A stretch of DNA of 64,000 bases from NCBI RefSeq assembly GCF_005938215.1, contig NZ_VCPD01000002.1:248001-312000 (forward strand), in the 5' to 3' direction. Origin of the DNA: Ruegeria sediminis (GTDB lineage: Bacteria > Pseudomonadota > Alphaproteobacteria > Rhodobacterales > Rhodobacteraceae). This document shows positions 1 through 64,000 of the stretch, in pieces. Both the position numbers and the translations under genes were made by a program. The notes under the pieces are model-generated. The model was not told where the DNA came from and searched no databases. It saw nothing but the letters and a program-made list of their open reading frames with translations. Each line of letters begins with the position of its first letter. Position 1 is the first letter of the stretch.

Positions 1-2919
<2,919 letters not shown>

Positions 2920-2941
2920 CCGCTTGCCTTCCAGAATTGTC

Positions 2942-3466
2942 CTACCCCAGAACTCCGATCGAGAGGTTCTGATACATGCCCCACAGGGAGGTTACGAAGA
3001 TCGAGACGATCCCGATCAGCTGAACATAAAGCCTGCACCGCAACAGCAGTTTCGCCACGATCTCAAGCTTCGGTTCCTGCCGCCTGATACGCCGGGCGAA
3101 GGAAAGGTTCAACAGCGCCACCAGCGACATCGGGAAGGCCATCAGGAAAACCGCCTGTGCGAATTCGATGCTGTAGTAGAACCCCAGCATCGCCAGCATC
3201 GACAGCAGGAAGCACACGATGGCAAGCAGCCAAACCCCTGATACTTCAATGATGTAGAGGACTCGGTTCACGTGGATTCGCACGATGTCCAGCAGGTCCG
3301 CCTCGGCCTGCCCGCCGACGCGCCGGGCGCGCTGGATCATGTCGTAGGGGACGCCCAGCACCCAATGACTGGCCGATGACCAGAGAACCGCCACCGCGAT
3401 CCAGAACCAGAGATTGGAGAAACTTCGCAAATCAATGAGTTCGAAGATCGAGGTATACCAGTCCAA
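2942..3466 (-). CDS. Conserved membrane protein, about four TM helices
   Basis: A 174-residue integral membrane protein of unknown function. Hydrophobic segments lie near residues 18-38, 72-92, 98-118 and 145-165, with a basic loop (ARRIRRQEPK) between the last two. Roseobacter homologues are often labelled 'component of SufBCD complex', but I see nothing here that supports a role in Fe-S assembly. The start is a TTG at 3466 preceded by AAAAGGGA at good spacing; no ATG fits the N-terminal helix. It lies 22 bases upstream of mfd on the same strand. Confidence 0.75.
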   Translation of the reverse strand: MDWYTSIFELIDLRSFSNLWFWIAVAVLWSSASHWVLGVPYDMIQRARRVGGQAEADLLDIVRIHVNRVLYIIEVSGVWLLAIVCFLLSMLAMLGFYYSIEFAQAVFLMAFPMSLVALLNLSFARRIRRQEPKLEIVAKLLLRCRLYVQLIGIVSIFVTSLWGMYQNLSIGVLG

Positions 3467-3587
3467 CCGCGCGTCCCTTTTCGTTCGGCTTTTTGCCCGT
3501 TCTACCGCGCTGCCGCGGCCATTGATACCCTTGAGGCCGGTGAATTTTCATGCCACCCAATGCGCAGATGTGCAAGGAGAGCGCGCC

Positions 3588-4586
3588 ATGAAACCGACCA
3601 TCGCCCCTTATCCGAATGCGCGCTTCCGCCGTGCCCGCCAGTCCGAATCCATCCGGGGCCTGGTGCGCGAGAACACCTTGACCGTCAACGACCTGATCTG
3701 GCCGGTCTTCGTGCGCGATGGCGAAGGGATCGAAGAGCCGGTTCCGTCGATGCCCGGCGTGGTGCGGCGGTCGGTCGACCTGATCGCGGCGGCCGCGGTC
3801 GAGGCGCAGGCGCTCGGCATTCCGGCCATCTGCCTGTTTCCCTATACAGACCCCAGCCTCAAGACCGAGGATTGCGCCGAGGCCTGGAGCCCCGACAACC
3901 TGTCGAACCGCGCCATCCGCGCGATCAAGGCGGCCGCGCCCGACATCGCGGTGATGACCGACGTGGCGCTCGACCCCTACAACATCGACGGCCATGACGG
4001 TTACGTGGTGGATGGCGAGATCGTCAACGACGCCACCGTCGAGGCGCTGGTCAAGATGACCCTGGCGCAGGCCGACGCCGGGGCGGACATCATCGGGCCG
4101 TCAGACATGATGGACGGACGGATCGGCGCGATGCGGCGGGCGCTCGAAAATGCGGGCCACCACAACGTGATGATCCTCAGCTACGCCGCGAAATACGCCA
4201 GCGCCTTCTACGGCCCGTTCCGCGATGCCGTGGGCGCCTCCGGCGCGCTGAAAGGGGACAAGAAGACCTACCAGATGGACCCCGCCAACTCGAACGAGGC
4301 GCTGCGCCTGATCGAACGCGACCTGACCGAGGGCGCGGACATGGTGATGATCAAGCCGGGAATGCCCTATCTGGACATCTGCCGAAGGGTCAAGGACACG
4401 TTCGGCGCACCGACCTATGCCTATCAGGTCTCGGGCGAATACGCGATGATCCAGGCGGCGGCGCAGAACGGCTGGATCGACGGCGAGAAGGTGATGCTGG
4501 AAAGCCTGCTGGCGTTCAAACGCGCGGGCTGCGACGGCGTCCTGACCTATTTCGCCCCGGCCGCCGCACGGATCCTGAACGGCTGA
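3588..4586 (+). CDS. hemB: Delta-aminolevulinic acid dehydratase (porphobilinogen synthase), Mg type
   Basis: HemB condenses two 5-aminolevulinate molecules to porphobilinogen in haem and bacteriochlorophyll synthesis. The 332-residue protein has the two active-site lysine blocks, AAKYASAFYGPFR and MIKPGMPYLD. The metal loop reads DVALDPYNIDGHDG: the zinc cysteines of the animal/yeast enzymes are replaced by Ala and Asp, as in Mg/K-dependent enzymes of Pseudomonas and alphaproteobacteria. The ATG at 3588 follows AAGGAGA; a longer in-frame extension upstream has no ribosome site and overlaps the divergent membrane-protein gene. Confidence 0.97.
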   Translation: MKPTIAPYPNARFRRARQSESIRGLVRENTLTVNDLIWPVFVRDGEGIEEPVPSMPGVVRRSVDLIAAAAVEAQALGIPAICLFPYTDPSLKTEDCAEAWSPDNLSNRAIRAIKAAAPDIAVMTDVALDPYNIDGHDGYVVDGEIVNDATVEALVKMTLAQADAGADIIGPSDMMDGRIGAMRRALENAGHHNVMILSYAAKYASAFYGPFRDAVGASGALKGDKKTYQMDPANSNEALRLIERDLTEGADMVMIKPGMPYLDICRRVKDTFGAPTYAYQVSGEYAMIQAAAQNGWIDGEKVMLESLLAFKRAGCDGVLTYFAPAAARILNG

Positions 4587-4731
4587 CCGGCCAAGATCCT
4601 GCGATTTTTCGCTGAATTGCAGCGGCCAGCAGGCAGCTTCCCCGTGACACCCGGGCGCAATCGTCGTAGTCTTTCCCGCAAGACCGGGTTAACCCGGCTT
4701 TTCAGGCATGATCAAAAGAGACCAAAGAGAG

Positions 4732-5304
4732 ATGAGCAGTTCCCCTACCCCCCGACTGACCCGTCGCGGCTTTGCCTTTGGCATGGCCGGGCTGACCTTC
4801 ACCGCCGCCTGCGGCAACGGTGTCGGCAATTCGAACGCCAACATGATCGACGCGCGTGTCGATGCGACGCTGAACCAGATGTATTCGCAATACCCCAACA
4901 CGGTCGAAATCGGCCAAAAGGCCAACGGCATTCTGGTCATGCCGCTGGTGACCGAAGCCGGCTTCGTGGTCGGCGGCGGCTATGGCCGCGGCGCGCTGCG
5001 CATCAACGGCGTCACCGTGGACTACTACTCGGCGGTCAAGGGCAGCGCCGGGCTCCAGATCGGGGCGCAGCAATACGCGCATGTGCTGTTCTTCATGACC
5101 CAGGACGCGCTGAACGAATTCCGCCGCGCCAGCGGCTGGACCGCCGGGGCCGACGTCGGATACGTGGTCCGGGATCAGGCCGACTCGATCGCCACCGACA
5201 CCACGACGCTGCGCACGCCGGTCCTGGCCGCGATTTTCGGACAGGCGGGCCTGCAGATCGGCGCCACGCTGGAAGGCACCAAGTACACGCGCATCATCCC
5301 CTGA
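4732..5304 (+). CDS. YSC84-family (DUF500) lipoprotein
   Basis: A 190-residue exported protein of the YSC84/SYLF lipid-binding family. The N-terminus has a twin-arginine-like RLTRRGF followed by a hydrophobic stretch and Cys in TFTAAC, consistent with a Tat-exported lipoprotein. The mature part carries the family's ILVMP, GFVVGGGYGRGAL and YYSAVKGSAGLQIG blocks and ends IGATLEGTKYTRI. The ATG at 4732 follows AAAGAGAG and fits the signal peptide; an in-frame ATG at 4708 is possible. Family members bind phospholipids; the substrate here is unknown. Confidence 0.8.
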   Translation: MSSSPTPRLTRRGFAFGMAGLTFTAACGNGVGNSNANMIDARVDATLNQMYSQYPNTVEIGQKANGILVMPLVTEAGFVVGGGYGRGALRINGVTVDYYSAVKGSAGLQIGAQQYAHVLFFMTQDALNEFRRASGWTAGADVGYVVRDQADSIATDTTTLRTPVLAAIFGQAGLQIGATLEGTKYTRIIP

Positions 5305-5498
5305 TCGATGCGACCGGGCGGGCCGCTGCACCCCCGCCCCTTGCGAAAACACTTCGGCCAACGGCACAGGACCCTCTTCGGGGTCCGTGCCCCCAATGCG
5401 CCGCGCGGGCTGACGCCGGGACAGGCCCCCTTTCGGTCCGGGCGCGGTTCAACTAATCTCCGCACAGGTCAAAACCTCAACGACGGTACGGGGAGTCG

Positions 5499-7961
5499 AT
5501 GCGTCTTCTTTTTCGCTGGCTAATGCGCATTGCCGCCGGTCTCGTGGTGCTGGTGGTGGCGGTCATCGCCCTGGTCTATTTCCTCGCCAGCCAGTCCCTT
5601 CCCGATTACGACCAGACGGTAAAGGTGGACGGCCTTGCCGCCCCGGTCGAGATCGTCCGCGACAACGCCAACGTCCCGCACATCTTCGGCGAATCCGACC
5701 CAGACGTGTTCTTCGGTCTTGGCTATGCCCATGCGCAGGACCGGCTGTGGCAGATGACCGTTTTGCGGCGCACCGTTCAGGGGCGCCTGTCCGAGATCTT
5801 CGGCCAGCGCACCGTCACCGTAGACAAGCTGCTGCGGCGGCTCGATCTCTACCGGCTGGCGCTGCAATCCGTCGAGGTGCAGGACGACTACACCAAGGCC
5901 GCGCTCAGGGCCTATGCGGATGGCGTGAACGCCCGTCTGGCCGAAATCAACGACGAGGCATTGGGCCGCGGCGCGCCCGAGATGTTCCTGTTCAACATCC
6001 CCGTCGCCCCCTGGCAGCCCGGCGACAGCCTGGCGATCATCAAGCTGATGGGGCTTCAGTTGTCCGGCCATCTCGAGGAAGAGGTGCTGCGCGCGCGGAC
6101 CTCGCTGATGCTCGACGATCCGGCCCGGCTTTCGGACATTCTGCCCGACGTTCCCGGCAGCGGCATCGCCGCCCTGCCGGAATATGCCGCGCTGTTTCCC
6201 GGCGCGCAGCGCTTCGCATCGGCCGCGCCCATGCCGGACGATCCGCTGTCGCCCTTCCCCCGCAGGGGCCTTGCCGGCGCGTCCAACGCCTGGACAGCCG
6301 CGCCCTCGCGGTCGGCCAGCGGCGGCACCCTTCTTGCCAACGACCCGCACCTGGGCTTCACCGCGCCGGCGATCTGGTACCTTGCCCGCCTCGAACTCGC
6401 CAATGGCGGCGTGATCGGCGCCTCGATTCCCGGCGTGCCCGCCATCATGGCCGGGCGCAGCGACCGTCTGGGCTGGGGGCTGACCTCGTCCTATCTGGAC
6501 GACCAGGATCTCTACATCGAAAAGCTCAACCCCGAGAACCCCGAGGAATACCTGACGCCGGACGGCTACAAAAAGTTCGACTCGCGCCCCTCGATCATCG
6601 ACATCAAGGATGCGCCGCCGATCACGTTGACCCTGCGCTGGACGGAAAACGGGCCGGTGCTGCCCGGCACCTTCTACGGTCTCGAAACCATCACCCCGCC
6701 GGGCCATGTCGTGTCGCTGTCCTGGACGGTGCTCAGCCCGCGCGACACGTCGATGTCCGCCTCGATGGCGCTGATGATTTCCGACGATGTCCAAGGCGCG
6801 ATCCAGGCAGCCGAACGGTTCATCGCGCCGTCGCAGAACCTGTCGCTGGCCGACAGATCGACCATCGCCATGAAGACGATCGGCGCGATGCCCAAGCGCG
6901 ACGCCCGCCACCACAGCCAGGGCCGGATGCCCAGCCAGGGCTGGCTGCCCGAGAACCGCTGGCAGGGCCGGATGCCCTATTCCTCCAACCCGGAATTCGT
7001 CTCGCCCGCCGGCGGCCTGCTGGGCAACACCAACAACAAGATCATCGACCGTCCCTTCCCCGAGCATGTCTCGTTCGTTTGGGGCGACACCCAGCGGGTG
7101 CATCGCTGGGAAAAGCTGATGCAGGACCGCGAGGTGCACACCCGCGACAGCTTCATCGAGGCGCAGCTGGACACCATCAGCTTCACCGCCCGTTCGCTGC
7201 TGCCGCTGATCGGCGCCGACCTGTGGTTCACCGGCGAATCCGCGCCCGAAGGCACGCCCGAACGCCAGCGCCAGATAGCCCTTGCGCTGCTGGCCGAGTG
7301 GAACGGCGAGATGAACGAATACATGCCCGAACCGCTGATCTACGCCGCGTGGCTCCGCGCCCTGCAGAAGCGCCTGATCGCAGACGATCTCGGCCCGCTG
7401 GCCGAGGAGTTCAAGCACGTCGAACCGCTCTTCATCGAAAGGGTCTACCGCGACATCGACGGCGCCTCGGCCTGGTGCGACGTCAAGCAGAGCGCGCCGG
7501 TGGAAACCTGCACAGACATGGCGCGGTTGGCCCTGAACGATGCGCTGGTCTGGATATCCGAGCGGCACGGAACCGCCCTTGAATCCCTGCGCTGGGGCGA
7601 CGCGCACCAGGCGACCCACGATCACCAGGTCCTGGGAGAGGTGCCGCTGCTGCGCTATTTCATGAACATCCGGCAATCCACCAGCGGCGGCGACAACACC
7701 CTGCAGCGCGGGCGCAGCTCGGGCGAGGATCCCGATCCGTTCCTGAACGTACATGGCGCGGGCTACCGCGGCGTCTACGACTTTGCCGATCCCGACAGTT
7801 CGGTCTTCATCACCTCGACCGGGCAGTCCGGCCATTTCCTGTCGCGCTACTACGACGATCAGGCCCAGCTCTGGCGGCGCGGGGAATACATCCCCATGTC
7901 GCTCGACACCGATCTCGCCCGTGCCGCCGCCGTCGGTGTGACGCAGCTGGTCCCGCGCTGA
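5499..7961 (+). CDS. Penicillin acylase-family N-terminal nucleophile hydrolase
   Basis: An 820-residue member of the Ntn-hydrolase amidase family that includes penicillin G acylase and acyl-homoserine-lactone acylases. It has an N-terminal membrane/signal helix (residues 8-30), an alpha-chain beginning VPHIFGESDPDVFFGLGYAHAQDRLWQM, and the autoprocessing site GASNAW, where Ser262 would become the N-terminal nucleophile of the beta-chain. GTLLANDPHLGF follows, as usual. Likely periplasmic. Substrate (beta-lactam, AHL or another amide) cannot be decided from sequence. A GGGGAG ribosome site precedes the ATG. The antiporter gene starts 3 bases after the stop, implying co-transcription. Confidence 0.92.
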   Translation: MRLLFRWLMRIAAGLVVLVVAVIALVYFLASQSLPDYDQTVKVDGLAAPVEIVRDNANVPHIFGESDPDVFFGLGYAHAQDRLWQMTVLRRTVQGRLSEIFGQRTVTVDKLLRRLDLYRLALQSVEVQDDYTKAALRAYADGVNARLAEINDEALGRGAPEMFLFNIPVAPWQPGDSLAIIKLMGLQLSGHLEEEVLRARTSLMLDDPARLSDILPDVPGSGIAALPEYAALFPGAQRFASAAPMPDDPLSPFPRRGLAGASNAWTAAPSRSASGGTLLANDPHLGFTAPAIWYLARLELANGGVIGASIPGVPAIMAGRSDRLGWGLTSSYLDDQDLYIEKLNPENPEEYLTPDGYKKFDSRPSIIDIKDAPPITLTLRWTENGPVLPGTFYGLETITPPGHVVSLSWTVLSPRDTSMSASMALMISDDVQGAIQAAERFIAPSQNLSLADRSTIAMKTIGAMPKRDARHHSQGRMPSQGWLPENRWQGRMPYSSNPEFVSPAGGLLGNTNNKIIDRPFPEHVSFVWGDTQRVHRWEKLMQDREVHTRDSFIEAQLDTISFTARSLLPLIGADLWFTGESAPEGTPERQRQIALALLAEWNGEMNEYMPEPLIYAAWLRALQKRLIADDLGPLAEEFKHVEPLFIERVYRDIDGASAWCDVKQSAPVETCTDMARLALNDALVWISERHGTALESLRWGDAHQATHDHQVLGEVPLLRYFMNIRQSTSGGDNTLQRGRSSGEDPDPFLNVHGAGYRGVYDFADPDSSVFITSTGQSGHFLSRYYDDQAQLWRRGEYIPMSLDTDLARAAAVGVTQLVPR

Positions 7962-7964
7962 GCC

Positions 7965-9137
7965 ATGCAGGCGAACGCCGTCGCGCTGATCGTTCTGGGG
8001 CTCCTGTTCCTGACCGGCCTGGCGGTGGATCAGCTTGGGCGGCGCACACGGCTGCCGCGGGTGACGCTGCTTCTGCTGTGCGGATTGTTCGCCGGAACCG
8101 CGGGCGCCGACCTGATTCCGCGCTCGGTTCAGGATCTCTACCCGGTGGTCTCCGTCATCGCGCTGGGCATGGTCGCCTTTCTGCTGGGCGGAGAGCTTTC
8201 GCTGTCCACGATGCGGACGCATGGCCGCGAGATCCTGGCGATTTCGCTCTCGGTGGTGATCGCGACCATGACGATCGTTTCCACCGGCCTCTGGGCGATC
8301 GGCATTCCCGCAAGCGCCGCGCTGCTGATCGGGGCGCTTGCGACGGCCACCGATCCGGCCGCGATCTACGATGTCATTCGGCAAAAGCACGCCAAAGGCG
8401 GTTTCAGCCGGACGCTCAAGGGCATCGTCGCCATCGACGACGCCTGGGGCGTCATTCTTTTCGCGCTGATCATCGTTCTGGCGCAGGGGTTGGAAGGTTC
8501 GGAAACCGGCCCCCACGTTCTGCTCGCGGGCCTGGCCGAGGTCGCGGGTTCTATCCTGCTCGGCATCGCCATCGGTCTTCCGGCGGCCTACCTGACCGGC
8601 CGCCTTTCGGGCGGCGAGCCCCTGCGGATCGAGGCGCTGGGGCTGGTGTTCCTGACCACCGGCCTCGCGCTCTGGTTCGGGCTGTCCTACCTCATCGCGG
8701 GCATGACGGTCGGCGCGGTGATCGTGAACGCGGCCAGGCACCACACCAAGGCTTTCCGCGAAATCGAGCACCTGGAATGGCCCTTTATGATCATCTTCTT
8801 CATCCTGGCCGGCGCCAGCCTGGACGCGACCGCTTTGCTGACCGTCGGACCGTTGGGACTGGCCTATGTGGTTCTGCGCATTCTGGGCCGGGTTCTGGGC
8901 GGCTGGATCGGCGGCATCGCCGCCAACGCCCCAACGCCCGAACGGGCCTTGTACGGCCCGGCCCTGCTGCCGCAGGCGGGGGTGGCCATCGGCATGGCGC
9001 TCATCGCCTCGGACCTGTTCCCGGATCATGGCGCCGCCATCATGGCGCTTGCGGTTTCGGCCACGGTCGTCTTCGAACTGATCGGTCCCCTGGCCGCCTC
9101 ATGGGCGATCGCCCGCACGGAAAAGACACGGTCATAG
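7965..9137 (+). CDS. Cation/proton antiporter (CPA2/KefB-type)
   Basis: A 390-residue polytopic inner-membrane protein with 10-12 predicted helices. It carries the exchanger signatures ATATDPAAIYDVI and AIDDAWGVILFALII, whose Asp residues form the ion-binding centre in Na+/H+ exchangers of the monovalent cation:proton antiporter-2 family. There is no C-terminal TrkA-N domain, so it is a transport domain only. It begins 3 bases after the acylase stop. Na+ versus K+ specificity cannot be read from the sequence. Confidence 0.88.
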   Translation: MQANAVALIVLGLLFLTGLAVDQLGRRTRLPRVTLLLLCGLFAGTAGADLIPRSVQDLYPVVSVIALGMVAFLLGGELSLSTMRTHGREILAISLSVVIATMTIVSTGLWAIGIPASAALLIGALATATDPAAIYDVIRQKHAKGGFSRTLKGIVAIDDAWGVILFALIIVLAQGLEGSETGPHVLLAGLAEVAGSILLGIAIGLPAAYLTGRLSGGEPLRIEALGLVFLTTGLALWFGLSYLIAGMTVGAVIVNAARHHTKAFREIEHLEWPFMIIFFILAGASLDATALLTVGPLGLAYVVLRILGRVLGGWIGGIAANAPTPERALYGPALLPQAGVAIGMALIASDLFPDHGAAIMALAVSATVVFELIGPLAASWAIARTEKTRS

Positions 9138-9197
9138 ACGAAGTCCCTTCAAATGCTTACCCTTCCCGGGGTCTAGGCACCAAGCGGAGAACGTCTC

Positions 9198-9593
9198 ATG
9201 GCGAGCCAACAGGACATTCTGCAGAACCTGGCGCGCGACTACGCGATCGCCTGGAGTTCCGGAGACCCCAACGCGGTCGCCAGCTTTTTTGCGGGCGAAG
9301 GTCAGATCGCCATCAACGGCGGCGAGCCGATGAAGGGCCGCGCCGCCATCGCCGAAATGGCCAGGGGGTTCTTCACCGATTTCCCCGATCTCGAGGTCCG
9401 CTGCGACATGATGCGAAAGGCCGGCGATCACGCGATCTTCGTCTGGACGCTCGAAGGCCACCATGCTGAAACCGGCAATCACGTCGTGACCCGCGGTTGG
9501 GAAGAGTGGGATCTGGATGCCGATTACAAGGTCGTATCTTCGCGCGATTGGTTCGACGCCGAGGATCATCAGCGCCAGATTGACGGGGTCTGA
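9198..9593 (+). CDS. SnoaL-like/NTF2-fold protein
   Basis: A 131-residue small cytoplasmic protein with the NTF2-like fold pattern: an N-terminal helix (DILQNLARDYAIAWSSGDPNAVASFF), the GxGxIAINGGEPMKGRAAI segment and a final sheet (HHAETGNHVVTRGWEEWDLD). Relatives include SnoaL cyclases and many uncharacterised proteins, so no reaction can be assigned. It is convergent with hflX, with only 3 bases between stop codons. Confidence 0.75.
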   Translation: MASQQDILQNLARDYAIAWSSGDPNAVASFFAGEGQIAINGGEPMKGRAAIAEMARGFFTDFPDLEVRCDMMRKAGDHAIFVWTLEGHHAETGNHVVTRGWEEWDLDADYKVVSSRDWFDAEDHQRQIDGV

Positions 9594-9596
9594 AAC

Positions 9597-10868
9597 CTAC
9601 AGGGCGGCGTACTGCGCCTGCTGCTTCGGCGTCCACAGCACCGTGATCTCGAAACCGTCCTCGGTCTGGTTCTCGGCCTGCACGACATCCTGCTGAAACA
9701 GCCACGCGCGCTTGCGGCCTTCGTCAAAGCCCAGCCGCAGAACCTCTTCGTGGCGAACCCCCTGCAGCTTTTCGGCAATGCTCGCCAGCAACGGCTGCAC
9801 CCCTTCGCCGCTCACGGCCGATATGGCGAAAACCTCGGGGTCCCGCGCGGCGCGCGCCAGCACCGCGGTACGGTCCTCTTCGGCCAGAAGGTCGATCTTG
9901 TTCCAAACCTCAAGGCGGCCGCGATCCTCATCGACGCCCAGCGAGGACAGGATCGCCTCGACATCCTGCGCCTGCGCCTCGGTCTCGGCATGGCTGATGT
10001 CGCGCACGTGAACGATCAGGTCGGCGCCCAGAACTTCCTCCAGCGTGGCGCGGAAGGCCGCGACCAGCTCGGTCGGCAGGTTCGAGATGAACCCCACCGT
10101 GTCCGACAGGATGACTTCGGGCCCGTCGGGCAACTCGACCCGTCGCATCGTCGGGTCCAGCGTGGCGAACAGCATGTCCTTCGCCATCACTTCGGCCCCG
10201 GTCAGGCGGTTGAACAGCGTCGATTTGCCGGCGTTCGTGTAACCCACCAGCGCCACGATCGGATAGGGCACCTTGGCGCGCGCCGCCCGATGCAGGGTTC
10301 GCGTCTTGACCACTTTCTGCAACTGCCGGCGCAGGCGCACGAGTTGCTCGTCGATGGCGCGGCGGTCCGCCTCGATCTGGGTTTCACCCGGGCCGCCCAC
10401 GAACCCCAGCCCGCCGCGCTGCCGCTCAAGGTGGGTCCAGGCCCGCACAAGGCGCGTGCGCTGATAGCTCAGCGCCGCCATTTCGACCTGAAGCACGCCC
10501 TCGCGGGTGCGTGCGCGATCCGAAAAGATCTCAAGGATCAGGCCCGTGCGGTCCAGGATCTTGACCTTCCATTCCCGCTCCAGGTTGCGCTGCTGAACCG
10601 GCGTGACCGGCCCGTCGATCAGAACCAGTTCGATCTCGCCTTCGCGAAACCGCGCGCCAAGCTCCTCGATCTTGCCGCTCCCGAACAGAAGGCCCGGCTG
10701 CGCGCGCGGCAGTCGCACGGTTTCCGACCCGATCACATCCAGATCGGGCAGCGCCGCAGCCAATGCCACAGCCTCCTCCAGCGCCGGTTCGGGTGGCCGG
10801 CGCTCATTGTCTGACTTGATATCGGGATGCAGCACCCAGGCGCGGGTGCGCACCCTGTCATGTTCCAT
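9597..10868 (-). CDS. hflX: GTPase HflX
   Basis: HflX is a ribosome-associated GTPase that rescues or splits stalled 70S ribosomes, especially under heat stress. The 423-residue protein has the N-terminal HflX domain (GSGKIEELGARF, LIDGPVTPVQQRNLE), then QRGGLGFVGGPGETQIEADRR, and the G domain: G1 GYTNAGKST, G3 DTVGFISNLP and G4 NKID. Its ATG overlaps the hfq stop by one base (TGATG), so translation is coupled. A TTG one codon upstream is less likely. Confidence 0.96.
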   Translation of the reverse strand: MEHDRVRTRAWVLHPDIKSDNERRPPEPALEEAVALAAALPDLDVIGSETVRLPRAQPGLLFGSGKIEELGARFREGEIELVLIDGPVTPVQQRNLEREWKVKILDRTGLILEIFSDRARTREGVLQVEMAALSYQRTRLVRAWTHLERQRGGLGFVGGPGETQIEADRRAIDEQLVRLRRQLQKVVKTRTLHRAARAKVPYPIVALVGYTNAGKSTLFNRLTGAEVMAKDMLFATLDPTMRRVELPDGPEVILSDTVGFISNLPTELVAAFRATLEEVLGADLIVHVRDISHAETEAQAQDVEAILSSLGVDEDRGRLEVWNKIDLLAEEDRTAVLARAARDPEVFAISAVSGEGVQPLLASIAEKLQGVRHEEVLRLGFDEGRKRAWLFQQDVVQAENQTEDGFEITVLWTPKQQAQYAAL

Positions 10869-11107
10869 CAAGAGGCGTCTTCGCCCTCGTACAGGTTGAT
10901 CGGCTGCGACGGCATGATGGTCGAGATCGCATGTTTGTAGACCAACTGCGACTGTCCGTCGCGGCGCAGAAGCACGCAGAAATTGTCGAACCAGGTAATG
11001 ACACCCTGCAATTTCACGCCGTTTATCAGGAAGATCGTAACCGGGACTTTTGCTTTCCGTACATTGTTCAGGAACGCGTCCTGAAGATTCTGTCTGTCCG
11101 AAGCCAT
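10868..11107 (-). CDS. hfq: RNA chaperone Hfq
   Basis: Hfq is a hexameric Sm-like RNA-binding protein that pairs small RNAs with mRNAs. The 79 residues contain Sm1 ([25 protein letters not shown]) and the Sm2 signature [12 protein letters not shown], with a short acidic tail typical of alphaproteobacteria. In this group it influences nitrogen regulation (the NrfA role), which suits a window rich in ntr genes. It is followed with a one-base overlap by hflX, the usual hfq-hflX order. Confidence 0.98.
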
Positions 11108-11237
11108 GTTTTTATAATCTCGCCGTTGTTCTTGCTACGCGCTGCGGACCAACGCGCTCCCATCGGAAGAGTATGGAGTGCAGTGATGAGATATTCCAGA
11201 CGAAAAAACAGGCGAAACCGCAGTTTAGCCCACAGGG

Positions 11238-12776
11238 TCAGCCGCGCCACAGGGCCGGCGTCAAAAGCGCGATGATCGCCAGCGTCTCCAGCCGCCCGAT
11301 GATCATGCCCGCGCACAGCACCAGTTTTGCCCCCGCCCCAAGTTCCACAAGCCGGATCGGGATCTCGGTCGCGCTGTGAATCAGCGGCCCGGTCGTGGTC
11401 AGCGCCGCAACGCTGAGAACCATGGCCTGCTCGAAACTCGACCCCATCGCCGCCAGCGCCATGCTGGACGTCGCAAGCGCCAGCGCGAACAGCATGATGA
11501 AGACCCAGGCGATGAAGGCCCCGTCGCGCTGAATGCGGCGGTTGCCCGCATTGGCGCTGCTGACCGACGAGGGATGGATCAGCCTGTCCACTTCCCGCGC
11601 GCCATTGAGGTACAGCGCAAAAACCCTGAGCAGCTTGACCCCGCCCGCCGTGGTCGCCACTCCGCCGCCGATCAGGGCGAGCCCCATCAGGATTAGCCCG
11701 GGCGTGCCCAGCCCCGACCATTGCTGCGATTCCGCCCAATAGGCGCTCTTGAAACCTGTGGTGCTCAGAAAGGACAGCACCGTGAACATCCCGCCCCAGA
11801 GCGAGTGCAGCCCCCGCTCGGCGTTCATTTCCTCGCCCACCTCGTAGGCTCCGTACCAATGCCGAAAGAATAGCATCAGCGTCACGCCGGCGACGATCAG
11901 CAGGCCGATGCGGAACTCGGGGTCCTTGTCCAGCCGCGAATACCCGCCCGTCGCGGTGTCCGACGAAAAGGTCAGGCGGGACAGCGCGAAGAACAGGAAC
12001 AGGAAAATGATCACCTCGCCGGTCACGCCCGCCGTCGATCCCGGCAGCCCGCCCACCGGCGAAATTCCCGAAGTCGCCATCACCGACATCGCGTGGCAGA
12101 CGGCGGTCAGGGCGCCTTCCCCGGCGACCATCAGCAACAGCCAGATCACACCCGTCAGGCCGGCATAGACCGGCGCCAGCGTCATGGTCACGCGCAACAG
12201 GCGCCCGCGCGGATCCGCCTTTTCGCTTTGCGCGACCCCGGAAACCGGGCGGCCCGGCTCGCCCTTGGCGGTCACCTCGAACCCGCCCAGCGACAGCGGC
12301 GCCAGGATGGCCGAGGCGGCGATCCACATCAGCAGCCCGCCCATCCAGCCGACCAGCGCCCGCCACAGGTGCAGCGGCGACGACAGCCGGCCCGGATCCG
12401 CGAAAATGTCGGCCCCGGTGGTGGTCAGGGCGCTGACCATGTCGAAATAGGCGTTCAGGAAACTCGTGGTTCCCAGGGCGTCATGCAGCGGCACCGCAAG
12501 GAACAGCGGCAGGACAGTGAAGGTCGCCAGCAGGACCGCCAGCTGCCCCAGCGTTCCGCGCTTCGGATGGCGGTTCTGCATCGACAGGGCGATCATCGAG
12601 ACGACGACCAGCCCCACCAGCCCGGAATAGAAGAACGAACGCGACGTGTCCTCGTCATCCAGCGCCAGCGCATAGGCCGCGGGTATCCACATGGCGAATG
12701 AAACGATACCCCAGATCAGAAGGAACAGCGGCAGGCGCCGCATCGTTCCGATCTGTTGTCCCGTCCGCGTCGCCAT
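11238..12776 (-). CDS. trkH: Trk potassium uptake transmembrane protein TrkH
   Basis: The 512-residue membrane subunit of the Trk K+ uptake system, forming the conducting pore gated by TrkA. It has the repeated M1-P-M2 plan, with pore-loop segments such as SALTTTGADI, VMATSGISPVGG, LSTTGFKSAYW and ALTTTGPLIHSA. Its ATG overlaps the trkA stop by one base (TGATG), placing both subunits in one operon. A further 130 bases separate it from hfq, with no gene recognised in that gap. Confidence 0.96.
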   Translation of the reverse strand: MATRTGQQIGTMRRLPLFLLIWGIVSFAMWIPAAYALALDDEDTSRSFFYSGLVGLVVVSMIALSMQNRHPKRGTLGQLAVLLATFTVLPLFLAVPLHDALGTTSFLNAYFDMVSALTTTGADIFADPGRLSSPLHLWRALVGWMGGLLMWIAASAILAPLSLGGFEVTAKGEPGRPVSGVAQSEKADPRGRLLRVTMTLAPVYAGLTGVIWLLLMVAGEGALTAVCHAMSVMATSGISPVGGLPGSTAGVTGEVIIFLFLFFALSRLTFSSDTATGGYSRLDKDPEFRIGLLIVAGVTLMLFFRHWYGAYEVGEEMNAERGLHSLWGGMFTVLSFLSTTGFKSAYWAESQQWSGLGTPGLILMGLALIGGGVATTAGGVKLLRVFALYLNGAREVDRLIHPSSVSSANAGNRRIQRDGAFIAWVFIMLFALALATSSMALAAMGSSFEQAMVLSVAALTTTGPLIHSATEIPIRLVELGAGAKLVLCAGMIIGRLETLAIIALLTPALWRG

Positions 12777-14152
12777 CAGAAGAAATCGATCGAAACCTGC
12801 ATCAGACGCTCGACCTCGGGAACGTCATCGGACATCGCAAAGATCGCCACCACGTCCTTTTCCTCGATTCTCAGGCTGCCGGTCGGCCGCAGGACCTCGT
12901 CGCCCTTGCGCACCGCGCCCACCAGAACCCCCTCGGGAAAGTCGATGTCGCGCAGTTTCTGTCCGGCCATGGGCGAGGTCGAAAGAACCTCGGCCTCGAT
13001 CACCTCGGCCTCGGCGTCGCCGATGGAATAGACCTGCCGAACCCGTCCGTGCCGGATGTGCCGCAGGATCGAACTGACCGTCGTGGCGCGGGGGTTGATA
13101 TAGGCGTCGATCCCCAGCGGCCCCATCAGCGCCACCATGCTGGGATCGTTGATCAGTGCGATGGCCAGCGGGCAGCCGTCGGCCTTGGCCCGCACCGCGG
13201 CCAGCATGTTCGTGCGGTCGTCATCGGTCACGGCCAGCATCGCGTCGGCGCGGTCGATCCCCGCCTCGCTCAGCAGCGCCGAATCCAAGCCATCCCCGTT
13301 CAGGACGATGGTCCGCTCCAGCGCCTCGGCGGCCCGCTCGGCGCAGCGCCGGTCGCGTTCGATGACCTTGGCCCGAATGCGGCTCTTGCGTTCTTCCAGC
13401 GTCTTGGCAACCTCCAACCCGACGTTGCCGCCGCCCACGATGACCACGCGGTCCTGTTTCTTCTGCTTCTTGCCGAATACCTCCATGGTCCGTTCAACGT
13501 CTTCGACCTTTGTGAAGACGTAGCATTCATCGGCAATGAAAAGCTGGTCGTCCGGCTCGGGCGCGAACAGCGTGCCCTCGCGCCGCACGCCGACCACGAT
13601 GGCGCTCAGGGTCGAGAACAGGTCCGTCAGCTGGCGCAGCGGGGTGTTCACGATCGGGCAGTCCTCGCCGATGCGGATGCCCAGCAGCTGCACCTTGCCG
13701 TCCATGAACATCTCGGTGTCGAAGGCCGCCGGCGCGGACAGACGCCGCATCGCCGCCGCCGCCACCTCGCGCTCGGGGCTGATCACCACGTCGATCGGCA
13801 GATGGTCGCGCCGGTAGAGATCCGAGTGGATCGCCTCGAGATAGGATTTCGCCCGCAGCCGGGCAATCTTGCGCTGGATCGAGAACACGGAATGCGCCAT
13901 CTGGCAGGTGACCATGTTCACCTCGTCCGAGTAGGTCGCGGCGATGATCATGTCCGCATCCCGCGCCCCTGCCCGCTCCAGCACGTCCGGATAGCTGGCG
14001 AACCCGGCGATGCCCTGCACGTCCAGCGTCTCGGTCGCCCGCCGCACCAGATCGGGATTGCTGTCGACCACCGTCACGTCGTTCAGTTCGCCGGAAAGGT
14101 GACGCGCGATCTGCCAGCCAACCTGGCCGGCGCCGCAAATGATGACCTTCAT
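12776..14152 (-). CDS. trkA: Trk system NAD-binding peripheral protein TrkA
   Basis: A 458-residue cytoplasmic regulatory subunit of the Trk K+ transporter. It has two RCK modules in tandem, each a Rossmann domain with a dinucleotide motif (GAGQVG near residues 7-12 and GGGNVG near 239-244) followed by a TrkA-C domain (AFDTEMFMDGKVQLLGIRI and EVIEAEVLSTSPMAGQKLRDI). It is the first gene of the trkA-trkH operon; AAAGG lies about eight bases before the ATG. Confidence 0.97.
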   Translation of the reverse strand: MKVIICGAGQVGWQIARHLSGELNDVTVVDSNPDLVRRATETLDVQGIAGFASYPDVLERAGARDADMIIAATYSDEVNMVTCQMAHSVFSIQRKIARLRAKSYLEAIHSDLYRRDHLPIDVVISPEREVAAAAMRRLSAPAAFDTEMFMDGKVQLLGIRIGEDCPIVNTPLRQLTDLFSTLSAIVVGVRREGTLFAPEPDDQLFIADECYVFTKVEDVERTMEVFGKKQKKQDRVVIVGGGNVGLEVAKTLEERKSRIRAKVIERDRRCAERAAEALERTIVLNGDGLDSALLSEAGIDRADAMLAVTDDDRTNMLAAVRAKADGCPLAIALINDPSMVALMGPLGIDAYINPRATTVSSILRHIRHGRVRQVYSIGDAEAEVIEAEVLSTSPMAGQKLRDIDFPEGVLVGAVRKGDEVLRPTGSLRIEEKDVVAIFAMSDDVPEVERLMQVSIDFF

Positions 14153-14248
14153 GCCTCTGGCCTTTCTGCCTGAAGGTTTTGAATGACAGATGCCCTACAG
14201 GCGGTCAATTCATTTGTATTCATCCAATGGCTGCGGCAGTGTAAGTGT

Positions 14249-14716
14249 ATGAAAACAGTGATCCGAACCACGCTGCTTGCCCTCTGCCTCGGCTCGTGCG
14301 GCCCGCTTTCGCTCTATTACCAGGAGGGCGCGTCGGTCTCGCGGATGCAGGCCGAAACCACGGATTGCCAGGTCAAGGCGCTGAGGGATGCGCCCGTCGC
14401 GAACCAGGTCCGGCAGACCGCGCCCATCTACTATCCCGGCCGCACAATTTGCAACAACGCCGGGCAATGCTACACGACACCGGGTTGGTGGGATCCCGGC
14501 CGCATCTATTCGGTCGATGTCAACCAGAGCTTGCGCAACCAGGTCGAGGCGCAGTGCATGGCGGCAAAAGGTTTTCGTCCGGTCAGCCTGCCGCCCTGCA
14601 AGCAGAACGTTAAGTCTCGGGTCCCCGCCCAGCGGACGACCAAGCTGCCGCCGCTGTCCGGCGGCTCCTGTTATGTCAGGTTCGACGACGGTACTTTTCA
14701 GATCATCACCCCTTAG
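14249..14716 (+). CDS. Small lipoprotein of unknown function
   Basis: A 155-residue exported protein. Starting at the ATG at 14249 gives MKTVIRTTLLALCLGSC, a short signal peptide ending in a lipobox-like LGSC. The frame stays open 22 codons upstream, but that extension would bury the signal. The mature part is cysteine-rich (eight or more Cys), with a CNNAGQCYTTPGWWDPG segment, suggesting disulphides in the periplasm. I recognise no family. It faces ntrX convergently. Confidence 0.65.
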   Translation: MKTVIRTTLLALCLGSCGPLSLYYQEGASVSRMQAETTDCQVKALRDAPVANQVRQTAPIYYPGRTICNNAGQCYTTPGWWDPGRIYSVDVNQSLRNQVEAQCMAAKGFRPVSLPPCKQNVKSRVPAQRTTKLPPLSGGSCYVRFDDGTFQIITP

Positions 14717-14742
14717 CGGGATGTACAATCCGGAAGCTTTGC

Positions 14743-16152
14743 CTATTCCGCCGGTTCCGTTTCGTCCACGCGGGCGACCCGCGCGCCGGATTTGGTCGTC
14801 GTCACCACGCCCAGCGATTTCAGTTTTCGGTGCAGCGCGCTGCGTTCCATGCCGACAAAGCTGGCGGTACGGCTGATATTTCCCCCGAACCGGTTGATCT
14901 GAGTCAGCAGGTATTCGCGCTCGAACGCCTCGCGCGCCTCGCGCAGCGGAAGGGTCGCCAAAGCGCCCGACAGGACCACGCGCCCCTCGTCCTCGGCCTT
15001 GATGTCGTCGCTCGGCAACTCGCGCGCCTCGATCGGCCCGGAACTGTCGCCCAGGATCAGAACCCGTTCGATCATGTTCTTGAGTTGACGCACATTTCCC
15101 GGCCAGACCATGGTCTGCATCAGGGCGACCGCTTCGTCGGTAAGTTCGCGCGCCGCCAACCCTTGGGCTTCGTTGCACATTTCGATAAAATGCTGCGCCA
15201 GCAGCGGAATGTCCTCGCGCCGCTCCTCAAGCGACGGCACCGAAATCGGCACCACGTTCAGACGGTGATACAGCTCCTCCCGGAAGCGGTCTGCTTGAAT
15301 TTCAGCCTCCAAATCCTTGTTTGTAGAGGAAATAACCCGCAGATCCACCCGCACCTTATCCGAGCCGCCGACGCGCTGGAATTGCTGATCAACCAGAACG
15401 CGCAAGATCTTGGATTGCGTCCCCAGCGGCATGTCGGCGACCTCGTCGAAATAGATGACGCCGCCGTGCGCCTCTTCCAACAGGCCGGATTCGATGCCGC
15501 GTTCGGGAGATTCCCGGCCGAACAGCACCTCTTCCATGCGCTCGGGTTCCATTCCGGCGCAGTTCACGGTGACGAAGGGGCCGTTGGCGCGGTTTGAGTG
15601 CGCATGGATGTAACGCGCCGCAATCTCCTTGCCGGATCCGGCCGGGCCGCGCAGCATGACGCGGCCGTTGGACTTGGTGACCTTGTCCAATTGGCTCTGC
15701 ATGGCGCGGAAAGCGGCCGACTTGCCGATCATGTCTGAACTGCTCACCTCGCGCCGTTTCAAGGCGGCATTCTCGCGACGCAGCCGCGAGGTCTCCATCG
15801 CGCGCCGGATCACCACCATGAGCTGGTCGATGTTGAAGGGCTTTTCGATGAAATCGTAAGCCCCCTGCTTGATCGCCGCCACGGCGATCTCGATGTTGCC
15901 ATGCCCGGAAATGATGACAACGGGAACATCGGGATTGTCCCGTTTGACAGCCTTGAGGATGTCGATTCCGTCCATCCGGCTGTCCTTGAGCCAGATGTCG
16001 AGGATCAAAAGCCCCGGCGGTTCGGCATTGATCGAGGCCATGCACTCGTCGGAATTGCCAGCCAGCCGGGTGGAATAGCCCTCATCCTCCAGAATGTCGG
16101 ACACCAGTTCGCGAATGTCTCGCTCGTCGTCTACGATCAGAATATCACTCAT
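14743..16152 (-). CDS. ntrX: Nitrogen regulation response regulator NtrX (no GAFTGA loop)
   Basis: The partner of the NtrY histidine kinase, a 469-residue NtrC-family regulator. It has a receiver domain (residues 3-118) with phospho-acceptor Asp52, an AAA+ domain from about 143 (Walker A GPAGSGKE 169-176, Walker B VIYFDE 232-237) and a Fis-type helix-turn-helix (NISRTASFVGMERSALHRKLKSLG). Where sigma-54 activators have GAFTGA, the sequence reads FGRESPERGIESG (211-223), so contact with sigma-54 polymerase is unlikely. The ATG overlaps the ntrY stop by four bases. Confidence 0.94.
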   Translation of the reverse strand: MSDILIVDDERDIRELVSDILEDEGYSTRLAGNSDECMASINAEPPGLLILDIWLKDSRMDGIDILKAVKRDNPDVPVVIISGHGNIEIAVAAIKQGAYDFIEKPFNIDQLMVVIRRAMETSRLRRENAALKRREVSSSDMIGKSAAFRAMQSQLDKVTKSNGRVMLRGPAGSGKEIAARYIHAHSNRANGPFVTVNCAGMEPERMEEVLFGRESPERGIESGLLEEAHGGVIYFDEVADMPLGTQSKILRVLVDQQFQRVGGSDKVRVDLRVISSTNKDLEAEIQADRFREELYHRLNVVPISVPSLEERREDIPLLAQHFIEMCNEAQGLAARELTDEAVALMQTMVWPGNVRQLKNMIERVLILGDSSGPIEARELPSDDIKAEDEGRVVLSGALATLPLREAREAFEREYLLTQINRFGGNISRTASFVGMERSALHRKLKSLGVVTTTKSGARVARVDETEPAE

Positions 16153-18434
16153 GATTGGCCTGCTTTCGTTTTGGTTTTGGTCGCCTGCTTCGGCGGCGCA
16201 TCTGATGGGAGGGTCTCGACCCTTGGTAGACGGATCACGGCCATCGCGCCAAAATGGTCCTGTCCGTCGAACACAGGCGCATCCTCAAGTACGAGAGTGC
16301 CGCCGTGTTCTTCGATGATCTTCTTGACGATGGGCAGCCCCAGGCCCGTTCCTTCGTCGCGCGTGGTCACATAGGGCTCGAACAGCCGGGCCCGGTCCTC
16401 GGGCAAGCCGATCCCATTGTCGGAGATGGTGATGAGCGTACCTTCGGGGGCATCCGTCAAGGCAACATGGATCTGCGGCTCAAGATTGTTGGGTGCGCCG
16501 TTTTCCTTCAACGTTTCAATGGCTTCGCCGGCGTTCTTGATAAGGTTTGTCAACGCCTGGCTGAGCATTGTCGAATCCACGTCGGCCATTACCTCGTGGT
16601 CGGGCAGATCTGCCTTGATCTTCACGTCCGGCTGTCCGGCTTGCTGCAGCAGCACCGCCTCTCGCACCAGATCGACAAGGTTCTCCTGCTGCCTCACCGG
16701 CTCGGGCATCCGGGCGAATTTCGAGAACTCGTCAACGATGCGCCGCAAATCATTGGTCTGGCGCACGATGACCGCGGTCATGGACTCCAGGCTTTCGCAG
16801 TCCTCTTCGTCCAGTTTGCGCGAGAACTTGCGCTTGATTCGCTCGGCGCTCAGTTGGATCGGCGTCAGCGGGTTCTTGATTTCATGCGCAATCCTGCGCG
16901 CGACGTCACCCCAGGCCGCCATCCTCTGGGCGCTGACCAGATCGGTCACGTCGTCGAAGGCGATCACGTAGCCTTCCAGCCGCCCGTCCTCGCCGCGCCG
17001 CGTGGACAACCGAACCAAAAGGTTCTCAAGCCGCCCCTTGCGGCTGACCTTGACCTCGCTCTGCACGGTTTCCTGCGCGCCTTCCTTGAGTGTCTCGAAC
17101 AGCGGTAAAAATTCAGGCACGGCTATCCCAAGCGCCAGGCTGTGCTCGTCGCCGGACCAGTCCAGCAGGCTTTCCGCTGAACGGTTCACGAAAGTGACGC
17201 GGCCGTCCGGGTCCAGCCCCACCACGCCCGAGGTCACGGAACTCAGCACCGAATCGAAAAGCCTCCGGCGGCGCTCGATCTGGCGGGTATTGTCCAAAAG
17301 AGCGTCGCGCTGGCCTTTCAGTTGCCGGGTCATCTGGTTGAAATAGCGGCCGAGCATTGCGATCTCGTCGTCGCCCTTCTCTTCGACCACCTGAACGCTC
17401 AGATCGCCCCCGCCGACACGCTGCGCCGCCGTGGTCAGCCGCCCAACGGGGCGTGACAGACGCTCGGCGAACCACATGCCCAGCGACACGGCCGCGAGGA
17501 TCAGGATGACCGCGAAACCCACATAAAGAAGCCCGAACTCGAACAGCACCCGGCCCCGATCGCTTTCGAGCTGTTGATAGAACTGGGCGGTTTCCTTGGT
17601 TTCGTCGAGCAGGTTCAAGATCTTGCCGTCCACGTCACGGCTGACATAGAGGTACCGATCCAGATAGGCCTTGAGGGGAACAATGGCGCGGAATTCGTTG
17701 TTGCTCCAATCCTTGATGATCAGCAGGCCCTCATCCGCTGCCTGCGCAATCTGTTCCGGTGTCGGACGTTCGAAATTGAAAAGGTATGACCTGTCGCCGC
17801 GCGACCGGATCTCACCGGTGCCGTCAATTACATAGGCCTCGCGAAGCCCGCGCTGTATCTGGCCCTGCCCTTGGGCCAGAAATTCGCGCAGTTCCGCATC
17901 CGAGACGTAGAAATTGACCTTTCGCGCATTGTCGAGATATCGCGCCAGCACGCTGGCGTCCTGGGCCAGGCCTTGCCGGTGCTCCGCCTCGTAGGCTTCG
18001 GCCGCCGACAGCGAAGAACCCACGACCTGCCGCACCCGGTCGGAAAACCACCCTTCCAGACCGATGTTCACGGTGAGGCCCGCAAAGATGGCCACGGTGA
18101 CGGTCGGCACGAGCGCCAGGAAGGTGAACGCACCGATCAGGCGGAGGTGCAGGCGGGAACCCGCCGATTTGGCCCGCCGCGCCGCGATGAGTCGGCCCAA
18201 TTGGCTGAGCACCAGCGCGGCCAGCACCAGAACGTAAACGAGGTCGGCCAGCAGTACGAGTCGCAGTGTTGGCGCCGACGCGCCAAGATCGAGCGGACCG
18301 ATGACGAGATAGGTTGCCAGCGTCAGAACAGGGCCCAGAACAACCAGTCCCAACGTGCCGTAATTACGGAACTTTCGGGAGTTGCGCCACCGGCTGATCG
18401 TCAAGAATGGCCCGTACTGTGCCCGGGATGCCAC
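16149..18434 (-). CDS. ntrY: Nitrogen regulation sensor histidine kinase NtrY
   Basis: A 761-residue membrane kinase. It has several N-terminal helices (about residues 25-130), an extracytoplasmic segment, another helix (about 297-317), HAMP, PAS (VFDSVLSSVTSGVVGLDPDGRVTF), a HisKA domain with phospho-accepting His517 in AHEIKNPL, and an HATPase domain with N (NLIKNAGEA), G1 (DNGIGLP) and G2 (GTGLGLPIV) boxes. A GTG at 18434 is chosen because TGAGGG lies seven bases upstream and a nearby ATG is out of frame. It is coupled to ntrX by ATGA and separated from ntrC by 99 bases. Confidence 0.95.
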   Translation of the reverse strand: MASRAQYGPFLTISRWRNSRKFRNYGTLGLVVLGPVLTLATYLVIGPLDLGASAPTLRLVLLADLVYVLVLAALVLSQLGRLIAARRAKSAGSRLHLRLIGAFTFLALVPTVTVAIFAGLTVNIGLEGWFSDRVRQVVGSSLSAAEAYEAEHRQGLAQDASVLARYLDNARKVNFYVSDAELREFLAQGQGQIQRGLREAYVIDGTGEIRSRGDRSYLFNFERPTPEQIAQAADEGLLIIKDWSNNEFRAIVPLKAYLDRYLYVSRDVDGKILNLLDETKETAQFYQQLESDRGRVLFEFGLLYVGFAVILILAAVSLGMWFAERLSRPVGRLTTAAQRVGGGDLSVQVVEEKGDDEIAMLGRYFNQMTRQLKGQRDALLDNTRQIERRRRLFDSVLSSVTSGVVGLDPDGRVTFVNRSAESLLDWSGDEHSLALGIAVPEFLPLFETLKEGAQETVQSEVKVSRKGRLENLLVRLSTRRGEDGRLEGYVIAFDDVTDLVSAQRMAAWGDVARRIAHEIKNPLTPIQLSAERIKRKFSRKLDEEDCESLESMTAVIVRQTNDLRRIVDEFSKFARMPEPVRQQENLVDLVREAVLLQQAGQPDVKIKADLPDHEVMADVDSTMLSQALTNLIKNAGEAIETLKENGAPNNLEPQIHVALTDAPEGTLITISDNGIGLPEDRARLFEPYVTTRDEGTGLGLPIVKKIIEEHGGTLVLEDAPVFDGQDHFGAMAVIRLPRVETLPSDAPPKQATKTKTKAGQS

Positions 18435-18533
18435 CTGCTGCCCTCATTCTAATGTGCCGCGTTCGCGGCTTACCGCCATATGTCGTGGTCCTTGCCGGGT
18501 TGACACCCGGATGCCACGATTTGTGTGGCGATA

Positions 18534-19901
18534 TTACATCAGTTTGCGGCGGCGTGTCACCTGAATATCGAGATCGGTGATTTTTTTACGAAGCGTATTC
18601 CGATTGATCCCCAAAAGGTCGGCACATTTCGCCTGATTCCCGGCAGTTGCGTCCAGCGCGATCTCGATCAGCGGCGCTTCGACCTCGCGCAGGATGCGCT
18701 GATACAGGCCCGGCGCAGGCAGCATGTTGCCGTGCAGATCGAAATAGCGCCGCAGATGACGGGCCACCGAAGTCGACAGTTTTTCCTTGTCGCTGCCGCC
18801 AAGAACCGGCTCGACTTCGGGCTGGCTGCCCAGAACGGCCTCCACTTCGGCGCGGGTGATTTCGCTGGCGCGGCTGGTCAGGCCCAGACGGCGCACCGCG
18901 TTTTCCAACTGTCGCACGTTGCCAGGCCAGGAGTAGCGGCGAACAAGTTCCAACGCCTCGGCGCTGAGCCACCGCTTGGACGCGCCGTCCCGCTCCTCGC
19001 GGGCCAGGAAATGCTCGGCCAGCAATGGGATGTCATCAACCCGCTCGCGCAGGGACGGAACATGGACGGTCGCCCCGCTGAGGCGATAATACAGATCCTG
19101 CCGCACGCGCCCGTTTTCCATCGCCCCGGCCAGATCGGTCTGGCTTGTGGCCATGAACCTCGGCACATGGTCGCTGGGCGCATCCATCATCCGCACGATG
19201 CGTGCCTGTATTTCTTCCTCGATGTCGCCCACTTCGTCGATCAAAAGCGTGCCGCCGCGAACCCGCGCCATGACACGCGCCGGACCCTCCAGGTCCCGCA
19301 GTTCCGCGCCGGTCACGGTCACGAAGGGCAATGTCCGCCGGTCCGAGAAGTCATGGATTGCCCTCGCGATCAGCGATTTGCCCGTCCCGCTCTCGCCCGA
19401 GATCATCACCGGCAGGTCGGTATTCATCACTCGGGCCACCAACCGGTAGAGCGCCTGCATGACCGGCGTGCGCCCGACCAGCGGCAACTCTTCGGGCCGA
19501 TCCTCGCTTTCTTCCTGCGGCGCGGCCGGCGCGCGACGTTTCTGCTCCAGCGCACGGGCAGTTCGCTTCATCAGGTCAGGCAGATCGAAGGGTTTCGGCA
19601 GATAGTCATACGCCTCGGCCTCGGCGGCCTGAATTGCAGTCATGATGGTGTTCTGTGCAGAGATCACGATGACGGGCAAACCGGGGCGATCCTGCGCAAT
19701 TTTTGGCAACATCTCCAGGCCGTTGCCGTCGGGCATGACCACGTCCGAGATCACAACGTCGCCCTTGCCCTCGGCAACCCAGCGCATCAGCGTGGTCAGC
19801 GAAGAGGTGGCATGTACCTTGCAGCCCGCGCGCGTCAGCGCCTGGGTCAGAACGGTGCGGATCGTACGGTCGTCATCCGCGACCAGAACGGTGCCATCCA
19901 T
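18534..19901 (-). CDS. ntrC: Nitrogen regulation protein NtrC (sigma-54-loop deleted)
   Basis: The response regulator for nitrogen limitation, 455 residues: a receiver domain with Asp53, a central AAA+ domain (Walker A GESGTGKS 169-176; Walker B TLLIDE 218-223) and a C-terminal Fis-type helix-turn-helix ([20 protein letters not shown]). The stretch between [10 protein letters not shown] and GGTLLIDE is about twenty residues shorter than in enteric NtrC and lacks GAFTGA altogether. Rhodobacter capsulatus NtrC has the same deletion and activates the housekeeping polymerase. Its ATG overlaps the ntrB stop (TGATG). Confidence 0.96.
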
Positions 19902-20979
19902 CAGGGTCTCTCCTCTGTTACGATTTCCCGCGGCGCGCGGGGCAGCGACAGGCGAAACACGGTGCGTCCGGGCACCGAATCCACCGAAATCCAGCCGTCG
20001 TGGTCCGAAACGATCTTGCTGACCAGCGCCAGGCCCAAGCCGGTACCATTCTCACGCCCCGACACGAACGGATCGAAAATGTCGGCGCGTATGTTCTCGG
20101 GCAGTCCCGGGCCATCGTCGATGACCTCGATCTGCAGGGGCAGCGAATGGCCCGACCCGTCGCTGCGGCGAAGTCTGAAGGAATGTTCGAAATAGGTGTG
20201 CAGACGGATCGTGCCGCCCCCGGCCCCCGCCGCCTCCGAGGCGTTCTTGAGCAGATTCAGAACCACCTGCAACAATTGGTCCGGATCGCCATGGGCCAGC
20301 GGCAGCGAAGGGTCGTAGTCTTCGACAATGGTCATGTCCGCCCCAAAGCCCAGCAAAGCCGAGCGCCGCGCCTTGTCCAGAACATCGTGGATGTTTACCG
20401 GCTTGAGATCGGGCCGCGACAGGTTTCCGAATTGTTCGACCTGTTCCAGCAATTTGACGATCCGGCGGCTTTCCTCGACGATAAGATCTGTCAATTCCAG
20501 ATCCTGTGGCGAAATGTTCATGCTGAGAAGCTGCGCCGCGCCTGTAATTCCAGCAAGCGGGTTCTTGATTTCGTGCGCCAGCATCTCTGCCATGCCGATG
20601 GCGGACTGCGCGGCGGATTTCGCCGTGTGGCTCTGCGTCATCCGCCCGGCCAGTTCGCGCGGCGAGATGGTCATGATCATCGATCCGGGATGGCCGATCA
20701 GCGGTGCGATCTGCAGCGCGCACTGCAGCGGTGCGCGGCTGCCCGAGCCCACATCCACATCGTTGACGAACAGAGGCGTTCCATTCGTCCGAGCGCGCTG
20801 AAACGCTTCTTCCAGCGGCGCGTCCACGGCGATCTCATCCCAGACCGGATGGCCAAGCACCGACTTGCGCGACGCGTTCAGAAATCCCTCTCCGGCCGAA
20901 TTCACGTCGGCGATGCGGTCCTCGGCATCTATGACGAAGGCCGGAACCGGCAGAGAGGTCCAGATTTCCTGATCCGATG

Positions 20980-20983
<4 letters not shown>
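19901..20983 (-). CDS. ntrB: Nitrogen regulation sensor kinase NtrB
   Basis: A soluble 360-residue histidine kinase/phosphatase that sets NtrC phosphorylation in response to PII. It has an N-terminal PAS domain ([20 protein letters not shown]), a HisKA helix with His137 in LAHEIKNPL, and an HATPase domain with [17 protein letters not shown] and GTGLGLALV. The ATG at 20983 is chosen because it overlaps the dusB stop by four bases; the frame stays open upstream only as an alternative frame of dusB. Confidence 0.96.
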
Positions 20984-21963
<980 letters not shown>

Positions 21964-22146
21964 CGTGCCTAATCCTTGTGCAGTCGAGAGTTTGATACCG
22001 AAATCGCAGGCTATGAACAACAAATCCCGACCCGGCAAGCCCGCAGAAGCATCATTTGCCTATTTTTTCAGCACGCCAACGCGGGCGATTGCCTCTGCTT
22101 ACGCCGCCCCATAAACAGAACCCCAACAACAGGAGCCGACCAGACC

Positions 22147-23277
22147 ATGACCACAGCCGCCATCATCGTCGCCGCCGGACGGGGGCAGCGCGCCGGCGGC
22201 GCGCCGAAACAATGGCGTGTACTGGCGGGTCGCAGAGTCGCCGACTGGACCCTGGACAGGTTCCGGGCTGCCGGTCTCGATCACATTGTGCTGGTACTTT
22301 CCGAAGAAGACCGCAGAGCGTGGGAGGAGTTTGAGGGTACCGACTTGATCCTCGCTCGAGGCGGTCTGGATCGCGCCGGATCCGTGCGGAACGGCCTACG
22401 CTCTCTCGTTGGGCTTGGTGTCGAAAAGGTCGTGATCCATGACGTGGCGCGGCCCTGCGTTTCGCCCGATACAATTGCGGGTGTGCTGGCCGCGCTTGAA
22501 ACCCATGCCGCAGCCGCACCGGGATTGGCCGTGACGGACGCGCTATGGACCGGAGACGAGGCGCGGGTCACCGGCACGCAGGACAGAGCTGGCCTTTATG
22601 CCGCGCAGACTCCGCAAGGGTTCCACTATGATGTCATTGTTGCCGCCCATGACGCCCACCCCGGAGGCGCAGCGGATGACGTGGAGGTTGCTCGCGCCGC
22701 GGGAATCGAGGTCGCCATCGTTCCGGGCGACCCCGACAACATCAAGATAACGCGCCCCGAGGATTTCGCCCGGGCCGAACGGATTTTGGGAGCTTTCATG
22801 GATATCAGGCTTGGCAACGGCTATGACGTGCACCGCTTCGGGCCCGGAGATCACGTGATCCTGTGTGGCGTGAAGGTGCCACATGATCGCGGGCTCCAGG
22901 GGCATTCCGACGCCGACGTTGGAATGCACGCGGTGACCGATGCAATCTATGGCGCTCTGGCGCGGGGCGACATCGGCCAGCATTTCCCGCCGTCCGATCA
23001 GCAGTGGAAAGGGGCTGCGAGCGAAGTTTTCCTGCGCCACGCGGTCGATCTGGCGGCCGGAATGGGCTTTGCCATCTCGAACGCTGACTGCACGCTGGTC
23101 TGCGAACAGCCAAAGATCGGGCCACATGCCGATGCGATGCGCGCCGAGATGGCCCGGATCATGGGGCTGCGCGCCGATCAGGTCTCGGTCAAGGCGACGA
23201 CTTCGGAACGTCTCGGTTTCACCGGTCGCGGCGAAGGCATCGCCGCGATTGCCACAGCCTGTCTGGTGCGCGCATGA
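22147..23277 (+). CDS. ispDF: Bifunctional IspD/IspF enzyme of isoprenoid synthesis
   Basis: A 376-residue fusion of two non-consecutive MEP-pathway enzymes. Residues 1-220 form IspD (CDP-ME synthase), with the nucleotide site [15 protein letters not shown] and VVIHDVARP. From [24 protein letters not shown] onward it is IspF (MEcPP synthase), with the metal ligands in GYDVHRF and [15 protein letters not shown]. Fusion is standard in alphaproteobacteria. The ATG at 22147 has AGGAG eleven bases upstream. pgpA overlaps the end by four bases. Confidence 0.97.
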
Positions 23278-23771
23278 GTCTGGCGCAGCTCATAGGCACG
23301 GTGGCCGGTGTCGGTTATCTGCGCCCTGCCCCCGGCACCTGGGGTTCGTTGGCAGCTCTGCCGATGGCATGGATCCTGCACATTGCCGGAGGATTTCCCC
23401 TGCTGGTTCTGGCGACGCTGGCGGCTTTCCTGGGCGGGTTTTGGGCCACTGGCGTTATGACCGAGGGGCAAGAGGATCATGACCCATCCGAAATCGTGAT
23501 CGACGAGGTCGTGGGCCAGTTCATCGCGCTCTGGGCGCTGTCTTATCCGGCTTGGGCGCATGGCATCTCGATCACGGCCCTGTGGCCGGGCTGGATCGCC
23601 GCATTCGTACTGTTCCGCCTGTTCGACATCGCCAAACCCGGTCCCGTCGGTTGGGCGGACCGAAAGGGTGGACCGTTGGGCGTGATGCTGGACGACATGA
23701 TCGCCGGCATATTCGCCGCCATCGGCGTCGCGCTTCTTGCGGCGCTGGCACATGGAGTTCTGGGGCTGTGA
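23274..23771 (+). CDS. pgpA: Phosphatidylglycerophosphatase A
   Basis: A 165-residue membrane enzyme that dephosphorylates phosphatidylglycerol-phosphate, the last step of phosphatidylglycerol synthesis. It shows the family blocks [31 protein letters not shown] and [18 protein letters not shown]...MLDDMIAG, with three or four membrane helices. It is translationally coupled to ispDF upstream (ATGA) and to cinA downstream (GTGA). Confidence 0.95.
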
Positions 23772-24250
23772 ATGTCATCGAACTGCTCGACCGCGCAAGG
23801 GCGCTGAAGGTCAAGATCGTCACCGCGGAAAGTTGTACCGGTGGCATGGTCGCCGCCGCCCTGACCGACATCCCGGGCAGTTCGGATGTGGTTGAACGTG
23901 GCTTCGTCACCTACAGCAATAAGGCCAAGCAGGAAATGCTGGGCGTCAGGGCCGCAACTCTTGATGCGGTTGGGGCGGTGTCCGAGGAAGTGGCGAAGGA
24001 AATGGCCGAAGGCGCGCTGAGGAATTCGCACGCGCAACTGGCGGTATCCGTAACCGGCATCGCAGGGCCCGGCGGGTCCGGGTTCAAGCCCGAGGGCCGC
24101 GTCTGTTTCGGCCTTGCCGGAACTGGACTGCAGACGCGCGTCGAAACCATCGAATTCGGGGCGCCCGGACGAGACCGGGTGCGGCGTGCCGCACGGGATC
24201 ATGCGTTGAACCTGCTGATGTTGGGGCTTTCCCATTTCGCGGAAAAATGA
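23768..24250 (+). CDS. pncC: CinA-family protein, NMN deamidase (PncC) domain only
   Basis: A 160-residue protein equal to the C-terminal half of CinA, the part that deamidates nicotinamide mononucleotide in pyridine-nucleotide salvage. The signature TAESCTGGMVAAALTDIPGSS, the YSNKAK motif and the loop SVTGIAGPGGSGFKPEGRVCF are present. The N-terminal molybdopterin-binding domain of full CinA is absent, as in many alphaproteobacteria. A GTG at 23768 overlaps the pgpA stop as GTGA; this gives the natural N-terminus [10 protein letters not shown]. Confidence 0.93.
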   Translation: MNVIELLDRARALKVKIVTAESCTGGMVAAALTDIPGSSDVVERGFVTYSNKAKQEMLGVRAATLDAVGAVSEEVAKEMAEGALRNSHAQLAVSVTGIAGPGGSGFKPEGRVCFGLAGTGLQTRVETIEFGAPGRDRVRRAARDHALNLLMLGLSHFAEK

Positions 24251-24308
24251 GGCGGTTTGCCGGAATTGACGCGCAAATAATCACCATTTGAACAAAAGAT
24301 GCCAAAAC

Positions 24309-24339
24309 AGGCAGGCCCGACCGGGGTTGCCTCTTTTTT
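24309..24339 (+). terminator. Rho-independent terminator after ispDF-pgpA-cinA
   Basis: AGGCA pairs with TGCCT around an inner CCC/GGG stem, followed by CTTTTTT. It lies between the end of cinA and amt on the same strand and would separate the two transcription units. Confidence 0.6.
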
Positions 24340-24444
24340 CCTCGCCCGCGCTTCGCTTGAAGGCTTCTCATCACCACTCACACGGTGCCGGTCCGACCGC
24401 CCCTGCGGCGAACCGGTGAACCTGACGCGAAAGGAGAGCGGCCC

Positions 24445-25626
24445 ATGAACGGAGCCGATACAGCCTGGATCATCGTCGCGACGGCGTTGGTTCTTTTCAT
24501 GACCCTTCCCGGTCTTTCCCTGTTCTACGGCGGGCTCGTTCGAGCGCGAAACGTGCTCAGCGTGTTCATGCACTGCTTCGCCATCGCCTGCCTCATGAGT
24601 ATCCTTTGGCTCATTGCGGGCTATTCCATCGCCTTCGGCGACGGAACTTCGGGGCTTTGGGGCGGTCTGGGCAAAGCGTTCCTGACCGGGGTCACCGCCG
24701 ACAGCCTGTCCGGCACCTTGCCCGAGATCCTGTTCTTTGCCTTCCAGATGACCTTCGCCATCATCACCCCGGCCCTGATCGTGGGCGCGTATGTGGAGCG
24801 TGTGGGCTTCGGCTTCGTACTTACCTTTTCCAGCCTGTGGATGCTGCTCTGCTATGCGCCGGTGGTTCACTGGATCTGGGGTGGAGGTATCCTGACCGAT
24901 GGCGGCATTCTGGGCGAGGTCGGTGTTCGCGACTTTGCCGGCGGGATCGTCGTTCACGAAACCGCTGGCATCGCGGCGCTGATCGTCGCGATCTTCCTTG
25001 GCCCCCGCCGCAACCGCACGACGCCGCCGCACAATCCCGGCTTCGTCATGATCGGCGCGGCGATGCTGTGGGTGGGCTGGTTCGGCTTCAACGGCGGGTC
25101 GCAGTTGGCCGCCGATGGCGGTGCGGCGATGGCGCTGACGGTCACGCATATTTCGGCGGCGACCGCATCGCTGACCTGGGCGCTTTGGGAGCGTATCAAA
25201 TACGGCAAGGCATCGATGGTCGGCCTGGTGACCGGTACGATTGCCGGCCTCGCCTCGATCACGCCTGCCTCCGGCTATGTCGATCCGGTACAGGCGCTGA
25301 TCATCGGTGCGGTAGCCGGAATCCTGTGCCAGGAGGCCGTCAACGTCATCCGCAACATGCTCAGGATCGATGACACCCTGGATGTGTTTGCCGTGCATGG
25401 CGTGGGCGGCATTTTCGGCACGCTGATGATTGCGGTCTATGGTCTTGGAAGCTGGACCGCGCAGCTTGGAGGGTTGATCATCGTGGGTGCCTTTACGGCA
25501 GTTGTCACTATTGTACTGGTGAAAGTGGTTGCACTTGTCACCGCGCTTCGCGTAGATGCCGAAACCGAGACAAACGGGCTCGATCTTTCAGTTCACGGAG
25601 AGCGGGCCTATGACATGAGCAGCTGA
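24445..25626 (+). CDS. amt: Ammonium transporter Amt
   Basis: A 393-residue channel-like ammonium transporter with eleven predicted helices. It shows the Amt signatures: FYGGLVRARNVLSVFMH, AGGIVVHETAGIAALIVAIFLGPR (twin-His region), WVGWFGFNGGS and AVHGVGGIFGTL. AAGGAG lies before the ATG at 24445. Unlike the usual glnK-amtB arrangement, no PII gene adjoins it; it sits a few kb from ntrBC and stands as its own unit between two terminators. NtrC control is plausible, but I find no clear site. Confidence 0.95.
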   Translation: MNGADTAWIIVATALVLFMTLPGLSLFYGGLVRARNVLSVFMHCFAIACLMSILWLIAGYSIAFGDGTSGLWGGLGKAFLTGVTADSLSGTLPEILFFAFQMTFAIITPALIVGAYVERVGFGFVLTFSSLWMLLCYAPVVHWIWGGGILTDGGILGEVGVRDFAGGIVVHETAGIAALIVAIFLGPRRNRTTPPHNPGFVMIGAAMLWVGWFGFNGGSQLAADGGAAMALTVTHISAATASLTWALWERIKYGKASMVGLVTGTIAGLASITPASGYVDPVQALIIGAVAGILCQEAVNVIRNMLRIDDTLDVFAVHGVGGIFGTLMIAVYGLGSWTAQLGGLIIVGAFTAVVTIVLVKVVALVTALRVDAETETNGLDLSVHGERAYDMSS

Positions 25627-25660
25627 GCCCACCTCAGTGCTCTGCGCCCGAAAGGGCATG

Positions 25661-25690
25661 AAGCGGGCTTATTGAGGCCCGCTTTTTCTT
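25661..25690. terminator. Bidirectional terminator between amt and MmgE/PrpD gene
   Basis: An AAGCGGGC / GCCCGCTT stem with a short loop, followed by TTTTTCTTT on the plus strand. It overlaps the 3' end of the convergent MmgE/PrpD gene and probably serves both. Confidence 0.75.
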
Positions 25691-27012
25691 TCCGCCTCAC
25701 TCGCGGCAATGCCTCGCGCAGCGTTCAGCCGCGCCGCCAGATCTCTGGTGCGTCCGCCGGTTCGCAGCATCGACCAGATTTCGTCCGACTCATCGGCGCC
25801 GATCAGCTTGGCCGCCTTCTCGCGCACGCGGTCCTCTCGCTCACTCAGCGAAAGCGGAGTCATCAGGTCATGCGTCACCTCGCGCCGGACACCGTCGCGC
25901 CGCAGCAGAGACAAGTGCGCCTGCGTCTCGGACAGGCTCTCATCCGCCTCGACCGCAATCCGGTTCCGCAAGGAAATCAGGCGCGGATCGGCGCAGACCG
26001 CCTCTGAATAACTGTCGAGTTTTGCCGTATCGTGCCCCAGCGCTTGCATCGCGATCACGGTGCGATACGAAAATTTTGCCCCCAACCCAGTTGTCGGCGC
26101 CGGTTGGTTGCACACGCTCATCCAGCGCGGATGCGTCTTGACCTTGATTTCCGCGACCTCCGGTTCCGCGATGTCCAGCGCAAGCGCCGCTTCGAGTGCG
26201 GCATGCAGGCCGTGACAACAGGCGTGGAACTTGTGGCTGACGGATTCGAAAAGCCATTCGTCCCCCAGCCCGTCCAGCGCAGCGACAAGATCCAGCGCGC
26301 CGTGATGGGTCGCACCAAAGCCGAACGGACCTTCCAGCGCATCCGGGTTGGGCTCGAACCCGCGCTGCACCAAAAGAACCGCCTCGAGGCCGGCCGCAGC
26401 GGCGATACCGGCATTGTACGGCTTGCCCATGGTTCCGAACTGCGCCTTGAGCCCCGATGCTCGGGTAGCGGTCAGGCCCAGGACCTTCTTCATCTGATCC
26501 GCGTTCAGCCCGGCCAGCCGACCAGCCGCGACGGCCGCACCAAATGCACCCGAGGTTGCCGTCTGATGGAAACCGGTCTGATAGTGGCTGCGCCCCAGCC
26601 AAAGGCCGATGCGGATGGACACCTCCATCCCCACCAATGCCGCTTCCAACAGATCGACAAGCATCCGGTCGGTGCTTTCCGCGATGGCCAACGCAGCGGG
26701 GAACACCGCGACCGAAGGGTGCCCGATATGCGCGAAATGCGTATCGTCATAGTCGAGCGCGTGGGAAACCGTGCCATTGACCAGCGCCGCGCCGCGCAAG
26801 GGGGCGGCACCTTCACCGAACAACTGCGCCTGGGCGACACCGCCTTCTTCAAGCACCATGTCGCGGACGATTCGCGACACCGGCTCATCCGCACCCGCCC
26901 GCCCGACGGCGAGCCAGTCCAGCGCGGACAGGGATGCGACGATCCGGGCCTGGGTCGTGGTCGCAACCGGCCCCGCGGCAAAGTCGGCAAGTGTCGAGGT
27001 CAGATCAGTCAT
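25669..27012 (-). CDS. MmgE/PrpD-family protein
   Basis: A 447-residue member of the MmgE/PrpD family, which includes 2-methylcitrate dehydratase, cis-aconitate decarboxylase and iminodisuccinate epimerase. Typical blocks are ALVNGTVSHALDYDDTHF, HIGHPSVAVFPAALA, HYQTGFHQTATSGAFGAAVAAGRL and SHKFHACCHGLH. There are no prpB or prpC genes nearby, so a methylcitrate-cycle role is not supported; the substrate is open. It starts 37 bases beyond the end of the coq10-like gene. Confidence 0.87.
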   Translation of the reverse strand: MTDLTSTLADFAAGPVATTTQARIVASLSALDWLAVGRAGADEPVSRIVRDMVLEEGGVAQAQLFGEGAAPLRGAALVNGTVSHALDYDDTHFAHIGHPSVAVFPAALAIAESTDRMLVDLLEAALVGMEVSIRIGLWLGRSHYQTGFHQTATSGAFGAAVAAGRLAGLNADQMKKVLGLTATRASGLKAQFGTMGKPYNAGIAAAAGLEAVLLVQRGFEPNPDALEGPFGFGATHHGALDLVAALDGLGDEWLFESVSHKFHACCHGLHAALEAALALDIAEPEVAEIKVKTHPRWMSVCNQPAPTTGLGAKFSYRTVIAMQALGHDTAKLDSYSEAVCADPRLISLRNRIAVEADESLSETQAHLSLLRRDGVRREVTHDLMTPLSLSEREDRVREKAAKLIGADESDEIWSMLRTGGRTRDLAARLNAARGIAASEAERKSGPQ

Positions 27013-27049
27013 GGTCGCAGTCTAGCGCCGCTAGACGGCGGGTAAAGCC

Positions 27050-27496
27050 TCAGCCGTAGAGAGCGGCGGCGCGCTGTTCGAAGGCGCGCACGATCCGGTG
27101 CATCGCTTCGTTGAAAACCACGCCGATGATCCCCTGCAGGACCGCGTTCTTGAACTCGAAATCCACATGGAACGAGACATTGCAACCACCGTCCGGCGAT
27201 TCGTGGAATGTCCAGTCGGATTTCATGTAGCGGAAGGGACCATCCAGGTATTCGGTGTCGATCCGCTTGATCACCGGCTGAAGCGTGACGCGGCTGCCGA
27301 AACGTTCGCGGAACACCTTGAAGGAAATCACCAGATCCGCCTCCATCACCTCGACCTCGCCAAGCGCATAGGTGCGCCGGATGCGGGCGGCCGCACACCA
27401 GGGCAGGAACTGCGGGTACTTGGCCACGTCGGCGACCAGATCGTACATCTGCTGGGCGGTGTAAGGCAGGTGACGGGTTTCCGAGTGGGTAGGCAT
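27050..27496 (-). CDS. Coq10-like ubiquinone-binding START-domain protein
   Basis: A 148-residue SRPBCC/START-fold protein similar to mitochondrial Coq10 and bacterial RatA. It shows the N-terminal [23 protein letters not shown] and the C-terminal [33 protein letters not shown]. Coq10 binds ubiquinone and supports respiration. The ATG at 27496 matches the family start; the longer frame has no support. It is divergent from hpt, with 72 bases between starts. Confidence 0.88.
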
Positions 27497-27568
27497 CAGT
27501 TCCGGTTTTATTGCATGACAATGGCGCGTCATGTCGTATGTTGCGCGCCAAAGATCAAGGGGCCCGAC

Positions 27569-28111
27569 ATGAGCCAACGCGCATATGTGATAGATGAGAT
27601 GATCTCGGCCAAGGCGATCGCCGCTCGGATCGAGGAGCTGTGCCGCGAGATTTCCGCCGAATTCGGCGATACCGAAAAGCTTGTGGTCGTCGGCTTGCTG
27701 CGCGGCAGCTTCGTTTTCATCGCCGATCTGGTGCGCGAACTGGATCTGCCCATCGAAGTGGATTTCCTCGAGGCTTCATCATATGGCGACGCGATGGAAA
27801 GCAGCCGGGAAGTGCGTATTCTCAAGGATTTGCGCGGCGCTATTGAAGGGCGCGACGTGCTGGTCGTCGAGGATATCGTGGATACCGGCCACACGCTGAA
27901 CCACGTGACCCACCTATTGGAAAGCAGGAAACCAAGGAGACTGAAGTCCATCGCCCTTCTGGACAAGCCCAGCCGCCGCGAGGTGGATTTCCGCTCTGAC
28001 TGGATCGGGTTCGAGATCCCCGACGAATTCGTGGTGGGCTATGGCATCGACTATGCGCAGAGGAACCGGAATCTGCCCTTCATCGGCAAGGTCCGGTTTC
28101 CTGACAGCTGA
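27569..28111 (+). CDS. hpt: Hypoxanthine phosphoribosyltransferase
   Basis: A 180-residue purine-salvage enzyme that converts hypoxanthine (and guanine) plus PRPP to IMP/GMP. It shows the PRPP-binding [14 protein letters not shown], the pyrophosphate loop [10 protein letters not shown] and the purine-site [24 protein letters not shown]. The ATG at 27569 gives the natural start [13 protein letters not shown] 57-codon gene follows 29 bases later. Confidence 0.95.
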
Positions 28112-28140
28112 GTCACCGGCAAACCCCGGCGGAGGCCAAG

Positions 28141-28314
28141 ATGAACATCCGGCACTTTTTGCGCATGTCGAAATGGGCGCGGAATCCTCCGTCGGAGGGA
28201 CGCGTGAAATTCGTTTTCGGCGTCATTCTTGCCTGCCTCATCGTAGCCGGGATCGAATACATGGGCTGGTGGCCTGAATGGGCCCGAAGCGAGGCGCTGA
28301 AACTCCGGCCCTGA
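28141..28314 (+). CDS. Small membrane protein, 57 residues
   Basis: The short open frame begins MNIRHFLRMSKWARNPPSEG and continues with one membrane helix (VFGVILACLIVAGIEYMGWW) before a short charged tail. GGAGG lies six bases before the ATG, and it follows hpt closely on the same strand. The length, ribosome site and typical basic-then-hydrophobic layout make it a real gene. I recall similar small proteins in other Rhodobacteraceae, but the function is unknown. Confidence 0.7.
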   Translation: MNIRHFLRMSKWARNPPSEGRVKFVFGVILACLIVAGIEYMGWWPEWARSEALKLRP

Positions 28315-28326
28315 GGAGGTCAGGCT

Positions 28327-29469
28327 TCAGCCCAACACGTCACGGATGGCGGCAAGAAAAATGCCTGCGCCGACGGGTATGAGCGTGTCCGGGAAATCGT
28401 AATCCGGATTGTGAAGCTGCGGGTGGTCACGCCCTGCCCCCAGCCAGAACATCGCCGAAACCGCGCCTTTCGCAAATTGCCCGAAATCTTCGGAAAACCG
28501 CTGAGGCTTGTACGTCAACTGCAGAGGTACGCCATTCGTCTGGCAAGCGCGGGACAGGATTCTCACCGCTTCGGCATGGTTGGTGCAGGCTTCGAAGATG
28601 TCGTCATAGGCAATTTCCACCCCTAACCCTGCAGTCGCGGCCTCAGCCCGCGCCAGCGTTTCGGCTTCGTTGACCAATTGCTGCATCCGTTCGTCCGATA
28701 CCGTGCGAAGAGTCACCCATAGCTCGCCTCGCCCTGGCGCCACGCCGAAGGTGGGTTCGCCCAATTCTGCGTGGGTCAGCGTCGTCAGGGCGTAGCCCGC
28801 ATCAAGCGCTCCTCCCCTGCCCAAACCAGCGAGAGCAGGCATCAGCCGCGCCATCGCAGCAGCGGGCGAAAGCCCGTCTTGCGGGGCGGCAGCGTGCGAA
28901 GTCTTTCCCTTCAGCACGACGCGCATCCCGCGCGAGGCACAATTGGCCGGACCAGTGCAAAGTTCCACCTTTCCGAGCGGAAGTCCGGGCAGGTTGTGCA
29001 GAGAAAACACATAGTCCGGCGCAATGCGCTCAAATGCGGGATCCGCCATATAGGCAGCCGCACCTTTTCCAGTTTCTTCCGCGGGCTGGAAGATCAGCAC
29101 CACCCTGCCCCGTTTCGGTCGGTCCAGTGCCAATGCCTCCGCAACCGCAAGGACCATAGTCATGTGTCCATCGTGGCCACAGAGATGCGCCATGCCCGAC
29201 ACGCGCGACGCATGGTCCGCGACGGATTGTTCTTCGATGGGCAGGGCGTCGAGTTCGCACCTTACGCCTACGCACGGACCCTCGATGCCGCTGTCGAACA
29301 CGGCGGCAACTCCGTGAGCGCCAATGCCGGTCAGAACCTCGTCCGGCTGGCACTGTCGCAGCCAGCTTTGGATGCGGGCTGCGGTTTGTTCTTCCTGCCC
29401 GGAAATCTCGGGATATTGGTGCAGTTCATGCCGCAGGTCCGCGAGACGCGCCTGCGCTTCGGGCGTCAT
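28327..29469 (-). CDS. M20D-family amidohydrolase (hippurate hydrolase-like)
   Basis: A 380-residue zinc/manganese-dependent aminoacylase or carboxypeptidase of the IAA-amino-acid hydrolase/HipO group. Metal-site blocks are visible: [22 protein letters not shown] and [11 protein letters not shown], with [22 protein letters not shown] near the C-terminus. It probably cleaves N-acyl amino acids; the acyl group is unknown. Its ATG overlaps the lipA stop by four bases, an unusual partnership that shows co-transcription rather than a shared pathway. Confidence 0.9.
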
Positions 29470-30416
29470 GCCTGTCCAAGCTTCTTCTGCCTCGCCTCGC
29501 GCAAACGGGCGAAATCGTCGCCAGCGTGGTAGGACGAGCGCGTCAGCGGGGTGGCCGAAACCATCAGGAAGCCTTTGCCGTAGGCGGCTTTTTCGTATGC
29601 CGCGAATTCCTCGGGCGTCACGAACCGGTCAACACGATGGTGTTTCGGCGTCGGCTGCAGGTACTGCCCGATGGTCAAGAAGTCGATATCCGCCGCCCGC
29701 ATGTCATCCATCACCTGGCGGACTTGCTGTTCCTGTTCGCCCAGTCCGACCATGATGCCCGACTTGGTGAAAATGGACGGATCGAGTTCCTTGACGCGCT
29801 GCAGAAGACGCAGCGAGTGGAAATACCGCGCGCCGGGGCGCACTTCGGGATAGAGGCCGGGAACGGTCTCCAGGTTGTGGTTGAAAACGTCGGGCTTCGC
29901 CTCGACAACAACCTCCAGCACCGACGGATCGCATTTCAGGAAATCCGGCGTGAGGATCTCGATCGTCGTGCTGGGAGAACGGTGCCGCACCGCGCGGACC
30001 GTCTGCGCGAAGTGCTCGGCGCCGCCGTCTTCCAGATCGTCCCGGTCGACCGAGGTGATGACCACATGGTTGAGACCCAGCTTTTCGACGGCATGAGCCA
30101 CCCGACCGGGTTCAAAGACGTCCAGCGCGTCCGGCCGGCCCGTCGCGATGTTGCAGAAGGTGCAGCCGCGCGTGCAGATCTCGCCCATGATCATCATGGT
30201 GGCGTGGCCCGCGCTCCAGCACTCGCCGACATTGGGGCAACCGGCCTCTTCGCAGACGGTTACCAGGTTGTTCTCGCGCATGATCTTGTGGGTGTCGGCA
30301 TAGCCCTTGCCGCCGGGCGCCTTGACGCGGATCCAGCTTGGTTTCTTGGGCTGCGCATTGTCAGGGCGATGCGCCTTTTCCGGATGCCGTTGCTCGGGGA
30401 TTTTCAGGTCACGCAC
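29466..30416 (-). CDS. lipA: Lipoyl synthase
   Basis: A radical-SAM enzyme that inserts two sulphur atoms into octanoyl-protein to make lipoate for 2-oxoacid dehydrogenases and glycine cleavage. The 316-residue protein has the auxiliary cluster motif [12 protein letters not shown], the radical-SAM CTRGCTFC and the C-terminal [10 protein letters not shown] with the RSSY signature. The start is a GTG at 30416 ([17 protein letters not shown]), with GGAAA about nine bases upstream; the N-terminus matches roseobacter LipA as I remember it. Confidence 0.97.
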
Positions 30417-30679
30417 AGAGGTTTTCCGTCAATTTGGGTCAACACGGTTTCCCGATAACATAACGTGGGGTCACAAGTAAGGCCAGTGACGCATGGCCGC
30501 TATGCGCATCCAGTTTGCAGATGCGGCATGGCGACAAGAAAAATATGGGTATTTGCCCCTATGCCAATGTTTGAATTGGGTTTTGAGTAGTTGGCGCACG
30601 CAGAATTTCAACCGTTGAAGCCCAGTTAGAATCGTTTTAAGCCCCCGCGAAGAAGACAGTGAATCACAGGAGCTAGATC

Positions 30680-31228
30680 ATGAAAACTGGCGCAAAACTG
30701 CCCAACGTGACCTTCCACACCCGCGTGCGCGACGAAGCGGTCGAAGGCCCCAATCCGTTCCGTTGGGAAGACAAGACAACCGCCGACTATTTCGCCGGAA
30801 AGCGTGTGATCCTGTTCTCGCTGCCCGGCGCGTTCACCCCCACCTGCTCGACCTACCAGTTGCCCGGTTTCGAGAAGGGCTTCGAGACGTTCAAGTCGCA
30901 TGGCATCGACGCGATCTACTGCATGTCGGTGAATGACAGCTTCGTGATGAACAAATGGGCGCAGGATCAGAAGCTGGAGAACGTCAAAGTGATCCCGGAC
31001 GGCTCGGGCGAATTCACCCGCAAGATGGGCATGTTGGTCGACAAGGACAACCTGGGCTTCGGCATGCGTTCGTGGCGCTATGCAGCCATCGTCAACGACG
31101 GTGTTGTCGAAGCATGGTTCGAAGAGCCCGGCCTGATGGACAACTGCCCCGAGGATCCTTACGGCGTTTCCTCGCCGGAAAACCTGTTGAGCTATCTCGC
31201 CGAGGCGAAGCAGCCCGAACTGGCCTGA
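30680..31228 (+). CDS. Peroxiredoxin (Prx5/AhpE-like)
   Basis: A 182-residue thiol peroxidase of the Prx5 type. Peroxidatic Cys56 lies in SLPGAFTPTCSTYQLPGF. Further cysteines at CMSVND and MDNCPEDPYG could resolve the disulphide or accept glutathione. Family members reduce H2O2 and alkyl hydroperoxides. It lies tail-to-tail with oxyR, so the pair forms a peroxide-defence locus, although its own promoter, not a shared one, would be OxyR-controlled. Confidence 0.93.
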   Translation: MKTGAKLPNVTFHTRVRDEAVEGPNPFRWEDKTTADYFAGKRVILFSLPGAFTPTCSTYQLPGFEKGFETFKSHGIDAIYCMSVNDSFVMNKWAQDQKLENVKVIPDGSGEFTRKMGMLVDKDNLGFGMRSWRYAAIVNDGVVEAWFEEPGLMDNCPEDPYGVSSPENLLSYLAEAKQPELA

Positions 31229-31251
31229 TCTGGTCGGAGAAATCCTTGCTT

Positions 31252-31283
31252 AGGGGCCCGCATTTGCCGGGCCCCTTTTCTTT
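31252..31283 (+). terminator. Terminator after peroxiredoxin
   Basis: A strong GC stem (AGGGGCCCG with CGGGCCCCT around CATTTGC), followed by TTTTCTTT. It stands between the convergent peroxiredoxin and oxyR genes. Confidence 0.85.
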
Positions 31284-31302
31284 CCGCGATGCCGATTTAG
31301 GG

Positions 31303-32244
31303 TCAGGCGCAAAGGGTGGCGTTCGAGCGTGTGCGTTCGACAATCCCTTCGCCCACTTCACGTATCACATCCGCCAACTCGTCGAACCATCCGTCGGCTG
31401 ACGTGGAGTCGCGGCGAACCAGGCCGACCGTTCGTGCGGGTTGCGGTTCGGTGAAACGCAACAGCTTGAGGCCCGGCACAGCCTCGGCCTCGGCACGGGC
31501 GGCAAGTTCCGGCATCAGCGTCAGGCCGAAACCTTCGGCCACCAGCCGCGACAGAGTGGCCAACGAAGACGCTCCCATGTCGATCCGTGCGCTGGTGCGA
31601 TCATGGCCGCACACTTCCAACGCCTGATCCGTCAGGCAGTGACCGTCTTCCAGAAGCATCAGATGCGCCGATTTCAGGTCGGTAGGCCGCAGCGCCTCTG
31701 GGCTGTTGGCCAGACGGTCCAGCCTTGCCTGGTTGCCCGCAAGCAAAAACCTGTCTTCGAACAGCGGTTCTTCGTGCAGCCCGGGAGTGCCGGACGGCAA
31801 CGCCAGCACCGCGGCGTCGATCTCGCCTTCGCGCAGCAGCGCCAACAGCCGTTCGGTCCGCGCCTCGCGGATCTGCACGCGCAAGGACACGTCGCCGGAC
31901 CGCAACGCAGCCAGAACGCCGGGCAGCAGATAGGGCGCCATCGTCGGGATAAGACCCAGCGACAGCGATTTCTGCCCTCCGGAGTGATCGCGGGCCAACC
32001 GGTCCAGCCGATCGGCCGCGCCAAGGATGTACCGGGCATGTTCCAGCACGTCCCGGCCCAGCGGCGTAAGAAGAATGTCCCGCGATCGGCGCTCGACCAG
32101 CGGACCGCCCAACAGATCTTCCAGCGCCCTTATCTGGACCGACAGGGCCGGTTGTGACACGTGGCACGCTTGCGCCGCGCGGCCGAAGTTCCGGTGTTCC
32201 ACGACAGCCTTGAAGTACTGAAGTTGCCTGAGAGTGAAATTCAT
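31303..32244 (-). CDS. oxyR: Hydrogen-peroxide-sensing regulator OxyR
   Basis: A 313-residue LysR-family activator. The N-terminal winged helix is NFTLRQLQYFKAVVEHRNFGRAAQACHVSQPALS. The regulatory domain contains LLEDGHCLTDQALEVC, so Cys203 and Cys212 match the redox pair of E. coli OxyR (spacing nine), which identifies it among LysR proteins. The ATG at 32244 is preferred over a TTG two codons upstream. It faces the peroxiredoxin gene and is the likely regulator of that peroxidase. Confidence 0.93.
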   Translation of the reverse strand: MNFTLRQLQYFKAVVEHRNFGRAAQACHVSQPALSVQIRALEDLLGGPLVERRSRDILLTPLGRDVLEHARYILGAADRLDRLARDHSGGQKSLSLGLIPTMAPYLLPGVLAALRSGDVSLRVQIREARTERLLALLREGEIDAAVLALPSGTPGLHEEPLFEDRFLLAGNQARLDRLANSPEALRPTDLKSAHLMLLEDGHCLTDQALEVCGHDRTSARIDMGASSLATLSRLVAEGFGLTLMPELAARAEAEAVPGLKLLRFTEPQPARTVGLVRRDSTSADGWFDELADVIREVGEGIVERTRSNATLCA

Positions 32245-32313
32245 AGCCAAAAGCTATCACTTCACCCGGCTTCGGCAAGCTGGATCAATGCAAGACGGCG
32301 ATGTCCGTCGGAA

Positions 32314-33426
32314 TTAGCCGATCAAGCGGTCGCGTTCGGCCTGTCCGTCATAGTGCCGTTTCAACCGCTGCAGCGCGATCCGCAGCACGATCTTGCCAGA
32401 TCGGGCCGACCACCCCATCCGCTTTTCCGCAAGTTCCAACCCTTCCAGATAACAACAACACCGCAAAGCAACGTCGCTAAGCCCCGGCCCCAGATCCGAA
32501 AGCGCCCGCGCGACACGCTCGCGCGCCGCAGCCGGACCACGGCCGGCATGCGCATCCGATACCGGGTCACTGCTCACGCCGCCGGTCAGAAAGCGATCCC
32601 AGTTCTGCGCAATCTGCGGCCCGATCTGAGACAGCTCGAAGTCTTCGCGCAACCGTTCGCCCGCACGAACGAGCGCCTCATCGAGAAAGGGTTGTCCGTC
32701 CCGATCCCGGCGTCGCGCGAGCGCGATCAAAGGGCTTTCGGTCAAACTGTACCGCAACCGCCTCGGCCTGTCGCCTTCGTCGATGAAACCGTGGCCTTGC
32801 GGAGCGAAGGGCGCGCGGACCTCGGCAAAGCCCAGGTCGTTGCGGGAACGGGCGCGGTTTTCCGCGTTGGCCACCAACTGGCCGTAAGCGCTGCGCCCTA
32901 GCGGAGTGATGTGATACCTCGATATGCGACCAGGTTTGTTGCAGGAAATCCAATCGTTTAACGCGAGCGCCTGGGCGACCTCGCTGTCCACGACCGCGGT
33001 TCTTGTGGCGCCGGTCTCGCCGCCATCCCGAACGACCACGGCCTTGTCCATGTCCTCGGCCACGGCAAGTACTGCCCCCGCCTCGCACAACCGCCGCAGA
33101 ACCCGCAACGCTTCGCGGTCGAAGGCTTCGGCTTGCTGCGCCTCGTCTTCCGGCATCTCATCCGGGCGCATCCACACCCCGCCATGTGGCACGCCTTCCC
33201 GTCTTGGCGCCGCCAGATGCGCGGCGAGGGACTGAAGGGCCGCATCCACCAGAGGATCGTCTCGGCGCATCTCGATCCGCCGGATCTGCCGCAGCACGGT
33301 CGAGGCATGACAGCCCGCCGAACGCGCAAGGTCCCTGATCGACCGCCCCGCCTCGGTATGGGCCAAGTAACGCTGCGCGCCTTCGGGAACCCAGGCCGGA
33401 ACGGAAGAAACAATACGATTTTCCAT
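32314..33426 (-). CDS. DUF6456 helix-turn-helix protein
   Basis: A 370-residue putative regulator. An N-terminal helix-turn-helix (AGRSIRDLARSAGCHASTVLRQIRRIE, about residues 23-49) is followed by a middle winged-helix-like region, and the C-terminal DUF6456 block ends GLSDVALRCCCYLEGLELAEKRMGWSARSGKIVLRIALQRLKRHY. The ATG at 33426 is chosen over an upstream extension. It is divergent from the DUF6477 gene across 240 bases. Function unknown; DNA binding is inferred from the fold. Confidence 0.8.
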   Translation of the reverse strand: MENRIVSSVPAWVPEGAQRYLAHTEAGRSIRDLARSAGCHASTVLRQIRRIEMRRDDPLVDAALQSLAAHLAAPRREGVPHGGVWMRPDEMPEDEAQQAEAFDREALRVLRRLCEAGAVLAVAEDMDKAVVVRDGGETGATRTAVVDSEVAQALALNDWISCNKPGRISRYHITPLGRSAYGQLVANAENRARSRNDLGFAEVRAPFAPQGHGFIDEGDRPRRLRYSLTESPLIALARRRDRDGQPFLDEALVRAGERLREDFELSQIGPQIAQNWDRFLTGGVSSDPVSDAHAGRGPAAARERVARALSDLGPGLSDVALRCCCYLEGLELAEKRMGWSARSGKIVLRIALQRLKRHYDGQAERDRLIG

Positions 33427-33666
33427 GGTTTCACGCCCTCGTCGACAGTGACACGGTCTCAATTCGCCAGCGGAATTAAGGTTAACAAAACTCTACCTAT
33501 GAGCGGTTTCGTTACCCGTTCGTTAAAGGCCAGCGGTTCCGGGCAGGATTGATTCAAAAAGATAAACAGTCGTGAAACCATCGCACGTTGTTCGTTGATG
33601 CGGGCAACACCCTTATAGATTGTGTCACAACGCGCGGGATCACGCAGAACCAGGAAGGGTCATCAC

Positions 33667-33966
33667 ATGCAGGATATCATGACAACACTCTCAACACTCC
33701 GCCGCCCCCGGCTTTTGATCCGGGCAGCGAAATTCGGGACGCAGGAGTACAATCGTGACCGCCACCTGCAACGGCTTTTCGGATACGGAACCCTTCCGAC
33801 TTCCGGGGCCGCGTTGATGAAGCTGTTGGATATGGAACGGGAACTGAACGATCAGCGTCGCGACGACGGTGCCGCCTATTCCCTGGCCCGGCATCTGGAC
33901 GTGCTGATCGCGATCTTGGGTGAGGCGCAGCTGTATCAGGCCAGCTGCGCCTCTCTTCACGCTTGA
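33667..33966 (+). CDS. DUF6477-family small protein
   Basis: A 99-residue cytoplasmic protein with a basic N-terminal helix (LRRPRLLIRAAKFGTQEYNRDRHLQRLFG) and two further helices (ALMKLLDMERELNDQRRDDGAAYSLARHLDVLIAILGEAQLY). I recognise it as the DUF6477 type common in Rhodobacteraceae, of unknown function. AGGAAGG lies just upstream of the ATG at 33667; a GTG 15 codons earlier is unlikely. It ends exactly against the stop of the convergent mttB-like gene (no spacer). Confidence 0.75.
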   Translation: MQDIMTTLSTLRRPRLLIRAAKFGTQEYNRDRHLQRLFGYGTLPTSGAALMKLLDMERELNDQRRDDGAAYSLARHLDVLIAILGEAQLYQASCASLHA

Positions 33967-35511
33967 TTACATGAAGGCGTCGGGCATCGACGCCTTCTTT
34001 TCGGCCACATAGGCAGCCAGTGCCGCGGCGATTTCCGGATCAAGCTGCGGCTGCTGGTAATTCGCCAGCAGATGCTCGACCCGGCGTGCGGCCAGCGTTC
34101 GCGTATCGCGAGAGCCTTCGTCCTCCCAGGTCTCGAACGGCTTGTAATCCAGCAGTTCGGTCTTCCAGAACGCCTCCTTGAAGTTGGCCTGGGTATGCGC
34201 GCATCCCAGGTAGTGGCCGCCCGGGCCGACTTCGCGGATGGCATCCATTGCCTGCGCATTCTCGTCGTAGGCCACGCCTCTGGCCAGCCCGTGCAGAACG
34301 CCCAATTGGTCCGCATCCATGACGAACTTCTCGAAATCAGCGACCAGACCGCCTTCGAGCCAGCCGCAGGCATGGAGCATGAAGTTGACACCCGCCAGAA
34401 GACCCATGTTGAGCGAGTTCGACGTTTCGTACGCCGCTTGCGCGTCAGGCAGTTTCGAGCCGCAGAACGACCCGGCCGAGCGGTAAGGCACGCCCAGACG
34501 GCGGGCCAACTGACCGGCGCCATAGGTAATATGCGCGGCTTCGGGTGTGCCGAAGGTCGGAGCGCCCGAGTTCATGTCGATCGAGGTCACGAATGCGCCA
34601 AAGATCACTGGCGCGCCGGGACGGATCAACTGAGAATAGGCGATGCCGGAAAGAACCTCGGCCAGAACCTGGGTCAAGGTGCCGGCCACGGACACAGGTG
34701 CCATTGCGCCACCCACGATGAAGGGCGAAATGATCGCGGCCTGGTTGTTCTTGGCATAGACCTCCAGCGCGCCCATCATCACATCGTCGAAGGTCATCGG
34801 CGAGTTGATGTTGATGAGCGAAGTCATCACGGTGTTTTCCTGCACGAAATCCTTTCCGAACAGGATCCCGCACATGTCGACGCTGTCCTGTGCCCGGCTG
34901 GGATCGGTCACCGAGCCCATGAAGGGTTTGTCGCTCAGCGTCATATGCGCCATCAGCATGTCGAGGTGGCGCTTGTTGACCGGTATGTCGGTCGGTTCGC
35001 ACACCGTGCCGCCCGAGTGGTGCAGCCACTTGGACATGTAGGCCAGTTTCACGAACTTGTTGAAATCTTCCATCGTGGCATAGCGCCGGCCGCCCTGGAC
35101 GTCGCGCACGAAGGGAGGGCCATAAACCGGGGCAAGAACCAGGTTGCGGCCGCCGATCACCACCGATTTCTCGGGGTTGCGGGCGTGTTGGGTGAACTGG
35201 CTGGGCGCTGTTGCGCACAGCTTGCGGGCGAGGCCGCGGGGAATCCGAACCCGCTCGCCATCGACATCGGCGCCAGCGTTGCGCCAGAGTTCGAGCGCAC
35301 CGGGGTTCTCGATGAAATTGACGCCCACCTCTTCCAGAATCGTTTCCGCGTTGGCCTCGATGATTTCAAGGGCCTCGTCGTTCAGGATCTCGAAGTTCGG
35401 AATGTTGCGTTCGATGTATTTCGCGGTTTCGATACGGACTGCCGTGCGCTCGGCCCGCCGTGCCGCACCGCCACCGCCACGTCCTCTGCGTTGGGTGTTT
35501 GCCTCTGCCAT
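33967..35511 (-). CDS. MttB-family (non-pyrrolysine) methyltransferase
   Basis: A 514-residue member of the trimethylamine methyltransferase family COG5598. The frame contains no internal stop, so there is no pyrrolysine UAG codon; such members are corrinoid-dependent methyltransferases for quaternary amines (MtgB acts on glycine betaine) rather than trimethylamine. The barrel blocks FILNDEALEIIEANAETILEEVGV, HHSGGTVCEPTDIPVNKRHLD, SPMTFDDVMMGALEVYAKNNQAAIISPF and GPGGHYLGCAHTQANFKEAFW are present. The N-terminus is Arg/Gly rich. No corrinoid protein or RamA gene adjoins it. AAGGGATC precedes the ATG. Confidence 0.9.
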   Translation of the reverse strand: MAEANTQRRGRGGGGAARRAERTAVRIETAKYIERNIPNFEILNDEALEIIEANAETILEEVGVNFIENPGALELWRNAGADVDGERVRIPRGLARKLCATAPSQFTQHARNPEKSVVIGGRNLVLAPVYGPPFVRDVQGGRRYATMEDFNKFVKLAYMSKWLHHSGGTVCEPTDIPVNKRHLDMLMAHMTLSDKPFMGSVTDPSRAQDSVDMCGILFGKDFVQENTVMTSLININSPMTFDDVMMGALEVYAKNNQAAIISPFIVGGAMAPVSVAGTLTQVLAEVLSGIAYSQLIRPGAPVIFGAFVTSIDMNSGAPTFGTPEAAHITYGAGQLARRLGVPYRSAGSFCGSKLPDAQAAYETSNSLNMGLLAGVNFMLHACGWLEGGLVADFEKFVMDADQLGVLHGLARGVAYDENAQAMDAIREVGPGGHYLGCAHTQANFKEAFWKTELLDYKPFETWEDEGSRDTRTLAARRVEHLLANYQQPQLDPEIAAALAAYVAEKKASMPDAFM

Positions 35512-35660
35512 GAGATGATCCCTTGGATAAGATGGTTCTGCTTTGGCGGTCTAATTACAGGACTCTTCCCCACCTCCGAATATGGATTACGGCACCTGAG
35601 GGGGGAAAGCGACATGCCGGAGGTGTCGGTAATGTTTTGACCCAAGCCTGACGCAAAGGC

Positions 35661-36374
35661 ATGATCCAGACAAAGCCAAGGGAGATAAAACCGATTTCTG
35701 AACCTGAAACCGAACGCAAGACCCTCAGCGCCGCGGAAATCGGTGCGGTGGCCCACCTTTATCGCGGTGAGGTATACCGCAGCACGATCTGGCGGACCCG
35801 GCTCGACACCACCTCGAACTGGGCGGTCGTGACCCTTGGCGTCGCGCTGTCGATCTCGTTCGCGTCGCCCGAGGCGTCCCCCCTGCCCCTGGTGCTTGTC
35901 GGCGTCCTCATCATTCTGTTCCTGATGCTGGAAGCGCGCCGTTATCGCTACTTCAATGTGTGGCGTGCGAGGGCCCGTTGGCTTGAGACGCATTTTTACG
36001 CCCCGCTGCTTTATGACGGGGATCTGCACATGGAAGAGAACTGGCAGAAGGTTCTGGCCGAAGACTATCTGCGGCCGCGCTACCATATCGGTTTCCTGAT
36101 CGCGATCGGCAGGCGCATCCGACGGAATTACCTGTGGATCCTGCTGATCCAGTCGCTGGCCTTCGCCGGAAAGCTGGCGGTTCATCCGACCCCTGTTCAA
36201 AGCTGGGAACAGGCGTTTCAAAGGGCCGATGTTGGCCCTCTGCCCGGCGAAGTGATCGTCGCCATAGGTCTGATCTACGTGGTGTCCTGGTCCACGATCG
36301 CAATCTGGAGCTATCGTGTGGACGGCGCCCGGGCTGCCCGGCGCGGGGCCGCCAGTTCTCATTCCATGGGTTAA
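35661..36374 (+). CDS. DUF2270 integral membrane protein
   Basis: A 237-residue membrane protein with a charged N-terminal segment (HLYRGEVYRSTIWRTRLDTTSNWAV) leading into two helices (about 50-85), a conserved soluble middle (RARWLETHFYAPLLY, DYLRPRYHIGFL), then helices around 157-173 and 203-222. This is the DUF2270 layout; function unknown. It precedes guaA by 101 bases on the same strand. Confidence 0.8.
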   Translation: MIQTKPREIKPISEPETERKTLSAAEIGAVAHLYRGEVYRSTIWRTRLDTTSNWAVVTLGVALSISFASPEASPLPLVLVGVLIILFLMLEARRYRYFNVWRARARWLETHFYAPLLYDGDLHMEENWQKVLAEDYLRPRYHIGFLIAIGRRIRRNYLWILLIQSLAFAGKLAVHPTPVQSWEQAFQRADVGPLPGEVIVAIGLIYVVSWSTIAIWSYRVDGARAARRGAASSHSMG

Positions 36375-36475
36375 GCCGCGTACACCACAAGGATAAAACC
36401 CGCGCGCGATTGCGCGTGGTCGCGATCGCCCTCATACCGCTTGCACAAATCGGCGACGCGACCTAAGAGCCAGTC

Positions 36476-38038
36476 ATGACCCAGACATCCCACGACCGCC
36501 TTCTGATCATCGACTTCGGCAGCCAGGTGACGCAGCTGATTGCCCGCCGCCTGCGCGAACTGAACGTCTATTGTGAAATTCACCCCTACCAGAACGTCAC
36601 CGCAGGCTTCATCCGCGAGATGAGCCCGAAGGCCGTGATCCTGTCCGGCGGCCCCGACAGCGTGACCCGCGAAGGTTCTCCGCGCGCGCCGCAAGAGCTG
36701 TTCGAAATGGGCCTGCCAATCCTGGGCATCTGCTACGGGCAGCAGGTCATGATGACACAGCTTGGCGGCATGGTTGAATCAGGGCATGGCACCGCCGAGT
36801 TCGGCCGCGCCTACGTCACCCAGAAAGGCGAGCATATCGACCTTCTGCGTGGCTGGTTCCTGGAAGGCAACGAGCAGGTCTGGATGTCCCACGGCGATCA
36901 CGTCAGCCAACTCGCTCCGGGTTTCGAAGTTTATGGCACGTCGCCCAATGCGCCTTTTGCCATCACCGCCGACATGAGCCGGCACTTCTATGCCGTGCAG
37001 TTCCACCCCGAAGTGCACCATACGCCGAACGGCAAGACGCTTTATGAGAATTTCGTCAAGATCGCCGGGTTTGCCGGCGACTGGACGATGGGCGCCTACC
37101 GCGAGGAAATGATCCGCAAGATCCGCGAGCAGGTTGGCGACAAGAAGGTGATCTGCGCGTTGTCCGGGGGTGTCGACAGCTCGGTCGCGGCAATCCTGAT
37201 CCACGAGGCGATCGGCGAGCAACTGACTTGTGTTTTCGTCGATCACGGCCTGCTGCGAAAAAACGAAGCCGCCGAAGTGGTCGGCATGTTCCGCGAGCAT
37301 TACAACCTGCCTCTGATTCACGCCGATGAATCCGACCTGTTCCTCGGCGAACTCGAAGGCGTCAGCGATCCCGAGACCAAGCGCAAGATCATCGGCAAGC
37401 TGTTCATCGACGTTTTCCAAAAACACGCCGACACCATCGAAGGCGCTGAATTCCTTGCCCAAGGCACGCTCTATCCCGATGTGATCGAATCCGTCTCGTT
37501 CAGCGGCGGTCCGTCCGTCACGATCAAGTCGCATCATAACGTGGGCGGCCTGCCTGAAAAGATGGGACTGAAGCTGGTCGAACCACTGCGCGAACTGTTC
37601 AAGGACGAGGTCCGCGCACTGGGTCACGAACTGGGCCTGCCCGCGTCGTTCATCGGCCGCCACCCCTTCCCCGGCCCCGGCCTTGCGATCCGTTGCCCGG
37701 GAGAGATCACGCGCGAAAAGCTGAACATCCTGCGCGAGGCGGACGCGATCTACATCGACCAGATCCGCAAGCACGGTCTCTACGACGAGATCTGGCAGGC
37801 TTTCGTCGCGATCCTGCCGGTTCGTACCGTTGGCGTAATGGGTGACGGGCGTACCTATGATTATGCCTGCGCGTTGCGCGCAGTCACGTCGGTCGATGGT
37901 ATGACCGCGGATTACTACCCGTTCAGCCACGAGTTCCTTGGCGAAACCGCCACGCGGATCATCAACGAGGTCAAGGGCATCAACCGCTGTACCTACGACA
38001 TCACCTCGAAACCGCCCGGGACGATCGAGTGGGAGTGA
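36476..38038 (+). CDS. guaA: GMP synthase (glutamine-hydrolysing)
   Basis: Makes GMP from XMP, ATP and glutamine. The 520-residue protein has a class I glutamine amidotransferase domain with Cys86 in GICYGQQ and the His/Glu pair in [10 protein letters not shown], an ATP-pyrophosphatase domain with the PP-loop [12 protein letters not shown], and the dimerisation domain ([12 protein letters not shown] ... KPPGTIEWE). The length is standard. It is followed by a strong terminator. Confidence 0.98.
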
Positions 38039-38048
38039 TCAAGCGTCA

Positions 38049-38072
38049 AGCCGGGCCAGCGCCCGGCTTTTT
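38049..38072 (+). terminator. Terminator after guaA
   Basis: A perfect eight-base stem, AGCCGGGC/GCCCGGCT with loop CAGC, followed by TTTT, beginning 11 bases after the guaA stop. Confidence 0.9.
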
Positions 38073-38164
38073 CGTATCGAAAGCGCCGGATCCGGCGCGC
38101 CATAGCGGGTTTCTCGCTTGACCCGATCCGATTTTGCGGGTCCACGTGTCGGCGGGAGGCAAGG

Positions 38165-39055
38165 ATGGATCAGGGACCGGTACAAGTTGGCAAAGCCGCG
38201 CTCTGGATGACCGGGGCTATCGCCTCGTTCTCGTCCATGGCCATCGCGGGCCGGGAACTGAGTGTCACGCACGACACTTTCGAAATCATGATGTACCGCA
38301 GCTTTGTCGGTATCCTTGTCGTCTCGCTGGTTTTGACGGCCACGAAAAGCTGGTCGCAGGTCACAACCCGGCGGATGGGGCTGCAGGTCGCCCGCAATGT
38401 CGTGCACTTCACCGGGCAGAACCTTTGGTTTTACGCGGTCACCGTCATTCCGCTGGCGCAGGTTTTTGCGCTGGAATTCACCCAACCGCTTTGGGTCATC
38501 GTCCTGTCGCCGCTTTTGCTGGGCGAGCGTCTGACGCCGGTGCGGGTTGCGGCGGCGGCGATTGGATTCATCGGCATTCTCATCGTGGCGCGCCCGGGGG
38601 CCACCACACTGAACATTGGCGTGGTCACCGCCGCGATGTCCGCAATTTTCTTTGCTATTACAACTATTTCGACCAAGAAGTTGACGCAGATTGCGAGCAT
38701 CGGCTGCATCATGTTCTGGCTTACGGTCATTCAGGCGATACTGGGCATTGCGGCTTCGGGATTTGATGGAGACATTGCTTTGCCCACGCTTCAGACCGCG
38801 CCATTTCTCATCCTCGTCGGGTTGGCCGGGCTGCTTGCGCATTTCTGCATCACCAATGCGCTGTCGATTGCTCCGGCCACGGTCGTTGTGCCCATCGACT
38901 TTGCGCGCCTGCCCACGATCGCCGTTCTGGGAATGCTGCTCTACCACGAGCCGTTGGACATTTGGGTGCTGGTCGGCGCGGCCGTGATTTTCGCCGGCAA
39001 TTACATCAACATCCTGGACGCTTCCGGTAAGCTTCGCGCGGGTCGCCGTGCCTGA
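38165..39055 (+). CDS. EamA-family (DMT) transporter
   Basis: A 296-residue ten-helix inner-membrane transporter of the drug/metabolite superfamily with two EamA repeats. The first repeat ends QVFALEFTQPLWVIVLSPLLLGERLTPVRVAAAAIGFIGILIVARPG; the second ends ATVVVPIDFARLPTIAVLGMLLYHEPLDIWVLVGAAVIFAGNY. The substrate is not predictable. AAGG lies immediately before the ATG. A second EamA gene of a different subgroup follows after 102 bases. Confidence 0.88.
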   Translation: MDQGPVQVGKAALWMTGAIASFSSMAIAGRELSVTHDTFEIMMYRSFVGILVVSLVLTATKSWSQVTTRRMGLQVARNVVHFTGQNLWFYAVTVIPLAQVFALEFTQPLWVIVLSPLLLGERLTPVRVAAAAIGFIGILIVARPGATTLNIGVVTAAMSAIFFAITTISTKKLTQIASIGCIMFWLTVIQAILGIAASGFDGDIALPTLQTAPFLILVGLAGLLAHFCITNALSIAPATVVVPIDFARLPTIAVLGMLLYHEPLDIWVLVGAAVIFAGNYINILDASGKLRAGRRA

Positions 39056-39157
39056 ACAAGGACCGTCAACGCGAAGGTTACCACCCGGCTCGTCCGACGC
39101 CGTTCATTGCGCAGGAACCGGGTCGCAGGGCGTGCCGGCTGCGGTTAATCCAAACCT

Positions 39158-40057
39158 ATGAGCGAACAAAAGAACCTGTCCCCCCGCGCCTGGTCCGAAC
39201 TGATCCTCCTGGGAGTGATCTGGGGCGCGTCCTTTGTCTCGATCCGGGTGGCGCTGGACGAGGTTCCTGTCGTCACTTCGGTTCTTCACCGGACGTTCTG
39301 GGCGATGCTGGTCTTGTGGGTCGCGGTGCTTGTCATGCGGCTGCCGCTGCCACGCGATCCGCGGGTCTGGGGCGCCTTTCTGGTGATGGGGCTGCTCAAC
39401 AACGTCATCCCTTTCAGCCTCATGGCCTGGGGCCAACTCCATGTCGAAAGCGGCCTGACTTCAATTTTGAACGCGGCCACCGCGATATTCGGGGTGATCG
39501 TGGCGGCGATGGTCTTTCCGGACGAAAGGCTGACGGCGCATAGGGCCATAGGTGTTGCCCTTGGTTTCGCCGGCGTCGCGGCCGCCATCGGGTTGCGCAA
39601 CTTCACCAGTTTCGATCCTCGCAACCTAGCCCAACTGGCCATACTCGCCGGCACTTTGTCCTATGCCTTTGCCGGGGCCTGGGCCCGGTTGAAGCTGTCA
39701 TTTCTTCCGCCGCAGGTGGCTGCAGCCGGAATGCTGACCGGCTCGACCCTCACCATCCTGCCGATGGCCCTGCTGATCGATGGGCCACCCTCTCTGGAAT
39801 TGCAGCCGATAACATGGGCGGCCATTGCTTATTACTCGCTGATCGCGACCGCCGGTGCATACCTGCTTTACTATCGGGTTCTGGCGATGGCGGGGGCTGG
39901 GAATCTGCTGTTGGTCACTCTCATCATTCCGCCCGTCGCGATCCTGCTCGGCGCGGCCCTGCGGGACGAGGTTCTGGGGCCACAGGCATATGGCGGCTTT
40001 GCACTGCTGGCGCTTGGCCTCGTGGTCCTGAACCGGTCCGGGCGCCGCCGCGATTGA
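39158..40057 (+). CDS. EamA-family (DMT) transporter, second
   Basis: A 299-residue ten-helix transporter with two EamA repeats. The start SELILLGVIWGASFVSIRVALDEVPVV is typical of the YdcZ/RhaT-like branch, and the first repeat ends with FPDERLTAHRAIGVALGFAGVAAAIG. It is only distantly similar to the neighbouring EamA protein, so not a recent duplicate. Substrate unknown. The P-loop gene begins 47 bases downstream. Confidence 0.88.
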   Translation: MSEQKNLSPRAWSELILLGVIWGASFVSIRVALDEVPVVTSVLHRTFWAMLVLWVAVLVMRLPLPRDPRVWGAFLVMGLLNNVIPFSLMAWGQLHVESGLTSILNAATAIFGVIVAAMVFPDERLTAHRAIGVALGFAGVAAAIGLRNFTSFDPRNLAQLAILAGTLSYAFAGAWARLKLSFLPPQVAAAGMLTGSTLTILPMALLIDGPPSLELQPITWAAIAYYSLIATAGAYLLYYRVLAMAGAGNLLLVTLIIPPVAILLGAALRDEVLGPQAYGGFALLALGLVVLNRSGRRRD

Positions 40058-40104
40058 CGCGGCCTGCCCCCCGATTTAGCAAGGGCGCAAAAGGAAGGTG
40101 GGGC

Positions 40105-40977
40105 ATGATCTACGGCTCGGCAAAGGAATGGCGCGAAGCAGCGCGCAAAAAGGTGCTGTTCTTCGGCATGTCCGGGCTGGGCAAGACCCATGTCTCGAAC
40201 CTATTGCGCGATCAGGGCCAGTGGTTCCACTACTCGATCGATTACCGGATCGGCACGCGCTACATGGGCGAGTACATCGCTGACAACGCCAAGGCGCATG
40301 CCATGAAGGTGCCGTTTCTGCGCGATCTGCTGATGTCGGACTCGATCTATATCGGCTCGAACATCTCCTTCTCTAACCTCACCCCGGTTTCGACATATCT
40401 GGGCAAGCCGGGCAATCCCGCGCTCGGCGGTCTTGAGATTGAAGAGTACCGCCGCCGTCAGGAGCAGTTCCGACAAGCCGAGATCCACGCGCTGCTGGAC
40501 ACCGAGTACTTCATCGACCGGGCGCTACGACTTTATGGATATCCGAATTTCATCTGCGATACGGGCGGATCGATCTGCGAATGGGTCGAGCCGGACGATC
40601 CGAACGACCGTGTCCTGTCCGATCTTTCCCAGCACACGCTGATGATCTGGATCAAGGGCGACGATGCCCATACTGACCGGCTGATCCGCCGCTTTGACAA
40701 AGCGCCCAAGCCGATGTCGTATCAGCCAGAGTTCCTGACCCGCGTCTGGAGCGAATACCTGGCCGTAAAGGGCTGCGCCGAAGACGAGGTGGATCCCGAT
40801 GCCTTCATCCGCTGGACCTATGCACAGGCCCTGGCCCATCGCCAGCCGCGGTACGAGGCGATGGCGCGCAACTGGGGCGTCACCGTGACGGACGACGACA
40901 TCGGCGCGGTGCGCGATGCGGGCGATTTCGATGAGTTGATCGAACGTACCCTTGAGACCCGCACCAAGCCGACCTAA
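40105..40977 (+). CDS. P-loop ATPase/kinase-like protein
   Basis: A 290-residue cytoplasmic protein with Walker A GMSGLGKTH (about residues 22-30) close to the N-terminus, and a conserved substrate-like block FICDTGGSICEWVEPDDPNDRVLSDLSQHTLMIWIKGDD. The overall plan resembles a nucleoside/shikimate kinase fold, but I recognise no characterised family; roseobacter homologues are simply called ATPases. AAGGAAGG precedes the ATG at 40105. It lies 38 bases upstream of metA on the same strand. Confidence 0.75.
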   Translation: MIYGSAKEWREAARKKVLFFGMSGLGKTHVSNLLRDQGQWFHYSIDYRIGTRYMGEYIADNAKAHAMKVPFLRDLLMSDSIYIGSNISFSNLTPVSTYLGKPGNPALGGLEIEEYRRRQEQFRQAEIHALLDTEYFIDRALRLYGYPNFICDTGGSICEWVEPDDPNDRVLSDLSQHTLMIWIKGDDAHTDRLIRRFDKAPKPMSYQPEFLTRVWSEYLAVKGCAEDEVDPDAFIRWTYAQALAHRQPRYEAMARNWGVTVTDDDIGAVRDAGDFDELIERTLETRTKPT

Positions 40978-41015
40978 TGTCCTGATTTCGTTCGCAACAC
41001 CAAAGTCCCGAGTCT

Positions 41016-41933
41016 ATGCCCATCAAGATTCCCTCCGACCTGCCCGCCTATGACGTCCTCACGCGCGAGGGCGTCATGGTGATGTCCGAGGACCAGGCGG
41101 CGCGACAGGACATCAGGCCCCTGCGGATCGGATTGCTGAATCTGATGCCGAAGAAGATCCAGACAGAGAACCAGTTCGCGCGTCTGATCGGGGCGACGCC
41201 ATTGCAGATCGAGCTGTCGCTGATCCGCATGACCGAACATCAGACCCGCAACACCGCCGCCGAACACATGGAGGAATTCTACCGCCCCTTCCAGGAGGTG
41301 AAAGGCGAGAAATTCGACGGCCTGATCATCACCGGCGCGCCGATCGAGCATCTGGATTTCTCCGACGTCACCTACTGGGGCGAAATCTGCGAAGTCTTCG
41401 ACTGGACCCAGACGAACGTGCATTCCACCTTCGGCGTCTGCTGGGGCGGGATGGCGATGATCAACCATTTCCACGGTGTCCGGAAGCACATCCTGGATCA
41501 CAAGGCATTCGGCTGTTTCCGGCACAGGAACCTTGCGCCCGCCTCGCCGTTTCTGCGCGGGTTTTCAGACGATTGCGTCATTCCGGTAAGCCGCTGGACC
41601 GAGATGAAGCAGGCCGAGATCGACGCGGTGCCGGCCCTGCGCACCCTTCTCGGCAGCGACGAGGTCGGTCCCTGCCTGGTCGAGGACCCGTCACACCGCG
41701 CACTCTACATCTTCAACCACTTCGAATATGACAGTGACACGCTGAAGCAGGAATATGACAGGGACGTGATGAACGGCACGCCGATCAACGTACCGATCAA
41801 CTACTATCCCGGCGACGATCCCAGCCGGACGCCGCAGAACCGCTGGCGCAGCCACGCGCACCTGCTTTATGGCAACTGGATCAACGAGATTTATCAGACC
41901 ACGCCCTACGACCTGGAAGCCATTGGCGGTTAA
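41016..41933 (+). CDS. metA: Homoserine O-acyltransferase MetA (predicted acetyltransferase)
   Basis: Activates homoserine for methionine synthesis. The 305-residue protein has the MetA fold with nucleophile Cys in [14 protein letters not shown], the catalytic His/Glu in [12 protein letters not shown], and [18 protein letters not shown] at the N-terminus. The acyl-CoA selectivity residue falls in [10 protein letters not shown]: counting from the ATG it is Glu111, the residue associated with acetyl-CoA use (Gly in E. coli succinyltransferase). So homoserine O-acetyltransferase activity is predicted despite the MetA fold. Confidence 0.94.
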
Positions 41934-42876
41934 GGTCCTGATATCCGTCGGCCTGCTTTTTGCTGCGCTGACCGTGTTGACCGTCTGGAAGGCGGCGCGT
42001 CACGAGACTCATGCCGAAGCTGAATATCCCGCAGAAGGCATCATGCTGGATGTGGATGGCGTGCCGATACATGCAGTCGTCATGGGCGAAGGGCCGGATG
42101 TGGTGTTGATCCACGGCTCCAGCGGAAACGCCCGCGACATGACGTTTTCTTTGGCGCCGATCCTCGCGGAAAACTACCGGGTGATCGCCTTTGACCGTCC
42201 GGGCCTCGGGTATTCCGGCAGGTTCAACTCCGGCGGCGAAAGCATTTCAGACCAGGCCGCAATTCTGCAGAAGGCGGCCGTGCAGCTTGGCGCGGACAGG
42301 CCGATCGTACTTGGTCAGAGTTATGGCGGCTCGGTGGCGCTGGCGTGGGCGGTCCACCACCCGGAAAACATCTCTGCGCTGGTTCCGGTGGCCGCTGCAT
42401 CGCACCCGTGGGACGACCCGCTGGATCTCTTCAACACGGTGGCGTCGCATCCGGTCGGCAGCGCCCTGGTTCTGCCCCTCGTCACCGCGTACGTTCCGGA
42501 CAGTTTCGTGTCGAACGCTTTGGACGAGGTTTTTGCTCCGCAAACGGCGCCACAAGGCTATGCAGAGCATTTCGGACCGGGTCTGACGCTGCGCCGCCAC
42601 TCGATGCACTCCAATGCGTTGCAGCGCGCCAGCCTGCAGGATGAAATCGTCGCGCTGCAGCCCTTCTACAGCGGAATTGGCGTGCCCACGGAAATCGTTC
42701 ACGGCACTGCCGATGTGACGGTTGGCCTTGACCGACACTCGGGCAAACTGGTGCAGGAAATACCGGAAGCAAACCTTGTCCGTCTCGAAGGCATCGGACA
42801 TATGCCACAGGTGGTCGCCGCCGAAGAAGTCGCAGCGGCGGTCGATCGGGCAGCGGCACGAGCGGGTTTGCGTTAA
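41923..42876 (+). CDS. Membrane-anchored alpha/beta hydrolase
   Basis: A 317-residue alpha/beta-hydrolase with an N-terminal helix ([18 protein letters not shown]) that probably anchors it in the membrane or acts as a signal. Catalytic elements: nucleophile Ser in LGQSYGGS, acid Asp in HGTADVTVG and His in EGIGHMPQ; the oxyanion strand reads [14 protein letters not shown]. The start is uncertain: the TTG at 41923 overlaps the metA stop by 11 bases, and an in-frame ATG at 41869 lies deeper inside metA. Substrate unknown. Confidence 0.82.
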
Positions 42877-42925
42877 TCCGATTCACATTCCATAGTAAGG
42901 TACGGATTTCACTGGGAGACATTGC

Positions 42926-43795
42926 ATGACCCGGGCAAAGGCAGGCGCCATCACCTCCTACTACAACGAAAAGGCTCCCAAGGAGATACGCAAGGCCATC
43001 GACAAATCGGACAAGGCCGATATCCTCAACCCCTCCTACCCATATTCCGAACGGATGAAATCCAAGGACTATGACGACGAGATCGAGGACCTGCAGATCG
43101 AACTCGTCAAGATGCAGTCCTGGGTCAAGGAAACAGAGCAACGTATCGTCATCATCTTCGAAGGCCGCGATGCCGCCGGAAAAGGGGGCACGATCAAGCG
43201 GTTTCGCGAGAACCTTAATCCCAGGGGCGCGCGTGTTGTGGCCTTGGCCAAACCATCGGACGCCGAACGCAGCCAGTGGTACTTCCAGCGGTACATCTCG
43301 CACCTGCCCTCGGCAGGCGAAATCGCGTTCTTCGACCGCAGTTGGTACAACCGCGGCGTTGTCGAACATGTCTTCGGATTCTGCGAAAGCCATGAACGCG
43401 AGCGGTTCTTTCGACAGGTTCTTCCATTGGAACAGGGGTTGGTCGATGACGGCATCAGGCTTTTCAAGTTCTGGCTCAACGTGGGCCGCGCCGAACAACT
43501 GAAGCGTTTTCTCGCCCGTGAAAACGACCCCCTGAAGCACTGGAAACTCAGCCCGATCGACGTCGCGGGCCTGGAGAAATGGGACGAATACTCTGCCGCG
43601 ATCTCCGAAACACTCACCAGATCGCATTCCGACATCTGTCCCTGGACCGTCATTCGCTCGGACGACAAGAAACGCGCGCGGCTGGCGGCGATACGCACCG
43701 TTCTTCACGCACTCGACTACCAGGAAAAGGACCAGAGGGCTTTGGGCGCGATCGACGGGAAGATATGCGGAGGGCCGGATATCTGGGATGACTAA
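42926..43795 (+). CDS. ppk2: Polyphosphate kinase 2 (PPK2 family)
   Basis: A 289-residue PPK2 enzyme transferring phosphate between polyphosphate and nucleotides. Walker A is [16 protein letters not shown], followed by the family block [27 protein letters not shown], with the lid module [19 protein letters not shown]. Single-domain length and the presence of both lid blocks fit a class I (NDP-phosphorylating) enzyme. The last 8 bases overlap the start of a TetR gene, so both are one operon. Confidence 0.94.
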
Positions 43796-44402
43796 ACGCG
43801 GCTATCATCACGGGAACCTGAGGCAAGCCCTGATCGACGCTGCGCTGACGCTCATCGAGGAAAAGGGACCGACCGGGTTCACCTTGTCCGAGGCGGCCAA
43901 GCAGGCCGGCGTCACGCCTGCGGCGGTCTATCGGCATTTCGAAGGACGCGAGGATCTGATCGCAGAAGCCGCCCGGCAAGGGTTCGAGATGTTCGCCGAC
44001 CTGATGCAGCACGCCTATGACAAGGGCCAGCCATCGGCGCTGGCCGCTTTCGAAGCGACCGGGCGCGCTTACCTGGCCTTTGCGCGCAAGCACCCCGGCC
44101 ACTACATCTCGATGTTTGAAAGCGGCATCTCGGTCAACCGGACGCCGGAACTTGCCGCCGCCGCCAATCGGGCAAAGGCCGTTCTTGAGAAGGCGGCCGC
44201 CGATCTGTCCAAGCATATTCCGCCGGAAAAGCGCCCGCCCGCAACGATGTTCAGCGCCCATATCTGGGCCATGAGCCACGGGGTGGTTGAACTTTACGCC
44301 AGAAACGCCGGTACAACCTCGCCTTTCGCGCCAGAAGACCTCCTGGAAACCGGTATCGGCATATACCTTCGGGGTCTTGGGTTGCTTGAGCCGGATCAAT
44401 AG
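43788..44402 (+). CDS. TetR-family transcriptional regulator
   Basis: A 204-residue one-component regulator. The N-terminal helix-turn-helix is [51 protein letters not shown]. The C-terminal domain has the [13 protein letters not shown] 'WHG' motif. It overlaps ppk2 by 8 bases and may regulate it. The effector is unknown. Confidence 0.92.
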
Positions 44403-44433
44403 GGATTTCGGCAGACGAGCCTGGGGTGCGTGC

Positions 44434-45492
44434 TCAGAACCTTGCCGCCGGTTGCGGCGACCGCAGCGGAGAACTGACGCTGATCAGTTCCACCTCGCCA
44501 ATGCCCTTGATGTCCACCGGCCCAAGGTCCGAGACGTGGAATTCGTCGATCAGCGCGAATTTCATTTCTTCCGGGGCAACGATTTTCATTGGATTGGCAA
44601 AAACTTGCAGCCTTGATGCCATATTCACCGCCGGGCCGAACACATCGTAGACGTATTTCTGGATGCCGACCACGGACCCCACTGCGGCGCCCGTTCCCAA
44701 CCCGATCCGGGCGCGCCATTTGTGCGGGTGGCTTTCGTTGCGGCGTTCCAGATAACGCAGGAACCGCGTGGCGCAATGCGCTACGGCGGTCGCATGATCC
44801 GGTGTAGGATCCGGCATGCCCGATACCGCCAGATAGGCGTCACCGATGGTCTTGATCCGCTCGCAACCGAACTGTTCAACGATACGGTCGAAGGCTGTGA
44901 AAATGTCGTTCAACTCGCCCAGTGTCACCGTCGGATCCGTCCTCGCCGCGAAATCGGTGAAATCCACGAAATCCAGCATTACGACCGAAACGTTTTCATA
45001 AAGCTGCGGCGTCACCACTCCGAATGTCTTGAATTCCTCGTAGACCGAGCGCGGCATGAGGTTGAGCAGTAGCCGTTCGACCCGCTCTTTCTCCCGCTCC
45101 AGTTCACGGGTGTTCCGTTCGACCATGGTCGAATAGCTGTCGATCATGCTTTCCAGTTCGCGGATGCGCGTGATGTTCTGGCATTCCACGACGAGTATCT
45201 GTTCGTCCAAAGAGTTGGCAAGAGAGATGTTGATCGCAAATATCAGGGTGCGCCGCTTGGGCTTGATCTGCAATTCGACCGAGTAACGCTCTCCGGTACT
45301 GCGTACCTTGTCCAGTTCCGCTGCATCCAGGGCGTCGAGGATATCCTTGAGTGTGTCTGCTTCTCCCGGTGCGCCGAACCATTCCGCGAAGGGTTCATTG
45401 TGGAAAACGAAACTCAGGTCCGAAGCGCGTACCACCGCAACACCGACCCCGATTGCGCGCAACAGATGCTCGTTGATGGCAGAGATGCTCAT
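44434..45492 (-). CDS. PAS-linked class III adenylate cyclase
   Basis: A soluble 352-residue cyclase. Residues 8-110 form a PAS-like domain, about 112-145 a coiled-coil signalling helix (ELESMIDSYSTMVERNTRELEREKERVERLL), and 165-340 a class III catalytic domain. Metal Asp174 (VMLDFVDF) and Asp218 (IGDAY), ATP-selecting Lys214 and Asp283, and transition-state Asn290 and Arg294 are all present, so it should make cAMP. Its ATG overlaps the stop of the upstream globin gene by four bases, suggesting a haem-linked input. Confidence 0.9.
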   Translation of the reverse strand: MSISAINEHLLRAIGVGVAVVRASDLSFVFHNEPFAEWFGAPGEADTLKDILDALDAAELDKVRSTGERYSVELQIKPKRRTLIFAINISLANSLDEQILVVECQNITRIRELESMIDSYSTMVERNTRELEREKERVERLLLNLMPRSVYEEFKTFGVVTPQLYENVSVVMLDFVDFTDFAARTDPTVTLGELNDIFTAFDRIVEQFGCERIKTIGDAYLAVSGMPDPTPDHATAVAHCATRFLRYLERRNESHPHKWRARIGLGTGAAVGSVVGIQKYVYDVFGPAVNMASRLQVFANPMKIVAPEEMKFALIDEFHVSDLGPVDIKGIGEVELISVSSPLRSPQPAARF

Positions 45493-45857
45493 GCCGCGTC
45501 ACGAACCACGATGATCGATCGCTTTTCCTCGATGGCAGCAAGCGCGGTCCGGATGTCCGGTTCGGACATTCCATGCTCGGCCAGCGCCTCGGAAAACAGT
45601 TCGGTCATCTCGTCGAAATCGGCATGGCTGATGTTCAGATGGCGATGCACCGCTTCAATACGCTCGTCGCTGAAGGATGCGGGGCCACCGACCAGAGAGG
45701 ACACGAACTTTGTCTGGTGATCGATAATTCGCGGCATGTCGATATCCGCGAAGTAGCCGCCGATCTGGTCGGAATCCAGTGCCATTTCATAGAAGGTCAT
45801 CACGATCCGGCTGATGGTCTTGAAGCCGCCGTATTTTTCATAAATCGTCTGGCTCAT
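45489..45857 (-). CDS. glbN: Group I truncated haemoglobin
   Basis: A 122-residue truncated globin. It starts MSQTIYEKYGGFKTISRIVMTFYEM, with the B9-B10 Phe-Tyr pair that stabilises bound ligands; the proximal haem ligand is His71 in AVHRHLNISHADFDEM. The GG motifs of trHb1 (KYGG) are seen. Such globins bind O2, NO or CO. The ATG at 45857 gives the family length; the longer frame upstream is not coding. It is coupled by ATGA to the adenylate cyclase gene. Confidence 0.88.
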   Translation of the reverse strand: MSQTIYEKYGGFKTISRIVMTFYEMALDSDQIGGYFADIDMPRIIDHQTKFVSSLVGGPASFSDERIEAVHRHLNISHADFDEMTELFSEALAEHGMSEPDIRTALAAIEEKRSIIVVRDAA

Positions 45858-46005
45858 CGCACCTGGCCCGGGAAAGCATGATCTTATTCTGATCAGGATA
45901 GTGTATATTGCCGAAATTGTTAACCAACTTGACGCTTTCGAAACGGCGGTTTCGGGACCGGCGCGAATTGCCATACACTCAACAGCGTGTCATGACGTCA
46001 TCGGG

Positions 46006-46848
46006 TCAGACGTCCAGGTCTTCGGCGCAGGGGATATGACCGACGAAACCACCCTGTTCAAGCAACCGTGCCTCGCCACCAAAGCGCCAGTGCAGTTTGC
46101 GCCGCGCAGCAAGCAGTTCCCTGCGCAACCGGAACCACAACGGCCCCTTGTCCAACCCGCAATTGATCTCGGGAGCCTGCGTGCGTTCGCTTGTTTTCAG
46201 GACTTCGGGCGCATCGCCCGGGTCCTTGTGCCAAACGGCTTGGACACCGACCGCGGGAAAGCTCTGAAACATCCTCCAGCCCGGCCCCGGTGTAAAAAGG
46301 AAATCGTCCAGATGGTCCGAGTATCGTTCTGATTTAGCCAACAACTTTTCCGCGCCTCGGCCCGACAGAATGTAACCTGCAGCACTGGATGCCATCGTCA
46401 AAAGCTCGCGGACCGGCACCCCATTCATGTCAACAAACGGCCCGAACCGGTTGATTTTTGGGCAATAGTCAATCTTGACCAGATCGAAGTCATCACCGTT
46501 TTCCAGCAATCTTTCGATCACTGGCGCAGCATCGCACGACAGGCGCAAATCGTCTTCGAATATCGCCACCGCATTCAAGCCACGCTCCACCGCAATCTGC
46601 CAGATACGCCTGTGGCTTTCGAAACAGGCAATCTCGCTCAGCTTCAGGCCCCAGCGCCCGCCGGTACCAGGAACGTAGCCAGCATGATCCAGGGCGCCGG
46701 GCGCGGCGGCGTCCGTGGCGCTCAGCCGGGTTGGCAACCCCAGACCTCGCTCGACAAAGTGTCTTTCCACGAAATCCCGGCGCGCGGGTACCCGGTCGAG
46801 GTTGATGTAGAAAATGTCAGACCTTGGTTCCGGCTTGTCGTTTTGCAC
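46006..46848 (-). CDS. Glycosyltransferase family 25 (LPS-type)
   Basis: A 280-residue GT25-like protein. The N-terminal FYINLDRVPARRDFVERHF, the central LSEIACFESHRRIWQIAVERGLNAVAIFEDDLRLS with its EDD metal/nucleotide motif, and AGYILSGRGAEKLL match LPS beta-galactosyltransferase-type enzymes. It likely adds a sugar to surface glycan; donor unknown. The start is a GTG at 46848, with AAAAGG seven bases upstream. It stands alone, with no polysaccharide cluster around it. Confidence 0.88.
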   Translation of the reverse strand: MQNDKPEPRSDIFYINLDRVPARRDFVERHFVERGLGLPTRLSATDAAAPGALDHAGYVPGTGGRWGLKLSEIACFESHRRIWQIAVERGLNAVAIFEDDLRLSCDAAPVIERLLENGDDFDLVKIDYCPKINRFGPFVDMNGVPVRELLTMASSAAGYILSGRGAEKLLAKSERYSDHLDDFLFTPGPGWRMFQSFPAVGVQAVWHKDPGDAPEVLKTSERTQAPEINCGLDKGPLWFRLRRELLAARRKLHWRFGGEARLLEQGGFVGHIPCAEDLDV

Positions 46849-47036
46849 GCTGCGGCCTTTTTTGCTGGGGTGTAGGCCCCGATACTTGCTTCGGTGACGT
46901 CATAGCCGCAACGACAAGGGGCTGTCGATAGCCGGGCCGTAGCCGTTTCCGCAAGTCGATCCTCCGACAAGTCCGACAAAGTGCTAAGCTGTCCCTGTTC
47001 TGATGTCCGCATCGAAACCGGTGAAAGGAGAAGAAC

Positions 47037-47711
47037 ATGAAGCAATTCGTGAACCGGGCCGAAGCCGGCAAAAACCTGGCCTCGGCGCTTGGCGAAATGA
47101 ATCTGATCGACGCGCTGGTGCTGGCGCTGCCGCGCGGCGGCGTTCCGATCGGGATCGAGATCGTTCGGGCGCTTCGCATCCCGATGGACCTGATCATGGT
47201 CCGCAAGATAGGGGTGCCTTCGCAACCGGAACTGGCCGCCGCGGCAATCGTGAACGGTGACGATCCGCAGGTCGTCATCAATTCCGGTGTCGCAAGGGCT
47301 TTTGGACTGACCGGCGATGACATCGACCGCATGGCGGCAAGGCAATTGACCGAGATCCAGCGCCGCCGACAGATCTATCTGGGCGAACGGGCGCAAGTGC
47401 CGGTCGAAGGGCGTACCGCCATAGTCGTCGATGACGGTATCGCCACCGGCGCAACGGTCCGGGCCTCGCTCAAGGGCCTGAAGCGCCGGAAGCCGGCGAG
47501 GATCTTGCTGGCGGTTCCCGTAGCCCCCCAGGATACGCTTGCCGAACTGCGCGGTGACGTAAACGACATCATCTGCCTGGAAACGCCCGAACCATTCTGG
47601 GCGATTGGCGCGCATTATTCCGACTTCTCGCAGACCTCGGACGAAGAAGTGGTGCAGTTGCTGGACGAAGCGAATGCGATCCGCTCGGGCGGCGAAACAT
47701 CCAACAAGTGA
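47037..47711 (+). CDS. Phosphoribosyltransferase-domain protein
   Basis: A 224-residue type I PRTase-fold protein with the PRPP motif TAIVVDDGIATGATVRASL and the pyrophosphate loop ALPRGGVPIGIEI. It matches the group often fused to or next to dienelactone hydrolases and annotated only as phosphoribosyltransferase; the acceptor base is unknown. AAAGGAG lies eight bases before the ATG. It is the last intact host gene before the split tRNA-Leu and the inserted element. Confidence 0.85.
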   Translation: MKQFVNRAEAGKNLASALGEMNLIDALVLALPRGGVPIGIEIVRALRIPMDLIMVRKIGVPSQPELAAAAIVNGDDPQVVINSGVARAFGLTGDDIDRMAARQLTEIQRRRQIYLGERAQVPVEGRTAIVVDDGIATGATVRASLKGLKRRKPARILLAVPVAPQDTLAELRGDVNDIICLETPEPFWAIGAHYSDFSQTSDEEVVQLLDEANAIRSGGETSNK

Positions 47712-47739
47712 TCAACGTCGAAAGCATGACCAAAAGGCT

Positions 47740-47886
47740 TCACTCGGCGGCCAGTTTCTTTGGCGAGACGTCGTCGATCAGTTGTTGCAACTCGGGCCGG
47801 CAGGATCCGCAATTGGTGCCTGCGCTAAAAAATGGGCGATCAGGCTGTCGGGCATGTATGCTGCAATAGCAGCAATGGGCCAGCAT
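47740..47886 (-). pseudogene. Remnant of a BFD-type [2Fe-2S] domain
   Basis: A 48-residue open frame ending AGTNCGSCRPELQQLI and then KKLAAE. This matches the C-terminal half of a bacterioferritin-associated-ferredoxin-like cluster domain, as found at the end of assimilatory nitrate reductase NasA or nitrite reductase. The first C-x-C pair is only about 17 residues from the second pair instead of about 30, and no larger gene precedes it, so it looks like a decayed gene end. Only the C-terminal motif is convincing. Confidence 0.45.
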
Positions 47887-48067
47887 GACACCCATGCCTT
47901 TATGTCATTTTAGGTCGCCGCACATGCCAAAATCGGCCAGAGATTAATTGCTAAGCGGTCTTGCAAATGTCGACGCCAAATTGAGCACCAAGTGCTTTCA
48001 GCCGGGTGCGGCAATCAAGAGGATCAGCTCCACGGAACGCACGCAGTTTCAGTTTTTTTAGACAATG

Positions 48068-48123
48068 TGGTGCCCAAGGTGAGACTCGAACTCACACGCT
48101 GTTGCCAGCGGGGGATTTTGAAT
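48068..48123 (-). pseudogene. 3' half of a split tRNA-Leu(CAA) gene
   Basis: Read on the minus strand, this holds the anticodon loop TTCAAAA, the 3' anticodon stem, a variable arm (CGCTGGCAACAGCG), a perfect T arm (GTGAG-TTCGAGT-CTCAC), acceptor strand CTTGGGC and ACCA. The matching 5' half (acceptor GCCCAAG, D arm, 5' anticodon stem) is 2.5 kb away at 50657-50698. Joined at the shared core, they make a complete tRNA-Leu(CAA). The bases now upstream of this half do not rebuild a 5' half. Confidence 0.88.
48112..48123. repeat. Left attachment-site core
   Basis: GGGATTTTGAAT, the direct copy of 50657-50668. It covers the anticodon loop of the split host tRNA-Leu. Confidence 0.8.
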
Positions 48124-48167
48124 GGCATGCCTTCTCCGTAAGCTATTGTTTTTACTAAAGCGGGCGC

Positions 48168-48212
48168 GTCACCGCGTCACCACCCACGTCACCACTTAAG
48201 TCACCAGTGACG
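48168..48212. repeat. Left-arm GTCACC repeats (possible integrase arm sites)
   Basis: GTCACC occurs at 48168, 48176, 48188 and 48200, spaced 8, 12 and 12 bases, ending in AAGTCACCAGTGACG (48198-48212). The same 15-mer appears inverted at 50437-50451. In a circularised element both clusters would flank the core in opposite orientation, as tyrosine-integrase arm sites do. Confidence 0.6.
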
Positions 48213-48267
48213 CGGGCATATCTGACAGGGGATTAGGTGTCCCCCTGCGTGTCTGTTGTGGGACTGC

Positions 48268-48654
48268 TCAGACGTCCCCCTTGAAGGAGCGCCCGAAGGT
48301 ATCCATCATGTCCTGCAGCCGGTCGAAAGCAGGGTCGCCCCGGTGGAGGCCCTCATCGAACATCAACGTCATGACCTGGATAAGCTCATCGTAGACCGGG
48401 CCGTAGACGTACCGCATCATCCTGCCCCGCGCATCTGCGATGAGTTGGATACGGGCGTCACTCGTCATGTTTGGGTTGACCGCGATCTGGGTGCCTATGC
48501 GGGCCTCGACCCGGTAGACCTCGTTGAAACCGAAGTCCACCACCTCAATGGTGCCCTTGGCGTCGGCGTAGAGGCCCAGAGTGGTTGGAGAGGGGCGAGG
48601 CAAACGGGTTGCTGTGCGGGTGCCTTCGAAGGCCCCGGCCATAGGTAGCTGCAT
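48268..48654 (-). CDS. Element protein A, unknown function (128 residues)
   Basis: A 128-residue soluble protein with no family I recognise. It begins MQLPMAGAFEGTRTATRL and has an acidic, helix-rich C-terminal part (LIQVMTLMFDEGLHRGDPAFDRLQDMMDTF). AAAGGA lies seven bases before the ATG at 48654. It is the last gene before the left end of the element, 17 bases downstream of the intact tRNA-Leu on the same strand, so it may share that transcript. Confidence 0.65.
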   Translation of the reverse strand: MQLPMAGAFEGTRTATRLPRPSPTTLGLYADAKGTIEVVDFGFNEVYRVEARIGTQIAVNPNMTSDARIQLIADARGRMMRYVYGPVYDELIQVMTLMFDEGLHRGDPAFDRLQDMMDTFGRSFKGDV

Positions 48655-48671
48655 GGGATTTCCTTTGGGGG

Positions 48672-48755
48672 TGGTGCGGGTGGCCGGACTCGAACCGGCA
48701 CACCTTGCGGTAAGGGTGTTTGAGACCCTCGCGTCTACCATTCCGCCACACCCGC
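48672..48755 (-). tRNA. tRNA-Leu(CAA), intact, carried by the inserted element
   Basis: A full cloverleaf folds by eye: acceptor GCGGGTG/CACCCGC, D stem GCG/CGC, anticodon stem AGGGT/ACCCT with loop CTCAAAC (anticodon CAA), a variable arm ACC-GCAA-GGT, T arm GCCGG-TTCGAGT-CCGGC, and an encoded ACCA end. It reads the Leu codon UUG. Its acceptor and arms differ from the split host tRNA-Leu(CAA), so it is not a copy of it. It is transcribed on the same strand as the element's genes, between proteins B and A. Confidence 0.95.
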
Positions 48756-48801
48756 AGCGGGGATGATCTAGTTGGACGCGAGGGTGAGTGTCAAGGGTTG
48801 A

Positions 48802-49044
48802 TCAGGCGTCTTCGACCCACTTCATGAGGGACGGATAGAAACCCTCAAAGGGGTCAATCTGGGTCAGGCCTAAGTAGTAGCCGAGCGGAACCCGGCCCAA
48901 CCGACCATCGTCGCGGTTCTTGACCATGTGGATTTCCACCTCGCCACACTCACCGCTGCGCTTCAAGAGGGCAACTGTATGGGCGCGGCTCATGTCCTCC
49001 AAGCTGACCTCCGAAAGGTCTGTGGTTTGGATGTGCATGCTCAT
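48802..49044 (-). CDS. Element protein B, unknown function (80 residues)
   Basis: An 80-residue acidic protein starting MSMHIQTTDLSEVSLEDMSR and ending in GLTQIDPFEGFYPSLMKWVEDA. AAAGGAAG lies six bases before the ATG at 49044. The ATG overlaps the restored-frame stop of gene C as ATGA, which supports both genes and marks a frameshift in C. No homologue recognised. Confidence 0.65.
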   Translation of the reverse strand: MSMHIQTTDLSEVSLEDMSRAHTVALLKRSGECGEVEIHMVKNRDDGRLGRVPLGYYLGLTQIDPFEGFYPSLMKWVEDA

Positions 49045-49441
49045 GCTGCTTCCTTTCTCTCGTTCCATTCGTTGAGTGCCACCAGCGCCAGATCGAGGCT
49101 GCTGGGGGACAGGTGGGGTAGCGCGTCTTGATGTGCGCAGGGGCCTCGACCCGCAGTACCGGAAGGCCACGGCAGCGGGCCCGTACAGCCAGCGTCTTGC
49201 CGTCCTTGACGGTGTCATGGATGGGGTCGTGGATGAGGTCCAGCGCCTCGGGGTTGGTCTTGCTCAGGTAGGACAGAACCGTGTCGAACCCCTCAATGCC
49301 AATCTCGAAGTCAGGCTTCTGGGTCGGGGCCAGTTCACGTTCAAGGGCGAACAGCTGGTTCTGGACCAAGCCGATGCTCATACCGTAATGCATGGCCGTG
49401 CGGATGCTGCGGACGCGGCTGATGGTGTCTTGTGCATTCAT
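49041..49441 (-). pseudogene. Element protein C, apparent single-base frameshift
   Basis: It starts MNAQDTISRVRSIRTAMHYGMS with AAAGGAG eight bases upstream. The frame codes sensibly to about HIKTRYP near 49118. After that the original frame runs into nonsense overlapping gene B, whereas the -1 frame reads HLSPSSLDLALVALNEWNERKEAA and stops as ATGA on the gene B start. Restoring one C in a CCCC run (49115-49118) would give an intact protein of about 132 residues. It could be a mutation, a sequencing error or programmed slippage. Family unknown. Confidence 0.6.
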
Positions 49442-49471
49442 GGAAATGCTCCTTTCAGGGAGACTTAGGGG

Positions 49472-49501
49472 TAAAAGAAAAGAACCTCAGGAGAGAGGTT
49501 C
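49472..49501 (-). terminator. Terminator after the MarR-like element gene
   Basis: A seven-base perfect stem, GAACCTC/GAGGTTC with a six-base loop, followed on the minus strand by TTTTCTTTT. It overlaps the stop codon of the winged-helix gene. Confidence 0.8.
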
Positions 49502-49843
49502 CAGTAGTTTCGAGGCGAGTTGCCTACCCTTCACAGTGAGGTAGATCAGTTTGGCCCGTCTGTCTTCGGGGTTCTCGACCCATTCGATCAGGTTCAATCC
49601 GGGTTTGCCCAGCCGGTGAACCTTGGAGAGCGCCGCGAGGTTACGCGAAGCTGTGGAGGAGAGCATGTCCAGATCGCGCCGTAGATCGACCTGTGTCTTG
49701 CCTTCGTTCAGGGCTGCCCAAAGGAAGACCAGCGCCTGCTGAAGGGGCATGTTTTCGTCTATGTCTCGGAGCTTGCTACAGACCGCGAAGATAGAGCGGA
49801 AGGAACGCCGGTCGCTATCGTTGCTGAATGTTTGGGTGGGCAT
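49487..49843 (-). CDS. MarR-like winged-helix protein of the element
   Basis: A 118-residue putative DNA-binding protein. The body VFLWAALNEGKTQVDLRRDLDMLSSTASRNLAALSKV is a helix-turn-helix, followed by a wing-like NLIEWVENPEDRRAKLIYLTVKGRQLA, the pattern of MarR regulators. Similar small MarR-like genes occur among early genes of T7-like marine phages, to my recollection. TAGGAGA lies before the ATG at 49843. It ends in its own terminator, so genes C, B, the tRNA and A probably have a further promoter or depend on read-through. Confidence 0.78.
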   Translation of the reverse strand: MPTQTFSNDSDRRSFRSIFAVCSKLRDIDENMPLQQALVFLWAALNEGKTQVDLRRDLDMLSSTASRNLAALSKVHRLGKPGLNLIEWVENPEDRRAKLIYLTVKGRQLASKLLEPLS

Positions 49844-49860
49844 GATCTTCTCCTAGTTTC

Positions 49861-50145
49861 TTACATAACCGTGCCCATCCACTCGATGGGCGTGAACCCG
49901 GCTGCATGTGCTGCTGCTCCTCCGATCAGAAAGAGCAATGCACACAGCCACTTGGTACATTTCGACCGTTTACCAAACGACCTAGGGTTGTCAAAGAAAT
50001 TTGTGTGCGTGACGGCAAATTTCCCGAGGTCGTAGATAACCTGCCTCTCGTCGAGGCGTTCAACCTTTACATCCGACCACCGAGCGAGGCGGTCGTACTC
50101 GACAACCGTTTCCCGGCTGCCATATTCTACTGCTGCTAATATCAT
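49861..50145 (-). CDS. Element protein E, small C-terminal membrane protein (94 residues)
   Basis: A 94-residue protein with a charged N-terminal part (VEYDRLARWSDVKVERLDERQVIYDLG) and one membrane helix near the C-terminus (WLCALLFLIGGAAAHAAGF). The ATG at 50145 is preferred over an in-frame TTG four codons upstream. It overlaps putative gene F by 86 bases. Function unknown; small membrane proteins are frequent among phage early genes. Confidence 0.55.
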   Translation of the reverse strand: MILAAVEYGSRETVVEYDRLARWSDVKVERLDERQVIYDLGKFAVTHTNFFDNPRSFGKRSKCTKWLCALLFLIGGAAAHAAGFTPIEWMGTVM

Positions 50146-50266
50146 CCGTATCCCCAATACTAAACGAAAGTCGGCGGGTGCAGTGCTTCGTCCCCGCTAC
50201 CTGTCCGTCGTTTAGTTCAGCCCCGAGTGCAACCAGATATGGTATCACTACGGGACTGTGTGTCAT
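50060..50266 (-). CDS. Possible element protein F (68 residues)
   Basis: An open frame starting MTHSPVVIPYLVALGAELNDG, whose ATG overlaps the stop of the upstream micro-ORF as ATGA. That coupling is the main support; its C-terminal third overlaps gene E in another frame and looks less natural. No family. Confidence 0.3.
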   Translation of the reverse strand: MTHSPVVIPYLVALGAELNDGQVAGTKHCTRRLSFSIGDTDDISSSRIWQPGNGCRVRPPRSVVGCKG

Positions 50267-50337
50267 ATTATCGTCATCTCATTCTCAAGGTCTTGCTGCT
50301 GCAAGATCAAGTCTTCGGCTGGCTTCACGGCTTCCAT
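50263..50337 (-). CDS. Possible 24-residue leader/micro-ORF
   Basis: Codes for a 24-residue acidic helix (MEAVKPAEDLILQQQDLENE, then four more residues). AGAGGAAG lies six bases before the ATG, the strongest ribosome site in the element, and the stop overlaps the next ATG. It sits just downstream of the tandem promoter-like repeats, so it would be the first translated frame of the transcript. Confidence 0.4.
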   Translation of the reverse strand: MEAVKPAEDLILQQQDLENEMTII

Positions 50338-50360
50338 GTATCTTCCTCTTTGGGGGCTGC

Positions 50361-50400
50361 CCTTTAGGTGAACCTTAAGGTGACCCTTAATGTGTGAACC
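50361..50400 (-). repeat. Tandem 12-bp repeats resembling T3/T7-type promoters
   Basis: On the plus strand CCTTTAGGTGAA, CCTTAAGGTGAC and CCTTAATGTGTGAA follow head to tail. Read on the minus strand the last unit is TTAAGGTTCACCTAAAGGG, close to the phage T3 promoter core TTAACCCTCACTAAAGGG with one extra base. It points toward the element's genes, 24 bases before the first ATG. It could equally be a repressor operator. Confidence 0.5.
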
Positions 50401-50436
50401 TCAGGGCTAAGGTGTGGGTAGTTGACTTCAGAGCCA

Positions 50437-50518
50437 CGTCACTGGTGACTTGCTGGTGACTTGCGGTGACTTGATCCACCCGTGGAGAGGTGGCGCACCC
50501 GTCACTCAAGGTGGTGAC
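50437..50518. repeat. Right-arm GGTGAC repeats (possible integrase arm sites)
   Basis: GGTGACTTG occurs three times at 50444, 50455 and 50465, and GGTGAC again at 50513. The segment begins with CGTCACTGGTGACTT (50437-50451), the exact inverse complement of the left-arm 15-mer. The 50338-50656 stretch otherwise holds no gene I can support. Confidence 0.6.
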
Positions 50519-50656
50519 GTACTCCCCTGCAGATGCTCCACCTGTGCAGACTTCGGGACATGCGAAAAGAGACCTAACGCGCTGTTAGGGCTACACTTTC
50601 CGTCTCCATCTGGTGGATTGCTGCCTGTGTGGAGGGTTGCCGCACTGCAGCGGCTC

Positions 50657-50668
50657 GGGATTTTGAAT
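50657..50668. repeat. Right attachment-site core
   Basis: GGGATTTTGAAT, the direct copy of 48112-48123, at the anticodon-loop end of the 5' tRNA half. A hairpin (GCCGC/GCGGC) lies just inside. Confidence 0.8.
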
Positions 50669-50698
50669 CCCCTGCGTCTACCATTCCGCCACTTGGGC
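50657..50698 (-). pseudogene. 5' half of the split tRNA-Leu(CAA) gene
   Basis: Minus strand: acceptor GCCCAAG, then TGGCGGAATGGTAGACGC (D arm), then GGGGA and loop TTCAAAA. The sequence that follows inside the element contains no T arm and no CTTGGGC acceptor, so the tRNA is not restored here. It pairs with the 3' half at 48068-48123. Confidence 0.88.
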
Positions 50699-50843
50699 CA
50701 CGGACACTGCATTAGCGCCCGTGGCGTCGAAGGTCCAGAGGCAAAAATGGTCGATGTACCGACCTTTCTCGGCGACAATGGTTGACCTCCTGCAGACCGC
50801 GTGATTTGCCATTCGCAACACAGTGGAATGGATACCGCACCCG

Positions 50844-51422
50844 ATGCTGCGATCGCTCTATGACTGGACAATCCGTCTGGCCGAACACCCTCAAGCCATG
50901 TGGGCCCTGGCAATCGTGGCGTTCGTGGAAAGCTCGGTCTTTCCGATCCCGCCGGACGTGCTGATGATTCCGATGATCCTGGCCCGCCCGTCCAAGGCGT
51001 GGCTGATCGCTTCGGTGGCGTTGGTTTCGTCGGTTCTCGGCGGGTTGCTGGGATATGCCATCGGCGCGTTCTTCTATGACAGCGTAGGCCAGCCTGTCCT
51101 GCAGGCGATGGGGAAATCCGACGCGATGGAGGCGTTCAACACGCGCTTCAACGATTTCGGCTTCTGGGCGGTGCTGACGGCTGGGGTAACGCCCTTCCCT
51201 TACAAGGTCATAACCATCATGTCCGGCTGGACCGGGATGCCGCTGGGGACCTTTGTCGCCACCTCGATCCTTGCCCGCGCCTTGCGGTTCTTTGCTGTCG
51301 CGGGCCTGCTATGGGGATTTGGCGAACCGATCCGCGATTTCATCGAGAAACGGCTTGGACTGGTCTTCACGGCCTTCATCATCCTTCTGATCGGGGGATT
51401 CATGCTGGTGAAATACCTATGA
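50844..51422 (+). CDS. DedA/YqaA-family membrane protein
   Basis: A 192-residue inner-membrane protein of the SNARE-associated/DedA (YqaA) family, whose members include lipid scramblase-like proteins. Blocks include FVESSVFPIPPDVLMIPMILARP, the re-entrant GLLGYAIGAFFYD and AGVTPFPYKVITIMSGWTGM. The ATG at 50844 matches the family start; a GTG seven codons upstream is in frame but lacks a ribosome site. dsbB overlaps it by four bases (ATGA), so the two are co-expressed. Confidence 0.88.
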   Translation: MLRSLYDWTIRLAEHPQAMWALAIVAFVESSVFPIPPDVLMIPMILARPSKAWLIASVALVSSVLGGLLGYAIGAFFYDSVGQPVLQAMGKSDAMEAFNTRFNDFGFWAVLTAGVTPFPYKVITIMSGWTGMPLGTFVATSILARALRFFAVAGLLWGFGEPIRDFIEKRLGLVFTAFIILLIGGFMLVKYL

Positions 51423-51883
51423 CGAACAGAAAGTCACTGATCCTGCTGGCAATGCTGGGCTCTGCGGCAATGCTTTTGGGCGCCTGGGGCTTTCAGTACC
51501 TTGGTGGCATGGCGCCCTGTAAGCTGTGCATCTGGCAGCGCTATCCGCATGGCGCCGCGGTTCTGATCGGGGCAGCCGCGCTGGCCGCTCCCGCAATACG
51601 GCTGCTGCCTTTGGCTGGTGCGCTGGCGGCGCTGACGACTGCCGGCATTGGCTTCTATCATACTGGTGTCGAGCGCGGTTGGTGGGAAGGTCCGTCGACC
51701 TGTTCATCGGGTGATATCGGCGGGCTTTCAACGCAGCAACTCCTGGATCAGATCATGGCCGCTCCGCTTGTGCGATGCGACGAAGTCCCGTGGGAGATGT
51801 TCGGCCTGTCGATGGCGAGCTGGAACGCGGTGATATCGATTGGACTGGCCCTGATCTGGCTTGCCGCCATGCGTTTCCGGTGA
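51419..51883 (+). CDS. dsbB: Disulphide bond formation protein DsbB
   Basis: A 154-residue four-helix membrane oxidoreductase that reoxidises periplasmic DsbA using quinone. The first loop has the CxxC pair in MAPCKLCIWQRYPH; the second periplasmic loop has the second pair, Cys in STCSSGD and Cys in VRCDEVPW. It is translationally coupled to the DedA gene upstream. No dsbA lies in the window. Confidence 0.92.
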   Translation: MTNRKSLILLAMLGSAAMLLGAWGFQYLGGMAPCKLCIWQRYPHGAAVLIGAAALAAPAIRLLPLAGALAALTTAGIGFYHTGVERGWWEGPSTCSSGDIGGLSTQQLLDQIMAAPLVRCDEVPWEMFGLSMASWNAVISIGLALIWLAAMRFR

Positions 51884-51893
51884 CGGGCGACGT

Positions 51894-52478
51894 TCAGGCC
51901 TCCAGTTCGGCATCCCAGTAGAGAAAATCCATCCAGCTGGCATGAAGGTGATTGGGCGGGAACTTCCGCCCGACGTTCCGCAACTCCTCGGCCTGCGGCT
52001 GACGCGGCGGCTTGCGCAGCGTCATGCCCGCTTGCCGCAGCGACTTGGACCCCTTGCGCAGGTTGCACGGGCTGCAGGCCGCAACCACGTTCTGCCAACT
52101 GGTCACCCCGCCCGCTGCGCGCGGCACCACATGATCGAAGGTCAGGTCGCCCTTGCTGCCGCAATACTGGCAGCGGAATTCATCCCTCAGAAACAAATTA
52201 AAGCGCGTGAAGGCCACGCGCTTTTGGGGTTTCACATAGTCCTTGAGCACAACGACAGATGGTATTCGGATCTCCGTGCTCGGACTGCGGACCACCTCGT
52301 CATATTCGGCGACTATGACCACCCGGTCGAGCCAGGCAGCCTTGATCGCCTCCTGCCACGGCCAGAGAGAAAGCGGATAGTAGGAAAGCGGACGATAGTC
52401 AGCGTTCAGAACCAACGCCGGATGCTGCTTCAGCGCGCCCGGTTCCCTGACAAATTCGGTCCTGAAATCTCCATCCAT
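51894..52478 (-). CDS. HNH endonuclease-domain protein
   Basis: A 194-residue protein with the compact HNH zinc/metal site: CQYCGSKGDLTFDHVVPRAAGGVTSWQNVVAACSPCNLRKGSKSL, the CxxC pairs included. The N-terminal half (ALVLNADYRPLSYYPLSLWPWQEAIKAAWLDRVVIVAEYD) is typical of the stand-alone bacterial HNH family found widely in alphaproteobacteria. Its biological role is unknown. It is convergent with dsbB, 10 bases apart. Confidence 0.88.
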   Translation of the reverse strand: MDGDFRTEFVREPGALKQHPALVLNADYRPLSYYPLSLWPWQEAIKAAWLDRVVIVAEYDEVVRSPSTEIRIPSVVVLKDYVKPQKRVAFTRFNLFLRDEFRCQYCGSKGDLTFDHVVPRAAGGVTSWQNVVAACSPCNLRKGSKSLRQAGMTLRKPPRQPQAEELRNVGRKFPPNHLHASWMDFLYWDAELEA

Positions 52479-52693
52479 GACGGAATCTCTCCTCGCCCTG
52501 CACTGCCCGCTTTCGACATCAGAGCGGGGAGCACCCGCCCCGGCCTTACTTCGACTATATATCGTGCATTAACTCTGGCAAGCCCTGAGTTTCCACAATA
52601 TGTCGGAGATGTGATATGCCGGTCAGGTAACACCTGCGTGACAGTTATCCACAACTTGCCCACACCGGCCGCCACACGCTATTGGGTGATTTC

Positions 52694-53296
52694 ATGGCCT
52701 GGTTCATCCGCTTCAACAAACCCTTCGACGTGCTGCCGCAATTCACCGATCGCGGCAGTGCTGGTTCTACTCGTCGCACCTTGTCGGATTTCATCGACTT
52801 GCCCGGCGTCTACCCGGCGGGGCGGCTTGATCGTGACAGTGAGGGACTGATGCTGCTTACGGATGACGGGCGCCTCCAGGCGCAGATTTCGGACCCGAAA
52901 CACAAGATGGCCAAAACCTATTGGGTTCAGGTGGAAGGAGTTCCGGATGCAGACGCGCTTCGCGCCTTGCGTGACGGCGTTGAGTTGAACGATGGGTTGA
53001 CGCGCCCGGCACAGGCCCGGCTCATCGAAGAACCGAAAGATCTCTGGCCGCGGACACCTCCGATCCGGGTGCGCAAGTCGGTTCCGGATCGCTGGATCGA
53101 ACTGACGATCCGTGAAGGGCGCAACCGACAGGTGCGCCGCATGACCGCTGCGGTCGGGCACCCGACCCTTCGCCTGATCCGCTGCCGCATCGGCGACTGG
53201 ACATTGGACGGCCTGCAGCCCGGCAGGTGGGAAACCCTGCCCATGCCCGAAACATCCACGCTCAAATCACAAGGCAAAAGTCGCCGGAGGAAGTGA
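52694..53296 (+). CDS. Pseudouridine synthase, RluE-like
   Basis: A 200-residue RsuA/RluB/E/F-type pseudouridine synthase. The catalytic Asp lies in [30 protein letters not shown] and [23 protein letters not shown] follow, as in the family. There is no N-terminal S4 domain, which fits RluE (23S rRNA U2457). The ATG at 52694 is preferred over a TTG four codons earlier. The VOC gene starts 32 bases downstream. Confidence 0.9.
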
Positions 53297-53328
53297 CAGG
53301 GCCACGTCGTGGCTGCTACGCTGCCGCC

Positions 53329-53754
53329 ATGAACGACCTGCCCAATGCCCCAGCCCCGACCGCAATTCTCGAAGCGGCGATTTATGTCGATGATCTCGAC
53401 AAGGCCGAGGAATTTTATGGCCGCCTGCTGGGCCTTGAGCAGTTCCAGCGGGTGGACAACCGGCACGCATTCTTTCGCGTCGGATCCTCGGTTTTGCTGG
53501 TTTTCAATCCGGACAAGACGGAGCTGCCGCCCAGCAACCCGCGCCTTCCAGTGCCGCCGCACGGAGCGCGCGGGCCAGGACACGTCTGCCTTGTGCTGGA
53601 AAGAGATCAGTTTCAGGCAATGCGCGAACGGCTTGAATCGGCGGGAACGCCGATCGATACCGAGTTCGACTGGCCCAACGGCGCCAGATCGCTCTACGTT
53701 CGGGATCCTGCGGGGAATTCCGTTGAGTTCGCCGAAGCCTGGCTGTGGGACTGA
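53329..53754 (+). CDS. VOC-family (glyoxalase/bleomycin-resistance-like) protein
   Basis: A 141-residue protein of the vicinal-oxygen-chelate fold: two beta-alpha-beta-beta-beta modules, EAAIYVDDLDKAEEFYGRLLGLE at the start and GPGHVCLVLERDQFQAMRERLESAGTP followed by RSLYVRDPAGNSVEFAEAW. Candidate metal ligands are His in GPGHVC and Glu in SVEFAE. Its reaction cannot be assigned. The ATG at 53329 gives the usual length; the longer frame overlaps the pseudouridine synthase. Confidence 0.85.
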   Translation: MNDLPNAPAPTAILEAAIYVDDLDKAEEFYGRLLGLEQFQRVDNRHAFFRVGSSVLLVFNPDKTELPPSNPRLPVPPHGARGPGHVCLVLERDQFQAMRERLESAGTPIDTEFDWPNGARSLYVRDPAGNSVEFAEAWLWD

Positions 53755-53767
53755 CGCTCGGCCGCCT

Positions 53768-54433
53768 TCACAGGCCCAGCTTGTCGCGCATGAAGGCCAG
53801 CGCAACGCTCAGGCCATCCGGCGCGATACCGTGCCCGGTTCCCTTCATCACGTGGGCATAGACCTCTTTGAACCCGGCACGCTGCAGCGCCTCGGCCGCT
53901 TCGGGCAGCGATTGCGGCGGCACCAGGTCATCGGAATCGCCATGAACCAGCAAGACCGGCATCCGGCTGACGACCTCGTCGGCAAGCAGATCCGGTTCCA
54001 GCAACCGGCCCGAGAAGGCGACGATCCCCGCAACCGGATCCTCGCGGCGCGGCGCCACGTAGAGGCTCATCATGGTGCCTTGCGAAAACCCGAACAGTAC
54101 GACCTGCTCGGGCAGGACGTCCTCGTCGATCATCAGCGCGTCGAGAAAGGCGTTGAAATCCTCGACCGCCATTTCCAGCCCGCGGCGGGCCTCCTCCTCG
54201 GACGAGCCGTCGATCCAGGGAATTGGGAACCACTGATAGCCGAAAGGCATGCCCGGAATGGTCTCGGGCGCGTCCGGCGCAACGAACAGCGTGTCGGGCA
54301 GGTGTTCGCCCAGAACATCGGCCAGCCCCAAAAGGTCCGCCCCGTTGGCGCCATAACCGTGCACGAAAACCACGACCGAGCGTGTCGTGCCCGAGACCGG
54401 CGCCTTGCGGCCCGCATTCAAAACCCGAGTCAT
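53768..54433 (-). CDS. Carboxylesterase/phospholipase-type serine hydrolase
   Basis: A 221-residue alpha/beta-hydrolase of the abhydrolase_2 family (YpfH-like). Nucleophile Ser is in LFGFSQGTMMSL, Asp in VHGDSDDLVP and His in KGTGHGIAPDGL; the oxyanion segment is VVFVHGYGANGADLLGL. It likely acts on short carboxyl esters. Its ATG overlaps the stop of the upstream alkA-like gene by four bases. Confidence 0.9.
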   Translation of the reverse strand: MTRVLNAGRKAPVSGTTRSVVVFVHGYGANGADLLGLADVLGEHLPDTLFVAPDAPETIPGMPFGYQWFPIPWIDGSSEEEARRGLEMAVEDFNAFLDALMIDEDVLPEQVVLFGFSQGTMMSLYVAPRREDPVAGIVAFSGRLLEPDLLADEVVSRMPVLLVHGDSDDLVPPQSLPEAAEALQRAGFKEVYAHVMKGTGHGIAPDGLSVALAFMRDKLGL

Positions 54434-55062
54434 CTGATCCCTTCCCTGTCCTTGGCCACGCGGTAATAGGCCCAGAGCACGCGCGCTGCAACCGACCGCC
54501 ACGGCGACCAGACTTCGGCCATTTGACGCAGTTCCCTGTCGGTCGGACGTTTGGGCAGGTCATACAGGATACGCGCCGCCTCTTGCAGCGCCAGATCTCC
54601 TGGCGCAAAGACATCGGCACGGCCCAGCGAGAACATCGCGTAAATCTCGGCGGTCCAGATGCCGATGCCCGGAACCTCGGTCAGGATTGCCACGACCTCG
54701 TCATCGGGCGCGGCCCGCAATGCCTTGTAGTCGATCCGCGCCGCCGCCAGGGCACGGGCGTAGCGGATCTTCTGACGGCTCAGGCCCACGGCGCGCAGAT
54801 CGTCGTCGGTGGCCCACATGATCTTGCGCGGACCGGTAAGCCCCGAGTCCTTCATCCGCCCCAAAATCGCGTTGGCTGAGGCCACGCTGACCTGCTGACT
54901 CACGATGGCGCTGAGCAATTGGGCAAAGCCGTCAGGGTGGCGACGTAGCGGCAAGGGGCCGGTCTGGTCCATCGCGTAGGCCAAGCGCGGACATCGGTCC
55001 GCAAGCCATGCCGCGCCTTCGGCGACACAATCCGGTGTCTCGATGATCCGCCCGACCGCCAC
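54430..55062 (-). CDS. DNA-3-methyladenine glycosylase II, AlkA-type
   Basis: A 210-residue base-excision glycosylase of the HhH-GPD superfamily. SAIVSQQVSVASANAILGRM and the helix-hairpin-helix LTEVPGIGIWTAEIYAMFSLGRADVFAPGDLALQ, with the catalytic Asp in GDLALQ, are clear. It lacks the N-terminal AlkA domain, so it is the short form. A GTG at 55062, with AAAGGA eight bases upstream, is chosen over a long upstream extension. Co-transcribed with the esterase gene. Confidence 0.92.
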   Translation of the reverse strand: MAVGRIIETPDCVAEGAAWLADRCPRLAYAMDQTGPLPLRRHPDGFAQLLSAIVSQQVSVASANAILGRMKDSGLTGPRKIMWATDDDLRAVGLSRQKIRYARALAAARIDYKALRAAPDDEVVAILTEVPGIGIWTAEIYAMFSLGRADVFAPGDLALQEAARILYDLPKRPTDRELRQMAEVWSPWRSVAARVLWAYYRVAKDREGIR

Positions 55063-55165
55063 TTTTCCGTTCCTTTCGCCCGACGCCGCGTCAGCTACGT
55101 TAGGCTGGCGTGGCGCATATTCAACCCGCTTGAGGTGAATCCGGATTGCCGCTACGGATGCGCCC

Positions 55166-56392
55166 ATGACCATGACCGCCGCCGCACCGGACAACAGCCA
55201 GGCCAAACGCAACGTCGCCGTTCTGGTGGCCGCGCAGGCGATTCTCGGCGCTCAGATGCCGATGATCTTCACGGTCGGCGGGCTTGCCGGTCAGTCGCTG
55301 GCGACCAATCCCTGCCTCGCGACACTGCCGATTTCGCTGATCGTCCTTGGCTCGATGCTGGCGGCCACGCCGATTTCCGCAATCATGCAGAAATGGGGCC
55401 GCCGGGCTGGTTTCCTTGTGGGGGCAATTGCCGGCGCATTTGGCGGCATGGTAGGCGCTTATGGCCTGTATCTCGGGTCGTTCCCGGTCTTTCTGGCAGG
55501 AAGCCTGCTGACCGGCATTTACATGAGCGCGCACGGCTTCTACCGCTTCGCCGCTGCCGACACCGCGTCGAACGAATTCCGGCCAAAGGCGATCTCTTAC
55601 GTTATGGCCGGAGGGCTGGCCGCCGCGATCATCGGTCCCCAGATCGTCAAGCTGACGTCGCAAGCCTATGTCATCCCGTTTCTTGGGACCTATTTCGCAG
55701 TGATTGCGGTCAACCTGATCGGTTCGGGGCTGTTCTTCTTTCTCGACATCCCCAAACCGCCCCGCCCCACCCAGGACAGCCCGCGGGGACGCAGCCGCCG
55801 CGAACTGCTGAGCAACCCGCGCATCGCCGTCGCGGTGATCTGCGCCATGGTCTCATACGCGCTCATGAACCTGGTGATGACCTCGACCCCGCTGGCGGTA
55901 GTGGGATGCGGCTATACCGAAGGCGATGCCGCCGACGTGGTCACCAGCCATGTGCTGGCGATGTACGTGCCCAGCTTTTTCACTGGCCACCTGATCGCGC
56001 GCTTTGGTGTGGAAAAGATCGTTGCGGCCGGGCTCGCCATACTTGCAGGAGCGGGACTGATCGCGCTGCAAGGCGTCGAACTGGGCAATTTCTTCATCGC
56101 CCTGATCCTGCTGGGCGTGGGCTGGAACTTTGGCTTCATCGGGGCGACGACGATGCTGGCAGGCGCGCACGAAGTGCACGAGCGTGGACGGATGCAGGGC
56201 CTCAACGACCTTCTGGTTTTTGGCGGCGTGACGTTCGCATCGCTGGCTTCGGGCGGGCTGATGAACTGTTCGGGCGGCTCGCCGGTAGAAGGCTGGACCG
56301 CTGTCAACCTGGCGATGGTCCCGCTGCTGACACTGGCCGGCGGCGCGCTGTTGTGGCTTGCCTTGCGGCCGTCCGACCCCGAAACGATCTAA
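55166..56392 (+). CDS. MFS transporter
   Basis: A 408-residue major-facilitator protein with twelve predicted helices. The motif-A-like loop after helix 2 reads AIMQKWGRRAGFLVGAIAG; the second half has HLIARFGVEKIVAAGLAILAG and HERGRMQGLNDLLVFGGV. It resembles the uncharacterised YfcJ-like group seen in alphaproteobacteria; the substrate is unknown. It is divergent from alkA. Confidence 0.88.
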   Translation: MTMTAAAPDNSQAKRNVAVLVAAQAILGAQMPMIFTVGGLAGQSLATNPCLATLPISLIVLGSMLAATPISAIMQKWGRRAGFLVGAIAGAFGGMVGAYGLYLGSFPVFLAGSLLTGIYMSAHGFYRFAAADTASNEFRPKAISYVMAGGLAAAIIGPQIVKLTSQAYVIPFLGTYFAVIAVNLIGSGLFFFLDIPKPPRPTQDSPRGRSRRELLSNPRIAVAVICAMVSYALMNLVMTSTPLAVVGCGYTEGDAADVVTSHVLAMYVPSFFTGHLIARFGVEKIVAAGLAILAGAGLIALQGVELGNFFIALILLGVGWNFGFIGATTMLAGAHEVHERGRMQGLNDLLVFGGVTFASLASGGLMNCSGGSPVEGWTAVNLAMVPLLTLAGGALLWLALRPSDPETI

Positions 56393-56401
56393 GCCGAGGG
56401 C

Positions 56402-57178
56402 TTACCAGCGACCGGTCGCTGCGACCCACATCAACGAGGTTCTGCGCCGGAATTCGCTTTGTCCCAAATTTCCCTCAGAAACGCGAACGGGATCCGACAA
56501 GGCTTGTCGTAGAATGGTTTCGGTCTGCCACCCGGCCAACAGCGCCGCGCGAGCGGGACGTGACACCGCGACGCGATTGCTCCGCGCCCGCGCCAGCCTG
56601 TCCAGTGCTTCCTGAGCCAGCCGCCTCACCCCATCCGGCGTGCCATCCAGCAGGGGAACCCGGCCGCGGGCCTCAAGTTCCGGTATCGCGCGGAACCAAT
56701 TGGCGATGCCGGCGGCAAAGCCAAAATCGCGCACGACGCCCTCGTCGGCATCACCCAACGCCCGCGCAGCAACCCAAGTCAACGTTCCTGCACTCTGGTC
56801 GATGTACTTGACAAAATGCTCGGCATTCTCGAACGGATCCCGGTATATATCCCAGCGCCTTACCGCCACATACTCATCCAACTCCCCTGCAAGGTCGGGC
56901 GGCACTGCCGCAGCAAGCGGCGTGACAACCTCATGCCTCCGCACCTGCCCGCCCATGGCGATCTCTCCCAGAGCGTCGCGCCACCATTGCAGCCGCATTT
57001 CGGCGATCATCGGCTCCTGCGTGACCCAGGGCGCGCGCGAGACTTCGACATTCAGCGCGTAAAGCGGAAACAGCACCGCACGTGCTTCGACCGGCGCGGC
57101 CATTGCCGCCAGAAACCTGTCGGGATCGGCCCGCTGTATCAGGGCGGCGCAGGCGTTGAGATCGTCGTCGAAGGTCAT
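56402..57178 (-). CDS. Squalene/phytoene synthase-family protein (NDUFAF6-like)
   Basis: A 258-residue member of the trans-isoprenyl-diphosphate synthase fold. The Asp-rich motifs of true phytoene synthases (DxxxD) are not clear: the second region reads NAEHFVKYIDQSAGTLTWVAARALGD. That degeneration, and the lack of carotenoid genes nearby, fit the branch related to mitochondrial NDUFAF6, a complex I assembly factor, rather than a carotenoid enzyme. Its ATG overlaps the methyltransferase stop by four bases. Confidence 0.8.
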   Translation of the reverse strand: MTFDDDLNACAALIQRADPDRFLAAMAAPVEARAVLFPLYALNVEVSRAPWVTQEPMIAEMRLQWWRDALGEIAMGGQVRRHEVVTPLAAAVPPDLAGELDEYVAVRRWDIYRDPFENAEHFVKYIDQSAGTLTWVAARALGDADEGVVRDFGFAAGIANWFRAIPELEARGRVPLLDGTPDGVRRLAQEALDRLARARSNRVAVSRPARAALLAGWQTETILRQALSDPVRVSEGNLGQSEFRRRTSLMWVAATGRW

Positions 57179-57894
57179 GCAGGTTGTGCAAGGACAAGCG
57201 CGTAGGCGATCTGATCCCGGGCGGCTTCCCACAAACTGATCTCGCGTTCATGTGCGTCCAGAACGGCACATAGCGCCACGCCGGGGTTCTGGGCCCGCAA
57301 CTCGGCGATCCGATCGCGCAAGGGGCCGTAGTACGTCGCCCAAGGCGCGCCGACGATCAACCGGTAGTCTATCACGTCATAACCTGCTTTGGACACACGG
57401 TCGGTGATCCCCTCCATTTCCGTCAGCGCCGGGTATTCCTCCCAGAATTCCCGTGCGGCCGCCGATTGAGAGCCGGGCAAGAGAACGGGTTCGGAAAATG
57501 CCACCCAACCGCCCGGCGCAAGTGCATTGCGCCACGCCGTCAACCCTTCGGTCACGCCCAGAAAGTAAAGAGCGCCAGCACACCAGATCAGGTCGAAAGG
57601 CCCGCCGGGGTCGGCCATGTCGCCTTCGATCACCCGGACCCGGTCGCCGAAACGGCCACAGCGCGCTTGCGCCTCCTCCACGAACTGCGGTTGCGACTCG
57701 ATTCCCAACAGTTGCGCCTGTGGCAGGGCTTCGGCCAGCGTTTCCAGATCGGCGCCAGGTCCGCAGCCCGCGTCGCAGACGTTCAATTCGCCGTATAATC
57801 CGATGCGTTCCAGCGCCCAGAACACATCGTCGGGGCAGCCCGGCCCTTCGCGCGGAAGGCCGCGATGCAAGGTGAAGAACGACTCCCAGTCCAT
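57175..57894 (-). CDS. Class I SAM-dependent methyltransferase
   Basis: A 239-residue methyltransferase. Motif I is NVCDAGCGPGADLETLA, motif II LLGIESQPQFVEEA and motif IV GPFDLIWCAGALYFLGV. The substrate is not predictable. It sits between cimA (TGATG overlap) and the phytoene-synthase-like gene (ATGA overlap), so the three form one operon. Confidence 0.88.
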   Translation of the reverse strand: MDWESFFTLHRGLPREGPGCPDDVFWALERIGLYGELNVCDAGCGPGADLETLAEALPQAQLLGIESQPQFVEEAQARCGRFGDRVRVIEGDMADPGGPFDLIWCAGALYFLGVTEGLTAWRNALAPGGWVAFSEPVLLPGSQSAAAREFWEEYPALTEMEGITDRVSKAGYDVIDYRLIVGAPWATYYGPLRDRIAELRAQNPGVALCAVLDAHEREISLWEAARDQIAYALVLAQPA

Positions 57895-59525
57895 CACGCG
57901 GCCGTCGCCTTGGCGCCGCAGTCGCGGACGAGTTTCCACTGGATCGCCTCCAGAAGCGCCTCGAAGGACGCGTCCACGATGTTCGCGCTGACGCCTACCG
58001 TGGACCAGCGCCGCCCCTGCCCGTCTTCACTGTCGATGATGACACGGGTAACGGCCTCGGTGCCGCCTTGCGTGATGCGCACCTTGAAATCGACAAGATG
58101 CAGGTCATCCAGCACTTCGGAATAGCGCCCCAGATCCTTCGCAAGCGCCTTGGCCAGGGCGTTCACCGGCCCTCGGTCGCTGCCGCTTTCATCCAGGGAT
58201 TCACTGACCGAAAGCTTCTTCTCGCCATCCACCTTCACCACGACGACCGCCTCGGACAGGCTGACCATCTTGTTGTATTTGTTCTTCCGTCGCTCCACCG
58301 TGACCTTGTAGCGCTTGACCTCGAAGAATTCCGGCATCTGCCCCAGTTCCTCGCGCGCCAGCAACTCGAACGAGGCCTGCGCGGTGTCATAGGAATACCC
58401 TTCGGCCTCGCGCGCCTTGATCCGTTCCAGGATACGGCCAAGCGCCGGATCGTCTGCCTCGACCTTCAACCCGGCTTCGGTCAGGCGTTTGCGAAGGTTG
58501 GATTGTCCGGCCTGGTTGGACATCGGAATGATACGGGCGTTTCCGACGGTGGCCGGGTCCACATGCTCGTAGGTGGACGGGTCCTTGAGGATCGCGCTGG
58601 CATGAAGCCCCGCCTTGTGGGCAAAGGCCGACGCGCCGACATAGGCGGCCTGCTTGGTCGGAACTCGGTTCAGGATATCGTCCAGCATCCGGCTGATCCG
58701 GGTCAGACCGGCCAATGCCTCACGGCTGATTCCGGTATCATATTTGGAAGCGTATGGTTCCTTGAGCAGCAATGTCGGGATCAGCGCCGTCAAGTTGGCG
58801 TTGCCGCAGCGTTCGCCCAATCCGTTCAGCGTTCCCTGGATCTGCCGCGCGCCGGCATCGACTGCGGCCAGCGAACAGGCCACGGCGTTCTCGGTGTCGT
58901 TGTGAGTGTGAATGCCCAACCGGTCACCGGGCAGTCCGGCTGCGATCACCTCGCCCACGATCCGGCCAACCTCGGCAGGCAATGCACCGCCATTCGTATC
59001 GCACAGCACAACCCAGCGCGCACCCGCCTCCAGAGCCGCCTGGCAGACCTCGACCGCATAGTCCGGGTTGTCCTTGTAGCCGTCAAAGAAATGCTCGGCG
59101 TCGAACAGCGCCTCGCGACCTTGCGCCACCAGATGCGCGATCGAGGCGCGGATATTCTCGACGTTGTCTTCCAACGGGATGCCTAGGGCGTGAGTCACGT
59201 GGTAATCGTGCGCCTTTCCGACCAGACAGACGGCCCGTGTCCCTGCGTTCATCACGGCGGCCAGAACATCATCGTTCTCGGCCGACCGGCCCGAGCGCTT
59301 GGTCATTCCAAAGGCCGTCAGCCGTGCCTTGGTCGTCGGAGCGGCATCGAAAAAGGCGCTGTCCGTCGGATTGGCCCCGGGCCAGCCGCCCTCGATGTAG
59401 TCCACACCCAACCCGTCCAGCGCCTGCGCGATCTGCACCTTCTCGGCGGTCGAGAATTGCACCCCCTGCGTCTGTTGCCCGTCTCGCAGGGTGGTGTCGT
59501 AGATGTAGAGGCGTTCCCTAGTCAT
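57894..59525 (-). CDS. cimA: (R)-citramalate synthase
   Basis: Condenses pyruvate and acetyl-CoA to citramalate, the first step of the threonine-independent isoleucine route. The 543-residue protein has the DRE-TIM core YDTTLRDGQQTQGV, EGGWPGANP and GIHTHNDTENAVACSLAAVDAG, and a C-terminal LeuA-type allosteric domain (SVSESLDESGSDRGPVNAL), through which isoleucine would feed back. The ATG at 59525, with GGAG seven bases upstream, is chosen over a longer frame. Confidence 0.94.
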   Translation of the reverse strand: MTRERLYIYDTTLRDGQQTQGVQFSTAEKVQIAQALDGLGVDYIEGGWPGANPTDSAFFDAAPTTKARLTAFGMTKRSGRSAENDDVLAAVMNAGTRAVCLVGKAHDYHVTHALGIPLEDNVENIRASIAHLVAQGREALFDAEHFFDGYKDNPDYAVEVCQAALEAGARWVVLCDTNGGALPAEVGRIVGEVIAAGLPGDRLGIHTHNDTENAVACSLAAVDAGARQIQGTLNGLGERCGNANLTALIPTLLLKEPYASKYDTGISREALAGLTRISRMLDDILNRVPTKQAAYVGASAFAHKAGLHASAILKDPSTYEHVDPATVGNARIIPMSNQAGQSNLRKRLTEAGLKVEADDPALGRILERIKAREAEGYSYDTAQASFELLAREELGQMPEFFEVKRYKVTVERRKNKYNKMVSLSEAVVVVKVDGEKKLSVSESLDESGSDRGPVNALAKALAKDLGRYSEVLDDLHLVDFKVRITQGGTEAVTRVIIDSEDGQGRRWSTVGVSANIVDASFEALLEAIQWKLVRDCGAKATAA

Positions 59526-59600
59526 ACCGCAGCTCCGTCGTAGCGGATCCGCCCGTCCCGCCCCCCACAGGTCGGGCGCGGCCCTGTGTTCCAAAACCGT

Positions 59601-61001
59601 TCACAGCAGCGGCTCCAGTTTGGCCGGATCAAAGCCCATTTCCGGGCTGAGCGAAATCCCGGACTTGTTCATTCGAACGCTCACGTTTGCGATCTGAAGC
59701 GCCGATTTCATCGCGTCCACTTCGGAAAAATCCTTTGTACTCAGGGCAACTTCTCTGAGAGTTGAAAGTTTTTTCTCAAGCGACCGCAAGATTGTTTTGG
59801 CATCCCGGTAAGCTGACACCTTTCTTTCAAGCTGCGACCAGGAATAAAGCCCCAGAAATTCAATGTTCCGGGCCAGACGGTTCGCGCTATCCGCATCGTT
59901 CATTTTTGACAGGCATTCGAGTGCGGCATGCGTGTTTAGATCATCCGCAAGTGCATCAATGATCGCCCTTTCAGGGGCCAAGGATCTCGCGATTTCCAGA
60001 TCTCCATACATCGCGATGAGTTCAACGAACCCGAACAACTTTGCTTCAGCCGAAACAGCCTTTTCCGCAGTCCAGTCCATCGGCTTCCGATAATGCGTCG
60101 ACAGAAACACAAAGCGGATCACCTCGCCCGGCACGCCCTGTTCCAGCAGATCATGCACGGTAAAGAAGTTGCCCAGAGACTTGGACATCTTCTTGCCTTC
60201 GACCTGCAGCATTTCGTTGTGCAGCCAGACATTGGCGAAGTGACCCTCGGGATGCGCGCAGCGGCTTTGCGCGATCTCGTTTTCGTGGTGCGGGAACATC
60301 AGGTCGTTGCCGCCGCCGTGGATGTCGAAGCTTTCGCCCAGCAACTCGTAAGCCATGGCCGAGCACTCGATATGCCAACCCGGGCGCCCCCGGCCCCACG
60401 GGCTGTCCCAGCCCGGAAGATCGGCGGTCGAGGGTTTCCACAAAACGAAGTCCATCGGGTTCTTCTTGTAGGGCGCAACCTCGACCCGGGCACCGGCGAT
60501 CATGTCGTCCACCGACCGGCCCGACAGCTTGCCGTACCCTTCCTTCCACGAGTCCACCGCGAACAGTACATGGCCTTCGGCCGCATAGGCGTGGCCCTTT
60601 TCGATCAGGGTTTCGATCATCTCTATCATCTGGTCGATGTACTGCGTCGCACGCGGCATGTGGTCAGGCTCCAGCGCGCCAAGCTTGCCCATGTCGTCCA
60701 GGAACCATTGCGTCGTCTCGGCAGTGATGTCGCCGATCTGGCGGTCCGTTTCGGCGGCGCGGGCGTTGATCTTGTCGTCTACGTCCGTGAAATTCCGCAC
60801 GTAAGTCACATGGTCCGAGCCATAAACCTGCCTAAGCAACCGGTAGAGCACGTCGAACACGACTACGGGCCGCGCATTGCCCAGATGAGCGCGGTCATAG
60901 ACGGTGGGTCCGCAGACATACATCCGGACATTGTCGGGGTCGAGCGGAACGAACTCTTCCTTCTTTCGGGTCCGTGTGTTGTACAGCTTGATCGTCGTCA
61001 T
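59601..61001 (-). CDS. cysS: Cysteinyl-tRNA synthetase
   Basis: Charges tRNA-Cys. The 466-residue class I synthetase has the zinc site Cys in YVCGPTVYD, the HIGH-equivalent HLGNAR, the [19 protein letters not shown] block with zinc His residues, and KMSKSLGN. The C-terminal anticodon-binding part (from about residue 315) is less GC-rich than the rest and has a different codon flavour. It is 75 bases upstream of cimA on the same strand. Confidence 0.96.
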
Positions 61002-61217
61002 CGGGTCATGTCCTTGGGCAGCAGATGCTTGCGCGTTGGCGCGGGCATAGCAACTTGTCTCGGAGATGAAAACGAAAGAAACCGGCCCGCGTGAAGGTTC
61101 AGCAGGTAATGCAGCAGATGATGATGCAAATGGTCCGGTTCATGGGCCGCTCATAGCACGACAGGCCCGCTCGGCCAAGTCTTGTGTCGCGTGCGCGATT
61201 CCGACAATCATTTGCGC

Positions 61218-61562
61218 ATGAGCCGCGATACCGTCAATTCCATCTGCGCCACCCTGCCTGGGGCCGAGGTTTCGGACCCGTGGGGCGGGGGGCATGACGC
61301 CTGGAAGATTGGTGGCAAGATGTTCGCTTGTGTAGGTACTGCGGATGACGGCGTCTCGGTCAAGACGCCCGACGTGGAAACCGCCCGGATGCTGATAGAC
61401 GCCGGGATCGGGATAAAGGCGCGGTATTTCCACCAAAGCTGGATCCACATTCCCTGGACGACCGATCCGGACGAGTTGCGGCACCGGATCGTAACATCCT
61501 ACGACATCGTGCGCGGTTCATTGACCAAGAAAGCGCAGGCAGCCCTGCCGCCGCGCAAGTGA
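61218..61562 (+). CDS. MmcQ/YjbR-family protein
   Basis: A 114-residue small protein of the MmcQ/YjbR (CyaY-like fold) family: SICATLPGAEVSDPWGGGHDAWKIGGKMFACVG, then ARYFHQSWIHIP and a C-terminal DELRHRIVTSYDIVRGSL. Members are thought to bind DNA or act as small fold proteins; the role is unknown. The ATG at 61218 is preferred over the longer frame. The 216 bases between cysS and this gene hold nothing I recognise. Confidence 0.82.
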   Translation: MSRDTVNSICATLPGAEVSDPWGGGHDAWKIGGKMFACVGTADDGVSVKTPDVETARMLIDAGIGIKARYFHQSWIHIPWTTDPDELRHRIVTSYDIVRGSLTKKAQAALPPRK

Positions 61563-61619
61563 TTGACATTGCCCGAGGGCTCTGCCCCTCTCCCCGTCAG
61601 TTATCGAGAGAGGTTCCCC

Positions 61620-62801
61620 ATGAAGCTGTCGCACCGCATCACACATCTGACTGGCGGCGGTTCGGACGGCTGGGATGTATTCTACCGTGCACGGCGAATG
61701 ATTTCCGAAGGGGTTGCGGTCACGGAACTGACCATAGGCGAGCATGACATCGGAACGCACCCGTCCATCCTAGATGCGATGAATGCATCGGCAGTCGGAG
61801 GACATACAGGTTATGCGATGGTCCCTGGCACCGCGCTGCTGCGCGATACGGTCGCCGCCCGGGTTCAGACGCGCACCGGTGTTCCGACCACCCGCGACAA
61901 TGTCTTGATTACTCCCGGCGGTCAGGCCGCATTGTTCGCCGCGCACAGCGCTGCCTGCGATTATGGCGATACGGCGCTTTATCTCGACCCATACTACGCC
62001 ACCTACCCCGGCACGATCCGGGGCGTTGGCGCGATTGCCAAGGCAGTCAGGACCCGCGCCGAAGATGCGTTCCAGCCGCGGGCCGCCGATATCGACGCCG
62101 CCGCCCACGGCGCGGTGTCGCTGTTGATCAACACCCCCAACAATCCTACCGGCGTCATCTATTCCCGCGAAACACTCGAGAGCATCGCCGAGGTCTGCAA
62201 GCGGCGCGACCTGTGGCTGATTTCGGACGAAGTCTACGATACTCAGGTCTGGGAAGGTGGGCATGTCTCTCCTCGCGCCCTGCCGGACATGGCCGAGCGC
62301 ACGCTGGTCGTGGGTTCCATGTCCAAGTCCCACGCCATGACGGGATCGCGATGCGGCTGGATCGTGGCGCCGGCCGAGGTGATCGGGCACCTGATCAACC
62401 TCGCGACCCATACGACCTATGGAGTGCCGGGCTTCATTCAGGACGCGGCAAGTTTCGCGCTGAGTTCCGGGCGTGAACTCGAAGACGAGATCTCCGAACC
62501 CTTCCGACGCCGGCGCGCACTGGCGAGCGGCATACTTGGGCGTCAGAACGCGGTGACCATGATCCCCTCGCAGGGCGCGATGTACCTGATGCTCGACATT
62601 CGCGCCACGGGTCTGACGGGCGAAGCCTTTGCCAACGCCCTGCTGGACAGCCATCACATCGCCGTCATGCCCGGAGAAAGCTTTGGCCGCGCAGCGGCAG
62701 GGCATGTGCGTGTCGCGATGACGATCGAGGCTTTTGCCGCGGCATTGTCCACATTGTGCCAGTTCGCTTCGGTGCTTAGCGAACAGCGCGCGTTCGAATA
62801 G
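61620..62801 (+). CDS. PLP-dependent class I/II aminotransferase
   Basis: A 393-residue fold-type I aminotransferase. PLP-binding features: Asn in LINTPNNPTGVIYS, Asp in LISDEVYDTQVW, Schiff-base Lys in GSMSKSHAMTGSRCGW, and a C-terminal Arg in GHVRVAMT. The substrate cannot be fixed; relatives act on aspartate, alanine or aromatic amino acids. GAGAGG lies before the ATG at 61620. It follows the YjbR-like gene by 57 bases. Confidence 0.92.
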   Translation: MKLSHRITHLTGGGSDGWDVFYRARRMISEGVAVTELTIGEHDIGTHPSILDAMNASAVGGHTGYAMVPGTALLRDTVAARVQTRTGVPTTRDNVLITPGGQAALFAAHSAACDYGDTALYLDPYYATYPGTIRGVGAIAKAVRTRAEDAFQPRAADIDAAAHGAVSLLINTPNNPTGVIYSRETLESIAEVCKRRDLWLISDEVYDTQVWEGGHVSPRALPDMAERTLVVGSMSKSHAMTGSRCGWIVAPAEVIGHLINLATHTTYGVPGFIQDAASFALSSGRELEDEISEPFRRRRALASGILGRQNAVTMIPSQGAMYLMLDIRATGLTGEAFANALLDSHHIAVMPGESFGRAAAGHVRVAMTIEAFAAALSTLCQFASVLSEQRAFE

Positions 62802-62904
62802 CCCGGATCAAAGGAAACTCCCAAATCGACATGCCGTGAGGTCGCAAACAGGACAGATCGAGTGCGGCCCAGATGCAACATTCGGCTGAACAGGGAGGAG
62901 CCGC

Positions 62905-62997
62905 ATGCAGGGCGAGCAGTCGAAAATCTGCTTGGTCAGCCGCACGATCGGAGCGGATCGCGGGCGTGCGGCGCGTGGACGGCCAGGAAACGGTTGA
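62905..62997 (+). CDS. Possible 30-residue leader ORF upstream of the MttB gene
   Basis: Codes for a short Arg-rich peptide starting MQGEQSKICLVSRTIG. GGGAGGAG lies four bases before the ATG, a better ribosome site than that of the downstream MttB gene, whose start is 39 bases after the stop. It could be a leader peptide or chance; no conservation can be judged here. Confidence 0.25.
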   Translation: MQGEQSKICLVSRTIGADRGRAARGRPGNG

Positions 62998-63036
62998 AGC
63001 CGCAACCCTTTCTTCAACTCCATACGGATACCCCAT

Positions 63037-64000
63037 ATGAACGATCAAACTCGGAGCATCTCCCGCACTGGAGGTCGCGCGGCCCGTCGTGCAGCCCGTG
63101 CCACGGCCCTTCCCGAACATCTGCGCCCGGTGCGCCCCGGACTTGAAGGCGGCTGGCTGAAACCGCTGACGCAAGAAGGGGTTGAACGGATTCACCATGC
63201 CGCGCTCGACGCTCTCGAACGGATCGGCCTTGCGGATGCGCCGCAAAGCGGCATCGACTACCTGACTGCCGCCGGCTGCATCTTAGGTGATGACGGTCGC
63301 ATCCGGTTTCCGCGGGCGCTGGTCGAGGACACGCTGGCCAAGGCGAACCGTTCCGTCACGTTATTCAGCCGCGACGGCAGGACCGACCTCGATCTCTCGG
63401 GCAAACGTGTGCACTACGGCACTGCCGGTGCGGCGGTTCACATGGTGGATGTCGATGGGCGGGAATACCGCGACTCGACGGTTCAGGACCTGCACGACGC
63501 CGCGCGCATCTGCGAAAACCTGGAAAATATCCATTTTGTACAACGTCCAATGGTCTGTCGTGACATTTTGGACAATCGGGAAATGGACCTGAACACGATC
63601 TATGCCTGCTGCTCGGGCACCTTCAAGCATGTCGGCACCTCGTTCACCGACCCCAGCTATGTCGCCCCCGCGATGGAACTGCTGCACATGATCGCCGGTG
63701 GCGAGGACAAGTGGCGCGAGCGGCCGTTCGTGTCGAACTCGAACTGCTTCGTGGTGCCGCCGATGAAGTTCGCCACCGAAAGCTGTCAGGTGATGGAGGA
63801 GTGCATCAAGGCCGGGATGCCGGTCCTGCTGCTGTCGGCGGGCATGGCGGGTGCGACGGCGCCTTCCACCGTGGCGGGCGCCATCGTGCAGGCGGTGGCC
63901 GAGTGCCTGGCGGGGCTGGTCTATGTCAATGCCGTGAAACCCGGCGCCCCGGCGGTCTTCGGCACCTGGCCCTTTGGCCTCGACCTGCGCACCGGCGCGA
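63037..64000 (+). CDS. MttB-family (non-pyrrolysine) methyltransferase, 3' end missing
   Basis: The frame runs from an ATG at 63037 off the right edge (321 codons seen of about 510). It starts MNDQTRSISRTGGRAARR with an Arg-rich segment like the first MttB-family protein in the window, then LTQEGVERIHHAALDALERIGLADAPQ, HYGTAGAAVHMVDVDGREYRDST and AGAIVQAVAECLAGLVYVNAVKPGAPAVFG, the family's barrel blocks. It is clearly diverged from the copy at 33967-35511. No UAG codon occurs in the visible part. The 235 bases upstream hold no gene apart from a doubtful 30-codon leader. Confidence 0.9.
   Translation, partial: MNDQTRSISRTGGRAARRAARATALPEHLRPVRPGLEGGWLKPLTQEGVERIHHAALDALERIGLADAPQSGIDYLTAAGCILGDDGRIRFPRALVEDTLAKANRSVTLFSRDGRTDLDLSGKRVHYGTAGAAVHMVDVDGREYRDSTVQDLHDAARICENLENIHFVQRPMVCRDILDNREMDLNTIYACCSGTFKHVGTSFTDPSYVAPAMELLHMIAGGEDKWRERPFVSNSNCFVVPPMKFATESCQVMEECIKAGMPVLLLSAGMAGATAPSTVAGAIVQAVAECLAGLVYVNAVKPGAPAVFGTWPFGLDLRTGA

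Follow-up and report, generated by a model that had tools for sequence, protein, structure and literature searches.

A 2.5-kb insert that splits a tRNA-Leu(CAA) gene and carries another of the same anticodon: a probable remnant of a temperate T7-like phage

A 2024 study described tRNA-dependent lysogeny in the actinophages Fionnbharth, LeBron and Gaia, and in Fionnbharth the need for the phage tRNA was shown experimentally (PMC10865867). Gaia integrates at tRNA-Leu-CAA with an 8-bp core, and prophage Lj965 of Lactobacillus johnsonii is named as a likely case of the same strategy, the frequency of which beyond actinophages is said to need more work (PMC10865867). In Sinorhizobium meliloti, two prophages resembling phage Lo5R7ANS disable tRNA-Leu(UAG) and bring a replacement (PMC11476347); PMC12429752 credits the same group with describing the mechanism in Lo5R7ANS-like Sinorhizobium prophages. 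Additionally, the tRNA-Leu of phage LUZ100 has been read as a trace of past integration, with no mention of compensation in the text consulted (PMC10134795). These four papers are cited here from excerpts.

The locus considered in this study lies in a stretch of 64,000 nt, referred to as the window, in which ARAGORN recognizes a single tRNA gene, a tRNA-Leu(CAA) at 48672-48755 on the minus strand. The gene belongs to an insert of 2,545 bp, by which a host tRNA-Leu(CAA) gene is interrupted at its anticodon loop. The core idea of the first-pass annotation, that the element carries a substitute for the tRNA it disrupts, is right and already has a name, tRNA-dependent lysogeny.

The split host gene and the tRNA of the element

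The element tRNA-Leu(CAA) is, as first annotated, a complete gene with the anticodon loop CTCAAAC and an encoded CCA, recognized by both ARAGORN and Rfam (RF00005, 58.8 bits, E 2e-11). The edges of the insert are marked by a perfect 12-bp repeat, GGGATTTTGAAT, with copies at 50657-50668 (copy 1) and 48112-48123 (copy 2), a spacing of 2,545; no extra matching base exists on either side of the copies. Read on the minus strand, copy 1 of this attachment core is ATTCAAAATCCC and covers the anticodon loop and the 3' anticodon stem. The 5' part of the host gene lies at 50669-50698 and its 3' part at 48068-48111, both on the minus strand like the two core copies, as delimited by DNA comparison within the genus and by joining of the flanks. 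When the flanks are joined in silico without the insert, an intact tRNA-Leu(CAA) of 86 bases results, which together with the 12-bp repeat confirms the earlier claim that the insertion breaks a host tRNA-Leu(CAA) gene. At the two junctions of the insert ARAGORN recognizes no tRNA, and the 12-bp core does not rebuild one. As in tRNA-dependent lysogeny, the site is located inside a host tRNA gene, and the core is short and leaves no functional tRNA at either junction; genomic islands of the usual kind that target tRNAs leave the gene whole at one of their ends, which is not the case here.

The host gene is conserved throughout the genus, with a whole-gene match at 85-95% identity in 53/53 other genomes, of which one match stops at base 84, at a contig edge, and with the CAA anticodon confirmed in the 30 loci examined. 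The joined host tRNA with ~1.5 kb of upstream sequence aligns to all 30 of these loci (drawn from the 53 genomes), one of them in two pieces, and ARAGORN calls a tRNA-Leu(CAA) in each; the downstream flank of the host tRNA is not conserved across them. The element tRNA shares 63% identity with the host tRNA-Leu(CAA), and its anticodon loop CTCAAAC differs from the host TTCAAAA. Extra 3' fragments of the tRNA-Leu(CAA) gene are present in four genomes (G395, G400, G418 and G436), where they would be what is usually left behind by islands that restore the tRNA gene. Such islands have the identical target gene and, in part of them, a similar break zone; unlike the element, they appear from the fragments to keep the host tRNA complete. 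Further partial tRNA matches in G403, G406, G411, G414 and G426 were discarded as UAA or CAG leucine tRNAs. At another tRNA of the element's own genome (C12:332600-333200), a further 3' fragment of a like gene, at ~347-407, lies behind an intact tRNA-Gly(UCC) at positions 195-268 of that stretch, the usual scar of an island.

The genome that carries the insert (G000; 4.2 Mb, 18 contigs, rated 100% complete) has 45 tRNA matches in Rfam, and ARAGORN at the Rfam places reads the leucine anticodons UAA, UAG, CAG and GAG in addition to the element's CAA. No second tRNA-Leu(CAA) was found in the 18-contig assembly, either in this list or by DNA searches with either tRNA. The list of leucine tRNA genes, on which the first-pass annotation had made its reading depend, thus holds no other CAA copy, although as a list of tRNAs it is incomplete: tRNA-Tyr, tRNA-Ile(GAU) and tRNA-Ala(UGC), which are indispensable to bacteria, are likewise absent, so tRNA genes have escaped either the assembly or the scan. 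These absences probably reflect assembly gaps, at rRNA operons for two of the three, and they limit the claim that the element tRNA is the sole CAA gene.

Counted over the window's long ORFs, UUG codons outnumber UUA codons about tenfold (182 versus 18 of 16,282 codons), and a reader of UUG should therefore matter. tRNA-Leu(UAA) may also read UUG by wobble and cover part of the need; given its presence, loss of the element tRNA could be either lethal or merely costly. The sigma-70 scan lists no promoter for the element tRNA, which is presumably expressed and charged; a TTGACA at 48794-48789 (minus) was seen by eye near the gene, with a poor second hexamer. An 11-nt perfect inverted repeat links 48725-48735, in the anticodon arm of the element tRNA, with 48775-48785, just upstream of the gene.

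It is very likely that the element tRNA compensates for the broken host tRNA-Leu(CAA), as was originally proposed, because no other CAA leucine tRNA was found, the host gene is kept in all 53 other genomes of the genus, and in integrase-bearing viral contigs the isoacceptor carried matches the core. The accompanying suggestion of an addiction-like arrangement, in which loss of the element is costly, stands for inexact loss of the tRNA and fails for precise excision, which would recreate the intact host gene from its joined halves and so be free of cost. The role of the element tRNA would rather be to make integration survivable. Since the insert has no integrase, precise excision is probably unavailable, and the element would be locked in as a consequence.

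Gene content of the insert and its phage relatives

The insert contains five ORFs, all on the minus strand together with the element tRNA. In the direction of reading, a 98-aa ORF with a TTG start (49861-50157) is followed by the gene of a 118-aa MarR-like winged-helix regulator of gp0.7 type, as in temperate T7-like phages (49487-49843), directly 3' of which lies a terminator-like hairpin on the same strand (49481-49502; five such sites occur in the region, against 2.5 expected by chance). Next is a 163-aa, gp10-related ORF (48950-49441), the 3' part of which overlaps an 80-aa ORF (48802-49044) corresponding to an internal start of a listed 138-aa frame. Beyond the element tRNA, a 128-aa ORF (48268-48654) starts 17 bases after that gene; the starts of the 80-aa and 128-aa ORFs are putative. 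Three of the four non-MarR ORFs have coding-type G+C by codon position, and the 98-aa ORF, with no family match, gives a weak signal. Apart from the MarR-like and gp10-related proteins, the ORFs have no convincing family, their PHROG and Pfam matches being weak (E of at least 0.008), and the 128-aa ORF has no match in the phage collection.

The MarR-like protein matches phrog_9665 (E 1e-27) and, below the gathering score, Pfam MarR_2 (E 8e-4). Its phage matches include LUZ100 (40%), pelagiphages and P-SSP7, with 53 phage records at E <= 0.01. The 163-aa protein is 50% identical over 52 aa to gp10 of the T7-like Mesorhizobium phage Lo5R7ANS (E 6e-8) and has further matches in the viral contigs L307 and L313. 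With its gp0.7-type MarR regulator the insert has one mark of a temperate T7-like prophage; the other, a single-subunit T7-type RNA polymerase, is missing from it. The corresponding family PF00940 has no match in the element's own genome, and was matched in 3/394 genomes of the family, 0/54 of the genus and 0/14 control genomes. No integrase family was detected among the five ORFs with PHROG and Pfam at E up to 1, and four related integrases compared with the insert gave a best E of 0.024 over 22 aa, leaving it without the tyrosine integrase of its own that is expected in tRNA-dependent lysogeny.

Both ends of the insert contain repeats of arm type. Five copies of GGTGAC lie at 50379-50518, three of them in the form GTGACTTG at 50445, 50456 and 50466, and four copies of GTCACC lie at 48168-48205; an 18-nt inverted match (94%) connects 48198-48215 with 50434-50451. 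All nine of these words fall within the outer 300 bases of the insert, whereas chance would give 1.9 overall and 0.5 at the ends, and the observed end count was reached in 0/5,000 Markov resamples. The clusters have the appearance of paired arm sites flanking the core, to which an integrase would bind.

The search of phage genomes for the element tRNA, envisaged in the first-pass annotation, produced a tRNA-Leu(CAA) of 83.5% identity in the viral contig L227, with an integrase and the core adjoining. L227 encodes a T7-type RNA polymerase and a LUZ100-type integrase (39%), and its core, GGATTCAAAATCC, lies 9 nt after the tRNA; the 88 viral stretches whose tRNA-Leu(CAA) fits the element-like pattern include no other with the core within ~900 nt. 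Four viral stretches have the CAA core no more than 30 nt beyond a tRNA 3' end. Besides L227, these are L292, which has an integrase (34% to LUZ100), tRNA-Leu(CAA) and the core, with no RNA polymerase within the 8 kb examined, and L291 and L293, in which tRNA-Ser and tRNA-Met, respectively, precede the core and no related integrase is present. L275 combines MarR, integrase and tRNA-Leu(CAA), the core and GTGAC words being absent from the sequence examined.

For the UAG core, the same arrangement occurs in ten viral stretches, with tRNA-Leu(UAG) directly before the core in nine, a related integrase in eight, a MarR match in seven and, within the sequence examined, a T7-type polymerase in three. 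The two without an integrase match are L308, a tRNA array, and L311, which has the length of Lo5R7ANS and of which 1,946 bases were examined. In L307 (~9875-10045) and L309 (~137-294), tRNA-Leu(UAG) is followed by the core and then by a second tRNA 3' half, and both are apparently integrated T7-like prophages with the same strategy. In Lo5R7ANS itself, regulator, integrase and tRNA-Leu(UAG) are followed by a core identical to the anticodon region of Leu(UAG), and GTGAC words occur to either side. Such words also lie near the tRNA and core in L227, L292 and 7/9 UAG stretches (none near the core in L309 and L310), and they flank the core in the insert. LUZ100 (L097 2658-2743) and a Limnohabitans phage (L100 6604-6692) carry a tRNA-Leu(UAA) beside the integrase, which may serve the same purpose for UAA. 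The pattern of a tRNA 3' end with the Leu(CAA) core at most 30 nt away, outside which the insert itself falls, was found in 0/385 alphaproteobacterial genomes; tight tRNA-core arrangements at the Leu(CAA) site are therefore rare there.

The searches turned up no close relative of the insert, nor an intact one with its gene order, and the idea that it copies a known phage or plasmid was dropped, as the tRNA sequence alone was matched at the DNA level. The MarR gene has no second copy in its own genome, where the one match is the element's own, and its 16 matches in the other 393 genomes of the family are weak (32-43% identity over parts, best E 8e-16). Two MarR relatives were identified among genome contigs, in Marivivens (61%) and Chitinophaga (71% over 24 aa). 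The former, in Marivivens niveibacter, is the best homolog over most of the length and has a different setting, in which the sole tRNA within 10 kb is a tRNA-Phe. There (L294 3899-5360), the gene comes after tRNA-Phe and near AlpA-like and Cro/CI-like genes, so labeled by eye, and a scrap at ~4671 ending CACCCGCACCA resembles the 3' end of the element tRNA; the stretch is possibly another decayed T7-like element.

Pattern searches of the viral contigs returned no attP-junction pattern and 96 stretches with the arm-repeat pattern, of which only L133 also has the core and at least two repeats within 500 bases. L133 was taken as a chance match because an ORF contains its repeats and no integrase appears in the record. 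Within the genus, the arm-repeat pattern occurs in 1/54 genomes, as the insert alone. The patterns for the MarR and 163-aa proteins matched 6 and 13 stretches of viral contigs, none of which was confirmed. Genome G017 was likewise rejected as a relative: its MarR relative (35%) and T7-type RNA polymerase are on different contigs, and no tRNA-Leu is present in the parts examined.

Origin of the insert

The insert is probably a grounded remnant of a temperate T7-like phage using tRNA-dependent lysogeny, with its tRNA, and perhaps its repressor, kept by selection. A temperate phage of T7-like (Autographiviridae) type would have integrated by tRNA-dependent lysogeny; later loss of integrase, RNA polymerase and structural genes would have left a 2.5-kb remnant unable to leave alone, and selection would keep the tRNA, for UUG, and perhaps the MarR repressor, for possible immunity to related phages. 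Residual immunity is plausible because MarR proteins of the gp0.7 type are proposed, in the excerpt consulted, to be repressors of phage RNA polymerase (PMC10134795). At the level of the DNA itself, the locus consists of the split gene, the 12-bp core, the substitute tRNA with no other CAA gene in the assembly, the arm-type clusters and two proteins of phage kinship, while the element has neither integrase nor T7-type polymerase. Beyond this, a remnant would imply that the lost genes were once present and that selection and immunity play a part. Certain features run against it. The gp10-like gene precedes MarR and integrase in Lo5R7ANS but follows MarR in the insert, and with this difference in gene order a single internal deletion of a Lo5R7ANS-like phage does not give the insert. 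The element tRNA is located outside the arm-type repeats, whereas in Lo5R7ANS and L227 the tRNA lies between repeats and core. Moreover, the genes look intact by codon-position G+C and both arm clusters survive, neither of which a decaying remnant need show. On the same side weigh the scarcity of the core near element-like tRNA-Leu(CAA) genes (1/88 viral stretches), the lack of core and GTGAC words in the examined sequence of L275 and of nearby GTGAC words in L309 and L310, the 0/385 alphaproteobacterial genomes with the tight Leu(CAA) pattern, and the merely presumed function of the element tRNA, given that tRNA-Leu(UAA) could take over UUG.

Survival of the core with both arm clusters, co-directional and mostly coding-like genes, a gene order unlike that of phages and the lack of clear integrase or polymerase debris beyond that 22-aa integrase match (E 0.024) would also suit a minimal satellite without an integrase. 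Consisting of attachment site, regulator and substitute tRNA, it would be integrated, excised and perhaps packaged by the enzymes of a T7-like helper. We consider such a satellite possible but unlikely, given that the MarR gene has no second copy in its own genome and few, mostly weak relatives elsewhere, and that this genome offers no helper-like T7-type RNA polymerase. Its five tyrosine-integrase matches are 24-30% identical to the integrase of L227, and the surroundings of the two that were examined contain neither a core nor arm repeats nor a tRNA. A resident helper phage was accordingly rejected, there being no T7-type RNA polymerase in the genome or the genus and the tyrosine integrases there being distant. 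Rather doubtful is the fuller version, in which the satellite uses the helper's integrase through its complete attachment site, holds the helper back with MarR, breaks a conserved tRNA gene and supplies its own replacement. If true, it would combine tRNA-dependent integration and trans-mobilization in 2.5 kb.

Carriage of tRNAs is common among phages, and the element tRNA could simply assist phage translation, or act as a decoy for anticodon nucleases, and share its anticodon with the host gene by coincidence. The differing loops (CTCAAAC and TTCAAAA) agree with this, as do the 87 of 88 viral contigs with a similar tRNA that show no core nearby. Coincidence is nevertheless improbable, as the isoacceptor equals the attachment core in 2/4 CAA stretches (L227 and L292) and 9/10 UAG stretches, and the host gene is destroyed with no other CAA gene found. 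Splicing of the insert from RNA as a self-splicing intron, with the host tRNA still being made, is hardly credible. Group I introns of tRNAs sit in the anticodon loop, as the insertion does, but no intron family appears among the Rfam matches at E up to 1 across 47700-51000, and site-specific recombination would account for both the 12-bp direct repeat and the arm-type repeats. A group I or other intron was thus rejected, with no intron fold recognized and no support from Rfam.

Comparison with described systems

If the insert is the remnant of a T7-like phage, the locus points to a ratchet: when no copy but the phage tRNA is left and the integrase is lost, the element is trapped and the host tRNA permanently replaced. 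Foreign tRNA genes between tRNA halves would then be expected as fossils of old lysogeny. The literature consulted, in part as excerpts, contained no case of tRNA-dependent lysogeny without an integrase and no satellite lacking one, which is not proof of absence.

Gaia and the insert have the same target isoacceptor, Leu-CAA; the actinophages are complete phages with an integrase, whereas the insert is 2.5 kb long, T7-like and without an integrase, in a presumably non-actinobacterial host (PMC10865867, excerpt). Matches to Pseudorhodobacter and Marivivens make the Rhodobacterales the probable order of that host. LUZ100 and Limnohabitans phage YIMV22061 resemble the insert in their MarR gene, which in both phages clusters with integrase and tRNA-Leu before the phage RNA polymerase; they differ in being complete phages and in the UAA isoacceptor. 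The Lo5R7ANS-like prophages likewise occur in Alphaproteobacteria, integrate in the middle of a tRNA-Leu gene, inactivating it, and carry a tRNA of the same isoacceptor (PMC11476347, excerpt). Lo5R7ANS (NC_025431) further shares with the insert the gp10-like and MarR genes and the GTGAC words around the core. The differences lie in the isoacceptor (UAG, not CAA), an integrase and full genome, another gene order and a tRNA placed between arm repeats and core. Relative to these known systems, the difference is an unusually small insert with neither integrase nor phage RNA polymerase. Judged from sequence, the locus and the viral contigs together suggest a recurring layout in temperate T7-like phages, for both CAA and UAG, that extends beyond the two published Sinorhizobium cases.
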